Assembly: GCF_000341735.1 (NCBI RefSeq)
Contig: NZ_KB455575.1
Span: forward strand, 1,453,422 to 1,517,421
Length of the DNA: 64,000 nucleotides
Source: Methylotuvimicrobium buryatense 5G
Lineage (GTDB): Bacteria > Pseudomonadota > Gammaproteobacteria > Methylococcales > Methylomonadaceae
Reading direction: 5' to 3'
Under the pieces are notes generated by a model. That model did not search any database. It saw nothing but the letters and a program-made list of their open reading frames with translations, and had not been told where the DNA came from. Position 1 is the stretch's first letter; each line of letters begins with the position of its first letter. The translations under genes and the position numbers were made by a program. This document shows positions 1-64,000 of this stretch, piece by piece.

Positions 1-456
1 CCAGCCTCGGTACGCTATCCGCGCGGCAAAGGCCCGGGCGTGCCGGTCGATTGCACCATGACCGCGCTACCGATCGGCAAGGCCGAATTGCGCCATCAAG
101 GCGGTCGCATCGCGATTCTGGCGTTCGGCAGCCTGGTGGCTCCGTCGGTCGAGGCCGGCAAGCAACTCGGCGCGACCGTAGTCAACATGCGTTTCGTCAA
201 GCCGATCGATGAAGCATTGATTCTGGAACTGGCCAAGAGTCACGAAGTCATCGTCACGGTCGAGGAAAACGTCGTCGCCGGCGGCGCCGGCAGCGCAGTC
301 AACGAATTTCTGCAGGCGCAAAGAATCGTGATGCCGGTGCTCAACATCGGCCTGCCCGACGCCTTCATCGAACAAGGCACGCGCGAGGAATTGCTGAGTC
401 TGTGCGGCTTGGACTCACAAGGGATTCTGCAAGGCATCGAGCAGTTTTGCGGATAA
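1..456 (+). CDS. dxs: 1-deoxy-D-xylulose-5-phosphate synthase, C-terminal part
   Basis: The gene enters from the left edge and is open from base 1, so only the last 151 residues are seen. Dxs is a cytoplasmic thiamine-diphosphate enzyme that condenses pyruvate with glyceraldehyde 3-phosphate, the first step of the MEP isoprenoid pathway. The visible part is the C-terminal transketolase-type domain: RYPRGKGPG, then GRIAILAFGS, a VVNMRFVKPID segment, and the conserved VTVEENVVAGGAGSAVNEFL and LNIGLPDAFIEQG blocks typical of Dxs. It ends at the usual place for the family. It supplies isoprenoid precursors, which links it loosely to the hopanoid and sterol genes at 6.7-12 kb. Recognition is from family motifs and is secure; the catalytic N-terminal half lies outside the window. 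Confidence 0.95.
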   Translation, partial: PASVRYPRGKGPGVPVDCTMTALPIGKAELRHQGGRIAILAFGSLVAPSVEAGKQLGATVVNMRFVKPIDEALILELAKSHEVIVTVEENVVAGGAGSAVNEFLQAQRIVMPVLNIGLPDAFIEQGTREELLSLCGLDSQGILQGIEQFCG

Positions 457-482
457 TGCCGCAGTATCATGCCGGGGTTCGT

Positions 483-878
483 GCCCATACGCATCAAGCT
501 AAGGATGTCGCTAAAACTAACTTCCTGGCTTGCTCATGTTTCTTATAGGAACAAGTTCTCATTCGCCTAGGGCGATTAAAATCGCCCTTGTATTGAATTT
601 AGGTCGCTTCGAGGACTTCGATATAAGCCGTGGGTGTCGAGCGTCAGTGACTTCGAAAGTCGCGACGAAGGCGTCGCTCCCACAGAGGGTGACTAATGCA
701 CTGTGGGAGCGATCCCCAGATCGCGATTTCGAGGCCGAGAATGTCAAGTTACAATAAATGGCTTCGAGGTCACATTGTCTAAGATTGCAAAAGGGTAATA
801 CATGACTTATGTATAGCGATGAGTACGGAAATTGGGAAAGCGTACGGGTTGACCGTTTTAGCTTGATGCGCATGGGTT
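483..878. repeat. Family R interspersed repeat (MITE-like, REP-like core), copy 1
   Basis: An element of about 396 bp bounded by inverted ends of 18-19 bp: CCCATACGCATCAAGCT on the left, AGCTTGATGCGCATGGG on the right. A nearly identical copy lies in reverse orientation at 57598-57994. Inside are a palindrome at 569-588 (AGGGCGATT/AATCGCCCT) and a REP-like hairpin in which TCGCTCCCACAG pairs with CTGTGGGAGCGA. The arrangement fits a non-autonomous mobile element or a REP-derived repeat. No coding capacity is believed, although a frame stays open in both copies. Confidence 0.85.
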
Positions 879-1059
879 AGTGCCTCACCCCAGCCTATAC
901 TCCACTGTTTTGACAGTGTAGGTCGGGATGAAGCAACGCGGAATCCCAGAATAGAAAGCTCACGTTTTGGGTGAATCCATATCCTATGATTCGCAGAATA
1001 GTCTATTGAATTGACTTCCTATTTTTCATGATCTTCATGGTGAAATGCTATTTCTAGGT
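879..1059. other. Intergenic stretch with a short repeat-like remnant
   Basis: The segment lies between two repeats. Around 883-950 it has a hairpin-like text (ACTGTTTTGACAGT and flanks) that resembles decayed dispersed repeats common in gammaproteobacteria. No gene or clear promoter is seen. Confidence 0.3.
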
Positions 1060-1221
1060 TATACCCATCGCACTTCAAATTTCGGCATTGACGGATGGAG
1101 GCACCGAGGTGTTCGGCAAAGGCTTTGACAGCAGGGATGCTGTCACAGAGCCTACATGGACCTATTCACGGCGTCCTTTAACGGACACCCCGGCGCCGAA
1201 ATTTGACCAGCAAAGGGTATA
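1060..1221 (+). repeat. Family T interspersed repeat (TATA-ended MITE-like)
   Basis: A complete element starting TATACCCATCGCACTTCAAA and ending in CCAGCAAAGGGTATA, with imperfect inverted ends of about 26 bp. The core carries the variant hairpin TGACAGCA-GGGA-TGCTGTCA, followed by the module CCTACATGGAC...ATTCACGGCGTCC. It ends 19 nt past the stop of the minus-strand UPF0158 gene. Confidence 0.85.
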
Positions 1222-1240
1222 AAGAAAACGATACGCCCGA

Positions 1241-1666
1241 TCACCCCATCAGTTTTATATCATTATCCTCGCACCACTCGCGAATAGCCGCTTCGGCAGA
1301 CTCATTCTCGAATCGGTACCAATCGTCCAGGAGATTTTTGCTTTCCGCCCAATTCTTGAATCGCGAATAGGCTCCGCGCTTTCTGAACATATCCCGGACT
1401 TTTTCGCTTTCGGCTGGACAAAACTCAGCAACAAACGAACGAACCAATGAGTTGCCGAGATCAAGATCGTGCTTATGCGGCAAGCCGATATAGCGATCGG
1501 GGTCGTCCAGATCCTCGGGTAAATCCTCCGCATCATCAAAATCAAAATCACCTGGGCGGATATGAATTTTACCGGTTTCGCGCGACAAAAATGCTTCGCT
1601 ATCCAGGCTGGGATCTGCGCTGATAAATTCAATCGCCTCGATGATTTCAACAATTTTGACAGTCAT
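1241..1666 (-). CDS. UPF0158 family protein
   Basis: A 141-residue acidic soluble protein with no signal peptide or membrane segment. It resembles the uncharacterised UPF0158 family: an N-terminal IVEIIEAIEFI helix, an acidic centre (DFDFDDAEDLPEDLDDPDRYIGLP), the PHKHDLDLG segment and a C-terminal FKNWAESKNLLDDWYRFENE block. The start is set at the ATG at 1666 because AACGGAG lies just upstream of it; an upstream in-frame extension to 1744 has no such site. Its function is not known. It is followed by a family T repeat and lies downstream of a small hypothetical gene on the same strand, with a gap of about 120 bp, so co-transcription is possible but not shown. Confidence 0.8.
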   Translation of the reverse strand: MTVKIVEIIEAIEFISADPSLDSEAFLSRETGKIHIRPGDFDFDDAEDLPEDLDDPDRYIGLPHKHDLDLGNSLVRSFVAEFCPAESEKVRDMFRKRGAYSRFKNWAESKNLLDDWYRFENESAEAAIREWCEDNDIKLMG

Positions 1667-1788
1667 TGCTTGCTCCGTTTCAGTATTGTGGTCGCATATC
1701 AAATTTCGGTTTTCCGGGCGCTCACCCGACGCCCTGTCAGACACTCATCATTATCCATGACGAGCCGGGCGCCCCAACCTGCACAAAC

Positions 1789-2067
1789 TCAAAGCGCGCC
1801 CTGCCGCGATTCTTCGACGAGCGACTTCAGTCCTTGTAAAGCATCTTCGTCGCTGACCGCCGCAGACATTCGATGGTGCAGTTTTTCGGCATAACGCGCC
1901 GATGCCAGACCCGATTTAACCAAGCCGTATTCATGAACGAAAGCGTCGATTTCATACCAGTCCGCGTCGCTCATGACCGACTTTTCATTGCTTACGGCCG
2001 TGCGCGCCCAGCCATCGATATCGCCGCCGTATTTTTTATATAATTCGACCATTTCCAGAGTAATCAT
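1789..2067 (-). CDS. Hypothetical small protein
   Basis: A 92-residue soluble protein, not recognised as a named family. It begins MITLEMVELYKKYGGDIDGW and has a mixed, mainly helical composition without cysteine clusters, membrane segments or a signal peptide. Codon use matches its neighbours. The start at 2067 is preceded by a weak AAGGCA. It is divergent from soxY, with about 50 bp between the starts, so the two promoters must overlap or lie back to back. The pattern, length and isolation from other frames support a real gene; no function can be given. Confidence 0.65.
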   Translation of the reverse strand: MITLEMVELYKKYGGDIDGWARTAVSNEKSVMSDADWYEIDAFVHEYGLVKSGLASARYAEKLHHRMSAAVSDEDALQGLKSLVEESRQGAL

Positions 2068-2120
2068 ATTTTGCCTTTATCGGATAGAATAGCCCTATTC
2101 GACTTTATTTTAACGAAATC

Positions 2121-2570
2121 ATGTCCAATTCTCGAAGAACATTTTTGATACAATCGGTGATCGCCTGTAGCGGTGTAATCGCACCTCGGCTTGCGTTCGC
2201 GGATTGGGCCGAGGACCACTTCGCTCCCGGCAAGCTCGATCGAACGCTGGATCGATTGTACGCCGACGCGACCATCGTCGAATCGGATGCGATCGCGCTC
2301 AAATTGCCGCTAATCGCAGAAGACGGCGCTGTCGTACCCATCACGGTATCGAGCACGCTGGGCAATGTCGAAAGCATCGCGATTCTGGTCGAAAAGAACC
2401 CGGTGCCTCTGGCCGCTATTTTCAATATCGCGCCGGAAACCGAGCCGTTCGTCTCGGCTCATCTAAAAATGGCCGAAACCTGCGATGTGATCGCGGTCGT
2501 CAAATCGGGCGAAACGCTTTACAGCGCGCGCCAACAAGTCAAAGTTACGATCGGCGGATGCGGTGGCTAA
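2121..2570 (+). CDS. soxY: SoxY, thiosulfate-oxidation carrier subunit
   Basis: A 149-residue periplasmic protein that, with SoxZ, carries sulfur intermediates as covalent adducts during thiosulfate oxidation. The decisive feature is the C-terminal swinging arm ending in GGCGG, whose cysteine (C147) is the sulfur carrier. The N-terminus has a twin-arginine signal (SRRTFL, residues 4-9) followed by a hydrophobic stretch and a likely cleavage after AFA, in keeping with Tat export of SoxYZ. The body shows the SoxY immunoglobulin-like fold segments around LKLPLIAEDGAVVPITV. It starts an operon soxY-soxZ-soxA-moeA with overlaps or single-base gaps. Confidence 0.93.
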   Translation: MSNSRRTFLIQSVIACSGVIAPRLAFADWAEDHFAPGKLDRTLDRLYADATIVESDAIALKLPLIAEDGAVVPITVSSTLGNVESIAILVEKNPVPLAAIFNIAPETEPFVSAHLKMAETCDVIAVVKSGETLYSARQQVKVTIGGCGG

Positions 2571-2571
2571 G

Positions 2572-2892
2572 ATGGCAAACACGAAAATTCGCATCAAGCG
2601 CAAAGACGACACGACCGAACTCAAAATCCTGATCGCACACCCGATGGAACACGGCCGCAACCGGGACCCCGAAACGCAGGAATTGATTCCAGCGCATTTC
2701 ATCAAAACGTTGACCGTTCGCCATAACGACAAAACGGTAATCACCGCCCGGATGGCCGGCAGCATCTCAAAGAATCCATATTTCGCTTTTGTGTTGAACG
2801 ACATCGAAATAGGCGACCTGATTCGAGTCGATTGGACCGATAACCGGGGACTCACCGGCAGCGCCGAGCAAATCTTGACCGATCCGTCATGA
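2572..2892 (+). CDS. soxZ: SoxZ, thiosulfate-oxidation carrier partner
   Basis: A 106-residue partner of SoxY. It forms the SoxYZ heterodimer and has no signal of its own, so it is expected to be co-exported with SoxY. Family segments: IRIKRKDDTTELKILIAHPMEHGR, then FIKTLTVRHNDKTVITARM, SISKNPYFAF and DLIRVDWTDNRG. The ATG at 2572 is preferred to the GTG at 2563, because it lies one base after the soxY stop and gives the usual SoxZ N-terminus; no strong separate ribosome site is seen, suggesting translational coupling. It overlaps soxA by 4 bases (ATGA). Confidence 0.93.
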   Translation: MANTKIRIKRKDDTTELKILIAHPMEHGRNRDPETQELIPAHFIKTLTVRHNDKTVITARMAGSISKNPYFAFVLNDIEIGDLIRVDWTDNRGLTGSAEQILTDPS

Positions 2893-3725
2893 CCAAAACC
2901 GTACTGTTTGCCGGCGCCCTGCTCATCTGCGGTTTTGCCGATTCGACACATGCAAGTCCTGAACAGGACCGAAGCGCCTTCGTCGAACATTATCGAAAGC
3001 TTTTTCCGACGTTGTCGCTTCAAGATTACGCCGACGGCGTTTACGCGATCGATCCGAATGCGCGCGAATCCTGGCGAGCGATCGAGGAGTTTCCGCCTTA
3101 CGAATGGGCGATCGAAGAAGGCAAAACCCTATTCAACACCCCTTTCGGCAACGGCGCACATTATGCCGATTGCCTGCCGGAACGAGGAGTCGGAATCGCG
3201 CAGCTTTATCCGGTTTGGAACGGTGAAAGCGGCGAAGTCGTCACGCTTGCGAAAGCCCTGAACGACTGCCGGCAACGAAACGATGAAGCCCCTCTTCCTT
3301 ATCAGAAAGGCGAAATCGCCTCACTGCTCGCCTATCTGGCCTACACCAGCCGAGGAAAAACCATCGCGATCGAAATCCCCGCTTCCGACCCGCGCGCATT
3401 GGCCGCTTATGAAGCCGGCAAGGACTATTATTACCGGCGGCAAGGTCAATTGAATTTCGCCTGCGCGACCTGTCATGTGCAAAACGCCGGCAAACTGCTG
3501 CGTTCCGAATTGTTGAGCCCGTCGTTGGGCCATACCAGCCATTGGCCGGTGTATCGTCTCAAATGGGGCGAAACCGGCACATTGCACCGGCGTTTTTCAG
3601 AATGCCTCAAACAAATTAGAGCAGAATCTCCCGGCGCGCAGAGCGAAGAATTTCGTAATCTCGAATACTTTTTAAGCACAATGAGCAACGGCATTCCGAT
3701 TAACGGCCCGAGTATCCGCAAATGA
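2889..3725 (+). CDS. soxA: SoxA, c-type cytochrome of the Sox complex
   Basis: A 278-residue exported cytochrome with a signal peptide of about 22 residues (FAGALLICGF core). With SoxX it normally forms the SoxAX enzyme that attaches thiosulfate to the SoxY cysteine. One heme site is visible, CATCH at 192-196, and the cysteine near RFSECL (C239) matches the active-site persulfide ligand of SoxA. Two cysteines at 95 and 127 stand where two-heme SoxA proteins carry their other heme, so this is the single-heme type. No soxX lies in the operon, which is odd because SoxA is normally a SoxAX subunit. The moeA start overlaps its stop by 4 bases. Confidence 0.92.
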   Translation: MTKTVLFAGALLICGFADSTHASPEQDRSAFVEHYRKLFPTLSLQDYADGVYAIDPNARESWRAIEEFPPYEWAIEEGKTLFNTPFGNGAHYADCLPERGVGIAQLYPVWNGESGEVVTLAKALNDCRQRNDEAPLPYQKGEIASLLAYLAYTSRGKTIAIEIPASDPRALAAYEAGKDYYYRRQGQLNFACATCHVQNAGKLLRSELLSPSLGHTSHWPVYRLKWGETGTLHRRFSECLKQIRAESPGAQSEEFRNLEYFLSTMSNGIPINGPSIRK

Positions 3726-4981
3726 TTCACACCCAACCGAGTTGCACCGACATTTTCGAATCGGGGCTGATGCCTTGCGAAGAGGCGCTGTCCCGTATTT
3801 TAAACAATCTACCTGCAATCGAAGGCTACCAAAGGTTACCGATCGAAAAAGCGCGCGGTCGAGTCTTGCATGAAACCGTCGTATCGGCGTCGAATGTTCC
3901 GCCGCACACCAATTCGGCGGTCGACGGTTACGCGCTGCACAGTTCCGATCTTCCTGATCAAGGCATCGCTCGTCTAGCCGTTAAAGGCATTGCCTTGGCC
4001 GGAGAACCCTTTCGCGGCAGCATCGAAAAAGGAACTTGTCTGCGCATCATGACCGGCGCCGCGATGCCGGAAGCGCTCGATACCGTGATCATGCAAGAGC
4101 ATGCCGAAATTAAGGACGGTTTCATCACAATAGACTCCCGGCATAAGGCCGGCCAAAACGTTCGCCGCGCCGGGGAGGACATCAAACAAGGCGAAACCGT
4201 ATTGGCTTCCGGTAAACTGCTGACTCCGCCCGATATCGGCTTGCTTGCTTCCCTGGGCATTTGCGAAATCAACGTCAAACGCAAATTGACCGTCGCGATC
4301 GCATCGACCGGCAACGAAATCGTCGCGCCGCATCAAATTCCGACCGAAGCAGGCATTTTCGACAGTAACCGCTACAGCTTGTTCGCGGCATTGGACAGAT
4401 CCGACATCGAGATCATCGATCTCGGCATCATCGAAGACGATGCCGAAGTGCTTTTGCAGCGCTTTAATGAGGCGGGCCGCCATGCCGACGTGATTATTTC
4501 GACCGGCGGCGTCTCGGTCGGCGAAGCCGATTTTACGAAGACGGCTTTGAAAAATTCCGGACAAGTCGATTTTTGGAAAGTCGCGATCAAACCGGGCCGG
4601 CCGCTTGCATTCGGGCGCATAGACAATGCCGCCTTCTTCGGGCTGCCGGGGAATCCGGTTGCCGTGCTGGTGACTTTTTATTTTTTTGTGCTGCCGGCTT
4701 TGGAAAAAATGCTCGGCATCGTCGACAAGCCGATAGCCCCGACCTTAACGGCAAGAACGACCGAAAATTTACGCAAAAAACCGGGCCGAACCGAAATCCA
4801 ACGCGGTATTGTCAGCCGCGACGAAAACGGCGACTGGATCGTCAAGACGACCGGCAAACAAGGCTCGGGCATTTTGATGTCGATGAGCAAAGCCAATGCG
4901 TTTATTATTTTGAATCATCAAGATACATCAAAATCCGCCGGCGATTGGGTTACCGTAATGCCCTTTTGCGGCATGTTTTAA
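3722..4981 (+). CDS. moeA: Molybdopterin molybdenumtransferase MoeA
   Basis: A 419-residue cytoplasmic enzyme that inserts molybdate into adenylated molybdopterin, the last step of molybdenum cofactor assembly. Motifs in order: NSAVDGYAL near residue 62, IMTGAAMPEALDTVIMQE, the GQNVRRAGEDI region, STGGVSVGEADF around 260, KPGRPLAFG and FFGLPGNPVAVLVTF. Length and domain order are normal for MoeA. It overlaps soxA by 4 bases, so it is co-transcribed with the Sox genes. That suggests demand for molybdenum cofactor alongside sulfur oxidation, as for a sulfite-oxidising SoxCD or SorAB enzyme, but no such gene is in the window. A moeB-like gene lies separately at 27866. Confidence 0.93.
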   Translation: MIHTQPSCTDIFESGLMPCEEALSRILNNLPAIEGYQRLPIEKARGRVLHETVVSASNVPPHTNSAVDGYALHSSDLPDQGIARLAVKGIALAGEPFRGSIEKGTCLRIMTGAAMPEALDTVIMQEHAEIKDGFITIDSRHKAGQNVRRAGEDIKQGETVLASGKLLTPPDIGLLASLGICEINVKRKLTVAIASTGNEIVAPHQIPTEAGIFDSNRYSLFAALDRSDIEIIDLGIIEDDAEVLLQRFNEAGRHADVIISTGGVSVGEADFTKTALKNSGQVDFWKVAIKPGRPLAFGRIDNAAFFGLPGNPVAVLVTFYFFVLPALEKMLGIVDKPIAPTLTARTTENLRKKPGRTEIQRGIVSRDENGDWIVKTTGKQGSGILMSMSKANAFIILNHQDTSKSAGDWVTVMPFCGMF

Positions 4982-5144
4982 CCCCTCTCAATAAATTATT
5001 AGATATTTAATGTCAATTCTGTTAGATTTGCATTTGACTTTCATCTGAACGCATGCTATGTCACAGGATCTCATGACAACTCAGCTTTTCTGTTGTCACG
5101 GCAAATGGACACAACCAAAAATTATTACAATAAAGGGGGTAGCT

Positions 5145-6473
5145 ATGATTACCGACGAAATCATGATCACCATGGCCGCTACACTGTCGACCACATTGGT
5201 TATTATGCTTCTGGCTATAAGAAACACCGTACATAAAAAACGACTCAGAAGAAGCCTTGATTGGCTCGAAACCGCCAAACATTCGAAATACGATACCGCT
5301 CATTTTCAAGCACTAAAAAACGATATCGACCCTACTTACATCTATAGCGGCAATTCAAGTACATCAACTTTTAAGTTATCGCTGAAAATTTCCTTCGGCA
5401 TTGCCGTGTTATTGGGATTTTCTTGGTGGACTTTTCAGTTATTCACGAAAGGCGTATTAATCTGGGCTGCGGTTTCAGGTTTATTTGCCGTCATCGGCTT
5501 GATATTGCCTTTTCTGATATGGCGAGAGGTTAAACAACGGGAAGAAATCAAAAGCCGGGCAGGACGGACACTCAAGCAAATTGAAAAAAACCTCAAGCAA
5601 TCTCACTCTGAAATATCGGAACAAAGCCGAAAACCCGCCGCATCCACGGTATCAATAATTGAAAGTGCTCCGGTTACAGACACTACAATACGGGTTGAAC
5701 AAAAGATTCCGATTCCCGAAGATTCGGTCTTGAGACGTCATGTGTTGACGCAACTACGCACCGAAGTCGAAGAGTCGTTATTTCCGCGCCCGGCCGATTG
5801 CGTATTGCTGCGACACTATGAACAATTGGGCGAATCCGAAGTGAAAAATCGCTTACTTAATCCGGAAGCCTTACAACATTTCAAATTTATCGATGGCATC
5901 GAAATACCCGACGCTGCCGCGTCTACTTCGATTATCGACGTAAAGGAAAAATCAAGTCCAATCGAACTCGCAATCGTCGGCACGCCAAGCAAATCCGACT
6001 CTAAGCACGAAGTCCCCGAGGATAGCGTATTGAGAAGAGACTGGTTGACACAACTACGTAGCGAAATCGAAGCGTCGCTGTTTCCGCGTCCGACCGATTG
6101 CGTATTGCTGCGACACTATGAACAATTGGTCGAATCCGAATTGGAAAACCGCCTAGTCAACCCGGAAGATTTATCTCTGTTTAAATTCATCGAAGGCCGG
6201 GAATCGGCGCTTGATTCTTCCGCGCCCTCGAAACCCAAACGCATTGATACGCTAATTAATAAGCCTGCTTCCAAAGCAAAAAACGAACCTGAACAAATCA
6301 CAATCCCTGAGGATTCCGTTTTACAACGTCATTTTATAAGCCAATTACGAAGCGAAATCGAAACCGAAGTCTATCCGCGTCCGACAGAGGCAACTCTGCA
6401 ACGCCATTACGATCAACTCATCGAAGCGGAATTAGCTTCGCATTTGAAATGGAACACAAATTGGATCCGGTAG
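5145..6473 (+). CDS. Membrane protein with three tandem ~100-residue repeats, function unknown
   Basis: A 442-residue protein, not assigned to a family. The ATG at 5145 is chosen because a strong AAAGGGGG precedes it and a membrane segment follows at once. Predicted membrane segments lie near residues 5-23, 85-105 and 108-128; the rest is hydrophilic. From residue about 190 the same unit occurs three times, beginning IPEDSVLRRH, VPEDSVLRRD and IPEDSVLQRH at residues about 190, 290 and 387. Each unit contains LRxExExxxxPRP and LxRHYxQLxExEL. Units 1 and 2 are exactly 300 bases apart and nearly identical at DNA level over the PRPxDCVLLRHYEQL part, so the duplication looks recent. The third unit is shortened at its end. 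It is monocistronic and is followed by a strong hairpin. Confidence 0.75.
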   Translation: MITDEIMITMAATLSTTLVIMLLAIRNTVHKKRLRRSLDWLETAKHSKYDTAHFQALKNDIDPTYIYSGNSSTSTFKLSLKISFGIAVLLGFSWWTFQLFTKGVLIWAAVSGLFAVIGLILPFLIWREVKQREEIKSRAGRTLKQIEKNLKQSHSEISEQSRKPAASTVSIIESAPVTDTTIRVEQKIPIPEDSVLRRHVLTQLRTEVEESLFPRPADCVLLRHYEQLGESEVKNRLLNPEALQHFKFIDGIEIPDAAASTSIIDVKEKSSPIELAIVGTPSKSDSKHEVPEDSVLRRDWLTQLRSEIEASLFPRPTDCVLLRHYEQLVESELENRLVNPEDLSLFKFIEGRESALDSSAPSKPKRIDTLINKPASKAKNEPEQITIPEDSVLQRHFISQLRSEIETEVYPRPTEATLQRHYDQLIEAELASHLKWNTNWIR

Positions 6474-6503
6474 CTCCATTATTATTCCTTTCAAAACATT
6501 AGG

Positions 6504-6534
6504 CCGGTAGAGACAGTCGACTCGTCTCTACCGG
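6504..6534 (+). terminator. Strong hairpin after the triple-repeat gene
   Basis: A perfect 11-bp stem, CCGGTAGAGAC with GTCTCTACCGG, and a 9-base loop, 30 bases past the stop. No T-run follows, because the TATA end of a family T repeat starts at once. It could terminate transcription from either side or protect the 3' end. Confidence 0.5.
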
Positions 6535-6536
6535 TA

Positions 6537-6692
6537 TATACCATCGCAGATCAAAATGCGGCACCAGGGTGCCCGTCAAAGGACGCCGTAAATACGTCCA
6601 TGGCTCTATGCCAGCTCCATGCTGGCAAAGCCTTTGCCGAACACCCCGGCGCCTCCTTGAGTGCAGTCGAAATTTGATGTGCGCAAGGTATA
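6537..6692 (-). repeat. Family T interspersed repeat
   Basis: A complete copy in reverse orientation, from TATACCATCGCAGATCAAAA to GTGCGCAAGGTATA. The core has the GCCAGCTCCATGCTGGC hairpin variant. It lies between convergent genes, 50 nt from the hpnR stop. Confidence 0.85.
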
Positions 6693-6742
6693 TCTGTCAA
6701 ACCGATAAAGCAAACAATTTCCATATTATGAAACGAGTCTCG

Positions 6743-8302
6743 TTAAGACTCGCTCAAGGCGCCCCGGCTTTCATCGACGAATTTTTCGGTATCGTCATCC
6801 AACTGCCGACTCGTCCGCCCTAACGGCTCGTGAACATACAGCGACTTAGATAACGCCTTGGCGCTGGAAAATTTAGCGTCTTTAACCGGCGGCTTCATTT
6901 GATATTTAACCGGCATTTGATGGTCGGCCAATTGCAATGCCGGATTGAATACTTTATCGAATTTAAACAGATTCTTCGCAAAGTTCGTTTGACCGCGCAT
7001 TAAATTGCCGACCAAAACCTTCGTCACATCGCGCATAGCCGCCCACCCCATGTGCTTAGTAAACATCACACGCTGAGTTTCGACCAATTCCGCGTAAAAC
7101 TCCTCTATCGGTAAACGCGTCGGCAACACCGCATGTTGAATATCGAACAATCGATAATCGCGGGTCGTCAAATTACGCGACTCGGTCAGCCAACTTTCGG
7201 TTCCCGGATAAGGCGTATTGACGCTGATATTAACGATTTCAGGAACTTCTTTACACCATTCCCTGACCACACGGAAACGCTCGTGGTCCCAGTCGGTATC
7301 GGCAATGATGTTGATCGCGACATTGATACCCAGAGTCCGCGCAAACTCTAAAGCCTCGAAATTACGACTCAAATCAATACGTTTACGATATTTTTCGAGC
7401 CCGTCCTGATCGATCGACTCGATACCCAAGAACATGTAGCTCATCCCAAGCTCCTTCCAGAACTTGAAGACGTCTTTGTTACGCAGCAAAACATCACCGC
7501 GCGTTTCCAGATAATATTCTTTCTTAATGCCTTTCCGAGCCAAGGCCTCGCCGATTTCGAAGCCCATTTTTTCTTGAATAAATGCGACATCGTCGACAAT
7601 GAAAATACCGGGCTCGCGAATTTTTTCCATTTCTTCGACAACTTTATCGGGACTCATCACGCGATAACTTCGTCCATAGAATGTCCAAGCACTGCAGAAC
7701 GAACAGTCCCACGGGCAACCTCGGGAAAATTCGATCGACGCACAAGGATCGAGCGTACCGAGAAAATATTTATTACGATGTCGGACTAAGTCGCGAGCCG
7801 GCGCAAGATTGTCAAGATCAGGGATAAACGTCGGCTGTCCGCCCTCGCCTTTCATCGTCACCACACCGGGCACGTCATGAACGTTTTCTCTATCTTCTTT
7901 AATAGCTTGTAATAACAAAGGAAGACCCGACTCGCCCTCCCCTTTGAGAATAGCATCAAGACTGCCTTCGCCGTGTTCCAATAATTCTTCGGCGGTAAAC
8001 GACGCACTATGCCCGCCGATAAAGACAAAACTCTTCGGCAAACGAGCTTTCACGGCTTTGACGAGATCGATGACCTCGGGAACATTGGCCAAATAATTCA
8101 ACGAGAAACCAACGATATCGGGTTGCCAATCGTCCATTAACCGAAATAAATCTTGATGAGACTCTACTTGCAAGTCGATCAACCGTGTATCGTAACCTTG
8201 CCGCCGGGCCGTTTCGGCAACTTGTTCCAACCCAAGCGGTTCAAGGCGTAAAAACACCTTGGTATACATCAGCGGGCTAGGATGAACAGCAAGAAATTTC
8301 AT
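6743..8302 (-). CDS. hpnR: Hopanoid C-3 methylase (B12-binding radical SAM)
   Basis: A 519-residue protein with an N-terminal cobalamin-binding domain (about residues 1-150, with VGFSLNY and FIGGHSASF) and a radical SAM core whose cluster motif is RGCPWDCSFC (CxxxCxxC). HpnR of Methylococcus is known to methylate hopanoids at C-3, a lipid feature of aerobic methanotrophs. The start MKFLAVHPSPLMYTKVFLRL and the C-terminal region after the radical SAM barrel fit that family and its length. A good AAGGAG precedes the ATG. Identification as HpnR is from overall resemblance; another B12-radical SAM methyltransferase of the same clan is the main alternative. It is divergent from the unknown gene at 8712, and no other hopanoid gene is adjacent. 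Confidence 0.85.
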   Translation of the reverse strand: MKFLAVHPSPLMYTKVFLRLEPLGLEQVAETARRQGYDTRLIDLQVESHQDLFRLMDDWQPDIVGFSLNYLANVPEVIDLVKAVKARLPKSFVFIGGHSASFTAEELLEHGEGSLDAILKGEGESGLPLLLQAIKEDRENVHDVPGVVTMKGEGGQPTFIPDLDNLAPARDLVRHRNKYFLGTLDPCASIEFSRGCPWDCSFCSAWTFYGRSYRVMSPDKVVEEMEKIREPGIFIVDDVAFIQEKMGFEIGEALARKGIKKEYYLETRGDVLLRNKDVFKFWKELGMSYMFLGIESIDQDGLEKYRKRIDLSRNFEALEFARTLGINVAINIIADTDWDHERFRVVREWCKEVPEIVNISVNTPYPGTESWLTESRNLTTRDYRLFDIQHAVLPTRLPIEEFYAELVETQRVMFTKHMGWAAMRDVTKVLVGNLMRGQTNFAKNLFKFDKVFNPALQLADHQMPVKYQMKPPVKDAKFSSAKALSKSLYVHEPLGRTSRQLDDDTEKFVDESRGALSES

Positions 8303-8517
8303 GTTTTCGACTCCTTATCAGACCATTGTATTCGTAATAATTTGTACAAAACTTCCAAAAATAGTATCGACTCACTATAAAAAAACTTACTATAACGGTC
8401 AAATTTATTTAGGATTTCGTGAGAAATAACTTTTTTGGAGCCATGAGTTTTGTAGCGCATCAAGCTAAAAACGACCAACCCGCATCACGCTCTTTCCCAA
8501 GCTCCAGCTCTCATCGC
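8303..8517. other. Divergent intergenic region upstream of hpnR
   Basis: Holds the hpnR promoter side, which is A/T-rich. Around 8455-8520 there is a decayed fragment of family R (GCGCATCAAGCT and the CTCATCGCTAT end). No gene is seen. Confidence 0.4.
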
Positions 8518-8598
8518 TATATACCTTTCGCACTTCAAATTTAGGGATGGGCCTTTGACGGACGCCCCTGCGCCGATTTTTGATAAACGAAGGGTATA
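8518..8598 (+). repeat. Family T repeat, internally deleted (81 bp), with a second remnant beside it
   Basis: Both TATA ends are kept (TATACCTTTCGCACTTCAAA and ACGAAGGGTATA), but almost all of the core is gone, leaving little more than the inverted ends. A further right-end fragment lies at about 8636-8680 (GACGCCGAAATACGG...AAAGGGTAT). Confidence 0.75.
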
Positions 8599-8711
8599 AT
8601 AATTTGCCCCGCGCCTAACTTCTTGACACTTAATAATGGCGTTGACAGCCCCGACGCCGAAATACGGCTAGCAAAGGGTATCTTTTAAATTGGCGAATTC
8701 AAAACTTTTTA

Positions 8712-9965
8712 ATGAAATTAATTATAAAACTATTGTTCTCATCGCTTTTGGTTTTTCTGGTCCTGACTATCACCTTACTGGTGCTAGTCGTGGAAGACAA
8801 ACCCAAGCTAAGAGCAAGACCTGATATCACCCCCGAGCAAATAGCTAGAGGAAAACAAATTTTTGTAGAAAACGACCCGCGACGCCTAGCAACCGGCACG
8901 ATAGCAAGAGCCAGCATTGAACAGAGAGACCTGGACCTAGCCGTCAATTATTTCGTCAATCAATATTTCGGCGGCGTTGCCGGTTTAACAATCAAACAAG
9001 ATCGAGCCATCATTGAAAGCACTCTAAAACTACCTTCAAACCCACTGGGCAATTATTTAAACTTAACAATCGAACTCAAGCAAACACATAGTCTTCCTGA
9101 AATCGACCATCTATCGTTGGGCAAATTAAGAATACCCGGACTTATAGCAAATAATTTAAGCAAAAGTATCTACAGCCTTATGCTGCCGGATGCCGATTGG
9201 AAGGCGCTTCAAGCCATGATCAGAAAGGTCAGATTCATCAACAAACGAATGATCGTGACTTATAAATGGCATGAAAATTTACCGACCAAACTCAGCGGCG
9301 CTCTTTTACCCGAACAAGAACAGCATCGAATTGAAGTTTATCAGCAACGTTTGGTAATGCTAACACGCCCCTCCAAAAAGCACTTGAGTTTAACCGAGCT
9401 CACGCAACCCTTATTTCAATTGGCAAACGAACGCAGTCGCCGAAGCGACCCGATTGGTGAAAACCGTGCCGTCATTCTGGTGCTAACGTTATACGCCAAC
9501 CGTTTAACGCTTAATAAAATCATTCCTTCACTAAAAAGCCAATATCGTCCGATTTGGCGAACCGTGACTCTCAATCAACGCAACGATTTAAGCAAACATT
9601 ATTTAGTATCGGCTACGCTTGCAGCCTATGCCGGCACGCCATTGGCCGACGCCATAGGATTATATAAAGAACTGGAAGATTCGAGAGGCGGCAGCGGCTT
9701 TTCATTCATCGATATGACCGCCAATCGGGCCGGCACGCTCATGGGCGAGCTCGCCGTGCAAAATCAATCGCAAGCCAGAAAAATTCAAGATTTTATGAGC
9801 ACGGCCCAAGAGCGCGACATCATCCCGAAAACAGCCGACTTACCCGAATATCTTGCAGAACAGGAATTTAATCGACTCTACGGCGGTTTAGAAGGCCCCG
9901 CCTATCAGAAAATGATGCAAAAAATAGAGCATCGAATCGCCCAATTACCGATTAACAAACAATAA
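8712..9965 (+). CDS. Conserved-looking membrane-anchored protein, function unknown
   Basis: A 417-residue protein, not recognised. It opens with a hydrophobic anchor (about residues 4-27, LLFSSLLVFLVLTITLLVLV) and then a long hydrophilic body expected outside the cytoplasm. There is a short ITPEQIARGKQIF segment near residue 40, which resembles the start of cytochrome-type domains, but no CxxCH is present. The centre and C-terminal part are helix-rich, with a YLVSATLAAYAGTPLADAIG stretch and a GGSGFSFIDMTANRAGT stretch that looks like a small-residue active or binding loop. Its neighbours are hpnR (divergent) and the sterol reductase (convergent). It is shared with neither operon, so a lipid role is only a guess. 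Confidence 0.7.
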   Translation: MKLIIKLLFSSLLVFLVLTITLLVLVVEDKPKLRARPDITPEQIARGKQIFVENDPRRLATGTIARASIEQRDLDLAVNYFVNQYFGGVAGLTIKQDRAIIESTLKLPSNPLGNYLNLTIELKQTHSLPEIDHLSLGKLRIPGLIANNLSKSIYSLMLPDADWKALQAMIRKVRFINKRMIVTYKWHENLPTKLSGALLPEQEQHRIEVYQQRLVMLTRPSKKHLSLTELTQPLFQLANERSRRSDPIGENRAVILVLTLYANRLTLNKIIPSLKSQYRPIWRTVTLNQRNDLSKHYLVSATLAAYAGTPLADAIGLYKELEDSRGGSGFSFIDMTANRAGTLMGELAVQNQSQARKIQDFMSTAQERDIIPKTADLPEYLAEQEFNRLYGGLEGPAYQKMMQKIEHRIAQLPINKQ

Positions 9966-9998
9966 ACAGAGCTCCGATTTCTATTCGCCGTCCCAATA

Positions 9999-10149
9999 GC
10001 ATTAAATTAAGCCGTTCGTGGTGAGTCTGTCGAACCATGGATGGCTTAATTTATCGACTCGGACGCCTCCATTCCCCTTCGACAAGACTCTCCTGAGCGC
10101 AGCCGAAGGGCCCAAGACGAACGGAAAAGTCCTTTTTACTTAATGGCAT
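9999..10149. repeat. Family P interspersed repeat (TTCGACAGGCTCAGGGCGAA type)
   Basis: About 150 bp, bounded by GCATTAAATTAAGCC and a degenerate inverted TTACTTAATGGC. It contains CCGTTCGTGGTGAGTCTGTC and a matching CCTTCGACAAGACTC arm. It is a diverged copy of the element at 49543-49676, lying between convergent genes. Confidence 0.75.
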
Positions 10150-10160
10150 TGCGTTCTCCG

Positions 10161-10196
10161 TCACCCGCGCACCGAATTTTGATCTACGATGGGTAT
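10161..10196 (+). repeat. Family T right-end remnant
   Basis: Carries only the right terminal part, GCACCGAATTTTGATCTACG followed by ATGGGTAT. It ends 14 nt past the stop of the sterol reductase gene. Confidence 0.6.
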
Positions 10197-10210
10197 GTAT
10201 CGCGAAATCC

Positions 10211-11494
10211 TTAGTAAATTTTTGGCACGATACGCCAAGGCACCTTTTTCCGGTATTGCAACCAATCTTCGCCGTACTTCGCCAAGCACATCGCATCATC
10301 GCGCTTTTCTCTATGCAGAAGCAAAATGGTGAAATATACGATATGGAAATAAGGTATGGGGCTACCGAAAGCAGCGGGCAAACACCACGAGAGTGCAATC
10401 ATTAAATCGCCGAAGTAATTCATGTGACGAGCAATGCCCCACCAACCGGAAGTCAGTAATAATGAACCTTGCTTGGTTTTGATATATTTTGCCGGCTTCC
10501 CCCACACGATCCGGTTTGGATCGCGCCGAAAATGATGCTTTTGGATATTGGCGCCCCGAAAAATTGTATAACCGGCCAAATTCAAAGCCACAATAGCAAT
10601 AATGCCCCATACGGGCAGGTCATGGGTATGATGGACCAAATACTGAGCCTGTAAGGTATAGGTAAAAGGCAGCCACACCAAGTCGCCCCAACAAAGCATC
10701 CAGCCAAACTTCTCATGCTTGATATCCCAAGTCGTCAGGACGGCTTCTTCATGAATAAAGTAATCGATCAAATAAAAACTTTGAAACCCCACCACCAGTA
10801 ACATCGGGACAGTCACCGTGCCGTGCAATTCATACTGTTTGGCCGCCATCGAAAGATTCATCAGTAACCAAAAAATCATGCCGGGGCGGGCTTCGCAAAA
10901 CAGCTTGAGATCAAGAGATCCAATCCGTGGGTTAAGCGCCGTTCCCATGAAATAATCATAAAAAGGACGTCCGGTCGGCCGCTCCCATTGCTTCCCGTTT
11001 AAGCCCCAAAAATAGAGAAAACCCGCAAAAACAAAGGTAAAAATATTCACTACAGTAAGCAATGGGCCGAGTTGGTCATACAAAATGGTAGCGTCCAACC
11101 ACCCCATCGTTACCAAACCGAACACCACGGCCAGGGTAAAAAGGAAAGAAAATATTCCATTCATCCGATAATCGAGCCGACTGCCGTCAGGCAATTTCAT
11201 GCCTTGAACGGTCGGACCAGGCGCCCAAACCTGCAACGCGGCCTGACCTAAAAACCAAGCCGCGTAAAGGCCTGCGGCTTGCCAGGTCGGCGGCGAAACA
11301 TGAGACCAAAACCGCCGCCAAGCCTCCGCGTCGCTAGTGAAGATCAGCTCGCCTTGGTAATAAGTGACGCAAATCCACAAATAATAGACCAGTGGCGGCA
11401 ACGCTATCATGAGCACAAGCCAGGAAAAGCCGAAACCGTATTTCTGACGAACCGCATCCGCGGCCGCATTGTCTCTCGATTCTTGTTCACTCAT
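10211..11494 (-). CDS. Sterol C-14 (delta-14) reductase, ERG4/ERG24 family
   Basis: A 427-residue integral membrane protein with about eight to ten hydrophobic segments. It matches the ERG4/ERG24 sterol reductase family, which reduces ring or side-chain double bonds with NADPH. The conserved C-terminal signatures are clear: LLTSGWWGIARHMNYFGDL, then YFHIVYFTILLLHREKRD, and the closing KYGEDWLQYRKKVPWRIVPKIY. A few methanotrophs are known to make lanosterol-derived sterols in which C-14 demethylation leaves a delta-14 double bond, so a delta-14 reductase is the best assignment; delta-7 or delta-24(28) reductases belong to the same family. A strong AAGGAG precedes the ATG. It is the second gene of an operon with the ERG2-like gene, 19 bp away. 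No cyclase, epoxidase or CYP51 is in the window. Confidence 0.88.
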   Translation of the reverse strand: MSEQESRDNAAADAVRQKYGFGFSWLVLMIALPPLVYYLWICVTYYQGELIFTSDAEAWRRFWSHVSPPTWQAAGLYAAWFLGQAALQVWAPGPTVQGMKLPDGSRLDYRMNGIFSFLFTLAVVFGLVTMGWLDATILYDQLGPLLTVVNIFTFVFAGFLYFWGLNGKQWERPTGRPFYDYFMGTALNPRIGSLDLKLFCEARPGMIFWLLMNLSMAAKQYELHGTVTVPMLLVVGFQSFYLIDYFIHEEAVLTTWDIKHEKFGWMLCWGDLVWLPFTYTLQAQYLVHHTHDLPVWGIIAIVALNLAGYTIFRGANIQKHHFRRDPNRIVWGKPAKYIKTKQGSLLLTSGWWGIARHMNYFGDLMIALSWCLPAAFGSPIPYFHIVYFTILLLHREKRDDAMCLAKYGEDWLQYRKKVPWRIVPKIY

Positions 11495-11513
11495 TATCCG
11501 CTCCTTTTCAGCA

Positions 11514-12083
11514 TTAGAACTTCTGATTGACTATCAGCTCCCGTAGCGCCATTTTGCCGTATAACCAAACTGTCTCGGCCAAGGTCGTCCCATCGACGGC
11601 ACTGAATACCACATCGCCTAAAATAAGCGGAAAAGCGGATGGTATGAATCCTCGACCATATTCCAACATCCAAGCCGATTCAGGGATTTTAAACCCATTG
11701 ACGCTACCACGTTCCAGAACGGTATGATCGCCCGGCCCTGCCACTTCGCGTACTCCACAACGGTCTTTCCGATAAGTCCAAACCTCACCGGCCATAAAAA
11801 AATCATGAATCTCCATACGGTAGCGACCGGAAAAGCCTTCCGTACCCACCGGCGTTCCGAAGATGATCAGATATTCAGTGAAAGATGCATGGAGTATCGT
11901 CATCACACCGGTCGCGCCCGCCGTCAAGCTGAATAGCCATCGGCGATTTGGATTGGAATCGACGTGATTGGGATAGGCCCGGGAGGTTTCTTCCACTATC
12001 ACGCTCACCATTTCGTCGTGGGGCTTTCCGATTCCTTGCAGAGCAATCTCATGAAGACGATCGATATCGAATATATAACTCAC
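11514..12083 (-). CDS. ERG2 / sigma-1-receptor-like sterol isomerase
   Basis: A 189-residue protein that aligns along its length with the ERG2/sigma-1 receptor family (fungal sterol C-8 isomerase, animal sigma-1 receptor). Seen in order: YIFDIDRLHEIA, the WLFSLTAG strand, MTILHASFTEYLIIFGT (residues 61-77), GTEGFSGRY, EIHDFFMAGE, PGDHTVLERG and WMLEYGRGFIPS. D94 and E141 stand where the paired acidic residues of the sigma-1 ligand pocket (D126, E172) lie. The GTG at 12083 is chosen because AAAGGAGGA lies just before it; an ATG further upstream would read into a repeat. From this start the protein lacks the N-terminal membrane helix of eukaryotic members. It is co-transcribed with the delta-14 reductase, so a role moving the sterol ring-B/C double bond is inferred. 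Confidence 0.88.
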   Translation of the reverse strand: MSYIFDIDRLHEIALQGIGKPHDEMVSVIVEETSRAYPNHVDSNPNRRWLFSLTAGATGVMTILHASFTEYLIIFGTPVGTEGFSGRYRMEIHDFFMAGEVWTYRKDRCGVREVAGPGDHTVLERGSVNGFKIPESAWMLEYGRGFIPSAFPLILGDVVFSAVDGTTLAETVWLYGKMALRELIVNQKF

Positions 12084-12133
12084 TGACTTCCTCCTTTGTC
12101 GAGCACGGCGGATGTTAAGGAATATACACGAAC

Positions 12134-12294
12134 TATACCCTTTGCTAGTCAAATTTCGGCGTCGGGGTGCCCGTCAAAGGACGCCGTGAATACGTCCATG
12201 TAGGCTCTATGCCAGCTCCATGCTGGCAAAGCCTTTGTCGGACACCCAGGCGCCTCCTCAGGCACTGCCGAAATTTGAAGTGCGAAAGGTATAT
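12134..12294 (-). repeat. Family T interspersed repeat
   Basis: A complete reverse-oriented copy from TATACCCTTTGCTAGTCAAA to TGCGAAAGGTATA, with core hairpin GCCAGCTCCATGCTGGC. It starts 50 bp upstream of the ERG2-like start codon, in what should be that operon's promoter region. Confidence 0.85.
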
Positions 12295-12363
12295 AACGGG
12301 AATAACTTTCCGAAACAGTAACGTTGATGGGGCCTGGTAATCACCACGGCAAATGAAAGTACG

Positions 12364-12495
12364 AGTCGATAAGTTAAGCCGTCCATGGTTCGACAGACTC
12401 ACCACGAACGACTTAACTTAATGGCAGCGAACGCTAGGTGTAGGACCGAGAACCCTAAGCGCCCGCACTGCCGGAATTTGAAGTGCGAAAGGTAT
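12364..12495. repeat. Half family P element followed by a family T end remnant
   Basis: 12364-12426 is a half copy of family P (AAGTTAAGCCGTCCATGG ... CTTAACTTAATGGCAG). 12461-12495 is a family T end (CACTGCCGGAATTTGAAG then TGCGAAAGGTATA), only 3 nt from the stop of the minus-strand gene at 12499. Confidence 0.65.
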
Positions 12496-12498
12496 AGC

Positions 12499-14745
12499 TT
12501 ATTTCCAAACACTCATAATGCTAGTGAAATCGTCCGTCCATGAACGAGCATCGGCATAATGAGGCACTCTTTGCCAATTATTCTGCAAGTCGGCATTGAC
12601 CAAAGGCGTGAGGTCCGCCTCATTTCTAGCCAAAATAGCCCAATCCGATCGATAGACAAAAGGAATGTTTTGCTCAGGCCTGAATTCTTGCAACAACAGC
12701 GTCAATCCCAATTTTTCCGCATGATCCGCCAACACCTTCTTCAGCTCCAGATAACGATTGGAAATGTGAAAAACCAACAAACCGTGATTTTCCAACCTGG
12801 AAAAATACAACTCCAAAGCTTCCTTGGTAAGCAAATGGGTCGGTATCGAATCCGAAGTAAACGCGTCGATAACCAATAAATCAAAAGGATTCGGTTGATT
12901 TTCCAATGTGATTCTGGCGTCCCCGACTTGAATATCGTAACCGCTGATACAATCCGTTAAATAAGTAAAATACTCGGGGTTCGTTGCGATCTGCACAACG
13001 GCCGGATCGAGTTCGAAAAATGTCCAGTGTTGAGATGCTTTGGCGTAACCGGCCATCTCTCCGGCTCCAAGACCGACAACGCCGATCCGCCAAGCGTTAT
13101 TTCGGTTGTTGTAATTACCAAAAATGGAGCCTAAAGGCCCTTGCGGACTGTAATATCCGTTCGGCGTACATTGTCGATTGACATCGTTCAGTAACTGCAA
13201 GCCATGCCGAGTTGTACCGCTATAAATTTCATGCAATGTGTGCGTAGTATTGTCGACATTGAGATCCGAAATTTTCTTGACCGACAATACGCCATAAAAA
13301 TTTCGGCTTTGATGCAAGAGCTGGTCTCCGCCTTGATGCTTTTCCGGCGCTGCGCAGGACAATACCAACAGCCCAACCAGGGGAAAATACAACGAATTTT
13401 TTTTAAATAGAAAGTAAGCGGCGCCCATTAGAGCAATGATCGCAAAACTGATGAGAAATGCATCGTCCAGTTGTTTGACGCTGATCGATAAAATAACCGC
13501 GAAGGTAATCAAATAAGCGCTAAAGATAATTTTCGCCAAATGTTCCTTAACATACTGACCAAAGCCATTGATTGGGTTCAAAAGCAATGCGCAAACGATC
13601 ATAAGCGGGTATTCGTAAATCGAGCTGAATATAAATGGCGCGACAAAGCTATTAAAAATACCGCCGAGCATGCCGCCGAAGGACATGACTAAATAATACT
13701 GAGTCAGATAGTCTGTCGAGGGGCGTTTCTTGGCTAACTCGCCATGACAGACCATGATGCATAAAAAGAAAATGAATAAATGAATAAATAATTCGATTGA
13801 AAAAGAAGCCAGTTTTTGATTCGAAAAATAGTAAATCAAAAATGGTGCAACCAGCCAGGGCTGTATCAATAATATTTTTCTATGAATCGCCGCACCGTAG
13901 CCGGAAAAGACCAGAATGAATGAGAATAAATACAAGGCTAAAGGAATAACCCATAACAGCGGCACCGTGGCGATATCGATGCTGATGAAATTAGTCGTGC
14001 CCAATAATAAACTGGAAGGCACAAACGCCAATAATAACCATTGAATTTGTAATTTCAGCTCGGGCTTTTCGACTAGATTAACCTGCGATGCCTTATTGAC
14101 TGCAGGCTGAAAATGCTGCTGTTTTAGAATTAGCATACACAATGAAATCAAGCCTATCAGTACAAGAAAACCCGCACTCCAATATTGCTGTTGCTGACTA
14201 ATACCGATGGCGGGCTCCAGTAAAAAAGGATAGCTCAATAACGCAATCAAACTACCGGCATTACTGGCGATCGAAAGATAGTAAGGATCGTTACTGGTTT
14301 GATGGCCGATTTTTGAGAACCACTTTTGCAATAGGGGCGAGTTAGTGGACAACACGAAAAACGGCAAGCCTATCGACACGAATAAAGTCGACAACAACCA
14401 AATACTGGGATTTTCCGAACTGGGCGGCCGGCTACCCTCAGGGATACTTACCGGAAGGAAATAAAGGCTGATAAGCAGTATCGAAAGATGGATGGCAAGA
14501 TGTTTTCGATAACCAAAGCGAGTGGAAAGAAAATGGGCATAGAGATAACCCAGAAAGAGGATGCTCTGATAAAACACCATACAGGTATTCCATACGGATG
14601 CAGAGCCGCCTAATAAAGGCAAAAGCGCTTTCCCAAACATCGGTTGTAAAACAAACATTAAAGAAGCACTGCTGAATAACGTCAACGCGAACAAGAATAT
14701 AGGAAAATTATCGCGTCTGATTTCACTATGATGTGTAATGTCCAT
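12499..14745 (-). CDS. Membrane-fused spermidine synthase-like protein
   Basis: A 748-residue fusion of an N-terminal multi-spanning membrane region (about residues 15-470, ten or more hydrophobic segments) with a C-terminal methyltransferase-fold domain like spermidine synthases. In the latter, IGVVGLGAGEMAGYA is the nucleotide or aminopropyl-donor glycine loop, TFFELDPAVVQIA supplies the acidic residue, and LLVIDAFTSDSIPTHLLTKEAL is the family's catalytic aspartate segment. Such fusions are widespread in bacteria and mostly uncharacterised; polyamine synthesis is not proven for them. It is monocistronic on the minus strand, flanked by repeats downstream and a 580-bp gap upstream. Confidence 0.8.
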   Translation of the reverse strand: MDITHHSEIRRDNFPIFLFALTLFSSASLMFVLQPMFGKALLPLLGGSASVWNTCMVFYQSILFLGYLYAHFLSTRFGYRKHLAIHLSILLISLYFLPVSIPEGSRPPSSENPSIWLLSTLFVSIGLPFFVLSTNSPLLQKWFSKIGHQTSNDPYYLSIASNAGSLIALLSYPFLLEPAIGISQQQQYWSAGFLVLIGLISLCMLILKQQHFQPAVNKASQVNLVEKPELKLQIQWLLLAFVPSSLLLGTTNFISIDIATVPLLWVIPLALYLFSFILVFSGYGAAIHRKILLIQPWLVAPFLIYYFSNQKLASFSIELFIHLFIFFLCIMVCHGELAKKRPSTDYLTQYYLVMSFGGMLGGIFNSFVAPFIFSSIYEYPLMIVCALLLNPINGFGQYVKEHLAKIIFSAYLITFAVILSISVKQLDDAFLISFAIIALMGAAYFLFKKNSLYFPLVGLLVLSCAAPEKHQGGDQLLHQSRNFYGVLSVKKISDLNVDNTTHTLHEIYSGTTRHGLQLLNDVNRQCTPNGYYSPQGPLGSIFGNYNNRNNAWRIGVVGLGAGEMAGYAKASQHWTFFELDPAVVQIATNPEYFTYLTDCISGYDIQVGDARITLENQPNPFDLLVIDAFTSDSIPTHLLTKEALELYFSRLENHGLLVFHISNRYLELKKVLADHAEKLGLTLLLQEFRPEQNIPFVYRSDWAILARNEADLTPLVNADLQNNWQRVPHYADARSWTDDFTSIMSVWK

Positions 14746-15077
14746 ACGCCCCCCTAAATAACTAAATTTACGATGAAAAATTAAGTTTTGACCGGATTAA
14801 CCTCTAATTTGGCAATAATGATCGACAAGCTTATGGGCGTGTCGGACGAGTATATCTTGACTGCGTTAGTGGGATATTATGATCGATTTCACATTTTTTC
14901 AAGCCCTTGATTAAAAAAACTTACCTTCCCGCACAAAAACAAAATAACTCATTGTTTTTATTGTCTCTAGCTAAGCCGAAACCGAAGCGCTCTTATCCGC
15001 TCCATGGCAATAACCTTAAGACTCTTACGGATAGGGCTTGCATAAAAAAAGCTAAAGCGTTATTTATTTAAGCCTAA
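14746..15077. other. Intergenic, A/T-rich, no gene seen
   Basis: Lies between divergent genes and should hold the promoter of the spermidine synthase-like gene. No confident promoter, gene or hairpin is identified. Confidence 0.4.
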
Positions 15078-15260
15078 AAAGAGCAGTTGGCATGTGTAGT
15101 AGACCGTTCCGTGCTGAGCCAAGTCGAAGTATGAAGGGTCTACTACACTTTCACAGGCTTGGCGAAGCCTCAAACTACCCTTCACCCTTCGACAGAGCCC
15201 TACCGAGCGTAGCCGAAGGGCTCAGGGCGAACGCTAGTTTAAGGCTCTCAACTGCTCTTT
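15078..15260. repeat. Family P-related repeat with its own inverted ends
   Basis: Bounded by a perfect 12-bp inverted pair, AAAGAGCAGTTG at 15078-15089 and CAACTGCTCTTT at 15249-15260. The inside contains two hairpin arms, GTGTAGTAGACC with GGTCTACTACAC and the CCCTTCGACAGAGCCC / GGGCTCAGGGCGAACG type arm of family P. It lies 69 bp upstream of the diheme gene start. Confidence 0.7.
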
Positions 15261-15329
15261 CTAGACTAAAACTCAACCGGCAACACCTCTTTTCTATAAC
15301 AAACCTAACAAATTAAGAGGTAGTAGACT

Positions 15330-16610
15330 ATGAAAACAACACTAATCCTGACAGTTACACTGATTCTCGGTGTCATTGCGTACTTGGCTTACCGTCCCGG
15401 TACTCATGATGCCTCATCGGACTATACCGTTTTCCAGCATGTCGAGGCATGCAAAGCTGAACTTGGAATCACCCGAAAATTGCCGGTACTCTCATGCTTG
15501 GATGGAACACAAGTGCCAATTTATGTCGATAAACAAGAAATTCAAGAAGACAACTGGGAAAAACTACTCTCAAACTCGAAAAGATGCGACAACCCTCACT
15601 GGCTCGGCGGCGATATGGGCTGCTGGACCTACTCGCATTTACAAATTAAGCAACTCGACGACGACAACATCATGGTGCTCAACTGCCGGCAAAAAGGGAA
15701 TCAATTCGAAAAAGATTGGTTTCGAAAATCCAAAGCCAATCTCGGCATGAACCAGCAGCAAAGAAAAGAACGCTTTGAGAAAGCGTCTAGCGCCGAGAAA
15801 ACCGAACTCTATTATCTTTACAATACTTTTAACGATATCGGCATTATCCTTCGGAATACAAAAACAGGAAAAAGTTGTTATCTCACTCAATATGGCGAAG
15901 CAGTGGTCGGTTTTTTACCGCCCCTCGATGCCCCCCTGCCTAGCAAGGACGATTATTTAGATCAATACAATAAGGAGCAAACAAGACCACCGAAAGACTT
16001 TCCGCAGGATCTTTGGTACCGTGATGCCAACCAGGCTTTTAAATCTCCGGCGTTTACCGCGGAAGCCGGTTGCGTTGCCTGCCATAATGCGCACGGTGTC
16101 AAATACAGTCCGTACATTAATTCAAAACACGGCCTACCGGATATTTATACGATGGCGCCTTTACCCTTTTTAGCGGTTGGCAAGCCTTTTCAAAATTTCT
16201 TCAATAATCATAATATTCTCCAGATTACAACCGACCCTATCGATGGCAAACAGCAACTCTGTACTCAGTGCCATAAAATGACGACCTCGGGAACCTGTGG
16301 CTACAGTTTTGAATTTGCCACGGGACATCCCGATAAAACACTGAGTACTTGGCTCACCTCAGGGCCGAATGAAAGAAACTGGATGCCGCCGATTACCGTG
16401 GCCCCGGACGTGATAAAAAAACATGTCGCCGTAATGAAATGCTGTTGCGACAACCCTCAGTCCCAAGGATGCAAAACCCGCAAATTCGGTCCGACACTTG
16501 CCGACCTTCCTAAAGGTTTCCATGAAGGCAAAGGTTGGGTTAGCGGCCAAGAGCCTGGCCTTTGCAAAGACATTATGGAGTCCTACCAATGGAATGCCGA
16601 CAAGTTTTGA
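15330..16610 (+). CDS. Membrane-anchored diheme c-type cytochrome-like protein, unknown
   Basis: A 426-residue protein starting with an uncleaved-looking signal anchor (residues 3-21), so the rest is placed in the periplasm. Two heme c attachment sites are visible, CVACH at 248-252 and CTQCH at 311-315, each in a short cysteine-rich context. The protein has many other cysteines, including C41, C56, C86, C98, C119, C183, C323, C371-C373 in a row and C381, far more than heme binding needs, which suggests several disulfides or a further metal site. No family was recognised. It has a good AGAGG ribosome site and stands alone between repeats. A respiratory or electron-transfer role is inferred from the heme sites only. 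Confidence 0.75.
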   Translation: MKTTLILTVTLILGVIAYLAYRPGTHDASSDYTVFQHVEACKAELGITRKLPVLSCLDGTQVPIYVDKQEIQEDNWEKLLSNSKRCDNPHWLGGDMGCWTYSHLQIKQLDDDNIMVLNCRQKGNQFEKDWFRKSKANLGMNQQQRKERFEKASSAEKTELYYLYNTFNDIGIILRNTKTGKSCYLTQYGEAVVGFLPPLDAPLPSKDDYLDQYNKEQTRPPKDFPQDLWYRDANQAFKSPAFTAEAGCVACHNAHGVKYSPYINSKHGLPDIYTMAPLPFLAVGKPFQNFFNNHNILQITTDPIDGKQQLCTQCHKMTTSGTCGYSFEFATGHPDKTLSTWLTSGPNERNWMPPITVAPDVIKKHVAVMKCCCDNPQSQGCKTRKFGPTLADLPKGFHEGKGWVSGQEPGLCKDIMESYQWNADKF

Positions 16611-16623
16611 TTCCATTCCAAGA

Positions 16624-16780
16624 TATACCTTTCGTACTTCAAAATTCGGCAGGTGACTAAGGAGGCACCGGGATGCTCGACAAAGGCTTTGCCAGCATGG
16701 AGCTGGCATAGAGCATGGACGTATTCACTGCGTCCTTTGACGGGCACCCCGGCGCCGAATTTTGATCAACGATGAGTATA
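16624..16780 (+). repeat. Family T interspersed repeat
   Basis: A complete copy beginning TATACCTTTCGTACTTCAAA and ending AACGATGAGTATA, with core hairpin GCCAGCATGGAGCTGGC. It starts 13 nt after the stop of the diheme gene. Confidence 0.85.
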
Positions 16781-16840
16781 TTAATATTGCATCGATTTTT
16801 AGAGGAAATTAGATGGATTGTTGCTCTTCGTCTAATGCCG

Positions 16841-17320
16841 GATGTCGCTAAAATTAACTTACTGAATTGCCAAACTTCTTTCATTTAGGGCGCGTCGAGG
16901 GCTTCGACATATAAGCAGTGGGTGTCGAGCATCAGTGGTTTTCCCTCGCATAGCGTTAGATGAGGGAAAGCCGAGAATACCACGTTAAAATAAATGGCAT
17001 CGAGATCAAAAAGACTAAAATATGCTGTTACCCAAGCTCCAGCTCTCGTCTTTATACATAAGTATAAATATATCTAATTGTGCAAAAAGTAGCGACCGAG
17101 CGCTAAATTGTTGTGTTGTCCGGAAAGGCTATTGGTGTTTGAGCTTTACTGGCTTCGATAGTCGCGACGAAGGCGTCGCTCCCACAGAGAGCGGCGGACG
17201 CTCTGTGGGAGCGATCCCCCTGATCGCGATCTCGAGGTCGAAAGTGTTAAGTCACAATAAATGGTATCGAGGTCTCATTGGTTAAGGTTGCAAAAGGGTA
17301 ATTTTTGACTGTGTACCGAT
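16841..17320. repeat. Degenerate family R copies
   Basis: Contains scrambled or partial family R sequence: GATGTCGCTAAAATTAACTT at the left, TAAGCAGTGGGTGTCGAGC, then a second piece with GTCGCGACGAAGGCGTCGCT, the hairpin CGCTCCCACAGAG/CTCTGTGGGAGCG, and a right part ending near 17320. It looks like two decayed insertions in one place. No gene is seen here. Confidence 0.6.
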
Positions 17321-17414
17321 GAGAGCTCCAGCTTGGGTAACCTGTTCAGGAAGCTCTAGCTTCCCGCAATCAAGAAAGATTAAACGAGCGAGCGAGATGT
17401 GGGTTGGTCGTTTT

Positions 17415-17574
17415 TATACCTTTCGCACTTCAAATTTCGGCAGTGTCCGAGGAGGCGCAGGGGTGTCCGACAAAGGCTTTGCCGGCATGGAGCTGGCATA
17501 GAGCCTACATGGACGTATTCACGGCGTCCTTTGACGGGCACCCCGGCGCCGAATTTTGATCTACGATGGGTATA
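17415..17574 (+). repeat. Family T interspersed repeat
   Basis: A complete copy, TATACCTTTCGCACTTCAAA to CTACGATGGGTATA, close to the family consensus. Confidence 0.88.
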
Positions 17575-17614
17575 ACTTGATGCGTATGGATGAATGTAAA
17601 GCCGGCCCAAATAT

Positions 17615-17643
17615 AAAAAAACCCGCTCGAAAGCGGGTTTTTG
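17615..17643 (-). terminator. Rho-independent terminator of the OmpA-family gene
   Basis: AAACCCGCT and AGCGGGTTT form a 9-bp stem with a four-base loop, flanked by A-runs on one side and T-runs on the other, so it can work in both directions. It lies 27 bp past the minus-strand ompA stop. Confidence 0.88.
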
Positions 17644-17669
17644 TGTTCAAAACCGATGAAATGTATTAC

Positions 17670-18737
17670 TTAATTTTCCATCCAGATCAATTCTACACGG
17701 CGATTTTGAACTCGACCTGCCTCGGTTCTATTATCGGCAACAGGGCGATTGGGGCCGTAACCTTTAGCGTGCATACTATCGGTTACCCCCTTGGCTTTCA
17801 GGTAATCTACGACCGACTGCGAACGGCGCTCGGACAATCTCATGTTGTAGTTGTAGCCACCTTCGCTACTGGTATGACCTTGAACTTCGATTTCTTTTTC
17901 TTGCGGATAGGCGATCAGTTTTTCAGCGACTCCATCTAAAATTGCCTTTGCTTCCTCGGTCAGTTCGGCAGAATCGAATTTGAAGTTCACACCTCTGAGC
18001 TCGATACTAATAGGACAGCCTTGCGCATCAACCTTACTCCCGGAAATAGTACCCGGGCATTTATCCAAACAATCGTTGACGCCGTCTCCATCAGAATCCA
18101 GGGTCGAACAATCCTGGGCAGCTGCTGGGGCTGGTTCGAATTTCACAGGCGTAACTGCCGCTCTCGGTTTTTCTCCAAATGGAATCACAAAACCGACATT
18201 GACAGTCATGTCATGATATTCCTCGGTACCGGGACGCAGATTGGCGTTGAAGTTATTGTTGTAACGGTAACGCACATCGCTCCGCAGTAGGAAGTTATCA
18301 TGCAATTCGTAAGTAAAACCAACACCGCCTTCGCCGGTAATCGAAGCTGCGCTATCACCTGGCACGCTGGTATTCATGCCGCCGATGCCGGCAACGATAT
18401 ATGGCGAAAAGGTATCGCGAAAAAAGTAATATTGCAGATCCGCTGAACCGCCGGTTAAATCCCAACGCCCATTGGTTTGACCTGTTTCGGCATTATTGTA
18501 GCCACTGAAACCTTGGTAAAAACCTCTCAACTCGACGTTGAAATGGTCGTTGAGCATTTTTCCAAAACCCATACCGCCGCCCCAACCGTCTTTAGCGCCC
18601 CGGTCACCACCTGATTTGATAAAGGTGCCGAATGGCGCGACATACCATCGGTCGTCTTGCGGCGCCTCGGCCCAAACGGAAGGAATGGCGCCAAATCCAG
18701 CCAATAAAGCACTAGCCATTATTTTTTTTAAACACAT
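17670..18737 (-). CDS. OmpA-family outer membrane protein
   Basis: A 355-residue exported protein with a signal peptide of about 23 residues ending VWA. Residues about 30-200 form an 8-stranded beta-barrel of the OmpA type (DDRWYVAPFGTF, then YYFFRDTFSPYIVAGIGG and FLLRSDVRYRYNNNF). A calcium-binding type-3 thrombospondin-like linker follows (DSDGDGVNDCLDKCPGT, about 215-235). The C-terminal OmpA domain holds the peptidoglycan-binding segment IEVQGHTSSEGGYNYNMRLS and ERRSQSVVDYL...NRRVEL. It anchors the outer membrane to peptidoglycan. An AGAGGTAG site precedes the ATG, and a terminator follows. Transcription appears independent. Confidence 0.92.
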   Translation of the reverse strand: MCLKKIMASALLAGFGAIPSVWAEAPQDDRWYVAPFGTFIKSGGDRGAKDGWGGGMGFGKMLNDHFNVELRGFYQGFSGYNNAETGQTNGRWDLTGGSADLQYYFFRDTFSPYIVAGIGGMNTSVPGDSAASITGEGGVGFTYELHDNFLLRSDVRYRYNNNFNANLRPGTEEYHDMTVNVGFVIPFGEKPRAAVTPVKFEPAPAAAQDCSTLDSDGDGVNDCLDKCPGTISGSKVDAQGCPISIELRGVNFKFDSAELTEEAKAILDGVAEKLIAYPQEKEIEVQGHTSSEGGYNYNMRLSERRSQSVVDYLKAKGVTDSMHAKGYGPNRPVADNRTEAGRVQNRRVELIWMEN

Positions 18738-19140
18738 AACTACCTCTAATTTGAATAAAAAACCTTCAACAAACCGGGGTTCTTGATAGGAATGACCGAT
18801 ATGAAAAAATGTTTACTTTTTAAGAAAAACTCAAACTGCATGTAATGCCAACTAAGCCCGTTGTTTTTTACAACCAAGGCTGTTGTATTTATACCACTCC
18901 AAGTGACGTATAGTTTACATCATTATTTTGCCATCAACACAAATTTTCACTTGAAAAACATTATTTATCAATATAAATAGACTCTAACTTTAATACTTTA
19001 TCTAGCTTATTAAATGTCTTGTTATCGCCCGCCGAAATCGTATCTTTTAAGCAACAATAGACAAAACAATAGGCTTTTGTATACCGTGAATGTTTCAGCT
19101 TATTCCCAAAAATTTTGAGAGCCACTACTCCCTTTAAAAA
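18738..19140. other. Intergenic region upstream of the OmpA gene, no gene supported
   Basis: A/T-rich sequence that should contain the promoter of the minus-strand OmpA gene. A 61-codon open frame on the minus strand lacks a ribosome site and family resemblance and is not called. Confidence 0.4.
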
Positions 19141-19295
19141 CAGCAATTTCCAATTTGGAGATCAAAAAGGGTGTGGGGGTACGCTTGGCGAGGATGTCGG
19201 CTGCATTCACGCCATCCTTGGCGTTCGAGCTGCCATCAAGCCCCATGAATGGGTTTACGGCGTTCCTCGACAGACACATCCCATACCTTTATTCT
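19141..19295 (+). repeat. Family S interspersed repeat, right end lost
   Basis: Begins CAGCAATTTCCAATTTGG, the family S left end, then GGTGTGGGG, GAGGATGTCGGCTGC, ATTCACGCCATCCTTGGC, a CCATGAATGGGTTTACGGCG segment and CATCCCATACC. It matches the complete element at 41927-42140 but lacks the hairpin insert and the right terminal repeat. Confidence 0.7.
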
Positions 19296-19526
19296 CAGAC
19301 GGTTTTTCAATCAAAAGGGAGAAAATCCGGAATCGTACCTTTCAACGGAAAAAGCTAGGTTATAGCAACCGAAAAAACCTTATATGGTGTCCAACTGACA
19401 AACTATGCTGAAATTGCCAACATTAGAAAACACTGTGTTCACACTATGTAATGGTATTTTTTTTTATATTGGCATATAGTTGAACTCAAGCTCCTCCGTC
19501 ATAACCCAGTGCAGCAGAGAGACACC

Positions 19527-21305
19527 ATGGAATCGTTCATTCAAAATCTCGTCGAAACCCACTCAAGGCGCCCAACTCGACTTTTAGCAATATTACGTGC
19601 CGTTCAGGCGCGATACTTCCACATTCCGAACCAAGCCATTCGATTGTTATCCAAGGAATTAAACATTCCAACAACACGCATTATCGGCGTTATCGAATTT
19701 TATAGCTTTCTTCATTTAACGCCTCGCGGACGTTACGATATATTGATCAGCGATTCGATTACCGATCACATGCTCGGTAAACACAACTTGATGGACTATC
19801 TATCTAACAAACTTTCCGTGTCGCCCGGCAGCGTTCGTGAAGACGGCTTGGTTAGCCTAGATAATACTTCATGCACCGGCATGTGCGATCAAGGCCCTGC
19901 CGGGCTCATCAATGGCCACGCGATCACCCGACTTGACCGGCCTAGAATCGACGCGATCGCACAATTAATCGACGAACAAATGGCAGTTGAGGATTGGCCC
20001 AAGGAATTCTTTGAGGTCGGCGATAACATCTATCAATCCGATTTATTATTGAGCAGTCGCCTTACCGCCGGACAAGGTCTACAATCGACTTTCGCACGCG
20101 GTCTAAAAGAAACGCTATCGGAAATCGATCATTCCGGACTCAGGGGGCGAGGCGGCGCAGGCTTTAAAACGGCGATGAAGTGGCGATTTTGCGCCGAAGA
20201 ATCGGAACAAGAACGCTATGTGGTCTGCAATGCCGATGAAGGCGAACCCGGAACATTCAAAGACCGAGTATTACTAAATAGCTATGCCGATCAAGTTTTC
20301 GAAGGCATGACTATTTGCGCGGCACTTATCGGCGCCAAGCAAGGTTTTCTGTATTTACGCGGCGAATATCTACACCTTTATCACAAATTAGAAAACGTTC
20401 TCGAACAACGCCGTCAGTCCGGCTTGCTCGGTAACAATATTCTCGGCAAAGATATGAATTTCGATATCGAGATCTGTCTCGGCGCCGGCGCCTATATCTG
20501 TGGCGAGGAATCGGCATTAATCGAATCGCTCGAAGGCAAATGCGGTATTCCGCGAAATCGCCCGCCCTACCCTGTTTCCCAAGGCTATTTAAACAAGCCG
20601 ACCGTCGTCAACAATGTTGAAACTTTCGTAGCCACCGCTAACATTGCCTTACACGGAGGTGCTTGGTTCGCGGCTAAAGGCACGGAAAAATCCCAAGGCA
20701 CCAAGATTCTTAGCATTAGCGGAGATTGCTTACGCCCCGGCATTTACGAATATCCGTTTGGCGTTACGATTCGGCAAATTCTCGCGGATTGCGGTGCCCA
20801 TGATGTGCTCGGCGTTCAAATCGGCGGGCCTTCCGGCACCTTTATTTCCAACCAGGAACTCGATCGCATACTAGGATTCGAGGATTTAGCCACGGGCGGC
20901 TCATTCATCGTTTTTAATTCGACACGCAACATTCTCGATATCGTGCGTAATTTCACTGATTTCTTCGCGCATGAAAGCTGCGGGTTCTGCACGCCTTGCC
21001 GAGTCGGTACGTCGTTATTGAAAAAACAGCTCGACAAAATCGTCGACGGCCACGGTTCGGCCGGCGATGTGGTTGCACTTGAAGAACTAACTCGCCTAGT
21101 CAAAAACCATAGCCATTGCGGCTTAGGCCAAACGGCGGCCAACCCGATCATTCATACCTTAGAGAGGTATCCCGACTTATACCAAAGCCAATTGAAAAAA
21201 ATCAGTTACGAGCCCGGATTCGATTTGAACGCTTCCCTTGAAACAGCCAGACGTATGGCAAACCGTAATGATGCAGGGGCTCATCTAGCCCAGGTGGAGG
21301 AATAG
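19527..21305 (+). CDS. hoxF: NAD-reducing hydrogenase diaphorase subunit HoxF
   Basis: A 592-residue NuoE-NuoF fusion that passes electrons between FMN and NAD in bidirectional [NiFe]-hydrogenases. The N-terminal 150 residues resemble NuoE but keep only the second cysteine pair of its 2Fe-2S site (SCTGMC), with the first pair absent. The NuoF part has the nucleotide loop GLRGRGGAGF, the FMN motif NADEGEPGTFKDR and the 4Fe-4S motif ESCGFCTPCRVG, with a distant fourth cysteine in HSHCGLGQ. The ATG at 19527 is preferred over a GTG 18 bases upstream because AGAGA precedes it. It is the first gene of hoxFUY-hoxH, separated from hoxU by one base. Confidence 0.93.
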   Translation: MESFIQNLVETHSRRPTRLLAILRAVQARYFHIPNQAIRLLSKELNIPTTRIIGVIEFYSFLHLTPRGRYDILISDSITDHMLGKHNLMDYLSNKLSVSPGSVREDGLVSLDNTSCTGMCDQGPAGLINGHAITRLDRPRIDAIAQLIDEQMAVEDWPKEFFEVGDNIYQSDLLLSSRLTAGQGLQSTFARGLKETLSEIDHSGLRGRGGAGFKTAMKWRFCAEESEQERYVVCNADEGEPGTFKDRVLLNSYADQVFEGMTICAALIGAKQGFLYLRGEYLHLYHKLENVLEQRRQSGLLGNNILGKDMNFDIEICLGAGAYICGEESALIESLEGKCGIPRNRPPYPVSQGYLNKPTVVNNVETFVATANIALHGGAWFAAKGTEKSQGTKILSISGDCLRPGIYEYPFGVTIRQILADCGAHDVLGVQIGGPSGTFISNQELDRILGFEDLATGGSFIVFNSTRNILDIVRNFTDFFAHESCGFCTPCRVGTSLLKKQLDKIVDGHGSAGDVVALEELTRLVKNHSHCGLGQTAANPIIHTLERYPDLYQSQLKKISYEPGFDLNASLETARRMANRNDAGAHLAQVEE

Positions 21306-21306
21306 C

Positions 21307-22023
21307 ATGAGCAAAACATTTACCTTGGACGGAAAGCCCATTCCATTCGAAGATGGCCAGACCATCATGCAAGCAGCAACAGCCGCCGGCGTATATATAC
21401 CGCATCTATGCCATCACCCGGAATTTACGCCGCACGGTAGTTGTAAGTTGTGCAACGTTAATGTCAATGGCCGCAATTGTTCGGCTTGCACATTCCCGGC
21501 AACCGAAGGCCAAGATGTATTGAGCGAAACGACCGAAATCAATCAGGACCGCCAAAAAATCACGCAAATGCTTTTCGTCGAAGGCAATCATTTTTGCCCG
21601 TCCTGCGAAAAATCCGGGAACTGCCAATTACAAGGCGTCGCTTATCATTTGAATATGCTGGACAATCATTTTCCGCATTTTTACGCGGAACGTAAAATGG
21701 ATGCAAGCCACCCGGACGTCATGATCGACCATAATCGCTGCATTTTTTGCACCTTATGCGTCAGGGCCAGCCAACAAGCCGACAGCAAAGACGTCTTTGC
21801 GATTTCAGGCCGCGGCATTAACAAGCACTTGATCGTCAATTCAGAGTCCGGGCAATTGAAAGACAGTGATATCGATGCCGGCGACCGGGCCGCGCACATC
21901 TGCCCGACCGGCGCGATTCTGATCAAACGAACCGGCTATACTGTCCCGATCGGACAACGCATTTACGATCATAAACAAATCGATCAAGTCAGCTTGGAAA
22001 CGGAGCACGAAAGTCATGGCTAA
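21307..22023 (+). CDS. hoxU: NAD-reducing hydrogenase electron-transfer subunit HoxU
   Basis: A 238-residue iron-sulfur protein linking the diaphorase to the hydrogenase module. The N-terminal ferredoxin-type 2Fe-2S domain has cysteines at 35, 46, 49 and about 61. A NuoG-like site follows with H95, C97, C100 and C106 (HFCPSCEKSGNC). The next cluster begins CIFCTLC at 145-151 and is completed by ICPTG near residue 195. Length and motif order match HoxU. It starts just after hoxF with GGTGGAGGA as ribosome site and overlaps hoxY by 8 bases. Confidence 0.93.
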   Translation: MSKTFTLDGKPIPFEDGQTIMQAATAAGVYIPHLCHHPEFTPHGSCKLCNVNVNGRNCSACTFPATEGQDVLSETTEINQDRQKITQMLFVEGNHFCPSCEKSGNCQLQGVAYHLNMLDNHFPHFYAERKMDASHPDVMIDHNRCIFCTLCVRASQQADSKDVFAISGRGINKHLIVNSESGQLKDSDIDAGDRAAHICPTGAILIKRTGYTVPIGQRIYDHKQIDQVSLETEHESHG

Positions 22024-22555
22024 TAAAATCAGAGTCGCAACCACGTCGCTAGCCGGCTGTTTCGGTTGCCACATGTCGTTTCTTGACATCGACGAGCGCA
22101 TGCTGCAGCTCGCCGAGGCGGTCGAATTCGACCGTTCGCCGATTACCGACATCGAACATTGCACTAATTGCGACATCGGCTTGATCGAAGGCGGCGTGTG
22201 CAATTCGGAAAACGTGCATGTGTTACGCGAATTTCGTAAAAACTGCAAAACACTGGTCGCGGTCGGCGCCTGTGCCATTAACGGCGGCTTGCCGGCGATG
22301 CGCAACTTCATTCCTTTGGAGGAATGCCTGACCGAAGCTTATTTGGACGGTATCGGCGTCGAAAACCCGCAGATTCCAAGCGACCCGGAGTTACCTTTAT
22401 TGCTGGACAAGGTTCGCCCGATTCATGAAATCGTCAAGATCGACTATTTCCTACCGGGCTGCCCGCCGTCAGCCGATGTTTTTTGGAAATTTTTGACCGA
22501 CCTGCTCGAAGGCCGCGAACCCTCGCTGCCATACGAGTTGGTGCATTATGATTAA
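22016..22555 (+). CDS. hoxY: NAD-reducing hydrogenase small subunit HoxY
   Basis: A 179-residue small subunit of a group 3d [NiFe]-hydrogenase that carries the iron-sulfur cluster nearest the active site. The cluster cysteines are visible in GCFGCHMS (C15, C18), VGACAINGG (C86) and LPGCPPS (C149). It has no export signal, as expected for the cytoplasmic enzyme. The start overlaps hoxU by 8 bases. Normally hoxH follows directly; here 354 bp with a family T repeat intervene. Confidence 0.93.
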   Translation: MANKIRVATTSLAGCFGCHMSFLDIDERMLQLAEAVEFDRSPITDIEHCTNCDIGLIEGGVCNSENVHVLREFRKNCKTLVAVGACAINGGLPAMRNFIPLEECLTEAYLDGIGVENPQIPSDPELPLLLDKVRPIHEIVKIDYFLPGCPPSADVFWKFLTDLLEGREPSLPYELVHYD

Positions 22556-22575
22556 TTTGGATTCTCGCGCTGAGT

Positions 22576-22734
22576 TATACCCATCGTAGATCAAAATTCG
22601 GCACCGGGGTGCCCGTCAAAGGACGCCGTGAATACGCCCTATAGGCTCTATGCCAGCTCCATGCTAGCGAAGCCTTTGTCGGACACCCCGGCACCACCTC
22701 GGGTACTGCCGAAATTTGAAGTGCGAAAGGTATA
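22576..22734 (-). repeat. Family T repeat inserted between hoxY and hoxH
   Basis: A complete reverse-oriented copy, from TATACCCATCGTAGATCAAA to TGCGAAAGGTATA, starting 20 nt after the hoxY stop. It splits an otherwise tight operon. The remaining 175 bp before hoxH hold no gene; a stretch around 22755-22885 (CGCAGAGGCTCAAAGGCG and CTCTGCGCCTCTGCGCG) has another inverted, repeat-like layout. Confidence 0.85.
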
Positions 22735-22909
22735 ATTCGAAAGGATGAATTATTTCCCGCAGAGGCTCAAAGGCGCTGAGAACAGCATTATTAAAATTTT
22801 GGCAGTTCTACGGGTTTGCGCGATGAACCCTACCATTGAACGAACCATGAAATAAACTCTGCGCCTCTGCGCGAGTACTTTAGAATTCGACTTATTATCG
22901 GGAACACAT

Positions 22910-24418
22910 ATGTACGAACATTTAGAAACAGCTGCAGCCAGCTCGGAAAACCTTAAACGTGTCGTGGTCGATCCGGTATCGCGGGTCGAAGGCCATGGCA
23001 AAGTCACGTTATTGCTCGATGAAAACAATAAGGTCCAACAAGCCCGCTTGCATATCGTCGAATTTCGAGGCTTCGAACGCTTCATTCAGGGTCGTCCTTA
23101 TTGGGAATTGCCGGTATTAGTGCAACGGCTATGCGGCATCTGCCCGGTCAGCCATCATTTAGCCGCCGCCAAGGCAATCGATCAACTCGTCGGCATCGAC
23201 CCGGAAAATCTGCCTCCGGCCGCGACCAAATTAAGGCGCTTGCTGCATTTCGGTCAAGTCTTGCAGTCTCATGCCCTGCACTTCTTCCATTTGTCTAGCC
23301 CGGATTTGTTGTTCGGCTTCGAAAGCGATATCGGTAAACGCAGCATCATCGCGGTACTGGCCGAATATCCTGAAATCGGCGTGCAAGGCGTCAAGCTACG
23401 CAAATATGGCCAAGAAGTCATTCGCATGATTTCGGGCAAACGGGTACATGGCACCGGCGCAATCGCCGGCGGCATGAACAAACCGCTGTCGCGTGAAGAG
23501 CGCGATTACCTACTGACCGATATCGATCAAATGATCGAATGGGCGGCGGCAACCGTACAACTGGTCAAAAGAGTCCATTGTTCGAATCTGCCCTATTACG
23601 ACGATTTCGCTACGATACGCAGCAACTATCTCGGTTTGACGCGTCCCGACGGCGCACTGGAACTATACCACGGCGGCATCCGCGCGAAAAAAGACACCGG
23701 AGAAACGATCATCGACCATGTCGATTATTGTCTCTATAACGACTATATCCATGAAGAAGTCCGCTCCTGGACCTACATGAAATTCCCTTATTTGTTGTCG
23801 GAAGGCAAGGAAAACGGCTGGTATCGCGTCGGCCCTCTGGCCCGCGTCAATAATTGCGACTATATCGATACCCCGTTGGCCGAGGCGGCTCGCATCGAAT
23901 TCAAACAACACGGCGGCGAAGCGATGGTCCACAGCACACTAGCCTTCCATTGGGCTAGAATGATCGAAACGCTGCATTGCGCGGAAAGCATCAAAGTCTT
24001 GCTGAACGACCCGGAAATCATGAGCGACGACCTCGTCGCGCAAGGTGAAAAGCGATTCGAAGGAATCGGCGTGATCGAAGCACCACGCGGTACGCTGTTT
24101 CATCATTACCAGGTCGATGAAAACGATATTGTTACCCGCGCCAACCTGATCGTTTCAACAACCAGCAACAACATGGGCATGAACGAATCGGTCCGTCAGG
24201 TCGCCGCCGAATATTTGAGCGGACGCGAATTGACAGAACCGCTGTTAAATAATCTGGAAGTCGCGATCCGCGCCTATGATCCGTGTTTATCATGCGCAAC
24301 TCATGCAGTCGGCAAAATGCCTTTGCAATTGGAGCTGATCGATGCGGAGGGTAAATTGATCGATAAATTGGTCAAACATAGCGATGGCGTTATTAGCAGC
24401 GAACCCACTAACGAATAA
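22910..24418 (+). CDS. hoxH: NAD-reducing hydrogenase large subunit HoxH
   Basis: A 502-residue catalytic subunit that binds the NiFe(CN)2CO centre. The N-terminal nickel ligands are in RLCGICPVSHH (C75, C78) and the C-terminal ligands in DPCLSCATH (C459, C462). After H465 comes a 37-residue tail; by analogy to known HoxH proteins this is removed by a specific protease (HoxW) after nickel insertion. No hoxW, hoxI or hyp gene is in the window, so maturation genes must be elsewhere. Its start has a weak purine-rich site. Together with HoxF, U and Y it should interconvert H2 and NADH in the cytoplasm. Confidence 0.94.
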   Translation: MYEHLETAAASSENLKRVVVDPVSRVEGHGKVTLLLDENNKVQQARLHIVEFRGFERFIQGRPYWELPVLVQRLCGICPVSHHLAAAKAIDQLVGIDPENLPPAATKLRRLLHFGQVLQSHALHFFHLSSPDLLFGFESDIGKRSIIAVLAEYPEIGVQGVKLRKYGQEVIRMISGKRVHGTGAIAGGMNKPLSREERDYLLTDIDQMIEWAAATVQLVKRVHCSNLPYYDDFATIRSNYLGLTRPDGALELYHGGIRAKKDTGETIIDHVDYCLYNDYIHEEVRSWTYMKFPYLLSEGKENGWYRVGPLARVNNCDYIDTPLAEAARIEFKQHGGEAMVHSTLAFHWARMIETLHCAESIKVLLNDPEIMSDDLVAQGEKRFEGIGVIEAPRGTLFHHYQVDENDIVTRANLIVSTTSNNMGMNESVRQVAAEYLSGRELTEPLLNNLEVAIRAYDPCLSCATHAVGKMPLQLELIDAEGKLIDKLVKHSDGVISSEPTNE

Positions 24419-24434
24419 TGAAACCGACAATATA

Positions 24435-24504
24435 TATACCTTTCGCACCTCAAATTTAGGCAGTGCACGAGAAGGAGTCGGGGTGTACGGGAGGGTGTCG
24501 AAAT
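24435..24504 (+). repeat. Family T left-end remnant
   Basis: Begins TATACCTTTCGCACCTCAAA 16 nt after the hoxH stop and breaks off near 24504. The rest of the gap to 24890 holds a hairpin at 24587 and no gene. Confidence 0.65.
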
Positions 24505-24586
24505 TTACCAATTTTCATGTCAGAAAAAATAACTGGCGCTTTATAACCTATGATCATCAACAATTGCCAAGATATCATGATCGCCG

Positions 24587-24609
24587 TAGGGTGCGCATCG
24601 CGCACCCTA
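24587..24609. repeat. Perfect hairpin TAGGGTGCGC/GCGCACCCTA
   Basis: A 10-bp perfect stem with a three-base loop. This text type (GTAGGGTGCGC...) is a common dispersed palindrome in proteobacterial genomes. There is no T-run, so it is not called a classic terminator. Confidence 0.6.
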
Positions 24610-24890
24610 AACCTGGCGGTCAATAGCTTACAACACCAACGATTTCAAAAATATTTTGCGTTTAAAAAGCGGAAACACAGCAATTAGCTAAAAATGGATT
24701 TTTTCGATAGCCTAGGTGTACGCCCCCTCCCTTAGCGTAAGCTCAGGTAGAAGGCTCCGCTACCTCCTGCGCACCATTCCTTTAGACAAACCCTCAGCAA
24801 AGAGCTACACTCAATATGACAATGGAATGTCAGCCATAATTGCAAGGATGCGATAAACCGTTCCGACATATTGGTTAAGGAGTACAGCTT

Positions 24891-25304
24891 ATGTATAGTA
24901 AATGGGTCGTGGTAGCAGACAGTAGCAAAGCACGTTTTTTTTTCTATGAGGGGAAAAAAGAACCACTGCGGGAACTTGAGGACTTAGTCCATGCCGAAGG
25001 AAAGCTAAAGGCTCAAGATGTCGTTTCCGACCAACAAGGCGGACGCGGCAACGGAGCGCATTCTTTTGAACCGGTTACCGATGTCAAGCAACAAGAAGCC
25101 ATCCGTTTCGCTCATCAAATAGGCAATAAATTGGAACAGGGCCGAGTTAATAACGAATTCAACGATCTCGTATTAATTGCCCCTCCGGCTTTCCTCGGTA
25201 CACTGCGCCAAACCCTGAACGACCAAATCATGAAACTAGTCGGCAAATCGATCGACAAAAACCTTGTCGCCCAAGACGAGTCCAATATCCGAAGCTATCT
25301 CTGA
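24891..25304 (+). CDS. Host attachment (Host_attach) family protein
   Basis: A 137-residue soluble protein resembling the family named for a protein required for attachment to host cells, whose members have an eRF1/RNase H-like fold. Seen: WVVVADSSKARFFFYEG at residues 5-21, a glycine- and asparagine-rich loop (QQGGRGNGAHSFEP), the segment FAHQIGNKLEQGRVNNEFNDLVLIAPPAFLGTLRQ and the closing LVGKSIDKNLVAQDESNIRSYL. In free-living bacteria the role is unclear and the family name should not be read as pathogenicity. A strong AAGGAG precedes the ATG. Confidence 0.85.
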   Translation: MYSKWVVVADSSKARFFFYEGKKEPLRELEDLVHAEGKLKAQDVVSDQQGGRGNGAHSFEPVTDVKQQEAIRFAHQIGNKLEQGRVNNEFNDLVLIAPPAFLGTLRQTLNDQIMKLVGKSIDKNLVAQDESNIRSYL

Positions 25305-25333
25305 TCGGGTAATAATTTAAGTCAATCATACCT

Positions 25334-25362
25334 GGCCCCGATTTAAATCTAAAACCGGGGCC
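25334..25362 (+). terminator. Possible hairpin terminator after the Host_attach gene
   Basis: GGCCCCG pairs with CGGGGCC over a 15-base A/T-rich loop, between two convergent genes. No clear T-run follows on either strand, so termination is uncertain. Confidence 0.4.
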
Positions 25363-25382
25363 TACAGCGACTCAAAAAACGA

Positions 25383-25637
25383 TTATTTGAATCGAATGCT
25401 TTGAAATTTCGCCCCTGGCGTCCGCGTTTCCATTTCGACTATTTCAGATAATTCGACTTTTTGCCTTTCACCATTATCAATAACCAAAAATTCACGCTTA
25501 TCCTGCTCAGTCAAGATGTCGATCGCTTTTCCCTCGACTATTCGATGTTCCGTCAGCATCAATTTGACGCGATAGCCGTACATGCAGGCTATTTCGATAT
25601 AGTCGTGAAGCTCGCAGGCGATTGCTTGATTCTTCAT
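25383..25637 (-). CDS. rof: Rho-binding antiterminator (Rof/YaeO family)
   Basis: An 84-residue protein like Rof, which binds Rho and blocks its RNA site. Family features: CELHDYIEIACMYGYRVKLML near the start, then a short beta-barrel pattern (RIVEGKAIDIL, KREFLVIDNGERQKVELSEI) ending with the EMETRT strand. The ATG at 25637 is preferred to the GTG one codon upstream because AAGGGG lies at proper distance. It follows groEL on the same strand, but a strong terminator lies between, so it probably has its own promoter. The assignment rests on overall resemblance. Confidence 0.75.
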   Translation of the reverse strand: MKNQAIACELHDYIEIACMYGYRVKLMLTEHRIVEGKAIDILTEQDKREFLVIDNGERQKVELSEIVEMETRTPGAKFQSIRFK

Positions 25638-25660
25638 CACGTGCCCCTTTTTTAACCCAT

Positions 25661-25698
25661 AAAAAAGCCCCGGACGAAGTGACTCGACCGGGGCTTTG
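25661..25698 (-). terminator. Rho-independent terminator of groESL
   Basis: On the minus strand AAAGCCCCGG pairs with CCGGGGCTTT, followed by a T-run, 27 bp past the groEL stop. Confidence 0.88.
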
Positions 25699-25724
25699 CG
25701 TCAAGCGATGAGCTCGAACGGCGA

Positions 25725-27404
<1,680 letters not shown>

Positions 27405-27439
27405 TTAATGTTAAATACTAATCAGTTAAAAAGGGACCG

Positions 27440-27730
27440 TTAGCTCAGAACAGCCATGATGTCTTCTTCGCGCATCACAACGACTTCTTCACCGTCGATT
27501 TTGACTTCGCTACCTGAATATTTACCAAATAACACTTTATCGCCGACTTTAACTTCTAACGCGCGAACTTGACCGTTATCGAGCGCTTTACCGCTTCCAA
27601 CCGCTAAAACTTCACCTTGACTCGGTTTTTCGGCGGCAGAACCAGGCAGTACGATACCGCCGGCGGTTTTGGTTTCTTCTTCAACACGTTTGATAATCAC
27701 TCTGTCGTGTAAAGGGCGTATTTTCATCAA
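27440..27730 (-). CDS. groS: Co-chaperonin GroES (10 kDa)
   Basis: A 96-residue lid of the GroEL chamber. It has [18 protein letters not shown], the mobile loop [40 protein letters not shown] and the ending [10 protein letters not shown], all typical. AGGAG lies before the ATG at 27730. The CIRCE operator is 36 bp upstream. Confidence 0.98.
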
Positions 27731-27765
27731 TATCTCCTAATCGATATAAATAATAAAGTGGATTA

Positions 27766-27792
27766 TTAGCACTCGCTAGTAATGAGTGCTAA
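27766..27792 (-). promoter_or_regulatory. CIRCE operator of groESL (HrcA site)
   Basis: A perfect TTAGCACTC-N9-GAGTGCTAA inverted repeat, the known operator for the heat-shock repressor HrcA, 36 bp upstream of groES. It implies HrcA control of this operon; hrcA itself is not in the window. Confidence 0.97.
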
Positions 27793-27865
27793 TAATAATC
27801 AGCTTTTGCAGTCTGTCAAGTTCTTTGGCATCATTCGCACCTAAATTGATATTCATTCTCAAAAT

Positions 27866-28609
27866 ATGAACGACGACCAACTATTACGCTACAGCCGGCA
27901 AATCATGCTGCCGCAAATCGATATCGAAGGCCAGCAACAATTGCTTGGCGCACACGTCCTGATCGTCGGTGCGGGCGGCCTTGGTTCACCGGCTTCGATC
28001 TATCTTGCGGCAGCCGGTGTCGGCCAAATCACTATTTACGATGACGACACGGTCGACCTTTCGAACCTACAGCGACAAATCGCTCACTACACCGACGATA
28101 TTGGGACGGACAAAGTAATTTCAACCCAAAAGACCTTAAAAAAATTAAATCCGGATACTCAAGTACATATTTTCAAGCAACGCTTGATCGGAACCACACT
28201 CGATGAAACGGTTCAAAAAGCCGATATCGTCCTCGATTGCAGCGACAACTTTTCGACGCGATTCGCGATTAACAGCGCCTGTGTCAAACACCAAACACCA
28301 TTGGTATCCGGCGCGGCGATACGGTTTGAAGGCCAAGTGTCGGTTTTTACACCGGGATTACATGACAGCCCTTGCTATAACTGTTTGTACTCGGACATGG
28401 GGGAAGAGATGCAGAATTGCGCAACCAACGGTGTTATTGCGCCAATTACCGGCATTATTGGCTGTATTCAAGCGCTTGAAACAATCAAGTTGATTACCGG
28501 CGCCGGAGAAACACTGACCGGACGTCTGTTATTGCTGGATGGTTTGACGATGGAATGGAACAGCATGAAATTAAGAAAAAATCCGAACTGTCCTACCTGC
28601 GGAAAATAG
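27866..28609 (+). CDS. moeB: MoeB/ThiF-type adenylyltransferase
   Basis: A 247-residue E1-like enzyme that adenylates the C-terminal glycine of a sulfur-carrier protein, MoaD for MoeB or ThiS for ThiF. It has the nucleotide loop IVGAGGLGSPASIYLAAAGVG, DDDTVDLSNLQRQ, the catalytic LDCSDNFSTRFAIN, and a zinc site of paired cysteines (CYNC near 172, CPTC near 242). MoeB and ThiF of this size cannot be separated by sight alone; MoeB is favoured because it is the full zinc-bearing type without a rhodanese domain. It is divergent from groES, its start lying 73 bp from the CIRCE element. Confidence 0.85.
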   Translation: MNDDQLLRYSRQIMLPQIDIEGQQQLLGAHVLIVGAGGLGSPASIYLAAAGVGQITIYDDDTVDLSNLQRQIAHYTDDIGTDKVISTQKTLKKLNPDTQVHIFKQRLIGTTLDETVQKADIVLDCSDNFSTRFAINSACVKHQTPLVSGAAIRFEGQVSVFTPGLHDSPCYNCLYSDMGEEMQNCATNGVIAPITGIIGCIQALETIKLITGAGETLTGRLLLLDGLTMEWNSMKLRKNPNCPTCGK

Positions 28610-28619
28610 ATGGATAAAA

Positions 28620-29045
28620 TTACCCGAATTGCACTTTTTTTTCCGGATGTTGAAATTTTTCCAACATCAACGAGATAATTCGGCGGGATACCCAAGTCTC
28701 TCCTTGCCGAATCACCTTGATTGCTTTATTAAAAAACCTAGCCAAATCTGCAAACTGTAAATAGCCTTGGGCACCCGAAACCAAGCAATCGATAACTTCG
28801 CGATCGGTCAATTCAGGTGCGACTAAAATTATTTTGCTATCGGGGCTCGCCGCATTCAATAACGCAATATATTCTGCGGTTTGCTGTTCGCGAAGTTCAT
28901 AGCGAAGCACAACGATAAGCGGCTTGTCTCTTTCAACCGCGATCAAGGCCTTTATTTCGTCATGATCGACTCGAATGTTTAGGCTCGAATCGTCGATAAA
29001 CCTCAGAATGCCTTCGTCATTATCAATTATTTGCAAATCAATCAT
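28620..29045 (-). CDS. Receiver-like protein lacking a DNA-binding domain
   Basis: A 141-residue protein resembling NarL/FixJ response regulators up to the linker helix: LIVVLRYELREQ, the DSKIILVAPELTDREVIDCLVSGAQGYLQFADLARFF segment and a QGETWVSRRIISLMLEKF linker helix. The acidic pocket is not intact: no aspartate is seen at the expected phosphorylation position in VVLRYE. The protein stops where the LuxR-type HTH domain would begin, so it looks like a degenerate, truncated or stand-alone pseudo-receiver. It is convergent with moeB, its stop 10 bp away. No kinase is adjacent. Confidence 0.65.
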   Translation of the reverse strand: MIDLQIIDNDEGILRFIDDSSLNIRVDHDEIKALIAVERDKPLIVVLRYELREQQTAEYIALLNAASPDSKIILVAPELTDREVIDCLVSGAQGYLQFADLARFFNKAIKVIRQGETWVSRRIISLMLEKFQHPEKKVQFG

Positions 29046-29137
29046 AAAGTTACCGATCGTTTAAGTTATCCTGCTTTCAAAATGCCAATCCCTCCCCTCT
29101 GTGTTTATTTGAGTTAAAACCATCCACGTTTTCAACT

Positions 29138-29298
29138 TATACCTTTCGCATTTCAAATTTCGGCAGAGCCTCTAGGAGGCGACGGGGTGCTCGGCAAAGG
29201 CTTTGCCAGCATGGAGCTGGCATAGAGCCTACATGGACGTATTCACGGCGTCCTTTGACGGGCACCCCGGCGCCGAATTTTGACCTCCAATGAGTATA
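29138..29298 (+). repeat. Family T interspersed repeat
   Basis: A complete copy from TATACCTTTCGCATTTCAAA to CCAATGAGTATA with the GCCAGCATGGAGCTGGC hairpin. Between it and the alr stop (29365) are 66 bp without a gene. Confidence 0.85.
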
Positions 29299-29364
29299 GA
29301 ACAGAGTCTAGTCTGCTTTAGGCAATTGTTAACTGTACCAAAGTACTAAATCGTTCAACCTAGA

Positions 29365-30441
29365 TCACTCTTCGACAATCTGCACTCGCTGAGTAATGCC
29401 GCAAACCAATGTATAGGGGATAGTTTCCGACCAGAACGCCACCTCTTCGATCGGTAATCCGCCCCCCCATAGCGTCACCGGATCACCCGGTTTGGCATCG
29501 TCTTGCCCGCTCAAGTCGACCGTGATCATATCCATCGATACCCTGCCGATCATCGGGACGCGCTTGCCGTTAACAAGAACCGGCGTACCAGATTTAGCTT
29601 GACGAGGATAACCGTCCCCATAGCCAATTGCGACAACACCCATCGTAATCGGCCGGTCGCACACCCAAGAGCCGCCGTAACCAACCGTCTCGCCTTGTCG
29701 TACGGATTTAACGGCAATCAACCGGGAATGCAACCCCATGACAGGCTTTAAATCGAAATCACCTCCTGTCGATTCGGGAAACGGGGAAATCCCATACAAC
29801 ATAATTCCGGGTCTCACCCAGTCGGTCAACGCTTCCCGCCAACCCAGAATCCCGGCTGAATTCGCGATACTACGCGGCCCTGAAAAACCCGATAATGTCT
29901 TGTTAAACAAATCGATTTGTTTCAATGTCATTGAGTCGGATCGAACGTCGGCATTTGCCAAATGCGTTATAAAACCAACCGGTTTCTTGATCAACGAGCT
30001 CGATATCAAACGCTGATGAACTTTATCGACCTCGTCAACCGAAAAACCCAAACGGTTCATGCCCGTATCGATTTTTAACCAGGCGTCGATTCCGGCAGAG
30101 CCGGATTTTCGATCAATGATATCCAACTGCCCGAATGAGTGAATTAACGGATCCAAACCGAAATTGATTAAATCATTCAATTCCTCAGAACACGTAAAAC
30201 CTTCCATAACCGCGATGCGTTGCGAAATGCCGGCTTGCCGCAAGCGGATACCCTCATCGACACGCGCAACGGCAAAGCCGTCCGCATCGGTTAATCGTTC
30301 AGCGACACGCAACAAGCCGTGCCCATAAGCATTGGCTTTAATGACCGCCATGACTTTCGAGTCGGGTGCGTGGCGTCTAGCCACATTCAAATTATGGCGT
30401 AACGCATCCAGGTTCAATTTGACATAAGCGGCCGGCGTCAT
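29365..30441 (-). CDS. alr: Alanine racemase
   Basis: A 358-residue PLP enzyme that interconverts L- and D-alanine for peptidoglycan. The PLP lysine is K35 in VMAVIKANAYGHG; the catalytic tyrosine lies in TVGYGGSW; GYGDGYPR, PMIGRVSMDMITVDLS and the closing YTLVCGITQRV are family blocks. The start overlaps the dnaB stop by 4 bases (ATGA), so the two genes form an operon, a usual arrangement in gammaproteobacteria. Confidence 0.96.
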   Translation of the reverse strand: MTPAAYVKLNLDALRHNLNVARRHAPDSKVMAVIKANAYGHGLLRVAERLTDADGFAVARVDEGIRLRQAGISQRIAVMEGFTCSEELNDLINFGLDPLIHSFGQLDIIDRKSGSAGIDAWLKIDTGMNRLGFSVDEVDKVHQRLISSSLIKKPVGFITHLANADVRSDSMTLKQIDLFNKTLSGFSGPRSIANSAGILGWREALTDWVRPGIMLYGISPFPESTGGDFDLKPVMGLHSRLIAVKSVRQGETVGYGGSWVCDRPITMGVVAIGYGDGYPRQAKSGTPVLVNGKRVPMIGRVSMDMITVDLSGQDDAKPGDPVTLWGGGLPIEEVAFWSETIPYTLVCGITQRVQIVEE

Positions 30442-31832
30442 TCGTAATCGTCTCCGCCGTAAGGATTTCCGGCAAAGTTTTCAAACCGAGTGTATTGTCC
30501 TAGGAAAGTCAACCTAACCGTGCCTATCGGACCGTTACGTTGCTTACCGATGATAATTTCAGCAACGCCTTTCTCCGGACTATCCGGGTTGTAAACCTCA
30601 TCCCGATAAACAAATACGATCACGTCGGCATCCTGTTCGATACCTCCCGACTCACGCAAATCGGACATCACCGGCCGTTTGTTGGGCCGCTGCTCAAGGT
30701 TACGGTTCAGCTGCGAGAGCGCGATAACCGGCACGTTCAGCTCCTTGGCCAAGGCTTTCAGGCCCCTAGATATATCGGAGATCTGTTGAACCCGGTTATC
30801 GCCGCTGGCCGGCGACTGCATCAATTGCAAATAATCCAATACAATCAGACCCAGCTGACCATGCTCGCGCATCAATCGTCGCGCTCTCGAGCGAACTTCG
30901 GTCGGCGTCAAGGCCGGCGTATCGTCGATAAACAACTTGGTTTCGGCCAATAAATTAATCGCCGAAGTCAAACGCGGCCATTCGTCGTCGTCAAGTTTGC
31001 CGGTCCTAATTTTATGTTGATCGATACGTCCCAATGAGGACATCATACGCATTGCCAAGGAGTCTCCAGGCATCTCCATACTGAACACCGCAACCGGTTT
31101 ATCGCCTTTAATCGCGACATTCTCCGCCATGTTCATCGCGATCGTAGTTTTACCCATCGACGGCCTACCCGCGACGATGATCAAATCGGACGGCTGCAGG
31201 CCCGAGGTCATTTCGTCGAAATCATTGAATCCGGTACTGGCGCCGGTGATATTACCTTCTTGCTCATAAAGCATTTCAATCTTATCGACCGCCTGCGCCA
31301 GCAACGACTTGATCGACGTGAAACCGCCCTGTCCGCGTTGGCGCTGTTCGGCGATTTGAAATACCTGGCGCTCGGCATTTTCGAGCAACTCCGATGTATC
31401 GCGCCCTTCCGGATTAAAAGCCGAGTCGGATATATCGGTTCCGACATGGATCAACTGCCTTAAAACGGACTTATCGCGAACAATGGTCGCATAAGCGACG
31501 ATATTCGCGGCACTCGGCGTATCCTTTGCCAAGGTACCTAAATAGGCCAGACCGCCGACCTCATTCAATTGTCCGGCGGAAGCCAGTGCCTCGGATAAGG
31601 TAATGACGTCGAAAGGATCTTGTTTTTCTGCCAATTTTTCGATGGCCCGAAAAATCATTCGATGATCCTTGCGGTAAAAATCGCCTTCGACAACTTTATC
31701 GGCTATCGAATCCCAGGTTTGGTTATCCAGCATCAAACCACCGAGTACGGATTGCTCGGCTTGTATTGAATGCGGCGATACTTTTAAAGCTTCGGTTGCG
31801 TAATCGCGGTCGAATACATATTCTTCAGACAT
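30438..31832 (-). CDS. dnaB: Replicative DNA helicase DnaB
   Basis: A 464-residue hexameric helicase of the replication fork. The N-terminal domain has PHSIQAEQSVLGGLMLD; the RecA-like domain has Walker A GRPSMGKTT, FSMEMPGDSLAMRM, the LIVLDYLQLM Walker B and SDLRESGGIEQDADVIVFVYR. The ATG at 31832 gives the standard MSEEYVFD-type start; a 30-residue extension further upstream has no family match or ribosome site. It is followed by alr with a 4-base overlap. Confidence 0.96.
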   Translation of the reverse strand: MSEEYVFDRDYATEALKVSPHSIQAEQSVLGGLMLDNQTWDSIADKVVEGDFYRKDHRMIFRAIEKLAEKQDPFDVITLSEALASAGQLNEVGGLAYLGTLAKDTPSAANIVAYATIVRDKSVLRQLIHVGTDISDSAFNPEGRDTSELLENAERQVFQIAEQRQRGQGGFTSIKSLLAQAVDKIEMLYEQEGNITGASTGFNDFDEMTSGLQPSDLIIVAGRPSMGKTTIAMNMAENVAIKGDKPVAVFSMEMPGDSLAMRMMSSLGRIDQHKIRTGKLDDDEWPRLTSAINLLAETKLFIDDTPALTPTEVRSRARRLMREHGQLGLIVLDYLQLMQSPASGDNRVQQISDISRGLKALAKELNVPVIALSQLNRNLEQRPNKRPVMSDLRESGGIEQDADVIVFVYRDEVYNPDSPEKGVAEIIIGKQRNGPIGTVRLTFLGQYTRFENFAGNPYGGDDYE

Positions 31833-32146
31833 AATTTCGGTCAAGGGAAATACTGCAAAATAGAAGTTAATTGAAAATCGGTACGGGTTCCGACGCAACG
31901 AATCCCTAAACAAGAAAGTCACTGCGATTCAGTTTTGAGAAAACTCGTTTACTCCGTTCGTACCGAAAAATCGCTGAGCTTCGTTAAATATGCGGGGTGT
32001 GTTAGTGGATCGCCGTGAACCCAGCACCTAAATCCATAGGTCATTGGCAATGATTCAAAACCATGGCTTATTTAGGTGCTGGATTTTGGCATTGGGCTTG
32101 TCAAGCGAGTAAACCGAACTGCCAAAAACATAATTCTCGTACAAGA
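31833..32146. other. Intergenic region upstream of dnaB, no gene seen
   Basis: Should hold the dnaB promoter. No gene, clear promoter or hairpin is identified. Confidence 0.4.
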
Positions 32147-32354
32147 TATACCTTTCGCACTTCAAATTTCGATAGTGCCGGAGGAGACCTCGGGGTGTCC
32201 GGTCGATTTTCGCTCCTGCAAAATCGACATTCACGCCATCCATAGCGTTCATAAAGGCTTTGCCAGCATGGAGCTGGCTAGAGCCTACATGGACGTATTT
32301 ACGGCGTCCTTTAACGAGCACCCCGAGGCCGAATTCTCATCTACGATGAGTATA
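32147..32354 (+). repeat. Family T repeat, long variant with extra hairpin
   Basis: A 208-bp copy, TATACCTTTCGCACTTCAAA to CTACGATGAGTATA. It carries an extra module at 32202-32228, where GTCGATTTT pairs with AAAATCGAC, followed by ATTCACGCCATCCATAGCG. It ends 14 nt past the trpS stop. Confidence 0.85.
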
Positions 32355-32368
32355 TATTGTGAATATTC

Positions 32369-33382
32369 CTAAGCACCGATACGAGAAATCCCAACTGCCT
32401 CTCTCAATTGTTTCATAAAAGGCACGCTAATCTCGCGGGCCTTTTTAGCGCCTTCCTGTAATTCGTTTTCAATATGCTCAGGCGCCTGTAATAAGGCTTC
32501 ATAACGCTCTCGGGCCGGAGCAATATGGTCGTTGATATATTCGAACAACAACTTTTTCATTTCACCCCAAGCAATACCGTCCGCATAGAGTTTTCGAACT
32601 TCATCGACTTCCGAAGGACGGGCAAAAGCCTGATAAATTCCAAACAAGGTGCAGCTATCGGGATCTTTAGGTTCTCCCGGCTCCAGAGAATTGGTCTTAA
32701 TCTTGTTAATCAATTTCCTGAGTTTCTTCTCGGGTTCGAATAACGGAATCGTATTGTTATAACTCTTACTCATTTTCCGCCCGTCCAAACCGGCCAGAGT
32801 CGCGGCATTTTCGGTCACAACCGCATCCGGGATGACAAAATGTTCGCCATAAATATGATTGAAACGCCCAGCAATATCACGCGCCATCTCGATATGCTGA
32901 ATCTGATCCTTGCCCACAGGAACCTTGTGCGCATTGAATATCAAAATGTCGGCCGCCATCAAAATCGGATAACTGAACAAACCCATCGTGACACCTTTAT
33001 CGGGATCGTTTTCGCCGCCTTGTTCGTTTTCGGCAACCGCTGCCTTATAAGCATGCGCCCTATTCATGAGCCCTTTTGCCGTTACACACGTCAACATCCA
33101 GGCCAACTCGCTAATCTCCGGAACATCGGATTGCCGGTAAAATACCGCATTCGACGTATCCAAACCGAGAGCCAACCATGTCGCGGCGATTTCGAGACTC
33201 GATTGCCTGACTTTTTCCGGATCCTGGCATTTGATCAAGGCATGATAATCGGCCAAAAAATAAAATGGACTGACGTTTGCATCTTTACTGGCGGCAATAG
33301 CCGGCCTAATCGCGCCTACATAATTTCCCAAATGAGGAGTACCGGTGGTCGTAATACCGGTTAAAACAGTCGCTTTTGTCAT
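32369..33382 (-). CDS. trpS: Tryptophan--tRNA ligase
   Basis: A 337-residue class I aminoacyl-tRNA synthetase. The HIGH-type motif is in [12 protein letters not shown] near residue 16 and the KMSKS motif in [10 protein letters not shown] near residue 203. [22 protein letters not shown] between them is the family nucleotide segment. Length and order match bacterial TrpRS. No ribosome site is obvious and the gene stands alone; a family T repeat follows at once. Confidence 0.96.
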
Positions 33383-33772
33383 TATAAATAAATCCCCAAA
33401 ACCCTGACGGGGTTCACACCATTAAAACCTGCAAAATATTACATAATTTACAACCAATTGCCATAGTCTATTCGAAAACTTTTGCTCACCAATGCGCGAC
33501 GGCACCTAAATCTCACTCAACATGAACTGGCTTAAGCATCCGCATACAACAATGTGAGCCACAAAAAATTAATGTTTTCCAACACTACCCTGGAAAAAAC
33601 CGGGAAACAATCTCAAAAGAGAATCCTATAATATGAAGTTACGCAACTTTCAAGGTTATTTTCATGAACAAGCCTTTTATTTATAGTAAACTTCGCGCAA
33701 ACAGTCTGAAAGCAAACACGGGCATTGCCATTCACAGAAAAATCAATTTACCAAATTTTAAAGAGAGTTGAC
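33383..33772. other. Intergenic region, no gene supported
   Basis: A/T-rich, with the promoters of the divergent trpS and PilZ genes expected here. No repeat element or confident promoter is seen. Confidence 0.4.
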
Positions 33773-34072
33773 ATGCTGGAATACGATGAAAAACGTAATT
33801 ACATCCGAATGAGCGTCGATTGCGAACTCACTTACAAGTTAGCCGATGCAAGCGAAAGTCATTCCGGAATTTGTACATCCATTAGCGGTTCTGGTGTCTC
33901 CTTCATTGCGGATCAATCCTTCGATCCCGGAAGCGCAATGGAGGTTAATATTACGCCTAAAAACGCGATCACACCCCCCATGACCGCATATATCGAAGTC
34001 GTCAGAACGACAAAACAAGACAGCGGCCGCTACGAAATTGCCGCCGCAATCAAGAGTATTAAAGGTCATTAA
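33773..34072 (+). CDS. PilZ-domain protein
   Basis: A 99-residue single-domain protein. PilZ domains bind cyclic di-GMP through RxxxR and (D/N)xSxxG motifs. RxxxR is present in KRNYIRM; the second motif reads SISGSG, with serine in the first place, so binding may be weakened. The ATG at 33773 is chosen for its AAGAGAG site. The window has several cyclic di-GMP enzymes (45.4, 50.9 and 63.3 kb), which could supply its signal. Its target is unknown. queD-like and DUF1249 genes follow on the same strand after 36 bp. Confidence 0.82.
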   Translation: MLEYDEKRNYIRMSVDCELTYKLADASESHSGICTSISGSGVSFIADQSFDPGSAMEVNITPKNAITPPMTAYIEVVRTTKQDSGRYEIAAAIKSIKGH

Positions 34073-34108
34073 CTTAAATTGTTTCAACTCGGCCGAGATT
34101 GCTAACCC

Positions 34109-34513
34109 ATGTACACGATTACTAAGGAAGTCTATTTTTGCTATGGGCATAGACTGATGAACCACCCCGGCAAGTGCCGTCATCTTCACGGGCACAGCGT
34201 TAAGGCCGCAATCACGATTAAACAACAACATCTTAACGAGCAAGGCATGGTTTGTGACTTTTCGGACATAAAAGCGTGTGTCGAACGCTATATTGATGAA
34301 CACTTGGATCATAATTTTTTATTGCATAAAAACGACCCGATCATTCCGTACTTAACCGAAACCCAAGAGCGATTCATGGCTCTTGAAGAGCACCCGACAG
34401 CTGAAGTACTGAGTCAAATGATTTATCAGCATATTAAAGAACAAGGGTTCGATGTCGATCAAGTGACCTTATGGGAAACCGCAAGCGCTCATGCCTGTTA
34501 CCGGGAAGACTGA
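34109..34513 (+). CDS. queD: 6-carboxytetrahydropterin synthase-like (QueD/PTPS family)
   Basis: A 134-residue member of the 6-pyruvoyltetrahydropterin synthase family. The zinc histidines are visible at H14 and H27/H29 (CYGH and HLHGH), with C23 in CRHLHGH at the catalytic cysteine position; DLDHNFLL-type histidine and the WETASAHACY ending with its glutamate follow. In bacteria the usual role is making 6-carboxy-tetrahydropterin for queuosine. PTPS homologues of other function share these motifs, and no other queuosine gene is adjacent. Confidence 0.85.
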   Translation: MYTITKEVYFCYGHRLMNHPGKCRHLHGHSVKAAITIKQQHLNEQGMVCDFSDIKACVERYIDEHLDHNFLLHKNDPIIPYLTETQERFMALEEHPTAEVLSQMIYQHIKEQGFDVDQVTLWETASAHACYRED

Positions 34514-34519
34514 TCTATC

Positions 34520-34972
34520 ATGAGCAGAATTCATCCGCAAAACAAAGCGGCGTGCTTGGAAACCATCTGCGCCTCTAATTACCGAAAGTTGTTAAACTTA
34601 ATTCCGAACATCAGAAATCTTGCCCAATCGACTATCGGAAAAGCGTCTCAAAAACCCGATCTACAGTTAGAGGTTCTCGAACGCTCGGCGCACACACTCA
34701 CTGTTAAACTCAGCCATCGATTTAATCAATTACCCAACGACCTATGGATGCCGGATGTCACAGTACGCGTTTATCTGGATGCTGAATTAGCGGAAGTTTT
34801 GCGCGATCATGCCAGATCCGATGTTTCGCGCGTCTATAAAGACCCCGGCAAGACCTCTGAAATCTTGAATTATAAATGGCAATTAAATTATTTTTTGCTG
34901 AAATGGCTGGATCACTGCCTGAGCATTAATTATCAATTCACCGATCGAAAAGCCACTGAAGTTATAGCCTGA
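34520..34972 (+). CDS. DUF1249 family protein
   Basis: A 150-residue soluble protein of the DUF1249 family (YqiB of E. coli). Features: NYRKLLNLIPNI at about residue 21, LTVKLSHRFNQLPNDLWMPDVTVRVYLDAELAEVL in the centre, and the LNYKWQLNYFLLKWLDHCL block. The function is not established. It starts 6 bp after the queD-like gene and is probably co-transcribed with it and the PilZ gene. Confidence 0.85.
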   Translation: MSRIHPQNKAACLETICASNYRKLLNLIPNIRNLAQSTIGKASQKPDLQLEVLERSAHTLTVKLSHRFNQLPNDLWMPDVTVRVYLDAELAEVLRDHARSDVSRVYKDPGKTSEILNYKWQLNYFLLKWLDHCLSINYQFTDRKATEVIA

Positions 34973-34995
34973 TTCATCCCTTAGCCTATCAACCT

Positions 34996-35281
34996 ATATA
35001 TCCTTTGCTACTCAAATTTCGGCTCAGGGACGTCCTGTCCAGCGAGTTACCTAACCCTCAACAAAGCTCATATACCCATCGCACTTCAAATTTCGGCATT
35101 GACGCATGGAGGTGCCGGGGTGTTCGGTCGATTTTTGCTCCTGCAAAATCGACATTCACGCCATCCATGGCGCTCGCAAAGGCTTTGACAGCAGGGATGC
35201 TGTCACAGAGCCTACATGGACGTATTCACGACGTCCTTTGACGGACACTCCGGCGCCGAAATTTGACCAGCAAAGGGGATA
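34996..35281 (+). repeat. Family T remnant plus complete long-variant copy
   Basis: A left-end remnant lies at about 34996-35025, 23 nt after the DUF1249 stop. A complete 211-bp copy occupies 35071-35281, with the extra hairpin at 35127-35153 (GTCGATTTT/AAAATCGAC) and the TGACAGCA-GGGA-TGCTGTCA core hairpin. The rest of the gap to 35457 holds only the promoter region of the TetR gene. Confidence 0.82.
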
Positions 35282-35457
35282 GTTCCAGGACGATATTTAT
35301 CACGGAATCCTTACTGTTTCGGGAAATTATTTTGTGCATATTCCTAAAGAACGTGCATTTCATAAGTTATGCCCATTCCTAAAAATCACAAAAGGCATTT
35401 GTCTAATGAATAATTTAAATGTATATTTGAAATTCGCTTTTGAATATCTGATCCGCG

Positions 35458-36129
35458 ATGCCCGAACCAACATCCAAACCGTTAAAAACCCGAACCCGCT
35501 TGATTATCGCGGCCAGCCGAATTTTTGCCGAAAAAGGCTTTCAAGAAGCAACGATTGCCGAAATCTGCGAACAAGCCCAAACTAACATCGCTTCGGTCAA
35601 TTATCATTTTCGCGATAAGGAAAGTCTTTATCTCGAAGCCTGGCGCCATGCGTTTCTCAAGGACCTTGAAATTTATCCCTCGGATGGCGGTGTCGATCCC
35701 AGCGCATCCGCCGAACAACGCCTAGCGGGCCGCATTCGCTCTTTGATTGCCCGCATCGCCGACGACGATTCGCATTTTTTCGCGATCATCAACAAGGAAA
35801 TGGCGCAACCGACCTCGTTGCTTCCGGAAATTCTCGAAAAAGAAATCAATCCGCAGCGCCAAGCCATGCTTGAACTCATTGCCGAATGCGCGGGACCGAA
35901 TGCGGATGAACGAACGATTCACTTTTGTCATGCCAGCATCATCGGCCAATGTTTTCATCTCCTAAAAGTCAAACACATGCAAAGCCACTTTCCGGCACGA
36001 AGATGCAATTCGGAATTGGAGAACCCGACAGCCTACGCCGATCATGTCGTGCATTTTTCATTGGCCGGAATTAAGGCACTGCGCGACCGTCTCGAATCAA
36101 GCCGGGGAGACGAGACATGCGAGTCATAA
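35458..36129 (+). CDS. TetR-family repressor of the adjacent RND pump
   Basis: A 223-residue one-component regulator. The N-terminal HTH is clear: TRLIIAASRIFAEKGFQEATIAEICEQAQTNIASVNYHFRDKESLYLEAW, residues about 11-60. The ligand-binding C-terminus is of the CerR/CecR (DUF1956) type, judging from DDDSHFFAIINKEMAQPTSLLPEIL. Its stop overlaps the outer-membrane gene start by 13 bases, so it is co-transcribed with the pump it likely represses. The ribosome site is poor and no alternative start is better. Confidence 0.88.
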   Translation: MPEPTSKPLKTRTRLIIAASRIFAEKGFQEATIAEICEQAQTNIASVNYHFRDKESLYLEAWRHAFLKDLEIYPSDGGVDPSASAEQRLAGRIRSLIARIADDDSHFFAIINKEMAQPTSLLPEILEKEINPQRQAMLELIAECAGPNADERTIHFCHASIIGQCFHLLKVKHMQSHFPARRCNSELENPTAYADHVVHFSLAGIKALRDRLESSRGDETCES

Positions 36130-37514
36130 ACCCTTCGGTTTTACTCATCTTCTTTTTTCTCAGCGCATGCAGTATTGACATCAAAGAATTCAATCCGCCG
36201 ATTCCAGTCCCGGAAACCTTCTCGATTACCGGCGGAGAATCCCTTCAAGACCGCTGGTGGCTAAATTTTAACGATCCGGCCTTGAATACCCTGATCGATA
36301 CGGCGCTTCGGCAAAACCTCGATCTAACCGCGGCATTCGAAAGGCTCAAACAAGCCGAAGCCGAAGCCCGCAAGGCCGGATCCGAATTGATCCCCGCCGT
36401 TAATGCCACAACGCATACAAACCGTTTCATCGAAGACAACGCCAATACCGGTTCGCTGACTTTCGACAACTTTTCGCTGGGCTTGATCGCCAGTTATGAA
36501 GTCGACCTTTGGGGCCGAATCCGCGCCGGCACTTACGCGGCCGAACAGGAAATCAAAGCCGCCGAACAAGACATCCATACCGCCGCGATTGCCTTGTCGG
36601 CCGAGATAGCGCGCATTTGGTATCTATTGACCGAACAAAAACTACAGCTCGAATTATTGAACGAACAAATCGAAGTCAATAAGCAATATGCGGACTTAGT
36701 CGAAGTCCGGTTCAGAGGCGGTCAAGCAACCGCCGCCGACGTATTCCAACAGCGACAGTTGCTTGAAGGCGTTGTCGGCGACCGCTATACGGTGCTCGCG
36801 AATATCGAGGTATTAAAAAATCAACTAGCAGTCTTGACCGGACAAGCCCCCGGCACGTTGGACATTGTCGCCGGCGATCGTTTTCCCGAACTCGCAGGTC
36901 TCCCCGAAACCGGTTTGACCTCGGATTTGATTCAACGCCGCCCCGATGTCATGAAGGCCTATTATCGCCTGCAAGCGGCCGATCTTCGTATTGCCGCGGC
37001 CGTGGCCGACCGCTTTCCGAAACTCGGTTTATCGGCCAGCCTCGATACCTCGGCGCCGGACTTACAAGCCTTCTTCAATAATTGGATGGCAACGCTAGCG
37101 GGCAATCTGGTGCTGCCCTTGATCGACGGCGGACGCCGAGTGGCGGAAGTCCGGCGCACCGAGGCTGCAACAGAAGAAGCACTGAATCTCTTCGGTCAGA
37201 GCGTCTTGCAATCGTTGCAGGAAGTCGAAAACGCCTTGGCACAGGAAACGCGCCAGCACGAGCGACTCGACAGCCTCAAAGATCAACTGCGCTATCTGAA
37301 CGAAGCCAATGAGAACATCCGCATCCGGTCCGCCTATGGGATTTTCGATTTCTTGCGGGTGCTGTCGACATTGAACAGCTTACAAGCGATGCAGCGCACA
37401 CTCATTCGCGCCGAACGCGAATTGATCGATTACAGAATTCAACTCTACCGGTCGCTTGCGGGCGGTTGGCCGCTTACCGAACCGGTTTCGAACAGGAACG
37501 ATATTCATGACTAA
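36117..37514 (+). CDS. RND efflux outer-membrane lipoprotein (NodT/TolC type)
   Basis: A 465-residue outer-membrane channel. The N-terminal lipobox is FLSAC, with lipidated C18, so it is a lipoprotein of the NodT/OprM type rather than TolC itself. Two paired helical-barrel repeats follow, recognisable from DRWWLNFNDPALNTLIDTAL, SYEVDLWGRIRAGTYAAEQ, then DLIQRRPDVMKAYYRLQAADLRI and the ending LYRSLAGGWPL. It overlaps the TetR gene by 13 bases and the adaptor by 8. The substrate is unknown. Confidence 0.92.
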   Translation: MRVINPSVLLIFFFLSACSIDIKEFNPPIPVPETFSITGGESLQDRWWLNFNDPALNTLIDTALRQNLDLTAAFERLKQAEAEARKAGSELIPAVNATTHTNRFIEDNANTGSLTFDNFSLGLIASYEVDLWGRIRAGTYAAEQEIKAAEQDIHTAAIALSAEIARIWYLLTEQKLQLELLNEQIEVNKQYADLVEVRFRGGQATAADVFQQRQLLEGVVGDRYTVLANIEVLKNQLAVLTGQAPGTLDIVAGDRFPELAGLPETGLTSDLIQRRPDVMKAYYRLQAADLRIAAAVADRFPKLGLSASLDTSAPDLQAFFNNWMATLAGNLVLPLIDGGRRVAEVRRTEAATEEALNLFGQSVLQSLQEVENALAQETRQHERLDSLKDQLRYLNEANENIRIRSAYGIFDFLRVLSTLNSLQAMQRTLIRAERELIDYRIQLYRSLAGGWPLTEPVSNRNDIHD

Positions 37515-38715
37515 TCCCTTCAAGAAATTTGCCACACTGCTGATTTCGCTGGCAATCATCACATTTGCCGGGGCACTGTCTTATTATTGGCTAAGCAATA
37601 AGCCCCGCGCTGTACGCGCCCCCGTTACGGCCGTGGCACCATTAGTCGAAATCATCACGCCGCAAGCCATCGATCATCAAACCACCGTTTTCGCGCTCGG
37701 CAATGTAATCCCGGCACAAAGCGTCAATCTTAATTCGCGTGTCGACGGCATGGTCGTTTCGGTCAGCGACCAGTTCATCGAAGGCGGCTTGTTGAAAAAG
37801 GACGAAGAAATCGTCCGGCTCGACCCGACCGATTACGAATTACGCGTACGCAGAGCACAAAGCGACCTCACCCAAGCCCGCTTCAACCTAAAAATGGAAT
37901 TGGGCCAACAAGCCATCGCGCAACGCGAATATCAATTGCTCGGCCAGGAATTGGACGAACTGGCTCAAGAACTGGTCCAAAGAAAACCCCATCTGGAAGC
38001 CGCCAAGGCATCGTTAAATGCCGCTGAAGCATCGCTGGAACAAGCCAAATTGGATCTCGACCGCACCCGCACGATCGCGCCGTTCAACGCGGTCGTCACG
38101 GCCCGCAACGCCAATATCGGTTCCTGGGTATCGACCTTCTCGACCGGCACGCCGCTCGTACAGTTGGTTGCAACCGATTATTTTTGGATCGACGTTTCGC
38201 TGCCGCTCGACAAATTACGATGGATCACGATTCCCGGTTTCAACAGCGATCAAGGCTCGCCGGTCACGATCAGTTACGAAAGAGCTTGGGGACCCGATGC
38301 ATTCAGAATCGGTGCCGTCAAACGTCTGAAAGCCGAAGTCGAACCCGAAGGCCGCATGGCCAAATTATTGGTCGAAGTCGAAGATCCGCTCGCCCTGACG
38401 CCGGCCAAGAAAGACGCGCCGCGTATGATGTTAGGTACATTGGTTCGCGCGGCAATTACCGGAAAAACCCTCGTCGACGTACTTCCTGTCCCGGAAACCG
38501 CCTTGCACGACGGCAACCGGCTCTGGCTAATGAACGAACAAGACACACTGGACATCGTCAAAATCACCCCCGTCTGGACCGAACAAGGCGTCGTTTATTT
38601 GCATGCCTCGGAACTACCCGATCATCCGCGCATCATCGTCAGCGATCTTTCCACACCGGTTCAAGGCATGCGTATTCGCACCACCGAAACCGACCGCTCC
38701 TCATTCGCTAGGTAA
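37507..38715 (+). CDS. RND efflux periplasmic adaptor
   Basis: A 402-residue membrane-fusion protein that bridges the inner-membrane pump and the outer channel. An N-terminal anchor (about residues 8-30) is followed by the lipoyl-type halves ALGNVIPAQSVNLNSRVDGMV and LDRTRTIAPFNAVVTARNANIGSWV, separated by a coiled-coil hairpin rich in Ala, Glu and Gln. The ATG at 37507 is preferred because of the AGGAA site and the anchor directly after it. Confidence 0.92.
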   Translation: MTNPFKKFATLLISLAIITFAGALSYYWLSNKPRAVRAPVTAVAPLVEIITPQAIDHQTTVFALGNVIPAQSVNLNSRVDGMVVSVSDQFIEGGLLKKDEEIVRLDPTDYELRVRRAQSDLTQARFNLKMELGQQAIAQREYQLLGQELDELAQELVQRKPHLEAAKASLNAAEASLEQAKLDLDRTRTIAPFNAVVTARNANIGSWVSTFSTGTPLVQLVATDYFWIDVSLPLDKLRWITIPGFNSDQGSPVTISYERAWGPDAFRIGAVKRLKAEVEPEGRMAKLLVEVEDPLALTPAKKDAPRMMLGTLVRAAITGKTLVDVLPVPETALHDGNRLWLMNEQDTLDIVKITPVWTEQGVVYLHASELPDHPRIIVSDLSTPVQGMRIRTTETDRSSFAR

Positions 38716-38720
38716 GCATC

Positions 38721-41700
38721 ATGCAGTCACATCAAGACCTAAGTCACACCGGTCCCATTGCATGGATGGCAGGTCATTCGGTCGCGGCCAATCTCGCGAT
38801 GGTCGTTTGCATCATAGGCGGACTGCTGTTTTTAAACAATATCCGCCAAGAAGTTTTCCCCGACTTTGAAATCGACAGCGTCAGTATCACTGTCGCTTAT
38901 CCGGGCGCCAGCCCGGAAGAGGTCGAACGCGGCATTGTCCTGGCAATCGAAGACGCGGTGGGCGGCTTGGACGGCATCAAACAAATTAACTCATCGGCAA
39001 TGGAAAATGCCGGCACGGTCACCGCCGAAGCGCTCCGCGGCACCGACATGCAAAGGTTTACCCAAGACATTCAAAAAGAAGTCGACCGCATTACGACTTT
39101 CCCGATCGATGCCGAAAAACCGCAAATAACTTTAATCGCCAGTAAACGCCGGGTAATCTCGGTCGCATTATATGGGGACGCAGAGGAAGCCGTTTTACAC
39201 GAATTGGCCGAACAACTTCGCGATCAATTACTGCAGGACCCGGGCATCACGCAAATCGATCTCGAAGGGGTCAAACCGCTCGAAATCGCGGTAGAAATTC
39301 CGCAGGACATGCTGAGGCGCTACCGCTTGTCTTTAGGCGACATCGCTCAACGAATCGCGGCGGCCAGCATCGACCTTCCGGCCGGGAGCGTCAAAACCGG
39401 CAGCGGCGAGATTTTGATCCGTATCAAAGAACGCCGCGATTACGGGCGTCAATTCAGTCAATTGCCTATCATTACTACCGCCGACGGTAGCCAGATCAAA
39501 CTCGGCGACATCGCTCGAATAACAGATGGCTTCGATGAAAGCGATTATTATGCGACTTTCAACGACAAGCCGGCCGTGATGCTGCAAGTCTATAGCGTCG
39601 GAGAACAAACGCCGATACAAGTGTCTGAAACGGTTCGTAACCATCTCGATAAAATTGCTCCGGAACTACCCGAAGGCATCTACACCGATGTCCGGCGCGA
39701 TGCCTCGGAAGACTACGCGCAAAGGATTGACCTCTTGTTGCGAAACAGCGCCATGGGCTTATCGCTGGTATTTATCTTGCTGGCGTTGTTTCTTGAGCTA
39801 CGCCTGGCATTTTGGGTCATGATGGGGATTCCTATTGCGTTTCTCGGGTCGTTTTTGTTCCTACCCAGTATCGGCGTCACGCTGAACATGATCTCATTAT
39901 TCGCGTTTATCATCGCGATCGGCATCGTCGTCGACGATGCAATCATCATCGGAGAAAACATCTATCATCATCGACAAGAAGGCCTGTCTCCGCTACAAGC
40001 GGCAATTCAGGGCACCCGCGAAATGGCGATGCCGGTTACATTCAGCATCCTGACGAATATCGCAACCTTCATGCCGCTGCTGTTCATTCCGGGGTTCACC
40101 GGCAAAATCTTTTTTATGATTCCGTTGGTCGTGATCACGGTTTTCCTGCTGTCTCTCGTCGAGAGCCTATTCATTCTGCCGAATCACCTCGGACACCTAA
40201 AGCCATTGAAAAGCCATGGTGTTCAAGCCAAAATTCATCATTATCAACAACGCTTCAGCGATGGCTTCCGGCACTGGACAGTGCACCGCTATGGCCCATT
40301 TCTCGAAAGCGTACTCGATCATCGCTATCTGACCGTCACCTTCGCATTCTCATTGTTGATTGCAGCATTGGCCTATGCCGCTAGCGGACGCATGGGCATG
40401 ACCTTGTTTCCGAAGGTCGAATCCGATTATGCACAAGTCACATTAACGATGCCGTTCGGAACGCCGGTAGAAAAAACCGAAACAATCGCCCGACACTTGT
40501 CGGAAGCGGCGCGACGTGTCGCATCTAACGTTCCGAACGGCGACCGATTATTGAAAGGGCAATTTATCGAAATCGGCACCGTCGACAGGCAACAGACACT
40601 CGGCAGCCACTTGGCTACCGTGCGCACCTATTTGGCGCCGCCCGAAGTTCGCGACGATATTCTTAGTACCGAGCAATTTACCCGGCGTTGGCGCGAAGAG
40701 GCTGGCGAAATTGCCGGCATTGAAGCGATTTTATTCGAATCGGACGCCGGCGGCCCCAGTCGGGGTCCGGCGATCACCGTCGAACTCAATCACCGCGACA
40801 TACAAGTCTTGGAACAAGCAAGCAGACGCCTTGCTCAAATGCTTAGCGCCTACCCTATCGTCAATGACGTCGACAGTGGCTTGACCAGCGGCAAGGAACA
40901 ACTGGACTTTACGTTGCTGCCCGAAGGAAGAAGCTTGGGATTGACGGCACAAGATGTTGCGCGACAAGTCAGAAATGCGTTTTTCGGTGCCGAAGTGCTC
41001 CGTCAGCAACGCGGCCGTAATGAAGTCAAAATCATGGTCAGGCTACCCGAAAACGAGCGAATGTCGCTAAAAAACATCGAAAGCCTAATGTTACGCACAC
41101 CGGCAGGAGTCGAGATTCCGCTCACTGAAGCCGTGCATATCGAACGCGGCCGCGCCTACACCGAAATCAACCGCCGTAACGGCCGACGCAATATCCAAGT
41201 CAAATCGGGCGTCACGCCGCGCAGCCGGGCAGGTGAAATCATTAACGACCTCAAAGCAACCGAACTGCCGCGCCTGCAAGAAGAATTTCCAGGTTTGCAA
41301 TATAGCTTTCAGGGTAGTCAAGCCGAAATGGCCGATAATCTTAGCAGTCTCAAAATCAGTTTTGTCTTTGCACTGCTGGCGATCTATGCAATGTTGGCGA
41401 TTCCTTTTCGCAGCTACATTCTGCCGCTAATCGTCATTGTCAGCATTCCGTTCGGCATCATCGGCGCAATATTAGGGCATTTGTTGATGGGTTACGATCT
41501 GAGTATCCTTAGCATGCTGGGTATCGTCGCCCTATCCGGCATCGTCGTCAACGATTCGCTGGTATTGATCAATTATGCGAACGAACATCGCATCGGCAGT
41601 GCCAAAACACCTTTACAAGTCATCAAAGCCGCCGGAATCCAGCGCTTCAGACCAATACTGCTAACCACGCTAACCACTTTTTTCGGCTTAATGCCGATGA

Positions 41701-41876
41701 TTTTGGAAACATCCCGGCAAGCGCGAATGCTGATCCCGATGGCGATTTCAATCGGTTTCGGCATTTTGTTTGCGACCTTGATTACACTCGTACTGATTCC
41801 GTCGTTATATCTGGTTGCCGAAGACGTCAGAGTCTTGTTTCACAAGTTGAAAATAGCTTTTTCCGCCAAAGATTAG
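38721..41876 (+). CDS. RND efflux permease (AcrB/MdtC superfamily)
   Basis: A 1051-residue inner-membrane proton-driven pump with the usual twelve membrane segments and two large periplasmic loops. The first segment is followed by YPGASPEEVERGIV; the proton relay aspartates lie in GIVVDDAIIIGEN near residue 410; LSGIVVNDSLVLINYANEH in the second half is the matching repeat. It completes a four-gene efflux operon (tetR, channel, adaptor, pump) and starts five bases after the adaptor stop. The substrate cannot be told from sequence. Confidence 0.95.
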   Translation: MQSHQDLSHTGPIAWMAGHSVAANLAMVVCIIGGLLFLNNIRQEVFPDFEIDSVSITVAYPGASPEEVERGIVLAIEDAVGGLDGIKQINSSAMENAGTVTAEALRGTDMQRFTQDIQKEVDRITTFPIDAEKPQITLIASKRRVISVALYGDAEEAVLHELAEQLRDQLLQDPGITQIDLEGVKPLEIAVEIPQDMLRRYRLSLGDIAQRIAAASIDLPAGSVKTGSGEILIRIKERRDYGRQFSQLPIITTADGSQIKLGDIARITDGFDESDYYATFNDKPAVMLQVYSVGEQTPIQVSETVRNHLDKIAPELPEGIYTDVRRDASEDYAQRIDLLLRNSAMGLSLVFILLALFLELRLAFWVMMGIPIAFLGSFLFLPSIGVTLNMISLFAFIIAIGIVVDDAIIIGENIYHHRQEGLSPLQAAIQGTREMAMPVTFSILTNIATFMPLLFIPGFTGKIFFMIPLVVITVFLLSLVESLFILPNHLGHLKPLKSHGVQAKIHHYQQRFSDGFRHWTVHRYGPFLESVLDHRYLTVTFAFSLLIAALAYAASGRMGMTLFPKVESDYAQVTLTMPFGTPVEKTETIARHLSEAARRVASNVPNGDRLLKGQFIEIGTVDRQQTLGSHLATVRTYLAPPEVRDDILSTEQFTRRWREEAGEIAGIEAILFESDAGGPSRGPAITVELNHRDIQVLEQASRRLAQMLSAYPIVNDVDSGLTSGKEQLDFTLLPEGRSLGLTAQDVARQVRNAFFGAEVLRQQRGRNEVKIMVRLPENERMSLKNIESLMLRTPAGVEIPLTEAVHIERGRAYTEINRRNGRRNIQVKSGVTPRSRAGEIINDLKATELPRLQEEFPGLQYSFQGSQAEMADNLSSLKISFVFALLAIYAMLAIPFRSYILPLIVIVSIPFGIIGAILGHLLMGYDLSILSMLGIVALSGIVVNDSLVLINYANEHRIGSAKTPLQVIKAAGIQRFRPILLTTLTTFFGLMPMILETSRQARMLIPMAISIGFGILFATLITLVLIPSLYLVAEDVRVLFHKLKIAFSAKD

Positions 41877-41926
41877 CGGGCTACGAAATGCGCAGAAACC
41901 ATGCGCATCGAAGGCAGTGTTTATGG

Positions 41927-42140
41927 CAGCAATTCCCAATTTGGGGATCAAAAAGGGTGTGGGGTGTGCTTGGCGAGGATGTCGGCAGCAGGGCAGATTT
42001 TTGCTCCATGCAAAATCTGCATTCACGCCATCCTTGGCGTTCGAGCTGCCGTCAAGCCCCATGGATGGGTTTACGGCGTTCCTCGACAGGCATACCCCAC
42101 ACCCTAAGATCGGCGAAAATGCTCAAACTGGGAATTGCTG
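41927..42140 (+). repeat. Family S interspersed repeat, complete, with target duplication
   Basis: A 214-bp element with inverted ends CAGCAATTCCCAATTTG (41927-41943) and CAAACTGGGAATTGCTG (42124-42140), one mismatch. The same 10 bases GTGTTTATGG lie directly on both sides (41917-41926 and 42141-42150), which looks like a target-site duplication. Inside is a hairpin at 41993-42020 (GCAGATTTT/AAAATCTGC) and the segment ATTCACGCCATCCTTGGC. A second inverted pair is GGGTGTGGGG with CCCCACACCC. Confidence 0.88.
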
Positions 42141-42175
42141 GTGTTTATGGAAGCAGCAATGCTGTCAAGCCCGGC

Positions 42176-42967
42176 TTATGCTACTAGCAACACCGGACAA
42201 CCGAGCCGATCGGCAAACAACGACGCAGCACTTTGTGAAGTTTCAGGGTCGGTTCTGTCGGCGCGCAGCACGACGATACTGCAACCACGCTCTAAGACAT
42301 ATTGCATGATCGAATCGTAACTTCGACTAGATTGAATAAAAAAATGAGAAGCGAGATTGCTCCCCGCGAGCAAAGCTTTAACTTGTTGCTCCATTTCGGC
42401 AATGCCGTTATCGGATTGCCTCTGTAAAATAATGTTGAGCCCCGATTTTTGCGATTCAGCAATATCGATAGCCAATTTAAATGCTCGTTCCGATCCTTCC
42501 GTACCATCATAAATTGCCCAAACCGGAGGACTAAACTTTTTAACGGAAATTTTTTTAATCGTCAACGACCGGCTAACGCGCGGTCTATCCAGCAGCAATA
42601 AATCCATCGTAGCGGAAGCGGCCATCGCCTCGGCCAAATAATGACCGCGAACGACTGTCAACGATACCGTCAATTCGGATTTTTTCGCCAACTCATCGAG
42701 CTGTTGGCGAATTCTCTTAACACGGCGGGCCGATGCCGAACCGATACGGTCGACATCGAACTTAAGTTCTGCACTGGTCACTTTATCCACTTCGGTTGCA
42801 AAAGGAAGACCCGCCAAATGAAACAAATTAATATCTTCGATAAACAAAGCTGTCAGCTGTGCCCCTTGCGACCTGGCCAAGCTTGCCGCCAACTCCAACA
42901 AGGCCGAATCTTGCAGAGCATCGACAGCGATCAACATTTTTTTTGGGGTAACGTTAAGGTCAATCAT
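42176..42967 (-). CDS. Universal stress protein family
   Basis: A 263-residue protein with a USP fold: MLIAVDALQDSALLELAASLARSQGAQLTALFIED at the N-terminus, a central hydrophilic helix, and a second half from PVWAIYDGTEGSERAFKLAIDIA that resembles another USP start. The C-terminus is SAASLFADRLGCPVLLVA. The usual ATP-binding GxxGS signature is not clear, so nucleotide binding is unsure. It starts 8 bases inside the end of the Lon-like gene, so the two are translationally coupled. Confidence 0.8.
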   Translation of the reverse strand: MIDLNVTPKKMLIAVDALQDSALLELAASLARSQGAQLTALFIEDINLFHLAGLPFATEVDKVTSAELKFDVDRIGSASARRVKRIRQQLDELAKKSELTVSLTVVRGHYLAEAMAASATMDLLLLDRPRVSRSLTIKKISVKKFSPPVWAIYDGTEGSERAFKLAIDIAESQKSGLNIILQRQSDNGIAEMEQQVKALLAGSNLASHFFIQSSRSYDSIMQYVLERGCSIVVLRADRTDPETSQSAASLFADRLGCPVLLVA

Positions 42968-45359
42968 GGCCGTTATTTTTCGACAAAAATGCCTGACTGA
43001 TTTCGGTAAACCTGGCTAATTGCGCATCGACCTTTCCGTTCACAGTCTCCTGCGGAAACACGCCGTTTTCATCAGGATCGCCCGCTACCATTCCGGTCAA
43101 CAACTCCAAGGCTTCATCGACATTTTTCACCGCATAAATATGAAACTGCCCGGATTGGGCGGCATGCACGACATCCCATCGCAACATCAAATGCTTGATA
43201 TTCGCCGAAGGTATAATCACGCCTTGAGTACCGGTCAGTCCTTGTTTTTTACAGATATCGAAAAAGCCTTCGATTTTTTCATTGACGCCGCCGATCGCCT
43301 GCACACGTCCTAACTGATTAACTGAACCGGTCATCGCCAAATCCTGACGCAACGGGATTTGGGTCAGCGATGAAAGAATTACGCACAATTCGGCGAGCGA
43401 GGCGCTATCGCCGTCGACACCGCCATAGGACTGCTCGAACACCAGCGTCGCCGACATAGAAAACGGCTTGCTTCGGGCGTATCGGGAGGCGATGAAACCG
43501 GCCAAAATCAACACCCCTTTCGAATGAATCGCGCCGCCCAATTCGGTTTCCCGTTCGATATCGACCAGTTTGCCGTTACCGAGGCGCGTCGTCGCGGTAA
43601 TCCGGGAGGGCTGGCCGAAACTGAATTCGCCGATCTGCAACACCGACAAACCATTGATCTGTCCTGCCACGCTGCCTTGCGTATCGATCAACACCGTACC
43701 GCGCTGAATATGCTCGTAGAGCCTTTCCCTAATCCGATCCAAGCGGTAGACCTTCTGATCGATCGCCTGCTGTACATCACTGGCATTAATGCAATCGTGT
43801 CCGTTTTGTCCGGCCCAATAATCAGCCTCTATCAGTAAATCTTTAATGCTGCGCAAATGTGTCGAGAGTTTTTCGGCATCGCCGGTCATCCTGGCGCTAT
43901 GTTCGATCACTCGCGCGACGGCATCCCGGCTCAAGGACTGCAATTTTTCCTGCCTTGCAATCGTTGCCAAAACTTTTGCGTATTCGATCGCCGAGTCTTC
44001 TCGGCCCACCGTATCGTCGAAATCGGCCGCGACTTTAAATAAATCCTGAAACTCGGGATCGTAATAATTCAACAAATAATAAATCAGCCGATCACCCAAC
44101 AAGATCAATTTCAATTCGAGCGGAATCGGTTCCGGTTCAAGCGCCGAGGTACTGATTAGACTGAGGCTTCGCTCCAGCGATTCGATGCGGATCTCGCCGG
44201 ATTGCAACGTCCGTTTCAAGCTTTCCCAGGCATAGGGCTGCATCAATAGCTTACGCGCATCGAGTATCAAATAGCCGCCGTTCGCTTTATGCAATGCTCC
44301 CGGCTTGATCATCGTGAAATCGGTAACCAGCGACCCCATGAAAGCTTCATGATCGCAGCGTCCCATCAAATTGGCGTAATTCGGATGATCTTCATAGACG
44401 ACCGGCGCGGTTTTGTTATCGCTCAAGTCGACCATTAAATTCACTTGATAACGCTTGAAAGGATCGGATTGTTGAGGCATTTCCATGAACGGCAGCGCCG
44501 ATTCGCGGTGAGGAATGAAATCGCGTACATGACCGATAATATCGCGCTCGATCTCATCCAAATAATCGAGCACGGTCTGCTGGTCACCGTAGGTTTCCTT
44601 GAGTTCATGGATCGAATGGCCGACTGCAAATTCGGCCACTTCACGGTTCAGGTCCTTGATCTTACGCTTAGTTTCCTTACGCCACGCCGGAAATTTCTTT
44701 AATAATTTTTGCAGGCGCTGTTGCAGCTCGATGATCGCATGCTGAATGCGTTGCTGCTCTTCCTTGGAGAGTTGATTGAAGTGCTCGGCATCGATCACCA
44801 CATCCTTGTCATCGACCGGCGCGAAAGCATAGCCGGTCGGCGTTTCGGTTAGAATAATACGGGCATTCGCGGCCTCTTCACGCAATCGGTTGATTTCCCG
44901 AAACTCGCGATGCCGCGACTCCTCCTCGATTTCCTCGACGCGGGAGCGGTATTCATCGCCTTCGAACGACGCCGGTAAGGCAATTCGAAGTTCATCGATC
45001 AATTGCTCCATATCGTTTTGGAACAATTTGCCTTTTCCGGCGGGTAAAGACAAAAGCCGAGGCTTGGCCGGTTGTTCGAAGTTAAACACATAACACCAGT
45101 CCGAAGGAATTTTTTTATGTGCGGCTTCCTGCTCGACCAACTGCATAACGGTCGTCATCTTACCGGTTCCCGAAGGTGCCAATGCGAAAATGTTATAGCC
45201 GGCTTTATCGACTCGTATCCCAAACCGGATCGATGCAATTGCCCGCTCCTGTCCAACGATGATTTCGACATCCTTGAGTTCGTCGGTCGTTTGAAAGTTT
45301 AAATCGCCGACTCTACAAGGTTTATAAAGTAATGCCGTCTCCAGAGGTGCAATTTTCAT
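42960..45359 (-). CDS. Lon-family ATP-dependent protease (AAA_32 type)
   Basis: A 799-residue AAA protein with a C-terminal Lon (S16) protease domain but an N-terminal part unlike LonA. Walker A is LAPSGTGKMTT near residue 65; a long coiled-coil insertion follows; the proteolytic serine lies in GGVDGDSASLAELC and the lysine in GGVNEKIEGFF, the Ser-Lys dyad of Lon. This architecture (LonC or YcbZ-like) is widespread, with little known of its substrates. It is the first gene of an operon with the universal stress protein. Confidence 0.9.
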   Translation of the reverse strand: MKIAPLETALLYKPCRVGDLNFQTTDELKDVEIIVGQERAIASIRFGIRVDKAGYNIFALAPSGTGKMTTVMQLVEQEAAHKKIPSDWCYVFNFEQPAKPRLLSLPAGKGKLFQNDMEQLIDELRIALPASFEGDEYRSRVEEIEEESRHREFREINRLREEAANARIILTETPTGYAFAPVDDKDVVIDAEHFNQLSKEEQQRIQHAIIELQQRLQKLLKKFPAWRKETKRKIKDLNREVAEFAVGHSIHELKETYGDQQTVLDYLDEIERDIIGHVRDFIPHRESALPFMEMPQQSDPFKRYQVNLMVDLSDNKTAPVVYEDHPNYANLMGRCDHEAFMGSLVTDFTMIKPGALHKANGGYLILDARKLLMQPYAWESLKRTLQSGEIRIESLERSLSLISTSALEPEPIPLELKLILLGDRLIYYLLNYYDPEFQDLFKVAADFDDTVGREDSAIEYAKVLATIARQEKLQSLSRDAVARVIEHSARMTGDAEKLSTHLRSIKDLLIEADYWAGQNGHDCINASDVQQAIDQKVYRLDRIRERLYEHIQRGTVLIDTQGSVAGQINGLSVLQIGEFSFGQPSRITATTRLGNGKLVDIERETELGGAIHSKGVLILAGFIASRYARSKPFSMSATLVFEQSYGGVDGDSASLAELCVILSSLTQIPLRQDLAMTGSVNQLGRVQAIGGVNEKIEGFFDICKKQGLTGTQGVIIPSANIKHLMLRWDVVHAAQSGQFHIYAVKNVDEALELLTGMVAGDPDENGVFPQETVNGKVDAQLARFTEISQAFLSKNNGHD

Positions 45360-45437
45360 TTTATCCCTGCCTGTTTATATAACCGATTGCATTAGAACAT
45401 AGACTTCTCGCAGCTACAATTGAGAAGTAAATGACTA

Positions 45438-47177
45438 TCAGATATCATCCCGGTTTAACGGCTTACTAAAATAATACCCCTGAAAACCATCGCAACCGCA
45501 TCTGTACAAATGCTCTAGCTGCTCCCATGTTTCGACGCCTTCGGCAATCAAATCAAGCTTCAAGTGCTTCGACATGCCGATAATGGTCTCGACGATCACC
45601 GCATCGTTATCGTTTATTCCCAAATTGACTACAAAAGTCTTATCGATTTTCAATTGATCGATCGGCAATCGGGTCAGGTAAGATAACGAAGAATAACCGG
45701 TGCCGAAATCGTCTATTGAAAAGCGCAAGCCTAATTGTTTTAGCGCATGCATTTTTTCGATAATGCCCTTTACATTCTGAACGATCAGCCCTTCGGTAAT
45801 TTCCAGAATGATATGCCTAGGATCGACTTTAGTCGATTCAACAATACCACTAACTAAATCGACAAAGCCTGGGGAGCTAAACTGTTTAGGACTGATATTG
45901 ACTGAAATATGTGGCACATTCTTGCCTGCTCGGTGCCAAGCCACCCATTGCTGGCATGCCTTCGTCAGCACTTGACTACCGATTTGGGCAATTAAACCGG
46001 TCTCTTCGGCTAGCGGAATAAAATCCTGCGGCGAAATGACGCCTTGCTCGGGATGATGCCATCTAACCAATGCCTCATAACCGAGCAATTGTTGATTGAA
46101 ATTAAATTGAGGCTGATAAACCAATCCCAGGTGATCATGAACCAATGCATTTCTAAGCTCTTTCTCCAGTTGCAGTCTTTGATTGACTTTATCTTGCATA
46201 TCGGGATGAAAGAAACAATAGGTATTCTTTCCGCTGTTTTTAGCGGCATACATCGCCGTATCGGCTTGTCTCAGCAAATGATCGAACGTATCTCCGTTAT
46301 TCGGAAATAAGGTAATGCCGATACTCACAGAAACGCGCAGTTCGTGACCTTCCAGTAAATAAGGCATTAATAATAGATCGAGGATTTTCTCGGCGACAAC
46401 TTTAAGCTGGTTCGATGCAATTGCCTTATCATAAGAAAGATTGGACAGCACGATAACAAACTCATCGCCACCCAAACGTGCAATCATATCTTCTTCTCTA
46501 AGCTCCCTTCTAAGGCGATCGGCGACTTGCCTGAGTAACAAATCCCCGACTTTATGCCCCAAAGAATCATTGATGGTTTTGAAGTTATCCAAATCCAAAA
46601 AAAACAATGCACCGTAAATCTTGAAACGGATCGTGGTAGCCAACTCTTGCTTTATCCTCTCCTCGAGCAAACTACGGTTGGCGAGTCCGGTTAGCGAGTC
46701 ATAGTGCGCCAAGGTCCAAAGATCGGCCTGTGATTTTTTGATTTGAGAAATATCGCTGAATACTGAAATATAGTGCGCCGGCTTGCCTTCTTCGCCGATC
46801 ACGTTGATAGTTTGCCAGGCCGGAAAGATATCTCCGGATTTCTTCTTGTTCCAAATTTCGCCCTGCCAACGCTTATTGGTCGTGATGCTTTGCCACATTC
46901 GTCGGTAAAAATGGATGTCTTGTTTACCTGAAGAAAGAATCCTGGGGGTTTTACCCAGAACATCCTGTTCGGTATAACCGGTAATATTTGTGAATGCGGG
47001 GTTAACATAAAGAATGCGCGTCGATTCGTCTGCAATCATCATCGCGTCTGAAGTCGCTTCGAACAAGGTTTTATAGATTTCCAGCTTGATTTCCATTGAC
47101 TCGGCATCCGCGCTTGATAGGCTTTTTTTGTCTGCTGAGCGCCTATTCGCCGGAAATCGATGTTCTCGTTCTTGCAT
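45438..47177 (-). CDS. PAS-GGDEF-EAL cyclic di-GMP enzyme
   Basis: A 579-residue cytoplasmic protein: one PAS domain (about residues 30-150; YKTLFEATSDAMMIADESTR), a GGDEF domain with intact RLGGDEF near residue 233 and an RxxD inhibitory site (REED) five residues upstream, and an EAL domain with YEALVRWHHP near 365 and DDFGTGYSSLSYL. Both catalytic motifs look intact, so it may make and break down cyclic di-GMP. GAGGGC lies before its ATG. It is monocistronic. Confidence 0.92.
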   Translation of the reverse strand: MQEREHRFPANRRSADKKSLSSADAESMEIKLEIYKTLFEATSDAMMIADESTRILYVNPAFTNITGYTEQDVLGKTPRILSSGKQDIHFYRRMWQSITTNKRWQGEIWNKKKSGDIFPAWQTINVIGEEGKPAHYISVFSDISQIKKSQADLWTLAHYDSLTGLANRSLLEERIKQELATTIRFKIYGALFFLDLDNFKTINDSLGHKVGDLLLRQVADRLRRELREEDMIARLGGDEFVIVLSNLSYDKAIASNQLKVVAEKILDLLLMPYLLEGHELRVSVSIGITLFPNNGDTFDHLLRQADTAMYAAKNSGKNTYCFFHPDMQDKVNQRLQLEKELRNALVHDHLGLVYQPQFNFNQQLLGYEALVRWHHPEQGVISPQDFIPLAEETGLIAQIGSQVLTKACQQWVAWHRAGKNVPHISVNISPKQFSSPGFVDLVSGIVESTKVDPRHIILEITEGLIVQNVKGIIEKMHALKQLGLRFSIDDFGTGYSSLSYLTRLPIDQLKIDKTFVVNLGINDNDAVIVETIIGMSKHLKLDLIAEGVETWEQLEHLYRCGCDGFQGYYFSKPLNRDDI

Positions 47178-47568
47178 GAAGCCCTCTTAAATTACCAGTG
47201 ATTCGCAAGCGCTAAAATCCAACAAAAAACGGATCGAAACCCTGAAAACATCGACACACCCTTAGCGAGTACATCAAAACTTTCAGAACAAACAACCATT
47301 AAAAAGGAAATCTAAACAATGCTGTAATCCGACTGTCTAACGCCTTTGAAAAGCGTTACTTGGCGGCACGGGGGCTAGGGGCCGCATTTGGGTGTCAATA
47401 GTAAATGAATTTGCCCGTTAGTAAAACAGATTTGTTCCTTATCTCACATGAATCTTTATTTCAAAAGCATTAATTAATTCAAATAACTGACTGACACACT
47501 TGGTTATAATTCGAACATTGTTTTGCTTAAAGGTCGGTTCGCAGCCTTATTGAATACCTGGAAAACCT
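47178..47568. other. Divergent intergenic region, no gene seen
   Basis: 391 bp between the divergent GGDEF-EAL and histidine kinase genes. No repeat, hairpin or confident promoter is noted. Confidence 0.4.
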
Positions 47569-49146
47569 ATGACCGATTTTAATTATTTTGCCGCGTCAGG
47601 ATTCTATTTTCCGGCTATCCCGCTGAGCATTTTTTTCGAAGCCGGATACTTAACGATGTTAATCGCAGCCATACCACCTATTTGGGGCTTTGTGCGTTAT
47701 CACCGAAAATACCGCAATCTTCTCGTTGAGTATCATGACCAACAGCAAAAACTCAAACATCTAAAGCAAGTCACTAATAGTATGTTTTACGAATGGCATA
47801 TCGAAACCGGAAAGATCGAAGGCTGCGAGGATTTCGCCAAACTATTCGGCTTTTCCGAACACGAAAATGCTATAAACCATGATCTTTTTCTAACAAAGCT
47901 TCATCCTAACGATCAAAACCGCATAAAACGAGTTTTCAAAGACGCATTAATCCATCTTGATACATTTTCCGCTCACTATCGCTTACAAACTCCGGAACAC
48001 GATGTCATTCCTATTCGTCAACACGGCAAGGTCATCAGGGATCCGAGCGGTACGCCGTTAAAAATACACAACGCAATTCAAACAGACGATAAATTTGCCG
48101 ATAAAGCGTCGAGCGAAAATAAGCAAATACAACATATTGTTACAACATCGGGATTAATCGGGGTTTTAACGATTTCTCCCGAAAACCGGATTTTATCGGC
48201 TAATGAATATATCTTCCGACTCTCAGGCCATGACGAAACTACGCTAAAGAACGCCCCATTAATGACTTTGCTCAGATTTCCGGATTTGAACGAGCACTTT
48301 TTTTTCGCCCCAAACATCGACCATAGCGGTATCGTCAACGGTCAATTAATCCACAAAAACGGCACAGTCAGCAGCGTTAAACTGTCCGTCAACTCCGTCA
48401 GCAACGATTCCGTTACGATCGATTATTTTGTCTTATTACTAACCGACATTTGCGAGCATATCGAAGAAGATAGAAAGCTGTTGGAACGGGAGCAACGGCA
48501 TAAAAACACCCTAATCCGAGAGGTTCACCACCGAATCAAAAACAACTTACAAGGCATTTTCGGCCTATTGCAAAATAATGCATTGGAGCACCCCGAAGCC
48601 AAAGCGATTCTCGAACAAAGCATGCTGCAGATCAATTCACTGGCAATTACTTACGGTTTGCAAAGTAAGACAGAAAACGGCGAAATTTATCTATGCGACA
48701 TTGTTCATTCCTCGACAGAATTTTGTCAGCGTTTATTTTTCAGCACCTATGAAACCATCGAACTGCAAATACCTTCCGATCATCCGATTCGCGTCGATCG
48801 GGACAATGCCGTTTCGTTATCGTTAATCGTTAACGAACTATTACTCAATGCCATCAAGCACAGCCCCGGAATAAACAAAAAAATCTCGGTTTCATTGGAT
48901 TTTGACAAGAATCATGCGATTTTTACCGTCAAGAACGGACCGGCTTCGCTACCCCAAGGTTTCGATTTCGAACAATCGATTAAAATCGGCACCGGACTTT
49001 CGTTAGTTAAAACATTGATGCCGGAACAATCGCAATTGTGCATTTACCAAACGAACCACACAGTCACCGCACAATTAACGATGATGCCGCCATTGATTTT
49101 TCATAAAAGCCAAAGCAATCCGTTTTATAGCTCAAGCATCAAGTAA
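47569..49146 (+). CDS. PAS sensor histidine kinase, HisKA_2 type
   Basis: A 525-residue membrane-linked kinase. One hydrophobic segment lies near residues 12-45, then two PAS-like regions (MFYEWHIETGKIEGCEDF and VLTISPENRILSANEYIFRLSG). The phosphoacceptor region is REVHHRIKNNLQGIFGLLQ (H320/H321), the HisKA_2 form common in kinases that pair with ANTAR-type regulators. The ATPase part has LIVNELLLNAIKHSP. Its likely partner is the ANTAR regulator 720 bp downstream on the same strand, though a repeat separates them. Confidence 0.88.
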   Translation: MTDFNYFAASGFYFPAIPLSIFFEAGYLTMLIAAIPPIWGFVRYHRKYRNLLVEYHDQQQKLKHLKQVTNSMFYEWHIETGKIEGCEDFAKLFGFSEHENAINHDLFLTKLHPNDQNRIKRVFKDALIHLDTFSAHYRLQTPEHDVIPIRQHGKVIRDPSGTPLKIHNAIQTDDKFADKASSENKQIQHIVTTSGLIGVLTISPENRILSANEYIFRLSGHDETTLKNAPLMTLLRFPDLNEHFFFAPNIDHSGIVNGQLIHKNGTVSSVKLSVNSVSNDSVTIDYFVLLLTDICEHIEEDRKLLEREQRHKNTLIREVHHRIKNNLQGIFGLLQNNALEHPEAKAILEQSMLQINSLAITYGLQSKTENGEIYLCDIVHSSTEFCQRLFFSTYETIELQIPSDHPIRVDRDNAVSLSLIVNELLLNAIKHSPGINKKISVSLDFDKNHAIFTVKNGPASLPQGFDFEQSIKIGTGLSLVKTLMPEQSQLCIYQTNHTVTAQLTMMPPLIFHKSQSNPFYSSSIK

Positions 49147-49542
49147 GCCTATGATTACAAAATGCCGGTCCAATTCTTTACATCTAGATGCTTTTCAATT
49201 AGATTACCGAAATAAATACAAACCCCAGACCCCGCTTTGTATTCTCTTTATCGAATTATTGGTGCATCTTGATCGAACCAATTATGTTCGTCTAAAAGTA
49301 GTTAAACTTCAAACTTTTATATTCAGATTCTGTCTTACCTTTTTTCAACTTCGCTACTCCGCCAAGACCCTAGCCGGATACCGCTATTGCGCGGAGATGA
49401 CTTAAACAAGGTAGGAATAAGTTCGCTATGTTGAATGCATGATTCACCGTAATTATTCACATCCCCTATCGTTACCACGCTCCAGCGTGGCAATAAAGTC
49501 TAAGAGGCGGGAGCGGTACTCAGGCATTCCCATGTAGAGCGA
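49147..49542. other. Intergenic, no supported gene
   Basis: Contains an open frame of 84 codons at 49151 without a ribosome site or family resemblance. A short hairpin near 49475-49491 (CCACGCTCCAGCGTGG) is a common dispersed palindrome type. Confidence 0.35.
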
Positions 49543-49676
49543 CACTGCCATTAAGTTAAGCCGTTCGTGGTGAGCCTGTCGAACCATGGACGGCTTAACT
49601 TATCGACCCAGGATTTTTCCATTCACCCTTCGACAGGCTCAGGGCGAACGGAAAAATCCTTAACTTAATGGCAGTG
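49543..49676. repeat. Family P element, complete, with target duplication
   Basis: A 134-bp element with perfect 18-bp inverted ends (CACTGCCATTAAGTTAAG, 49543-49560, and its complement at 49659-49676). The 11 bases ATGTAGAGCGA directly flank both sides (49532-49542 and 49677-49687), indicating insertion. Inside are the CCGTTCGTGGTGAGCCTGTC and TTCGACAGGCTCAGGGCGAA arms. The gap from 49688 to 49865 has no gene. Confidence 0.9.
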
Positions 49677-49865
49677 ATGTAGAGCGAGGGAACAATAATT
49701 GCCGGTGGACTAAATAGTTACAGCCAATAACCTATAGAATTTAGTTTGTAGGTTCACGGCTTCCTTATTGAACAAAAAACTGAATCACTTACAACCATAT
49801 TTTCGAAACTATTTTTAGCGATTATCTAAGCGTTTACGGCCGCACCGGCCTAAATTTAACTATTA

Positions 49866-50462
49866 ATGAATAAAACAATACTTCTTGCCGACGATGACCG
49901 GCTCATTCTCGGAACCATGAGCCGTGGACTACGGCTATCCGGTTATAATGTCTTAGAAGCCACATCGGGCGATACGGCTATTAAACTTGCTCAAGACCAA
50001 AAGCCGGACATTGCGGTTTTAGATATCCGCATGCCGAAAATGACCGGTATAGACGTTGCCAAACATCTTGTACGAATACTCGACATTCCAGTCATATTCT
50101 TGTCCGCCTATTCCGACGAAGACACAGTAAAAGCCGCCATCGCCTCCGGTTGCATGAACTATTTGGTCAAACCCTGCAGTCTCGAGCAATTGATTTTGAC
50201 CATCGAAGCGGTAATCGAAAGAAACAAGGAAATAATTAATCTGAAATACGAGAACAAGCAACTCGACAAAGCGCTATCCCAAAGCAGAAGCGTCTGCATA
50301 GCGATTGGCCTAATCATGAAGAATCAACTCCTCACCGAAGAAGCCGCATTTGATTATTTGCGCAAAAACGCCAGAGACCAGCGACGAAAAATAACCGAAT
50401 TGGCCGAGGAAGTCATCCAAACCTTCGCCGGTCAAGACAATCTTAGCCAGACCCACTTATAA
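49866..50462 (+). CDS. Response regulator with ANTAR RNA-binding domain
   Basis: A 198-residue regulator: a receiver domain (phospho-acceptor D53 in AVLDIRMPKMTG, acidic pair ADDD at 8-11, the LSAY threonine-site equivalent and VKPCS lysine), a coiled linker, and an ANTAR domain, AIGLIMKNQLLTEEAAFDYLRKNARDQRRKITELAEEVI. ANTAR proteins bind RNA hairpins and prevent transcription termination when phosphorylated. HisKA_2 kinases such as the upstream 47569 gene are typical partners. Target hairpins are not identified, and no nitrogen-assimilation gene is near. Confidence 0.92.
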   Translation: MNKTILLADDDRLILGTMSRGLRLSGYNVLEATSGDTAIKLAQDQKPDIAVLDIRMPKMTGIDVAKHLVRILDIPVIFLSAYSDEDTVKAAIASGCMNYLVKPCSLEQLILTIEAVIERNKEIINLKYENKQLDKALSQSRSVCIAIGLIMKNQLLTEEAAFDYLRKNARDQRRKITELAEEVIQTFAGQDNLSQTHL

Positions 50463-50464
50463 TA

Positions 50465-50774
50465 GCTATGTTCGCGTTGATAGTTGATACTTTTGAACTT
50501 AAAGCCAACATGAACCCCAAGGATTCAACTCTGAATAACTTTTTTTTCAATATCGCGCCAATGGCTGAAAGGAGGGTACGGTTGCTCGATTGACAGGTGT
50601 CGGCAGCAGGGATAGCTGCCGTCAAGCCTACATGGACGTATTCACGGCGTCCTGTCAAGCGAGTAATCGTACCCTCTTCCACGCTCAGCGTATTGGAAAG
50701 CAATCATTGACTATTTCCTAAGTGGTTTATTTAGTAGGAAAGAGAATCGTTTCAACTGCTAACGCGAACATAGC
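50465..50774. repeat. Nested inverted-repeat element
   Basis: The outer inverted ends are GCTATGTTCGCGTT (50465-50478) and AACGCGAACATAGC (50761-50774); with the adjoining bases they extend to about 26 bp with five mismatches. An inner 105-bp element has ends GAGGGTACGGTTGCTCG (from 50572) and the complement ending 50676. The inner core shares CCTACATGGACG...ATTCACGGCGTCC with family T, and has a GTCGGCAGCAGGGATAGCTG-type hairpin. It begins 2 nt after the ANTAR gene stop. The remaining gap to 50863 is empty. Confidence 0.7.
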
Positions 50775-50863
50775 CTTTTTCAAAGGGAGAGGCTAAAGTT
50801 CCAGTTTATTTTAAAACAAGGGTCTGAATAATTACTTTCGCGATGTCTTAACCGACTCTATAG

Positions 50864-53800
50864 TTACCGTGACTGACTACTCAATAATTGCTGCATCGCA
50901 TCTACTGATAACGGTCTGCCTAATAAATACCCCTGAATTTGATCGCAGCCTAATTGGCGTAAGAAATCCGCTTGCACTTGGGTTTCCACGCCTTCGGCAA
51001 TACATTTAAGGCGTAAATTGTGGGCAAGATTCACAATGGCTTCGACCAATACTTCATCGTCAGCGTCACCTGGAATATCTCTTACAAAGGATTGATCAAT
51101 TTTAAGTTTGTCCACCGCGAAGCGTTTGAGATAACTTAAACTGGAATAACCGGTACCAAAATCATCAATCGAAAATTGTACGCCTCGTTGGTTTAACGTA
51201 TTCACCACCTGCAACACATACTCTGGATCGGTAACCAAAATGGATTCGGTTAATTCTAATTCCAAATGGTGAGGCGGCAAACCGGTTTCTTCCAAGATTT
51301 CGATGACCGTTTGCAATAAGTTATGCCGTAAAAATTGCACGCAAGACACATTGACGGACACTCGTAAATAATGCCCTTGTAGCAACCATTGTTGCATTTG
51401 CCGACAAGCTTGACGCAGCACCGACTGCCCTAAGGTAACAATCAATCCACACTCTTCCGCAACCGGAATAAATTCTGCCGGTGAAATAATCCCCAGTTCT
51501 GCATGATGCCAGCGCGCTAAAGCTTCAGCACCGACAATCTGTCCGCTTTTAATGTCAAATTGAGGTTGATAAACCACAAAGAAATCTTCGCGCTCCAGCG
51601 ACAAACGCATGGCATTTTCTAAAGACATGCGGCGCATCACCGCCACATTCATTGATTCGGTATAAAACTTATAGGTATTACGTCCATTGAATTTAGCCTG
51701 ATACAGTGCCGTATCGGCTTTTTGTAGCAACCCATCAAATTCCTCTCCATCATCAGGATATAAACAGGCACCGATGCTACACGATAACTGTAGTTTATTG
51801 CCCTCAATATCAAAAGGACGTAACAGCGCGGTTAAAATTTTCGTCGAAATATCAGCTAAATTATCGACATGATGCACATTACCTAGTAAGACGACAAATT
51901 CATCGCCACCTAAGCGACTAACGGTATCGGCTTCACGCACACAGTCTCGCAGACGGCAGGCAACTTCCAACAACAGTTTGTCACCTATCGGGTGACCCAA
52001 GCTATCATTAACGTTTTTAAAGTGATCTAAATCCAAATATAACAAGCCCAGCTTCTTACCTTGGCGTTGCACATAGGACACCGTTTGCTGAAAACGGTCT
52101 TTTAATAAAGTACGGTTAGGCAGTGAGGTCAAGGGATCATGATGCGCGAGAAATTCAATATACTCTCGGGCTTGTTGATGTTCGGTAATATCCATAAATA
52201 CAGCAATGTATTCACTCGGACGCCCCTCGGGTGTCGTACGCGCAGCCGAAATACCAAGCCATTGCGGATAGATTTCTCCATTCTTACGCCGATTCCAAAT
52301 TTCCCCTTGCCAATAGTCTTCAAGATTGAGTTTCGCCCACATCTGTTGGTAAAAACTATCATCATGCTTCCCTGACTTGAGCAAACGTGGGGTTAAACCC
52401 AGCACTTCGGTTTCCGTGTAACCGGTAATTAGGGTAAAGGCAGGGTTAACTGAGAGAATCCGTTGCTCACCGTCCGTGACGACTACGGCTTCTCGGCTAT
52501 AACGAAACACCATCGCATCAAGTTCGAGTTTGCGTTGTTGCCGATTACGTTGTACTAAGGCCCATGCATTATTGGCCAACATTTCTAATATGGCCAAATC
52601 ACCCGCATCATAAGAGTCTTGTTTATTACCTACCCCCATAATCATCACGACATTATCGTCTTCGATAACCGGCACGCTCACGTGACGTAATAAGGTCGCA
52701 TGGCCTTCCGGCAACCCTTTTTTATTATCCAATGCCGGGTAATCATTATGAATAACCGGCCGACGCAAACGAAAACAATCCGCCCACACACCGGCATTCG
52801 CTAACGGGTAATGATTATCATGCACCGCTGCACAATTTTGCAGCGTTTTACCTGACCATACCCCTAAACTAATGGTATTTTGATCGCTGTTGACAAAATG
52901 TACATAAGCGAGGTGGCTATCGGTTAACGCCTCGGCATGCTCAAGGGCAAAACGCAGCAGAGACTGTTCATCCATTTTCGTAGCTTGCCTGGTTAAACTT
53001 AATAGGGCGGCATTGCGTTGACTGGTTAAATCTTGGACTTGTTCACTGCGTATACGCGTGAGAAATAAACCAATTAATTCCGCTATGCCCTCAATAAATT
53101 GTTTTTCATCATCAAGAAACGGTTTGTTGTTTGGCAAAATATGCGGATTCCTATAACCGACGCTAATTTTACCGACCACTTGCGCGTCAACCTGAATATC
53201 GCTTTCCAGCTTATCCATTGTGGCTGAAAAGGTATCGTTGCTATAAGTTTTGGAAGGTAAATTAATAGACACCGAGACATCGTCTGTGTAATTCATGCCC
53301 ATGGGTAGCAGTTTTAACACGTCGGCAAAAAAAGCATCTTGATCGCTAATTAATTGTGACGCTCGAGAAATAGCATAAATCGCTTTTAGCTCCTTTATAC
53401 GCTCGCGTAAGCTCAAGGACAGATTTTCGAGAGCCTGATCGCGTTCCAGCAAGGCAAGTTCTGCCTGCTTGCGAACGGAAACATCTTCGATAATGACCAC
53501 TATATAATCAAGTTGGCCGATGGCATTACGCACCCCTTGTTTGATCACATGCACATCAATGATTTCGCCGTCACTGCGAATACACCGCTTATCCAGTGTA
53601 TAACCCTCATGCTTACCTGTGAGTATGTCATTAAACTGCACTAATTCGGCGTCAAGATCGCCGGGATGCGTTAAATCCATCCAGGTCAGTTTAATCAGCG
53701 CATCGCGCGAATATCCGAACAAGTCACAGAGTTTATCGTTGACTTCTAGCCATTGTTTATCGGCACTGATGGCTGCCATGCCGACCGGCGCCGAATCAAA

Positions 53801-54388
53801 ATAAGCCTGAAAGTGTCGGTGACTTTCTTCTAGCAGCACCTGTTGCTTAACCGCTGCGGTTTGATCGACAATTAAAACGACAAAGTGCTGCGCATAATTT
53901 TCTGCTAACTCGGACAATAACGAAAGATGCATATCAGCTATAAACTGTTGTTCGTCGGCCGTTTTTAATTCAATACCGGTTACCCTCGCGGAACCTTCGC
54001 TTCGAGCCCTCTGCAATAATTCCCGCAAACGACCATGCTCTTTTTTAGGTAGCAGGCGAGGAAAATAATGTGAACGTAATTGCTTGCGACTTAAGGCAAA
54101 CCGTTGTTCAGCTATCGCATTACACTCATGGATGACCACAACTTCATCAATAACTAAAGCCGGTACCGGCAAAGCCGCAAACAAACTGCTAAAGCGGCGC
54201 ATGGCATTTTCGGTAATGATTTGATTTTGGCGTAATTCCTCATTTTGAATTTCTAATTCCGCATGATAGATTTTAAGGTCTTCGACTAAGCGGGAAACAT
54301 CCGCTTCACCACGCGCAACATCTTGTAAGGCAAAATCAAAATCGCCGCGTTGCAATGCCTCGATTGCTAATTGCTTAATACTACTCAT
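50864..54388 (-). CDS. PAS-GAF-PAS-GGDEF-EAL cyclic di-GMP enzyme
   Basis: A 1174-residue protein. In order: an N-terminal helix and coiled coil, PAS regions (about 60-170, then 185-310), a coiled coil, a GAF-like region (about 500-640), a PAS domain (about 660-760), a GGDEF domain with RLGGDEF near 825 and a READ inhibitory site before it, and an EAL domain with GAEALARWHH near 953 and DDFGTGYSSLSYL. No membrane segment is clear. The ATG at 54388 is chosen because it overlaps the CheB-CheR stop (ATGA) and is preceded by AGGGGGAGC. It is co-transcribed with the CheB-CheR gene. Confidence 0.9.
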   Translation of the reverse strand: MSSIKQLAIEALQRGDFDFALQDVARGEADVSRLVEDLKIYHAELEIQNEELRQNQIITENAMRRFSSLFAALPVPALVIDEVVVIHECNAIAEQRFALSRKQLRSHYFPRLLPKKEHGRLRELLQRARSEGSARVTGIELKTADEQQFIADMHLSLLSELAENYAQHFVVLIVDQTAAVKQQVLLEESHRHFQAYFDSAPVGMAAISADKQWLEVNDKLCDLFGYSRDALIKLTWMDLTHPGDLDAELVQFNDILTGKHEGYTLDKRCIRSDGEIIDVHVIKQGVRNAIGQLDYIVVIIEDVSVRKQAELALLERDQALENLSLSLRERIKELKAIYAISRASQLISDQDAFFADVLKLLPMGMNYTDDVSVSINLPSKTYSNDTFSATMDKLESDIQVDAQVVGKISVGYRNPHILPNNKPFLDDEKQFIEGIAELIGLFLTRIRSEQVQDLTSQRNAALLSLTRQATKMDEQSLLRFALEHAEALTDSHLAYVHFVNSDQNTISLGVWSGKTLQNCAAVHDNHYPLANAGVWADCFRLRRPVIHNDYPALDNKKGLPEGHATLLRHVSVPVIEDDNVVMIMGVGNKQDSYDAGDLAILEMLANNAWALVQRNRQQRKLELDAMVFRYSREAVVVTDGEQRILSVNPAFTLITGYTETEVLGLTPRLLKSGKHDDSFYQQMWAKLNLEDYWQGEIWNRRKNGEIYPQWLGISAARTTPEGRPSEYIAVFMDITEHQQAREYIEFLAHHDPLTSLPNRTLLKDRFQQTVSYVQRQGKKLGLLYLDLDHFKNVNDSLGHPIGDKLLLEVACRLRDCVREADTVSRLGGDEFVVLLGNVHHVDNLADISTKILTALLRPFDIEGNKLQLSCSIGACLYPDDGEEFDGLLQKADTALYQAKFNGRNTYKFYTESMNVAVMRRMSLENAMRLSLEREDFFVVYQPQFDIKSGQIVGAEALARWHHAELGIISPAEFIPVAEECGLIVTLGQSVLRQACRQMQQWLLQGHYLRVSVNVSCVQFLRHNLLQTVIEILEETGLPPHHLELELTESILVTDPEYVLQVVNTLNQRGVQFSIDDFGTGYSSLSYLKRFAVDKLKIDQSFVRDIPGDADDEVLVEAIVNLAHNLRLKCIAEGVETQVQADFLRQLGCDQIQGYLLGRPLSVDAMQQLLSSQSR

Positions 54389-57378
54389 GCCTGCTCCCCC
54401 TCTACCCATGCCGTGATATTGACATGACTGACAATGATGCCACCCAACGGATGCCTCACAGGCGTGGCGTGCATCAAAAACCAGCGACGTTCTGTGGGCG
54501 AATGACAAGGATATTTAATGGAAAAATGCGCTTGCTCGCCGCTAAGAATTTGGCTAATACCTATAAGCACTTGGTGGGCAACGGTATCATCGAGTACATG
54601 TTTAATTTTACAAACATCAAGATAATTGATACCCGGGCCAGTATGCGCGAGCTCACGATCACCATTGCTTTGGGCAAAATCCCGCCAGGCTTTATTCACC
54701 ATGGTAATGACGCCTTTCGAATTTAACACGGCAATATGTTCGGGTAGGGAATCTAAAATGGCTTGGAGACGCTGCGCATCTTTGATTTGGGTAATATCGA
54801 CAAAAGTTAATACTGCCCCACTGATGTTTCTCGGTCGATCGATATAAGGTAAGACACGAACCAAATACCAATGATCATTGCGAGTTTTGACTTCACGCTC
54901 CATCAACTGCGCCGTACAGATCACGCGACGCAAATCGTGCAGGAACTCCGGATATTCCATTTCGTGGGCAAAATCGTCAATCGGTCGCCCAATATCACCT
55001 TCCCGAATACGAAAAATAGAACCTGCTTCAGGCGTAAAACGGGTTAAATTCAGATCACTGTCCACAAATAGGGTAGGAATCAGTGCGGCACGCGTCATAT
55101 TGTCTAAATCGGCGTTCAAACGGTTTAGAATATCTATTTTTTCCTGATTTTCGGCATTAACGGTATACAACTCCTCATTGACTGATTGCAATTCTTCATT
55201 CGTGCTTTGCAGCTCCTCATTCGAGGCCATTAACTCTTCATTAGTCGCTTGCAATTCTTCGTTGGAGGTTTCCAGCTCTTCAATCGTCGCTTGCAAACTA
55301 TCACGGGTGGCCGATAACTCCATTTCCAAGCTTTGAATACGGTCATTAGAAACCGCCTCTACGTCAATATTATTACTACCTGCCAAGGGTATTTCTTTGG
55401 GCGCCAACACCTCAAAAGACATTAAAAAATGACGCTCTTTCGGCGCATCCTCTATTAGCGGCCTCAGAACAACCCGCACCCATTCGCTTTGTTTCTTAGC
55501 CGAATCAAGCAACTGAATTTCTGAATGTAGCGGCATATTGTCTTTAGCTACCTTATGCAGCAAGGCTACACATACCGGTGCCATTTTACCCACCAACAAT
55601 TTGGAAATTTCCAAACTGGCGCTGCCTGCTTGAATTTGCATATAGCGTTGAACATCGCCATAGACATGCACCAATTCGCGTTCCTCATTAATTAATAACG
55701 CTGGCGGTGCGTAACTTTGCATCAATAACATCTGGCCAGATTCGATAATACTGCTTTCGGCATTCCGATGTTTTTCGCGGTACGGCTGACTCACGCGCAT
55801 GCGGTTATCATTATGGTTGGTGCTATTTTTAAAATTAAGCGGTAACGAAACGGGCCGTAAGACGCGATAAATTTTATGTTTAGCATTGATGACACTGAAA
55901 TCTTTATGTAACGTGCCCAAAGATTCACTAGAGCCGAGTAACAAATAACCGTTATGCGCCAATGCATATTGAAAACAGAGCAAAGCGCGTTCTTGTGCCG
56001 CTACATCAAAATAAATCAGCGTATTTCGGCAACTGACTAGATTCATGCGGGTAAACGGCGGATCATCGAGAATATTGTGCCGCGCAAACACGATATTCTG
56101 ACGAATTTCATTTTTGACGATAAATTGATTGCCACTGCGGCTAAAAAATCGTTCGAGGCGTTCTGGCGACAATTCGTTGGCTATCGCTTCCGGATAAACC
56201 CCGGCACTGGCAAACTCAATGTTTTGCTGCTCAACATCGGTGGCAAATATTTTTAACTGTGGCCAGCGACGCAATTTATCGAAGGCTTCAGCAAATAAAA
56301 TAGACAGCGTATAGGCTTCCTCACCGGTCGCGCAACCGGCAACCCATACCCGTAACGATTGATTATCGGGGTTATTTTCCACCAAAGTCTGAATTACCGT
56401 TTTTTCCAATAATTCAAAAGTTTCTACGTCGCGAAAATAACTGGTCACCGGAATTAGAATATCTCGCTTCAGGGTGATAATTTCGTTACGATCACTTTCC
56501 AGCAGATATAAATAATTGCTCAAATCGCGCACATGACGCACCTGCATCCGTCGCTCAATTCGACGTTGTACCGTTGCCGATTTGTACTCCTTAAAATTAA
56601 TACCGCCGACTTGATACAGCAAATGCAAAATATTTTCTAAAGGATCACCATGCGACGTTTGCCCAGTATCATTCAACTTTACAGTCGGTTGAATGCTATT
56701 GCTAACATGACCGACAATTCTGGCCGCCAACATTTCAGGAGGGATAACTTCATCGACTAAGCCGGTGGCAATGACGCTACGCGGCATTCCATCGAATTTA
56801 GCGGTTTCCGGGTCTTGCGCCAAAAGAAAACCACCGGCATCATTAATGGCTACCGCGCCTCGGGTACCGTCGGAACCGGTGCCGGAGAGAATCACGCCAA
56901 CCGAATGCTTGCCAAACTCCTTGGAGAGGGAGGTGAAAAATAAATCAATCGGTAAACTCAAGCCGTGCGGATTTTTGGGCAACAACCGTAGCTGGCTTCC
57001 AGCCACTGTCATATTTTTACCCGGCGGAATCAAAAATACTTGGTTAGGTTTAATTTGCATGCCGTTTTCGGCCATCAACACCGGCATGGCCGTATGCCGT
57101 GCGAGCAAATTATCCATCATGCTTTTGTGATCGGGGGAAAGATGTTGGACAACCACGAAGGCCGCTCCCGAAGTTACCGAGAGCTTGTCGAAGAAACGCT
57201 CCAAGGCGTCTAAACCACCGGCGGATGCGCCAATAGCGACCACATAACCGTTAAACAGGCGAGTAGTTTTTGGTGAGGGATTGAGAGTAGGGATTTGCGA
57301 TAAATCGAGCGGGTCTTCGATAGGCGTGGCAACGCCACTAGCGATGACTCGCCTGGAGTATTTTTTGTTTCGCGCCAT
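54385..57378 (-). CDS. CheB-CheR-PAS chemosensory fusion protein
   Basis: A 997-residue fusion of a methylesterase and a methyltransferase. CheB part: [15 protein letters not shown] near residue 50, [15 protein letters not shown] and [15 protein letters not shown], giving the Ser-His-Asp triad, without a receiver domain. CheR part: [35 protein letters not shown] near 345 and the [12 protein letters not shown] segment. Then a long coiled coil of repeating [11 protein letters not shown]-type heptads, and two PAS domains. No chemoreceptor gene is in the window. It sits upstream of the GGDEF-EAL gene with a 4-base overlap, suggesting a link between methylation and cyclic di-GMP signalling. Confidence 0.92.
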
Positions 57379-57438
57379 GATGCGAAGAAACCTATTTTAA
57401 TGTTAAGAGCAATTAAACCGGCACCATTCTACCAAGGA

Positions 57439-58072
57439 TTATAAGCCTTGGTAGTATTTTTCAAACGTTAGCTTGGAGAGGATTGTAATTGTTTTCTTCT
57501 GCGGGACGGGTTATTTAACCCGTCCCCAACGTTTCGGTTTGCCCTAAACATTTCGGCTGACTTCGGCCAAAGTCAAAACGTTTAGAACGGGGTTGCAAAC
57601 CCATGCGCATCAAGCTAGAACGGTCAACCCGTGCGCTTTCCCAATTTCCGGACTCATCGCTATACATAAGTCATGTATTACCCTTTTGCAGTCTTAGACA
57701 ATGTGACCTCGAAGCCATTTATTGTAACTTGACATTCTCGGCCTCGATATCGCGATCTGGGGATCGCTCCCACAGTGCATTAGTCACCCTCTGTGGGAGC
57801 GACGCCTTCGTCGCGACTTTCGAAGTCACTGACGCTCGATACCCACGGCTTATATCGAAGTCCTCGAAGCGACCTAAATTCAATACAAGGGCGATTTTAA
57901 TCGCCCTAGGCGAATGAGAACTTGCCCCTACAAGAAACTTGAGAAAGTCAGGAAGTTAGTTTTAGCGACATCCTTAGCTTGATGCGTATGGGTTGCAAAC
58001 CCCGTCCTGCTAGGGTTATAAGTCTTCGTAGTATTTTTCAAACGTTAGCTTGGAGAGGATTGTAATTGTTTT
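57439..58072. repeat. Family R copy 2 inside a 57-bp direct repeat
   Basis: A 57-bp stretch is present at 57439-57495 and again at 58016-58072 with two mismatches. The second copy is the 3' end and immediate downstream of the gene at 58045. Between them, 57586-58006 is family R in inverse orientation to 483-878, with inverted ends of about 30 bp (ACCCATGCGCATCAAGCT inside, GGGGTTGCAAA outside). 57496-57585 holds other hairpin text (GGACGGGTTATTTAACCCGT). No gene is seen. Confidence 0.85.
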
Positions 58073-58590
58073 AGTTGATGTTGGCACTGCGGGCAAACAC
58101 CATAGATCACCGGCACCGTTAATGGTTCTTTATCTTTTAGCAAGCTTTCCGCTTCAACCCACTGCTCAGCTTGCTTGAGTAAATTGCAAATACTGCAACG
58201 CACTCGTGTGTGGCGATCACGCTGGTTGGAACGTATAAAAAAAATGGGCGCCACACGCGGCTCAGTATGCAATTGGTAGTTGCTAATTCGCACTTCGCCA
58301 CGCTCATTCGCCATCAGCCGCATTTGTAAATAACGGCGCAAGTTTGGCGCATCACACCGATAATCAAAACAGGCGCTAGTATTTTTTTGCCGGACAATAT
58401 CGAGTAACTTTTGCACAAACTGGCGAGTAACATTGCCGCTAATGTAATCGAACAACGATTTACCAACGACGTGTTGCTTCTTGAGTTGCGGTGCGTCATT
58501 AGCGTCGGCAAACTCATCCCAGCTACCATTAATGGCGATAATGACATTATTGGCGTCAACGCTAAATTCTAAAAGGATTGTATCTGTCAT
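58045..58590 (-). CDS. PAS-like protein with a double CxxC motif, unknown
   Basis: A 181-residue soluble protein. The first half looks PAS-like (LLEFSVDANNVIIAINGSWDEFADAN, then VVGKSLFDYISGNVTRQFVQKLLDIV, QMRLMANERGEVRISNYQL). The end has two cysteine pairs, RCSICNLL near residue 137 and GVCPQCQHQ near 170, a likely zinc ribbon. The start is uncertain: the ATG at 58590 has TAGGG before it, while one at 58602 overlaps the upstream stop. It follows the large hybrid kinase with overlapping or near-overlapping ends, so it is likely part of the same transcript. It could be an accessory sensor; the function is unknown. Confidence 0.7.
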   Translation of the reverse strand: MTDTILLEFSVDANNVIIAINGSWDEFADANDAPQLKKQHVVGKSLFDYISGNVTRQFVQKLLDIVRQKNTSACFDYRCDAPNLRRYLQMRLMANERGEVRISNYQLHTEPRVAPIFFIRSNQRDRHTRVRCSICNLLKQAEQWVEAESLLKDKEPLTVPVIYGVCPQCQHQLKQLQSSPS

Positions 58591-58594
58591 GGCC

Positions 58595-61500
58595 CTAATC
58601 ATCGTGCCGCTCGAGTATATCGAGCGCTTTTTCCCATTCGAATATTGAAATCAGATGCAGCAATTCGTTGCCTTGTGTTTTTCCCAAAACGCCGCGTAAT
58701 AACGCCGCTTCGCGTTCGGCGATATCGATGGCCTTGATATCGCCGATGCGAAGCAAAGCTTTAAGTGGTTCGATAATTAATTCGGCCCTATCCGAATCGA
58801 TCTCGATTTCTTCGGTTTGACGAACCTCGAGAACTTCAAGCCATTGTTGCATCGCCTCTTCAAGCTGTTGCGCGAGATCCCGTGTCAAATCCGTAATGTT
58901 ATCGCGTTTTGTACGCACCGCAATTTCGAGCTGTGAGGCTAGTGCCGACAACGATTGCGCGCCGATATTGCCGGCAGCGCTTTTCAAGGCATGGGCAAGC
59001 TGTTGAAGCCTGTCCGTATCGTTGGCTTGAAGAGCGTCATGCAGTTTCTGTACATCGTCTCGATGATGCTCGACAAATAATGACAATAATCGCTGCGGTA
59101 AATCGGACTGCAACATCGTGCTGAGCGGTACCGGATCGGTTTGAATATACGCGGACCTAACTGTTTTAGTCGATGCAGGAAGCCATTTCAGCAAAGTCGT
59201 ATAAAATTGCTCCAAATCGACCGGCTTGGCGATAAAGTCATTCATGCCGACCGCTAAACAAGACTTTCGATCTTCATCGAATACATTAGCACTCATCGCC
59301 AAAATCGGCGTTTCGCAGTAGTCTGGTAATTCGCGAATGGCCAGAGTCGCAGCCAATCCGTCCATATTGGGCATTTGCATGTCCATCAACACTAAATCGT
59401 AGTGTTGTCGTTTCGCTTTTTCGACAGCAGCGATGCCATCTTCGGCGACATCGACCGACAGGCCGACGCCATGCAGCAGTTCGAGCGCGACTTCGCGGTT
59501 GATCGGATTGTCTTCGGCCAATAACACGCGTCGCCCCCGGCGGGTATCGCGCAATTGTTGTTCGGCGTCTATTGATCCGGCTTCTGCCGCTGCCGGTAAT
59601 ACGCCGTGACCTTTTTGCAGATGGACGGTAAACCAAAACGTGCTGCCTTGTCCCGGCTCGCTTTCGGCGCCGGCTTCGCCGCCCATTAATTCGGCAAGCC
59701 GGAGGGTAATCGACAAGCCCAATCCGGTTCCGCCGTATTGGCGCGTAATCGATTCATCGGCTTGCGTAAACGGGCGAAACAAACGTTGCAATTGTTCCGC
59801 TTCGAGACCGATGCCGCTGTCTTGCACTTCGAAACGCACCCGCAAATCGTTATCGTGTACCTCGAGTAATTTTGCCCTTATGTCGATGCGACCCTGTTCG
59901 GTGAATTTAACGGCATTACTGGCTAAATTCAATAGCGCCTGGCGCAGCCGCGTTACGTCTCCATACAGCCACTCCGGGACTAAATCGTCGTCGAGCGTAA
60001 TCGTCAAATTTTTCGCATGTGCGGATTCGCCGATCAAAGACCGAACATGATCGAGTACCGCCGATAAATGAAAATCGACATGATTAAGCTGCATCTTACC
60101 CGCTTCGATTTTAGATAAATCCAAAATATCATTGATGATTGACAACAGATGCCGACCGGCGATTTCAATTTTATTCAGACGGCCGCTTTGCGCAGCGGTC
60201 GCGTCGATACGCATTAAATGCGCCAAACCGAGTATCGCGTTCAACGGCGTTCTGATTTCATGGCTCATATTGGCGATAAACGCGCTTTTAGCTCTATTCG
60301 CAACTTCGGCTTGCTGCCGGGCTGTTTGCAGTTCCGCCGTGCGTGATTCCACCAGGGTTTCGAGATGATTGCGATACTTGTCGAGTTCGGTCGCAATTCG
60401 CTTTCTTTCGGTAATATCTTCCTTGACTGCGACATAATGCGTAATCGTCCCGTCCTGTTGACGAAGCGGCGTTATGACCGCAAATTCGATGTATTCGCTG
60501 CCGTCTTTGCGTTGGTTGTAAAACTCGCCTTTCCAGGTTTCGCCGCGCGTCAAGGTTTGCCACATCGCTTCATAATTCGTTTTCGGCGTTTTACCGGAAT
60601 GCAGAATACGCGGGTTTCGCAATAGAACGTCGTCGAGCAAATAACCGGTGTTAGCGCTAAAAGCCTGATTGACGTATTCGATTTGCGCGTCGGCATTGGT
60701 AATCACGATACTCTCGGGGCTTTGTTCGACCGCGAGCGCAAGCTTTTTCAACTGGTCTTCGGCTTGTTTACGTTCGGTAATCATTTCGGTGTAGATAATG
60801 ATCCCGCCAATCGAGCCATCGGCATTATACCAGGGCAGGCATTCCCACTGAACCCATTCCACGCTTCCGTCTTCGCGCAGATAAGTATCCTCATCGGCGA
60901 AACAGACAATGCCTTGCAACGCTTTTTGATGTACATCGCGCCATTTTTGCGGCAAGTTTGGAAACACCTCATAGTGGTGCTTGCCGATAATATCGGGATC
61001 GGAAACGCGATAATCATCGAGATAACGCTGGCTAACATATAAGTATTTCAAGTCGCGGTCGTGAATCACGATGCCGCCCCGGTTATGTTCGATGACATAA
61101 CGCATCAGTTCATACGAATGCGTTAGCTCCATCTCCATTTGAATGCGCGCGGTGATATCCTCTAAGGCACCGAATAGCACCGGCTGTCCGTCATCGGTAT
61201 GTTTAGTTTCGACATAAGCCGCCGATTGAATGTATCGTCGTTCGCCATTGCGATGTTTTATGCTCAAAACGACATGACTCGACTTGCCTTGTTCGAGCGC
61301 GGTAATGGACCTCGAAAACAGCATTTGATCTTCGGGCATGACATAATGGCGCCAACAGCCGAGCGCCATCAGCGCGTCATTGTCGTCACCGAATATCGCC
61401 TCGGCATTGCCGAGCATCCAATCCAGTCGGAAATAGCCGTCGCGGCCTTTTTTACAGGAGTAAACCAAATCGTTCGCAATCGTCGAGGCGATGCGAAAGC

Positions 61501-63349
61501 GCTCTTCTCTTTCCTGTAATGCCTCTTCAATCCGTTTGCGCTCGGTCAAATCAATGTCGATACAATAGATTTCTTTACCGGCTGGACCTTCTTGCATGAC
61601 GTGATTAGTAAAGACCGTGACCGGTGTGCCATCTTTGCGCCGCAACGTGAATTCTGCAGCCGGAATGCCAGGGTCGCCGGCTATCCAGCTATTGATATGG
61701 GTAATAATTTCCTCATGCATCGGGTCGGGAATGATCAAGTCTTCCAAACGACGCCCCAACGCTTCTTCGCGCGTATAGCCATATAAGGCTTCGCTTGCCC
61801 GATTCCAAAAGGTCACGCGGCGCTCTTCGTCATAACCTTGCACAGCAATGCTTGGTGTTTGTTCGAACAAAAATCGAAAGCGACGTTCACTATCGCGCAA
61901 GGCCAGTTCCGTGCGTTTTTTTTCGGAAATATCTTGAAATGCGCCTTGCACTTTAACAATTTTACCGGTGCCGTCACGAACGGCTTCGCCGATCGCGCGA
62001 ACCCAGACCCGTCGGCTTGTCGCCGTAACGATTTCCATTTCCTCATCAAAAGCGATTCCTTGCGTGGCACAGAGGCCGAATACTTCGCGGATTTTATCGC
62101 GCCATTCCGGCGTATAAAAGCTTATGCCTTCTTCGAGTGTCGGCGAATAACCGCTTGGTTTATCATGAATCGCTGCAACAGTATCGGACCATTTGAGCCG
62201 GTTGCTGCTTAGGTCGACGCTCCAGCCGCCCATACGACCTAAGCGTTCGGCGATACGCAAAAGCGATGCATATTCTTGTAAGGACTCTTTTTGTCCCAGG
62301 TAACGTTGAATAAGCAAATAATGATGGGGTAGTATCGCGGCGATCAGTGTCAGCAGTAATGTCATACCGAGTCCGGCCAATGCGATCCATAAAGGTTGAT
62401 GCGACGCAGATTCCGTAGCGCATTCAGGCGGCATTGTTGCGGTCACGGTCCAGGTGTTTCCGGCCAAGGTCAAGCGGCGGCTCAGCGACCTATCGTCCAA
62501 TGCCGTGTCGCTGTTCTGTGCGTAGAGTAAATGTTCGGGCGTAGTCGTGATACCGTCATGTATTTTCAGAGACAGCGATGGACACAAATTGAACTGTGGA
62601 CGCGACAGCAAATTTTGCATCATGTCTTTGATACGCACGGCGGAGAACACCCAACCGATAAATTTGCGGTTGGATTCGGGCAAGTCCGCATTGCCGGACG
62701 TAACCGGATTATAAACGGGCATATACAGAATATATCCGGGCTGTGCTTCGGCTGCGGGCTCATGAATGAGTATCGTTTTGGCCGTCATTGCCGCACGGCC
62801 ACTGTCTCGGGCCCTATCCATTGCCATGCGGCGCGACCTTTCCGAATAGCTGTCATAACCTAGCGCTTGCCGGTTTTGTGCGTCGAACGGTTCGATATAG
62901 ACAATCGGCGCATGCATGTCATTCGGCATTTCTGGCCAGACCCGATAGCCCGGTAAGCCTTCGGCCCTTACCGCTTCGATGTGCGCGTTAAGTGCGCTGC
63001 GTTCGATCAACGGCGCGAAACCGAACGCGTTGACGCCGGGAAAATAGTTTTGGATGCCGAGCCCGGTAATGAATTGCTGAAACTCCTGACGGTTTACGTG
63101 TTCGCTACTCGCGAAGAGCCCTACAATGCTACGCAAGACTTGTTCACTGTCTTCGATTTTGTCTTGAATCAGAAAGACCAATCGCTCAAATTGATGTTCG
63201 AAGTCTTGCTGGGCATTGTTTTCTTGATTGATCCGGACTTGTTGCCAATAAAGCCCGGTCAGTGTCACTCCACTAATCGCCAATAACAACGGTAATGCGA
63301 TGAAAAGCTTATAAGTTTTTCGCTGAATCGGTTTTGTCGTATTTTTCAT
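58595..63349 (-). CDS. CHASE-PAS hybrid sensor histidine kinase with HPt
   Basis: A 1584-residue membrane kinase. A first membrane segment (about 14-33), a periplasmic CHASE-type domain ([32 protein letters not shown]), a second segment (about 325-350), then at least five PAS/PAC modules, HisKA with phospho-acceptor H1030 in [14 protein letters not shown], an ATPase domain with GGTGLGLSI, a receiver with D1323 in [13 protein letters not shown], and an HPt domain with H1453 in [10 protein letters not shown] phosphorelay His-Asp-His is thus complete within one protein. It overlaps the upstream HD-GYP gene by 4 bases, whose protein is a plausible output. Confidence 0.94.
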
Positions 63350-64000
63350 GTCGCTGAGATTGCCGATAACGACGCTGCGGTATCATCGTCGAATCGTTTG
63401 GCGATCTGTTTAAATGTTGTGTAACAGTGTTGAAATGCATCGATCATATCGGGGTCGAATTGACTGCCTCGACCGGCGACGATCAGGTCTCTCGCTTCAC
63501 CGAACGGCATCGGCGGTTTATAAACGCGCTTTGTCGTCAGTGCATCGAATACGTCGGCAACGGCCATGATGCGTGCAGAAAGCGGAATCGCATCGCCGCT
63601 CAATTCATCCGGATAGCCACTACCGTCCCAGCGTTCGTGATGCCAATGCGCGATTTCTTTGGCCAGCATCAGAAAATCGACATTTATCGCGACATCTTGT
63701 TCGGCTAGCTCAATGGCTGCCGCCCCTCGTTCGGCATGGGTTTTCATGATGACCCATTCGTCATCGGTCAGCGGCCCCGGTTTCAATAGGATATGGTCTG
63801 GAATTGCGACTTTACCGATGTCATGCAGCGGTGCCGAGCGAGTCAAGAGTTCGATGTAATGATCGTCTAAGATGGCATTGAAACGCGGATCTTGCTTCAG
63901 TTGTATCGCCAGTTCGCGCACATAATGTTGCGTGCGCAGAATATGATTGCCGGTCTCAGGGTCTCGGGTTTCCGCCAGATGGGCTAATGCACGAATGCTG
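63346..64000 (-). CDS. HD-GYP domain phosphodiesterase, C-terminal part
   Basis: The gene enters from the right edge; about 217 residues are visible and the upstream start lies outside. HD-GYP domains hydrolyse cyclic di-GMP. Visible: [45 protein letters not shown] with the HD pair, a [11 protein letters not shown] histidine, [14 protein letters not shown] with the GYP motif, and [14 protein letters not shown]. All metal-binding positions seen are intact. Such proteins usually carry a receiver domain upstream. The 4-base overlap with the hybrid kinase suggests an operon in which the kinase controls it. Confidence 0.93.

Follow-up and report, generated by a model that had tools for sequence, protein, structure and literature searches.

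Architecture of the ERG2/Sigma-1 Family Locus

The window, by which we mean the whole 64,000-nucleotide stretch of Methylotuvimicrobium buryatense 5G DNA analyzed here, carries a gene of the ERG2/sigma-1 family followed on the same strand by a gene for a sterol C-14 reductase.

12090..12097, minus strand: ERG2 ribosome-binding site AAAGGAGG, 6 nt before the GTG
11514..12083, minus strand: ERG2/sigma-1-family gene, 189 aa with a GTG start (PF04622, sigma-1 PDB chains, and a start common to 11 Methylococcales genes)
11495..11513, minus strand: 19-bp intergenic gap; the ribosome site of the reductase, AAGGAG, lies in it 6 nt upstream of the ATG
10211..11494, minus strand: ERG4/ERG24-family sterol C-14 reductase, second gene of the pair, 427 aa (PF01222, PDB 4quv)

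The ERG2 open reading frame begins with the GTG at 12083, and its stop codon ends at 11514 on the minus strand. The initial annotation had recognized an ERG2/sigma-1 homologue by its conserved blocks and had proposed a profile search, whose failure would have spoken against the proposal; the search gave a strong match. The 189-aa protein scores 173.9 bits against Pfam PF04622 (ERG2_Sigma1R; E 3.8e-51, cut-off 21), with residues 2-186 aligned on profile positions 21-209 of 210, and thus lies above the cut-off over the domain; the same profile matched 0 of 14 control genomes. Among PDB chains, only sigma-1 chains were matched (E 9.5e-31 to 9.3e-34), and the protein is 36-37% identical to sigma-1 receptors. 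A scripted check located HAS at residue 65, SGRY at 85, and WMLEYGRG at 138, together with D94 and E141, while searches of NCBIfam, PHROGs, and PADLOC at E 0.001 returned no match. Judged by these sequence comparisons, the window protein is a new member of the known ERG2/sigma-1 family. Structure prediction from seven sequences (the window protein and those from six relatives' loci) gave a poor model, with a mean pLDDT of 34.4.

Eukaryotic ERG2 and sigma-1 proteins carry an N-terminal membrane helix, which the initial annotation had reported missing here. The mechanical list of open reading frames favors an upstream TTG for ERG2 (212 aa). The 189-aa start is the position at which all 11 Methylococcales genes align, and in 5 of these the open frame 5' of it spans only 4-13 codons, not enough for a membrane helix. 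In the alignment with sigma-1 chains, residue 2 falls at their residues 35-40. Within the first 30 residues, the best mean hydropathy over 19 residues is low in all 12 bacterial ERG2 proteins compared (0.34-0.95), in agreement with the absence of the helix. The stretch of the profile that is matched (21-209) would not include such a helix, and the PF04622 membership of the window protein is therefore unaffected. In the 11 Methylococcales proteins, hydrophobicity peaks in a stretch that starts at residue 145 (mean 1.5-1.8), where ERG2 could possibly make peripheral contact with the membrane.

The reductase scores 412 bits against PF01222, and all of its residues 1-427 are matched by the solved C-14 reductase of PDB entry 4quv, "Delta(14)-sterol reductase" (1002 bits), which we take to be MaSR1 of Methylotuvimicrobium alcaliphilum. 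A crystal structure of MaSR1 from that organism is mentioned in PMC12489058 (this and the other papers are cited from excerpts of their text). The spacing of 19 bp that had been noted between the two genes is confirmed, and so are the ribosome sites, with an AGGAG-type site 6 nt upstream of each start in the window. The gap ranges from 19 to 24 bp across all 11 Methylococcales pairs, with the reductase second in each, and the two genes are presumably co-transcribed as a two-gene unit. A promoter and terminator scan of positions 9950-12600, compared with shuffled sequence, gave one promoter-like site (4.2 in shuffles) and six terminator-like sites (3.2 in shuffles), with neither kind at the start or end of the pair.

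Sterol Genes Elsewhere in the Genome

A PF13243 search of the genome returned four matches, one of which is a 750-aa oxidosqualene cyclase. It adjoins a squalene epoxidase (PF08491, 269.6 bits); a 200-aa ORF and a 543-aa P450-ferredoxin fusion (PF00067 with Fer4 domains) also belong to the cluster. We assign the P450 as CYP51 because it is fused to a ferredoxin and encoded next to Bsr, an arrangement described in PMC13277303. The 200-aa ORF had no Pfam match and carries Y37, Y43, Y78, Y80, D133, and D136, all six pocket residues tested for 8,14-Bsr, at their published numbers (PMC13277303). That paper describes 8,14-Bsr as an NTF2-fold protein that makes the delta-8(14) bond in Methylococcus capsulatus, on the basis of expression in E. 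coli. It also reports that CYP51 of M. capsulatus yields a delta-8,14 sterol in E. coli and names delta-8(14) as the characteristic sterol type of Methylococcaceae.

The host therefore has an upstream sterol pathway, with squalene epoxidase, cyclase, CYP51-ferredoxin, and Bsr in one cluster and the C-14 reductase beside ERG2. The initial annotation had held that an absence of sterols and of cyclase and CYP51 genes would speak against its proposal; both genes are present. On their common contig, about 3.0 Mb separates the ERG2-ERG24 pair from the cyclase cluster, or 2.0 Mb in the other direction if the contig is circular.

Distribution and Co-occurrence of ERG2 and ERG24

A PF04622 search found ERG2 in 11 of 311 Methylococcales genomes and in 5 of 50 genera. 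PF01222 gave a match of any kind in 35 of the 311 and in 0 of 14 control genomes; high-scoring ERG24 occurred only in the 11 genomes with ERG2, covering profile positions 14-432 or more in ten of them and lying in two pieces on two contigs in G244. The other 24 genomes showed C-terminal matches of at most 27.7 bits, two of them just above the Pfam cut-off of 27. ERG2 and ERG24 are adjacent in all 11 genomes.

We found 8,14-Bsr in 112 of the 311 genomes, including every ERG2 carrier. Under random placement, all 11 carriers would fall within the 112 with a probability of 9.5e-6, and two sets of 11 would coincide exactly with a probability of 1.8e-20; these figures disregard shared ancestry and serve as a guide only. 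An oxidosqualene cyclase at least 74% identical to the window genome's own is present in 10 of the 11 ERG2 genomes. In G244 (72% complete, 5% contamination), no true oxidosqualene cyclase was found, only a 25%-identity match that is probably a hopene cyclase.

The closest match with an organism name came from Methylomicrobium sp. wino1, whose ERG2 protein is 92% identical. A single-protein scan of genome contigs returned six loci (L002-L007) labeled Methylomicrobium, Methylococcaceae, or Methylococcales; these belong to the 11 counted genomes and add none. ERG2 was present in 9 of 201 genomes of a family-level sample (all inside the Methylococcales count), in 2 of 369 genomes of a Gammaproteobacteria sample (the window genome and G483), and in 1 of 398 genomes of a Pseudomonadota sample, the window genome itself. 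Plasmid records gave no ERG2 match, and a viral-contig scan, which detects close relatives only, confirmed none.

G483 is a gammaproteobacterium of another order, in which ERG2 was found in 1 of 2 genomes. Its 184-aa ERG2 is 42% identical to the window protein and scores 209.7 bits. The gene immediately upstream, with the same orientation, belongs to the ERG24 family (253.8 bits), so that the order seen in the methanotrophs is reversed. Elsewhere in that genome is a cyclase-like gene 35% identical to the window genome's cyclase. The G483 pair occupies L062 9058-12029, and an FA_hydroxylase gene is close by. The occurrence of two gene orders favors consecutive enzyme steps, the reversed order being known from one genome.

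We consider it likely that ERG2 is a delta-8 to delta-7 sterol isomerase without a membrane helix, made with the C-14 reductase from the two-gene unit and serving a branch beside Bsr. The pair would thus probably make a sterol type additional to the one usual for methanotrophs. The initial annotation had proposed that ERG2 may set the ring-B/C double bond of bacterial sterols, which is not supported as worded: in M. capsulatus, delta-8(14) is made by 8,14-Bsr, and the presence of Bsr in 112 and of ERG2 in 11 of the 311 genomes indicates that ERG2 can provide only an alternative branch in a minority, so that the methanotroph double bond is not in general set by it.

It is unlikely that ERG2 instead converts delta-8 (or delta-7) to delta-8(14), which would give a further route, following the C-14 reductase, to sterols of the methanotroph type. 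We know of no tested ERG2 that forms delta-8(14). An isomerase step to delta-8(14) has been raised for dinoflagellates and C. elegans, and sterols of this type are characteristic of Methylococcaceae (PMC13277303). Such an activity would, however, be redundant in all 11 ERG2 genomes, as each has the one-step Bsr.

The Acidic Pair of the Sigma-1 Pocket

In sigma-1 receptors, D126 and E172 constitute the acidic pair of the pocket. The PDB entries 5hk1 and 7w2b are, we assume, the human and Xenopus receptors, and the human numbering taken from 5hk1 presumes a four-residue tag offset. In the 5hk1 alignment, E141 of the window protein aligns with E172 and D94 with D126; the initial annotation had placed both at positions of the sigma-1 ligand pocket. 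We compared the pocket across 12 bacterial ERG2 members (11 from Methylococcales and the distant G483) and two sigma-1 sequences. Every one of the 12 bacterial members has E141, as do the two sigma-1 sequences. D94 is shared by the two sigma-1 sequences and by 11 of the 12 bacterial members, namely those from Methylococcales. In the D94 column, G483 has cysteine, with an aspartate two columns before it that adjoins a one-residue insertion. Around D94, the spacing of the window protein is of the sigma-1 type and that of G483 is not. A loss of these residues in close homologues, named beforehand as an outcome that would tell against the proposal, was not seen in the 11 close homologues, which keep both, but D94 is not retained in the distant G483.

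These observations also bear on the idea that ERG2 has no catalytic activity and partners the C-14 reductase as a sigma-1-like sterol binder or chaperone. Sigma-1 has the same pocket without isomerase activity (PMC4967820), ERG2 occurs only with the reductase (11 of 11), and the D94 region of the window protein has sigma-1 spacing. The cysteine, rather than an acidic residue, at the D94 column of G483 led us to weight this explanation up slightly and the isomerase reading down. Even so, the pairing of both families in opposite order in two distant lineages is what would be seen for consecutive pathway enzymes, and we regard a purely non-catalytic role as quite unlikely.

History of the Locus within the Genus

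9980..12430 (ends approximate), no strand: segment missing from G037 and G078, flanking genes conserved
10000..10064, plus strand: left copy of an imperfectly palindromic dispersed repeat of ~65 nt (inverted pair I1, 92% complementary to 12359-12423)
12359..12423, minus strand: right inverted copy of the ~65-nt dispersed repeat

The ERG2-ERG24 pair is present in four of the six genus genomes searched and absent from G037 and G078. At the empty sites lie 737 bp (L115 7729-8465) and 283 bp (L116 9324-9606) of other sequence, respectively, flanked in both genomes by HpnR and by two ORFs, one of 417 aa and one, spermidine-synthase-like, of 748 aa. The sequence at these sites includes pieces of repeats that are present in the window.

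In the cyclase tree, the pair-bearing G093 (partial, 587 of 750 codons) falls outside the other five genus members with support 1.0, which makes loss in G037 and G078 simpler than repeated gain. On this simpler reading, the pair was lost within the genus, once or twice. That tree does not group G037 with G078 as sisters, which weighs against the certainty of loss. The Bsr tree has a support of 0.15 at the point that bears on pair loss, and the two flanking-gene trees, with five taxa and no outgroup, conflict on G060. Possible lateral transfer of the pair between genera was examined in the ERG2 and ERG24 trees: genera g12 and g23 are intermingled in both, at weak support, and the ERG2 tree places G244, from another family, beside G194 (support 0.97). 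The G037 cyclase was suspected of being broken but is not regarded as a pseudogene: its TAA terminates the protein only five codons early, and the remaining frame is open.

The ERG2 gene has dN/dS values of 0.045-0.213 in the 8 pairs computed out of 55 possible, 3 of the 8 with saturated dS (> 1.5), indicating that it is under purifying selection where present. These values are difficult to reconcile with a laterally acquired unit of little or no host role that is being lost in parts of the genus. Such an account draws on the absence of the pair from two of six genus members, in which the site is otherwise conserved, its patchy occurrence in 5 of 50 genera, and the dispersed repeats that flank it in the window. 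The ribosome sites in the window and the spacing conserved in all 11 pairs argue against it, as does the position of G093, which has the pair although it lies outside the other genus members, so that the pair appears long maintained where present. We judge a negligible host role very unlikely.

The two inverted copies of the ~65-nt repeat bracket ERG2-ERG24, and a third copy lies near 49549-49635. The wino1 genome (L027) carries the pair at this location as well; its DNA match to the window covers the left copy and ends before the right one. A different dispersed intergenic repeat of ~148 nt is found at 12149-12296 and in eight further places in the window as matches of 82-156 nt (1060-1215, 6551-6693, 16623-16765, 17412-17559, 22591-22734, 29138-29284, 32253-32333, and 35177-35275), in addition to shorter ones.

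Among the neighboring genes, the hopanoid C-3 methylase HpnR (6743-8302, minus strand; TIGR04367, 874 bits against a cut-off of 650) is one gene away from the pair, an order repeated in G010 and G060. Positions 12499-14745 (minus strand) encode the 748-aa protein, which has a spermidine-synthase-like end (NF037959, 50 bits) and no Pfam match; G037 and G078 each have two copies of it, 97% and 52% identical. A 426-aa protein with CXXCH-type motifs is encoded at 15330-16610 (plus strand), with a sub-threshold match to TIGR01905 (20.6 against 25.2 bits).

A Proposed Fork in the Sterol Pathway

The family assignment, the linkage, the co-occurrence, the host sterol genes, and the purifying selection are observations; from the sequences, we infer catalysis by ERG2 together with its chemistry, substrate, and product. 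If ERG2 is a delta-8 to delta-7 isomerase, CYP51 would supply a delta-8,14 sterol, which the C-14 reductase, by the activity named for 4quv, would reduce to a delta-8 sterol. ERG2 would then protonate and deprotonate ring B by means of E141 and D94, giving a delta-7 sterol. Should the host retain the C-4 methyls, the ERG2 substrate would be a 4,4-dimethyl delta-8 sterol. 8,14-Bsr would compete for the same CYP51 product and convert it to delta-8(14), so that the pathway would fork.

A more specific version of this scheme is plausible, if somewhat short of likely. Here the CYP51 product would go either to delta-8(14) by way of the bacteria-only Bsr or to a 4,4-dimethyl delta-7 sterol by way of a eukaryote-type C-14 reductase and an unanchored, minimal ERG2. 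ERG2 would accept C-4-methylated sterols, with isomerization before or instead of C-4 demethylation. Eukaryotic ERG2 normally works after C-4 demethylation, which is also a point against the isomerase reading.

The strongest point against the isomerase reading is that the excerpted table of Wei et al. 2016 lists no delta-7 sterol for M. alcaliphilum, the only compound marked, as we read the tab positions, being 4,4-dimethylcholest-8-en-3-ol. The same table puts the M. capsulatus sterols under delta-8, whereas PMC13277303 calls them delta-8(14), a conflict which indicates that the table does not separate delta-8 from delta-8(14). Going only by this table entry for M. alcaliphilum, the host may retain its C-4 methyls. 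A second point is that sigma-1 receptors have kept the fold and the acidic pair while isomerase activity is absent (PMC4967820), so that PF04622 membership does not prove catalysis. The absence of the pair from two of six genus members and the lack of a true oxidosqualene cyclase in G244 also count against the isomerase reading.

Relation to Known Systems

Methylotuvimicrobium is stated to have "a C-14 reductase and C-8 isomerase" in an excerpt of PMC13277303 (2026) that names no family, and this C-8 isomerase is presumably the window ERG2 gene. C-8 isomerization is mentioned for a Calothrix cluster (PMC10202945), and an EBP homologue has been reported for the myxobacterium Nannocystis (PMC10152446). 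We found no functional test of a bacterial ERG2 in the excerpts of open-licence literature. The description of bacterial members as little described is accurate for their function; their presence is in print (PMC13277303, PMC9531527). The existence of the gene pair is thus essentially published already. As far as the compared excerpts go, what is new is the co-occurrence in 11 of 311 genomes, the adjacency in 11 of 11, the two empty sites, the reversed pair of G483, and the lack of an N-terminal helix in 12 members.

According to PMC13277303, delta-8(14) sterols are used as biomarkers of aerobic methanotrophy. Should a few genera of methanotrophs also make delta-8 or delta-7 sterols with eukaryote-type enzymes, such sterols alone would be weaker evidence of eukaryotes. 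With so strict a pairing, and with close relatives that have or lack the pair, a clean genetic test can be made. Moreover, a short bacterial ERG2 could yield the structure of a catalytic relative of a drug target, the sigma-1 receptor.

The window protein can be likened through the Pfam profile to fungal ERG2, with which it shares the family over the domain and the partnership with an ERG24-type C-14 reductase, the neighboring reaction type. It differs from fungal ERG2 in having no N-terminal membrane helix, in the adjacency of the two genes, and in a substrate that may bear both C-4 methyls. With the sigma-1 receptor (PDB 5hk1, 7w2b), it has in common 36-37% identity, the acidic pair, and the SGRY and WM.EYGRG blocks; unlike sigma-1, which is reported to be without isomerase activity, it lacks the N-terminal helix, comes from a bacterial host with sterol genes, and is encoded beside a sterol reductase. 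EBP-type isomerases catalyze the same delta-8,7 reaction but belong to a non-homologous family (PMC4967820). 8,14-Bsr resembles the proposed isomerase in acting on the sterol pathway at the CYP51 product, in setting a ring double bond, and in being present in the window genome, whereas it belongs to an unrelated protein family, reaches delta-8(14) in one step, and occurs in 112 rather than 11 of the 311 genomes. The sterol clusters of sponge symbionts, as excerpted from PMC9531527, hold ERG24 with CYP51 and the cyclase, and several of them include ERG2. In those symbionts, ERG24, CYP51, and the cyclase thus share one cluster, whereas in the window genome the pair stands about 3.0 Mb from the cyclase cluster.
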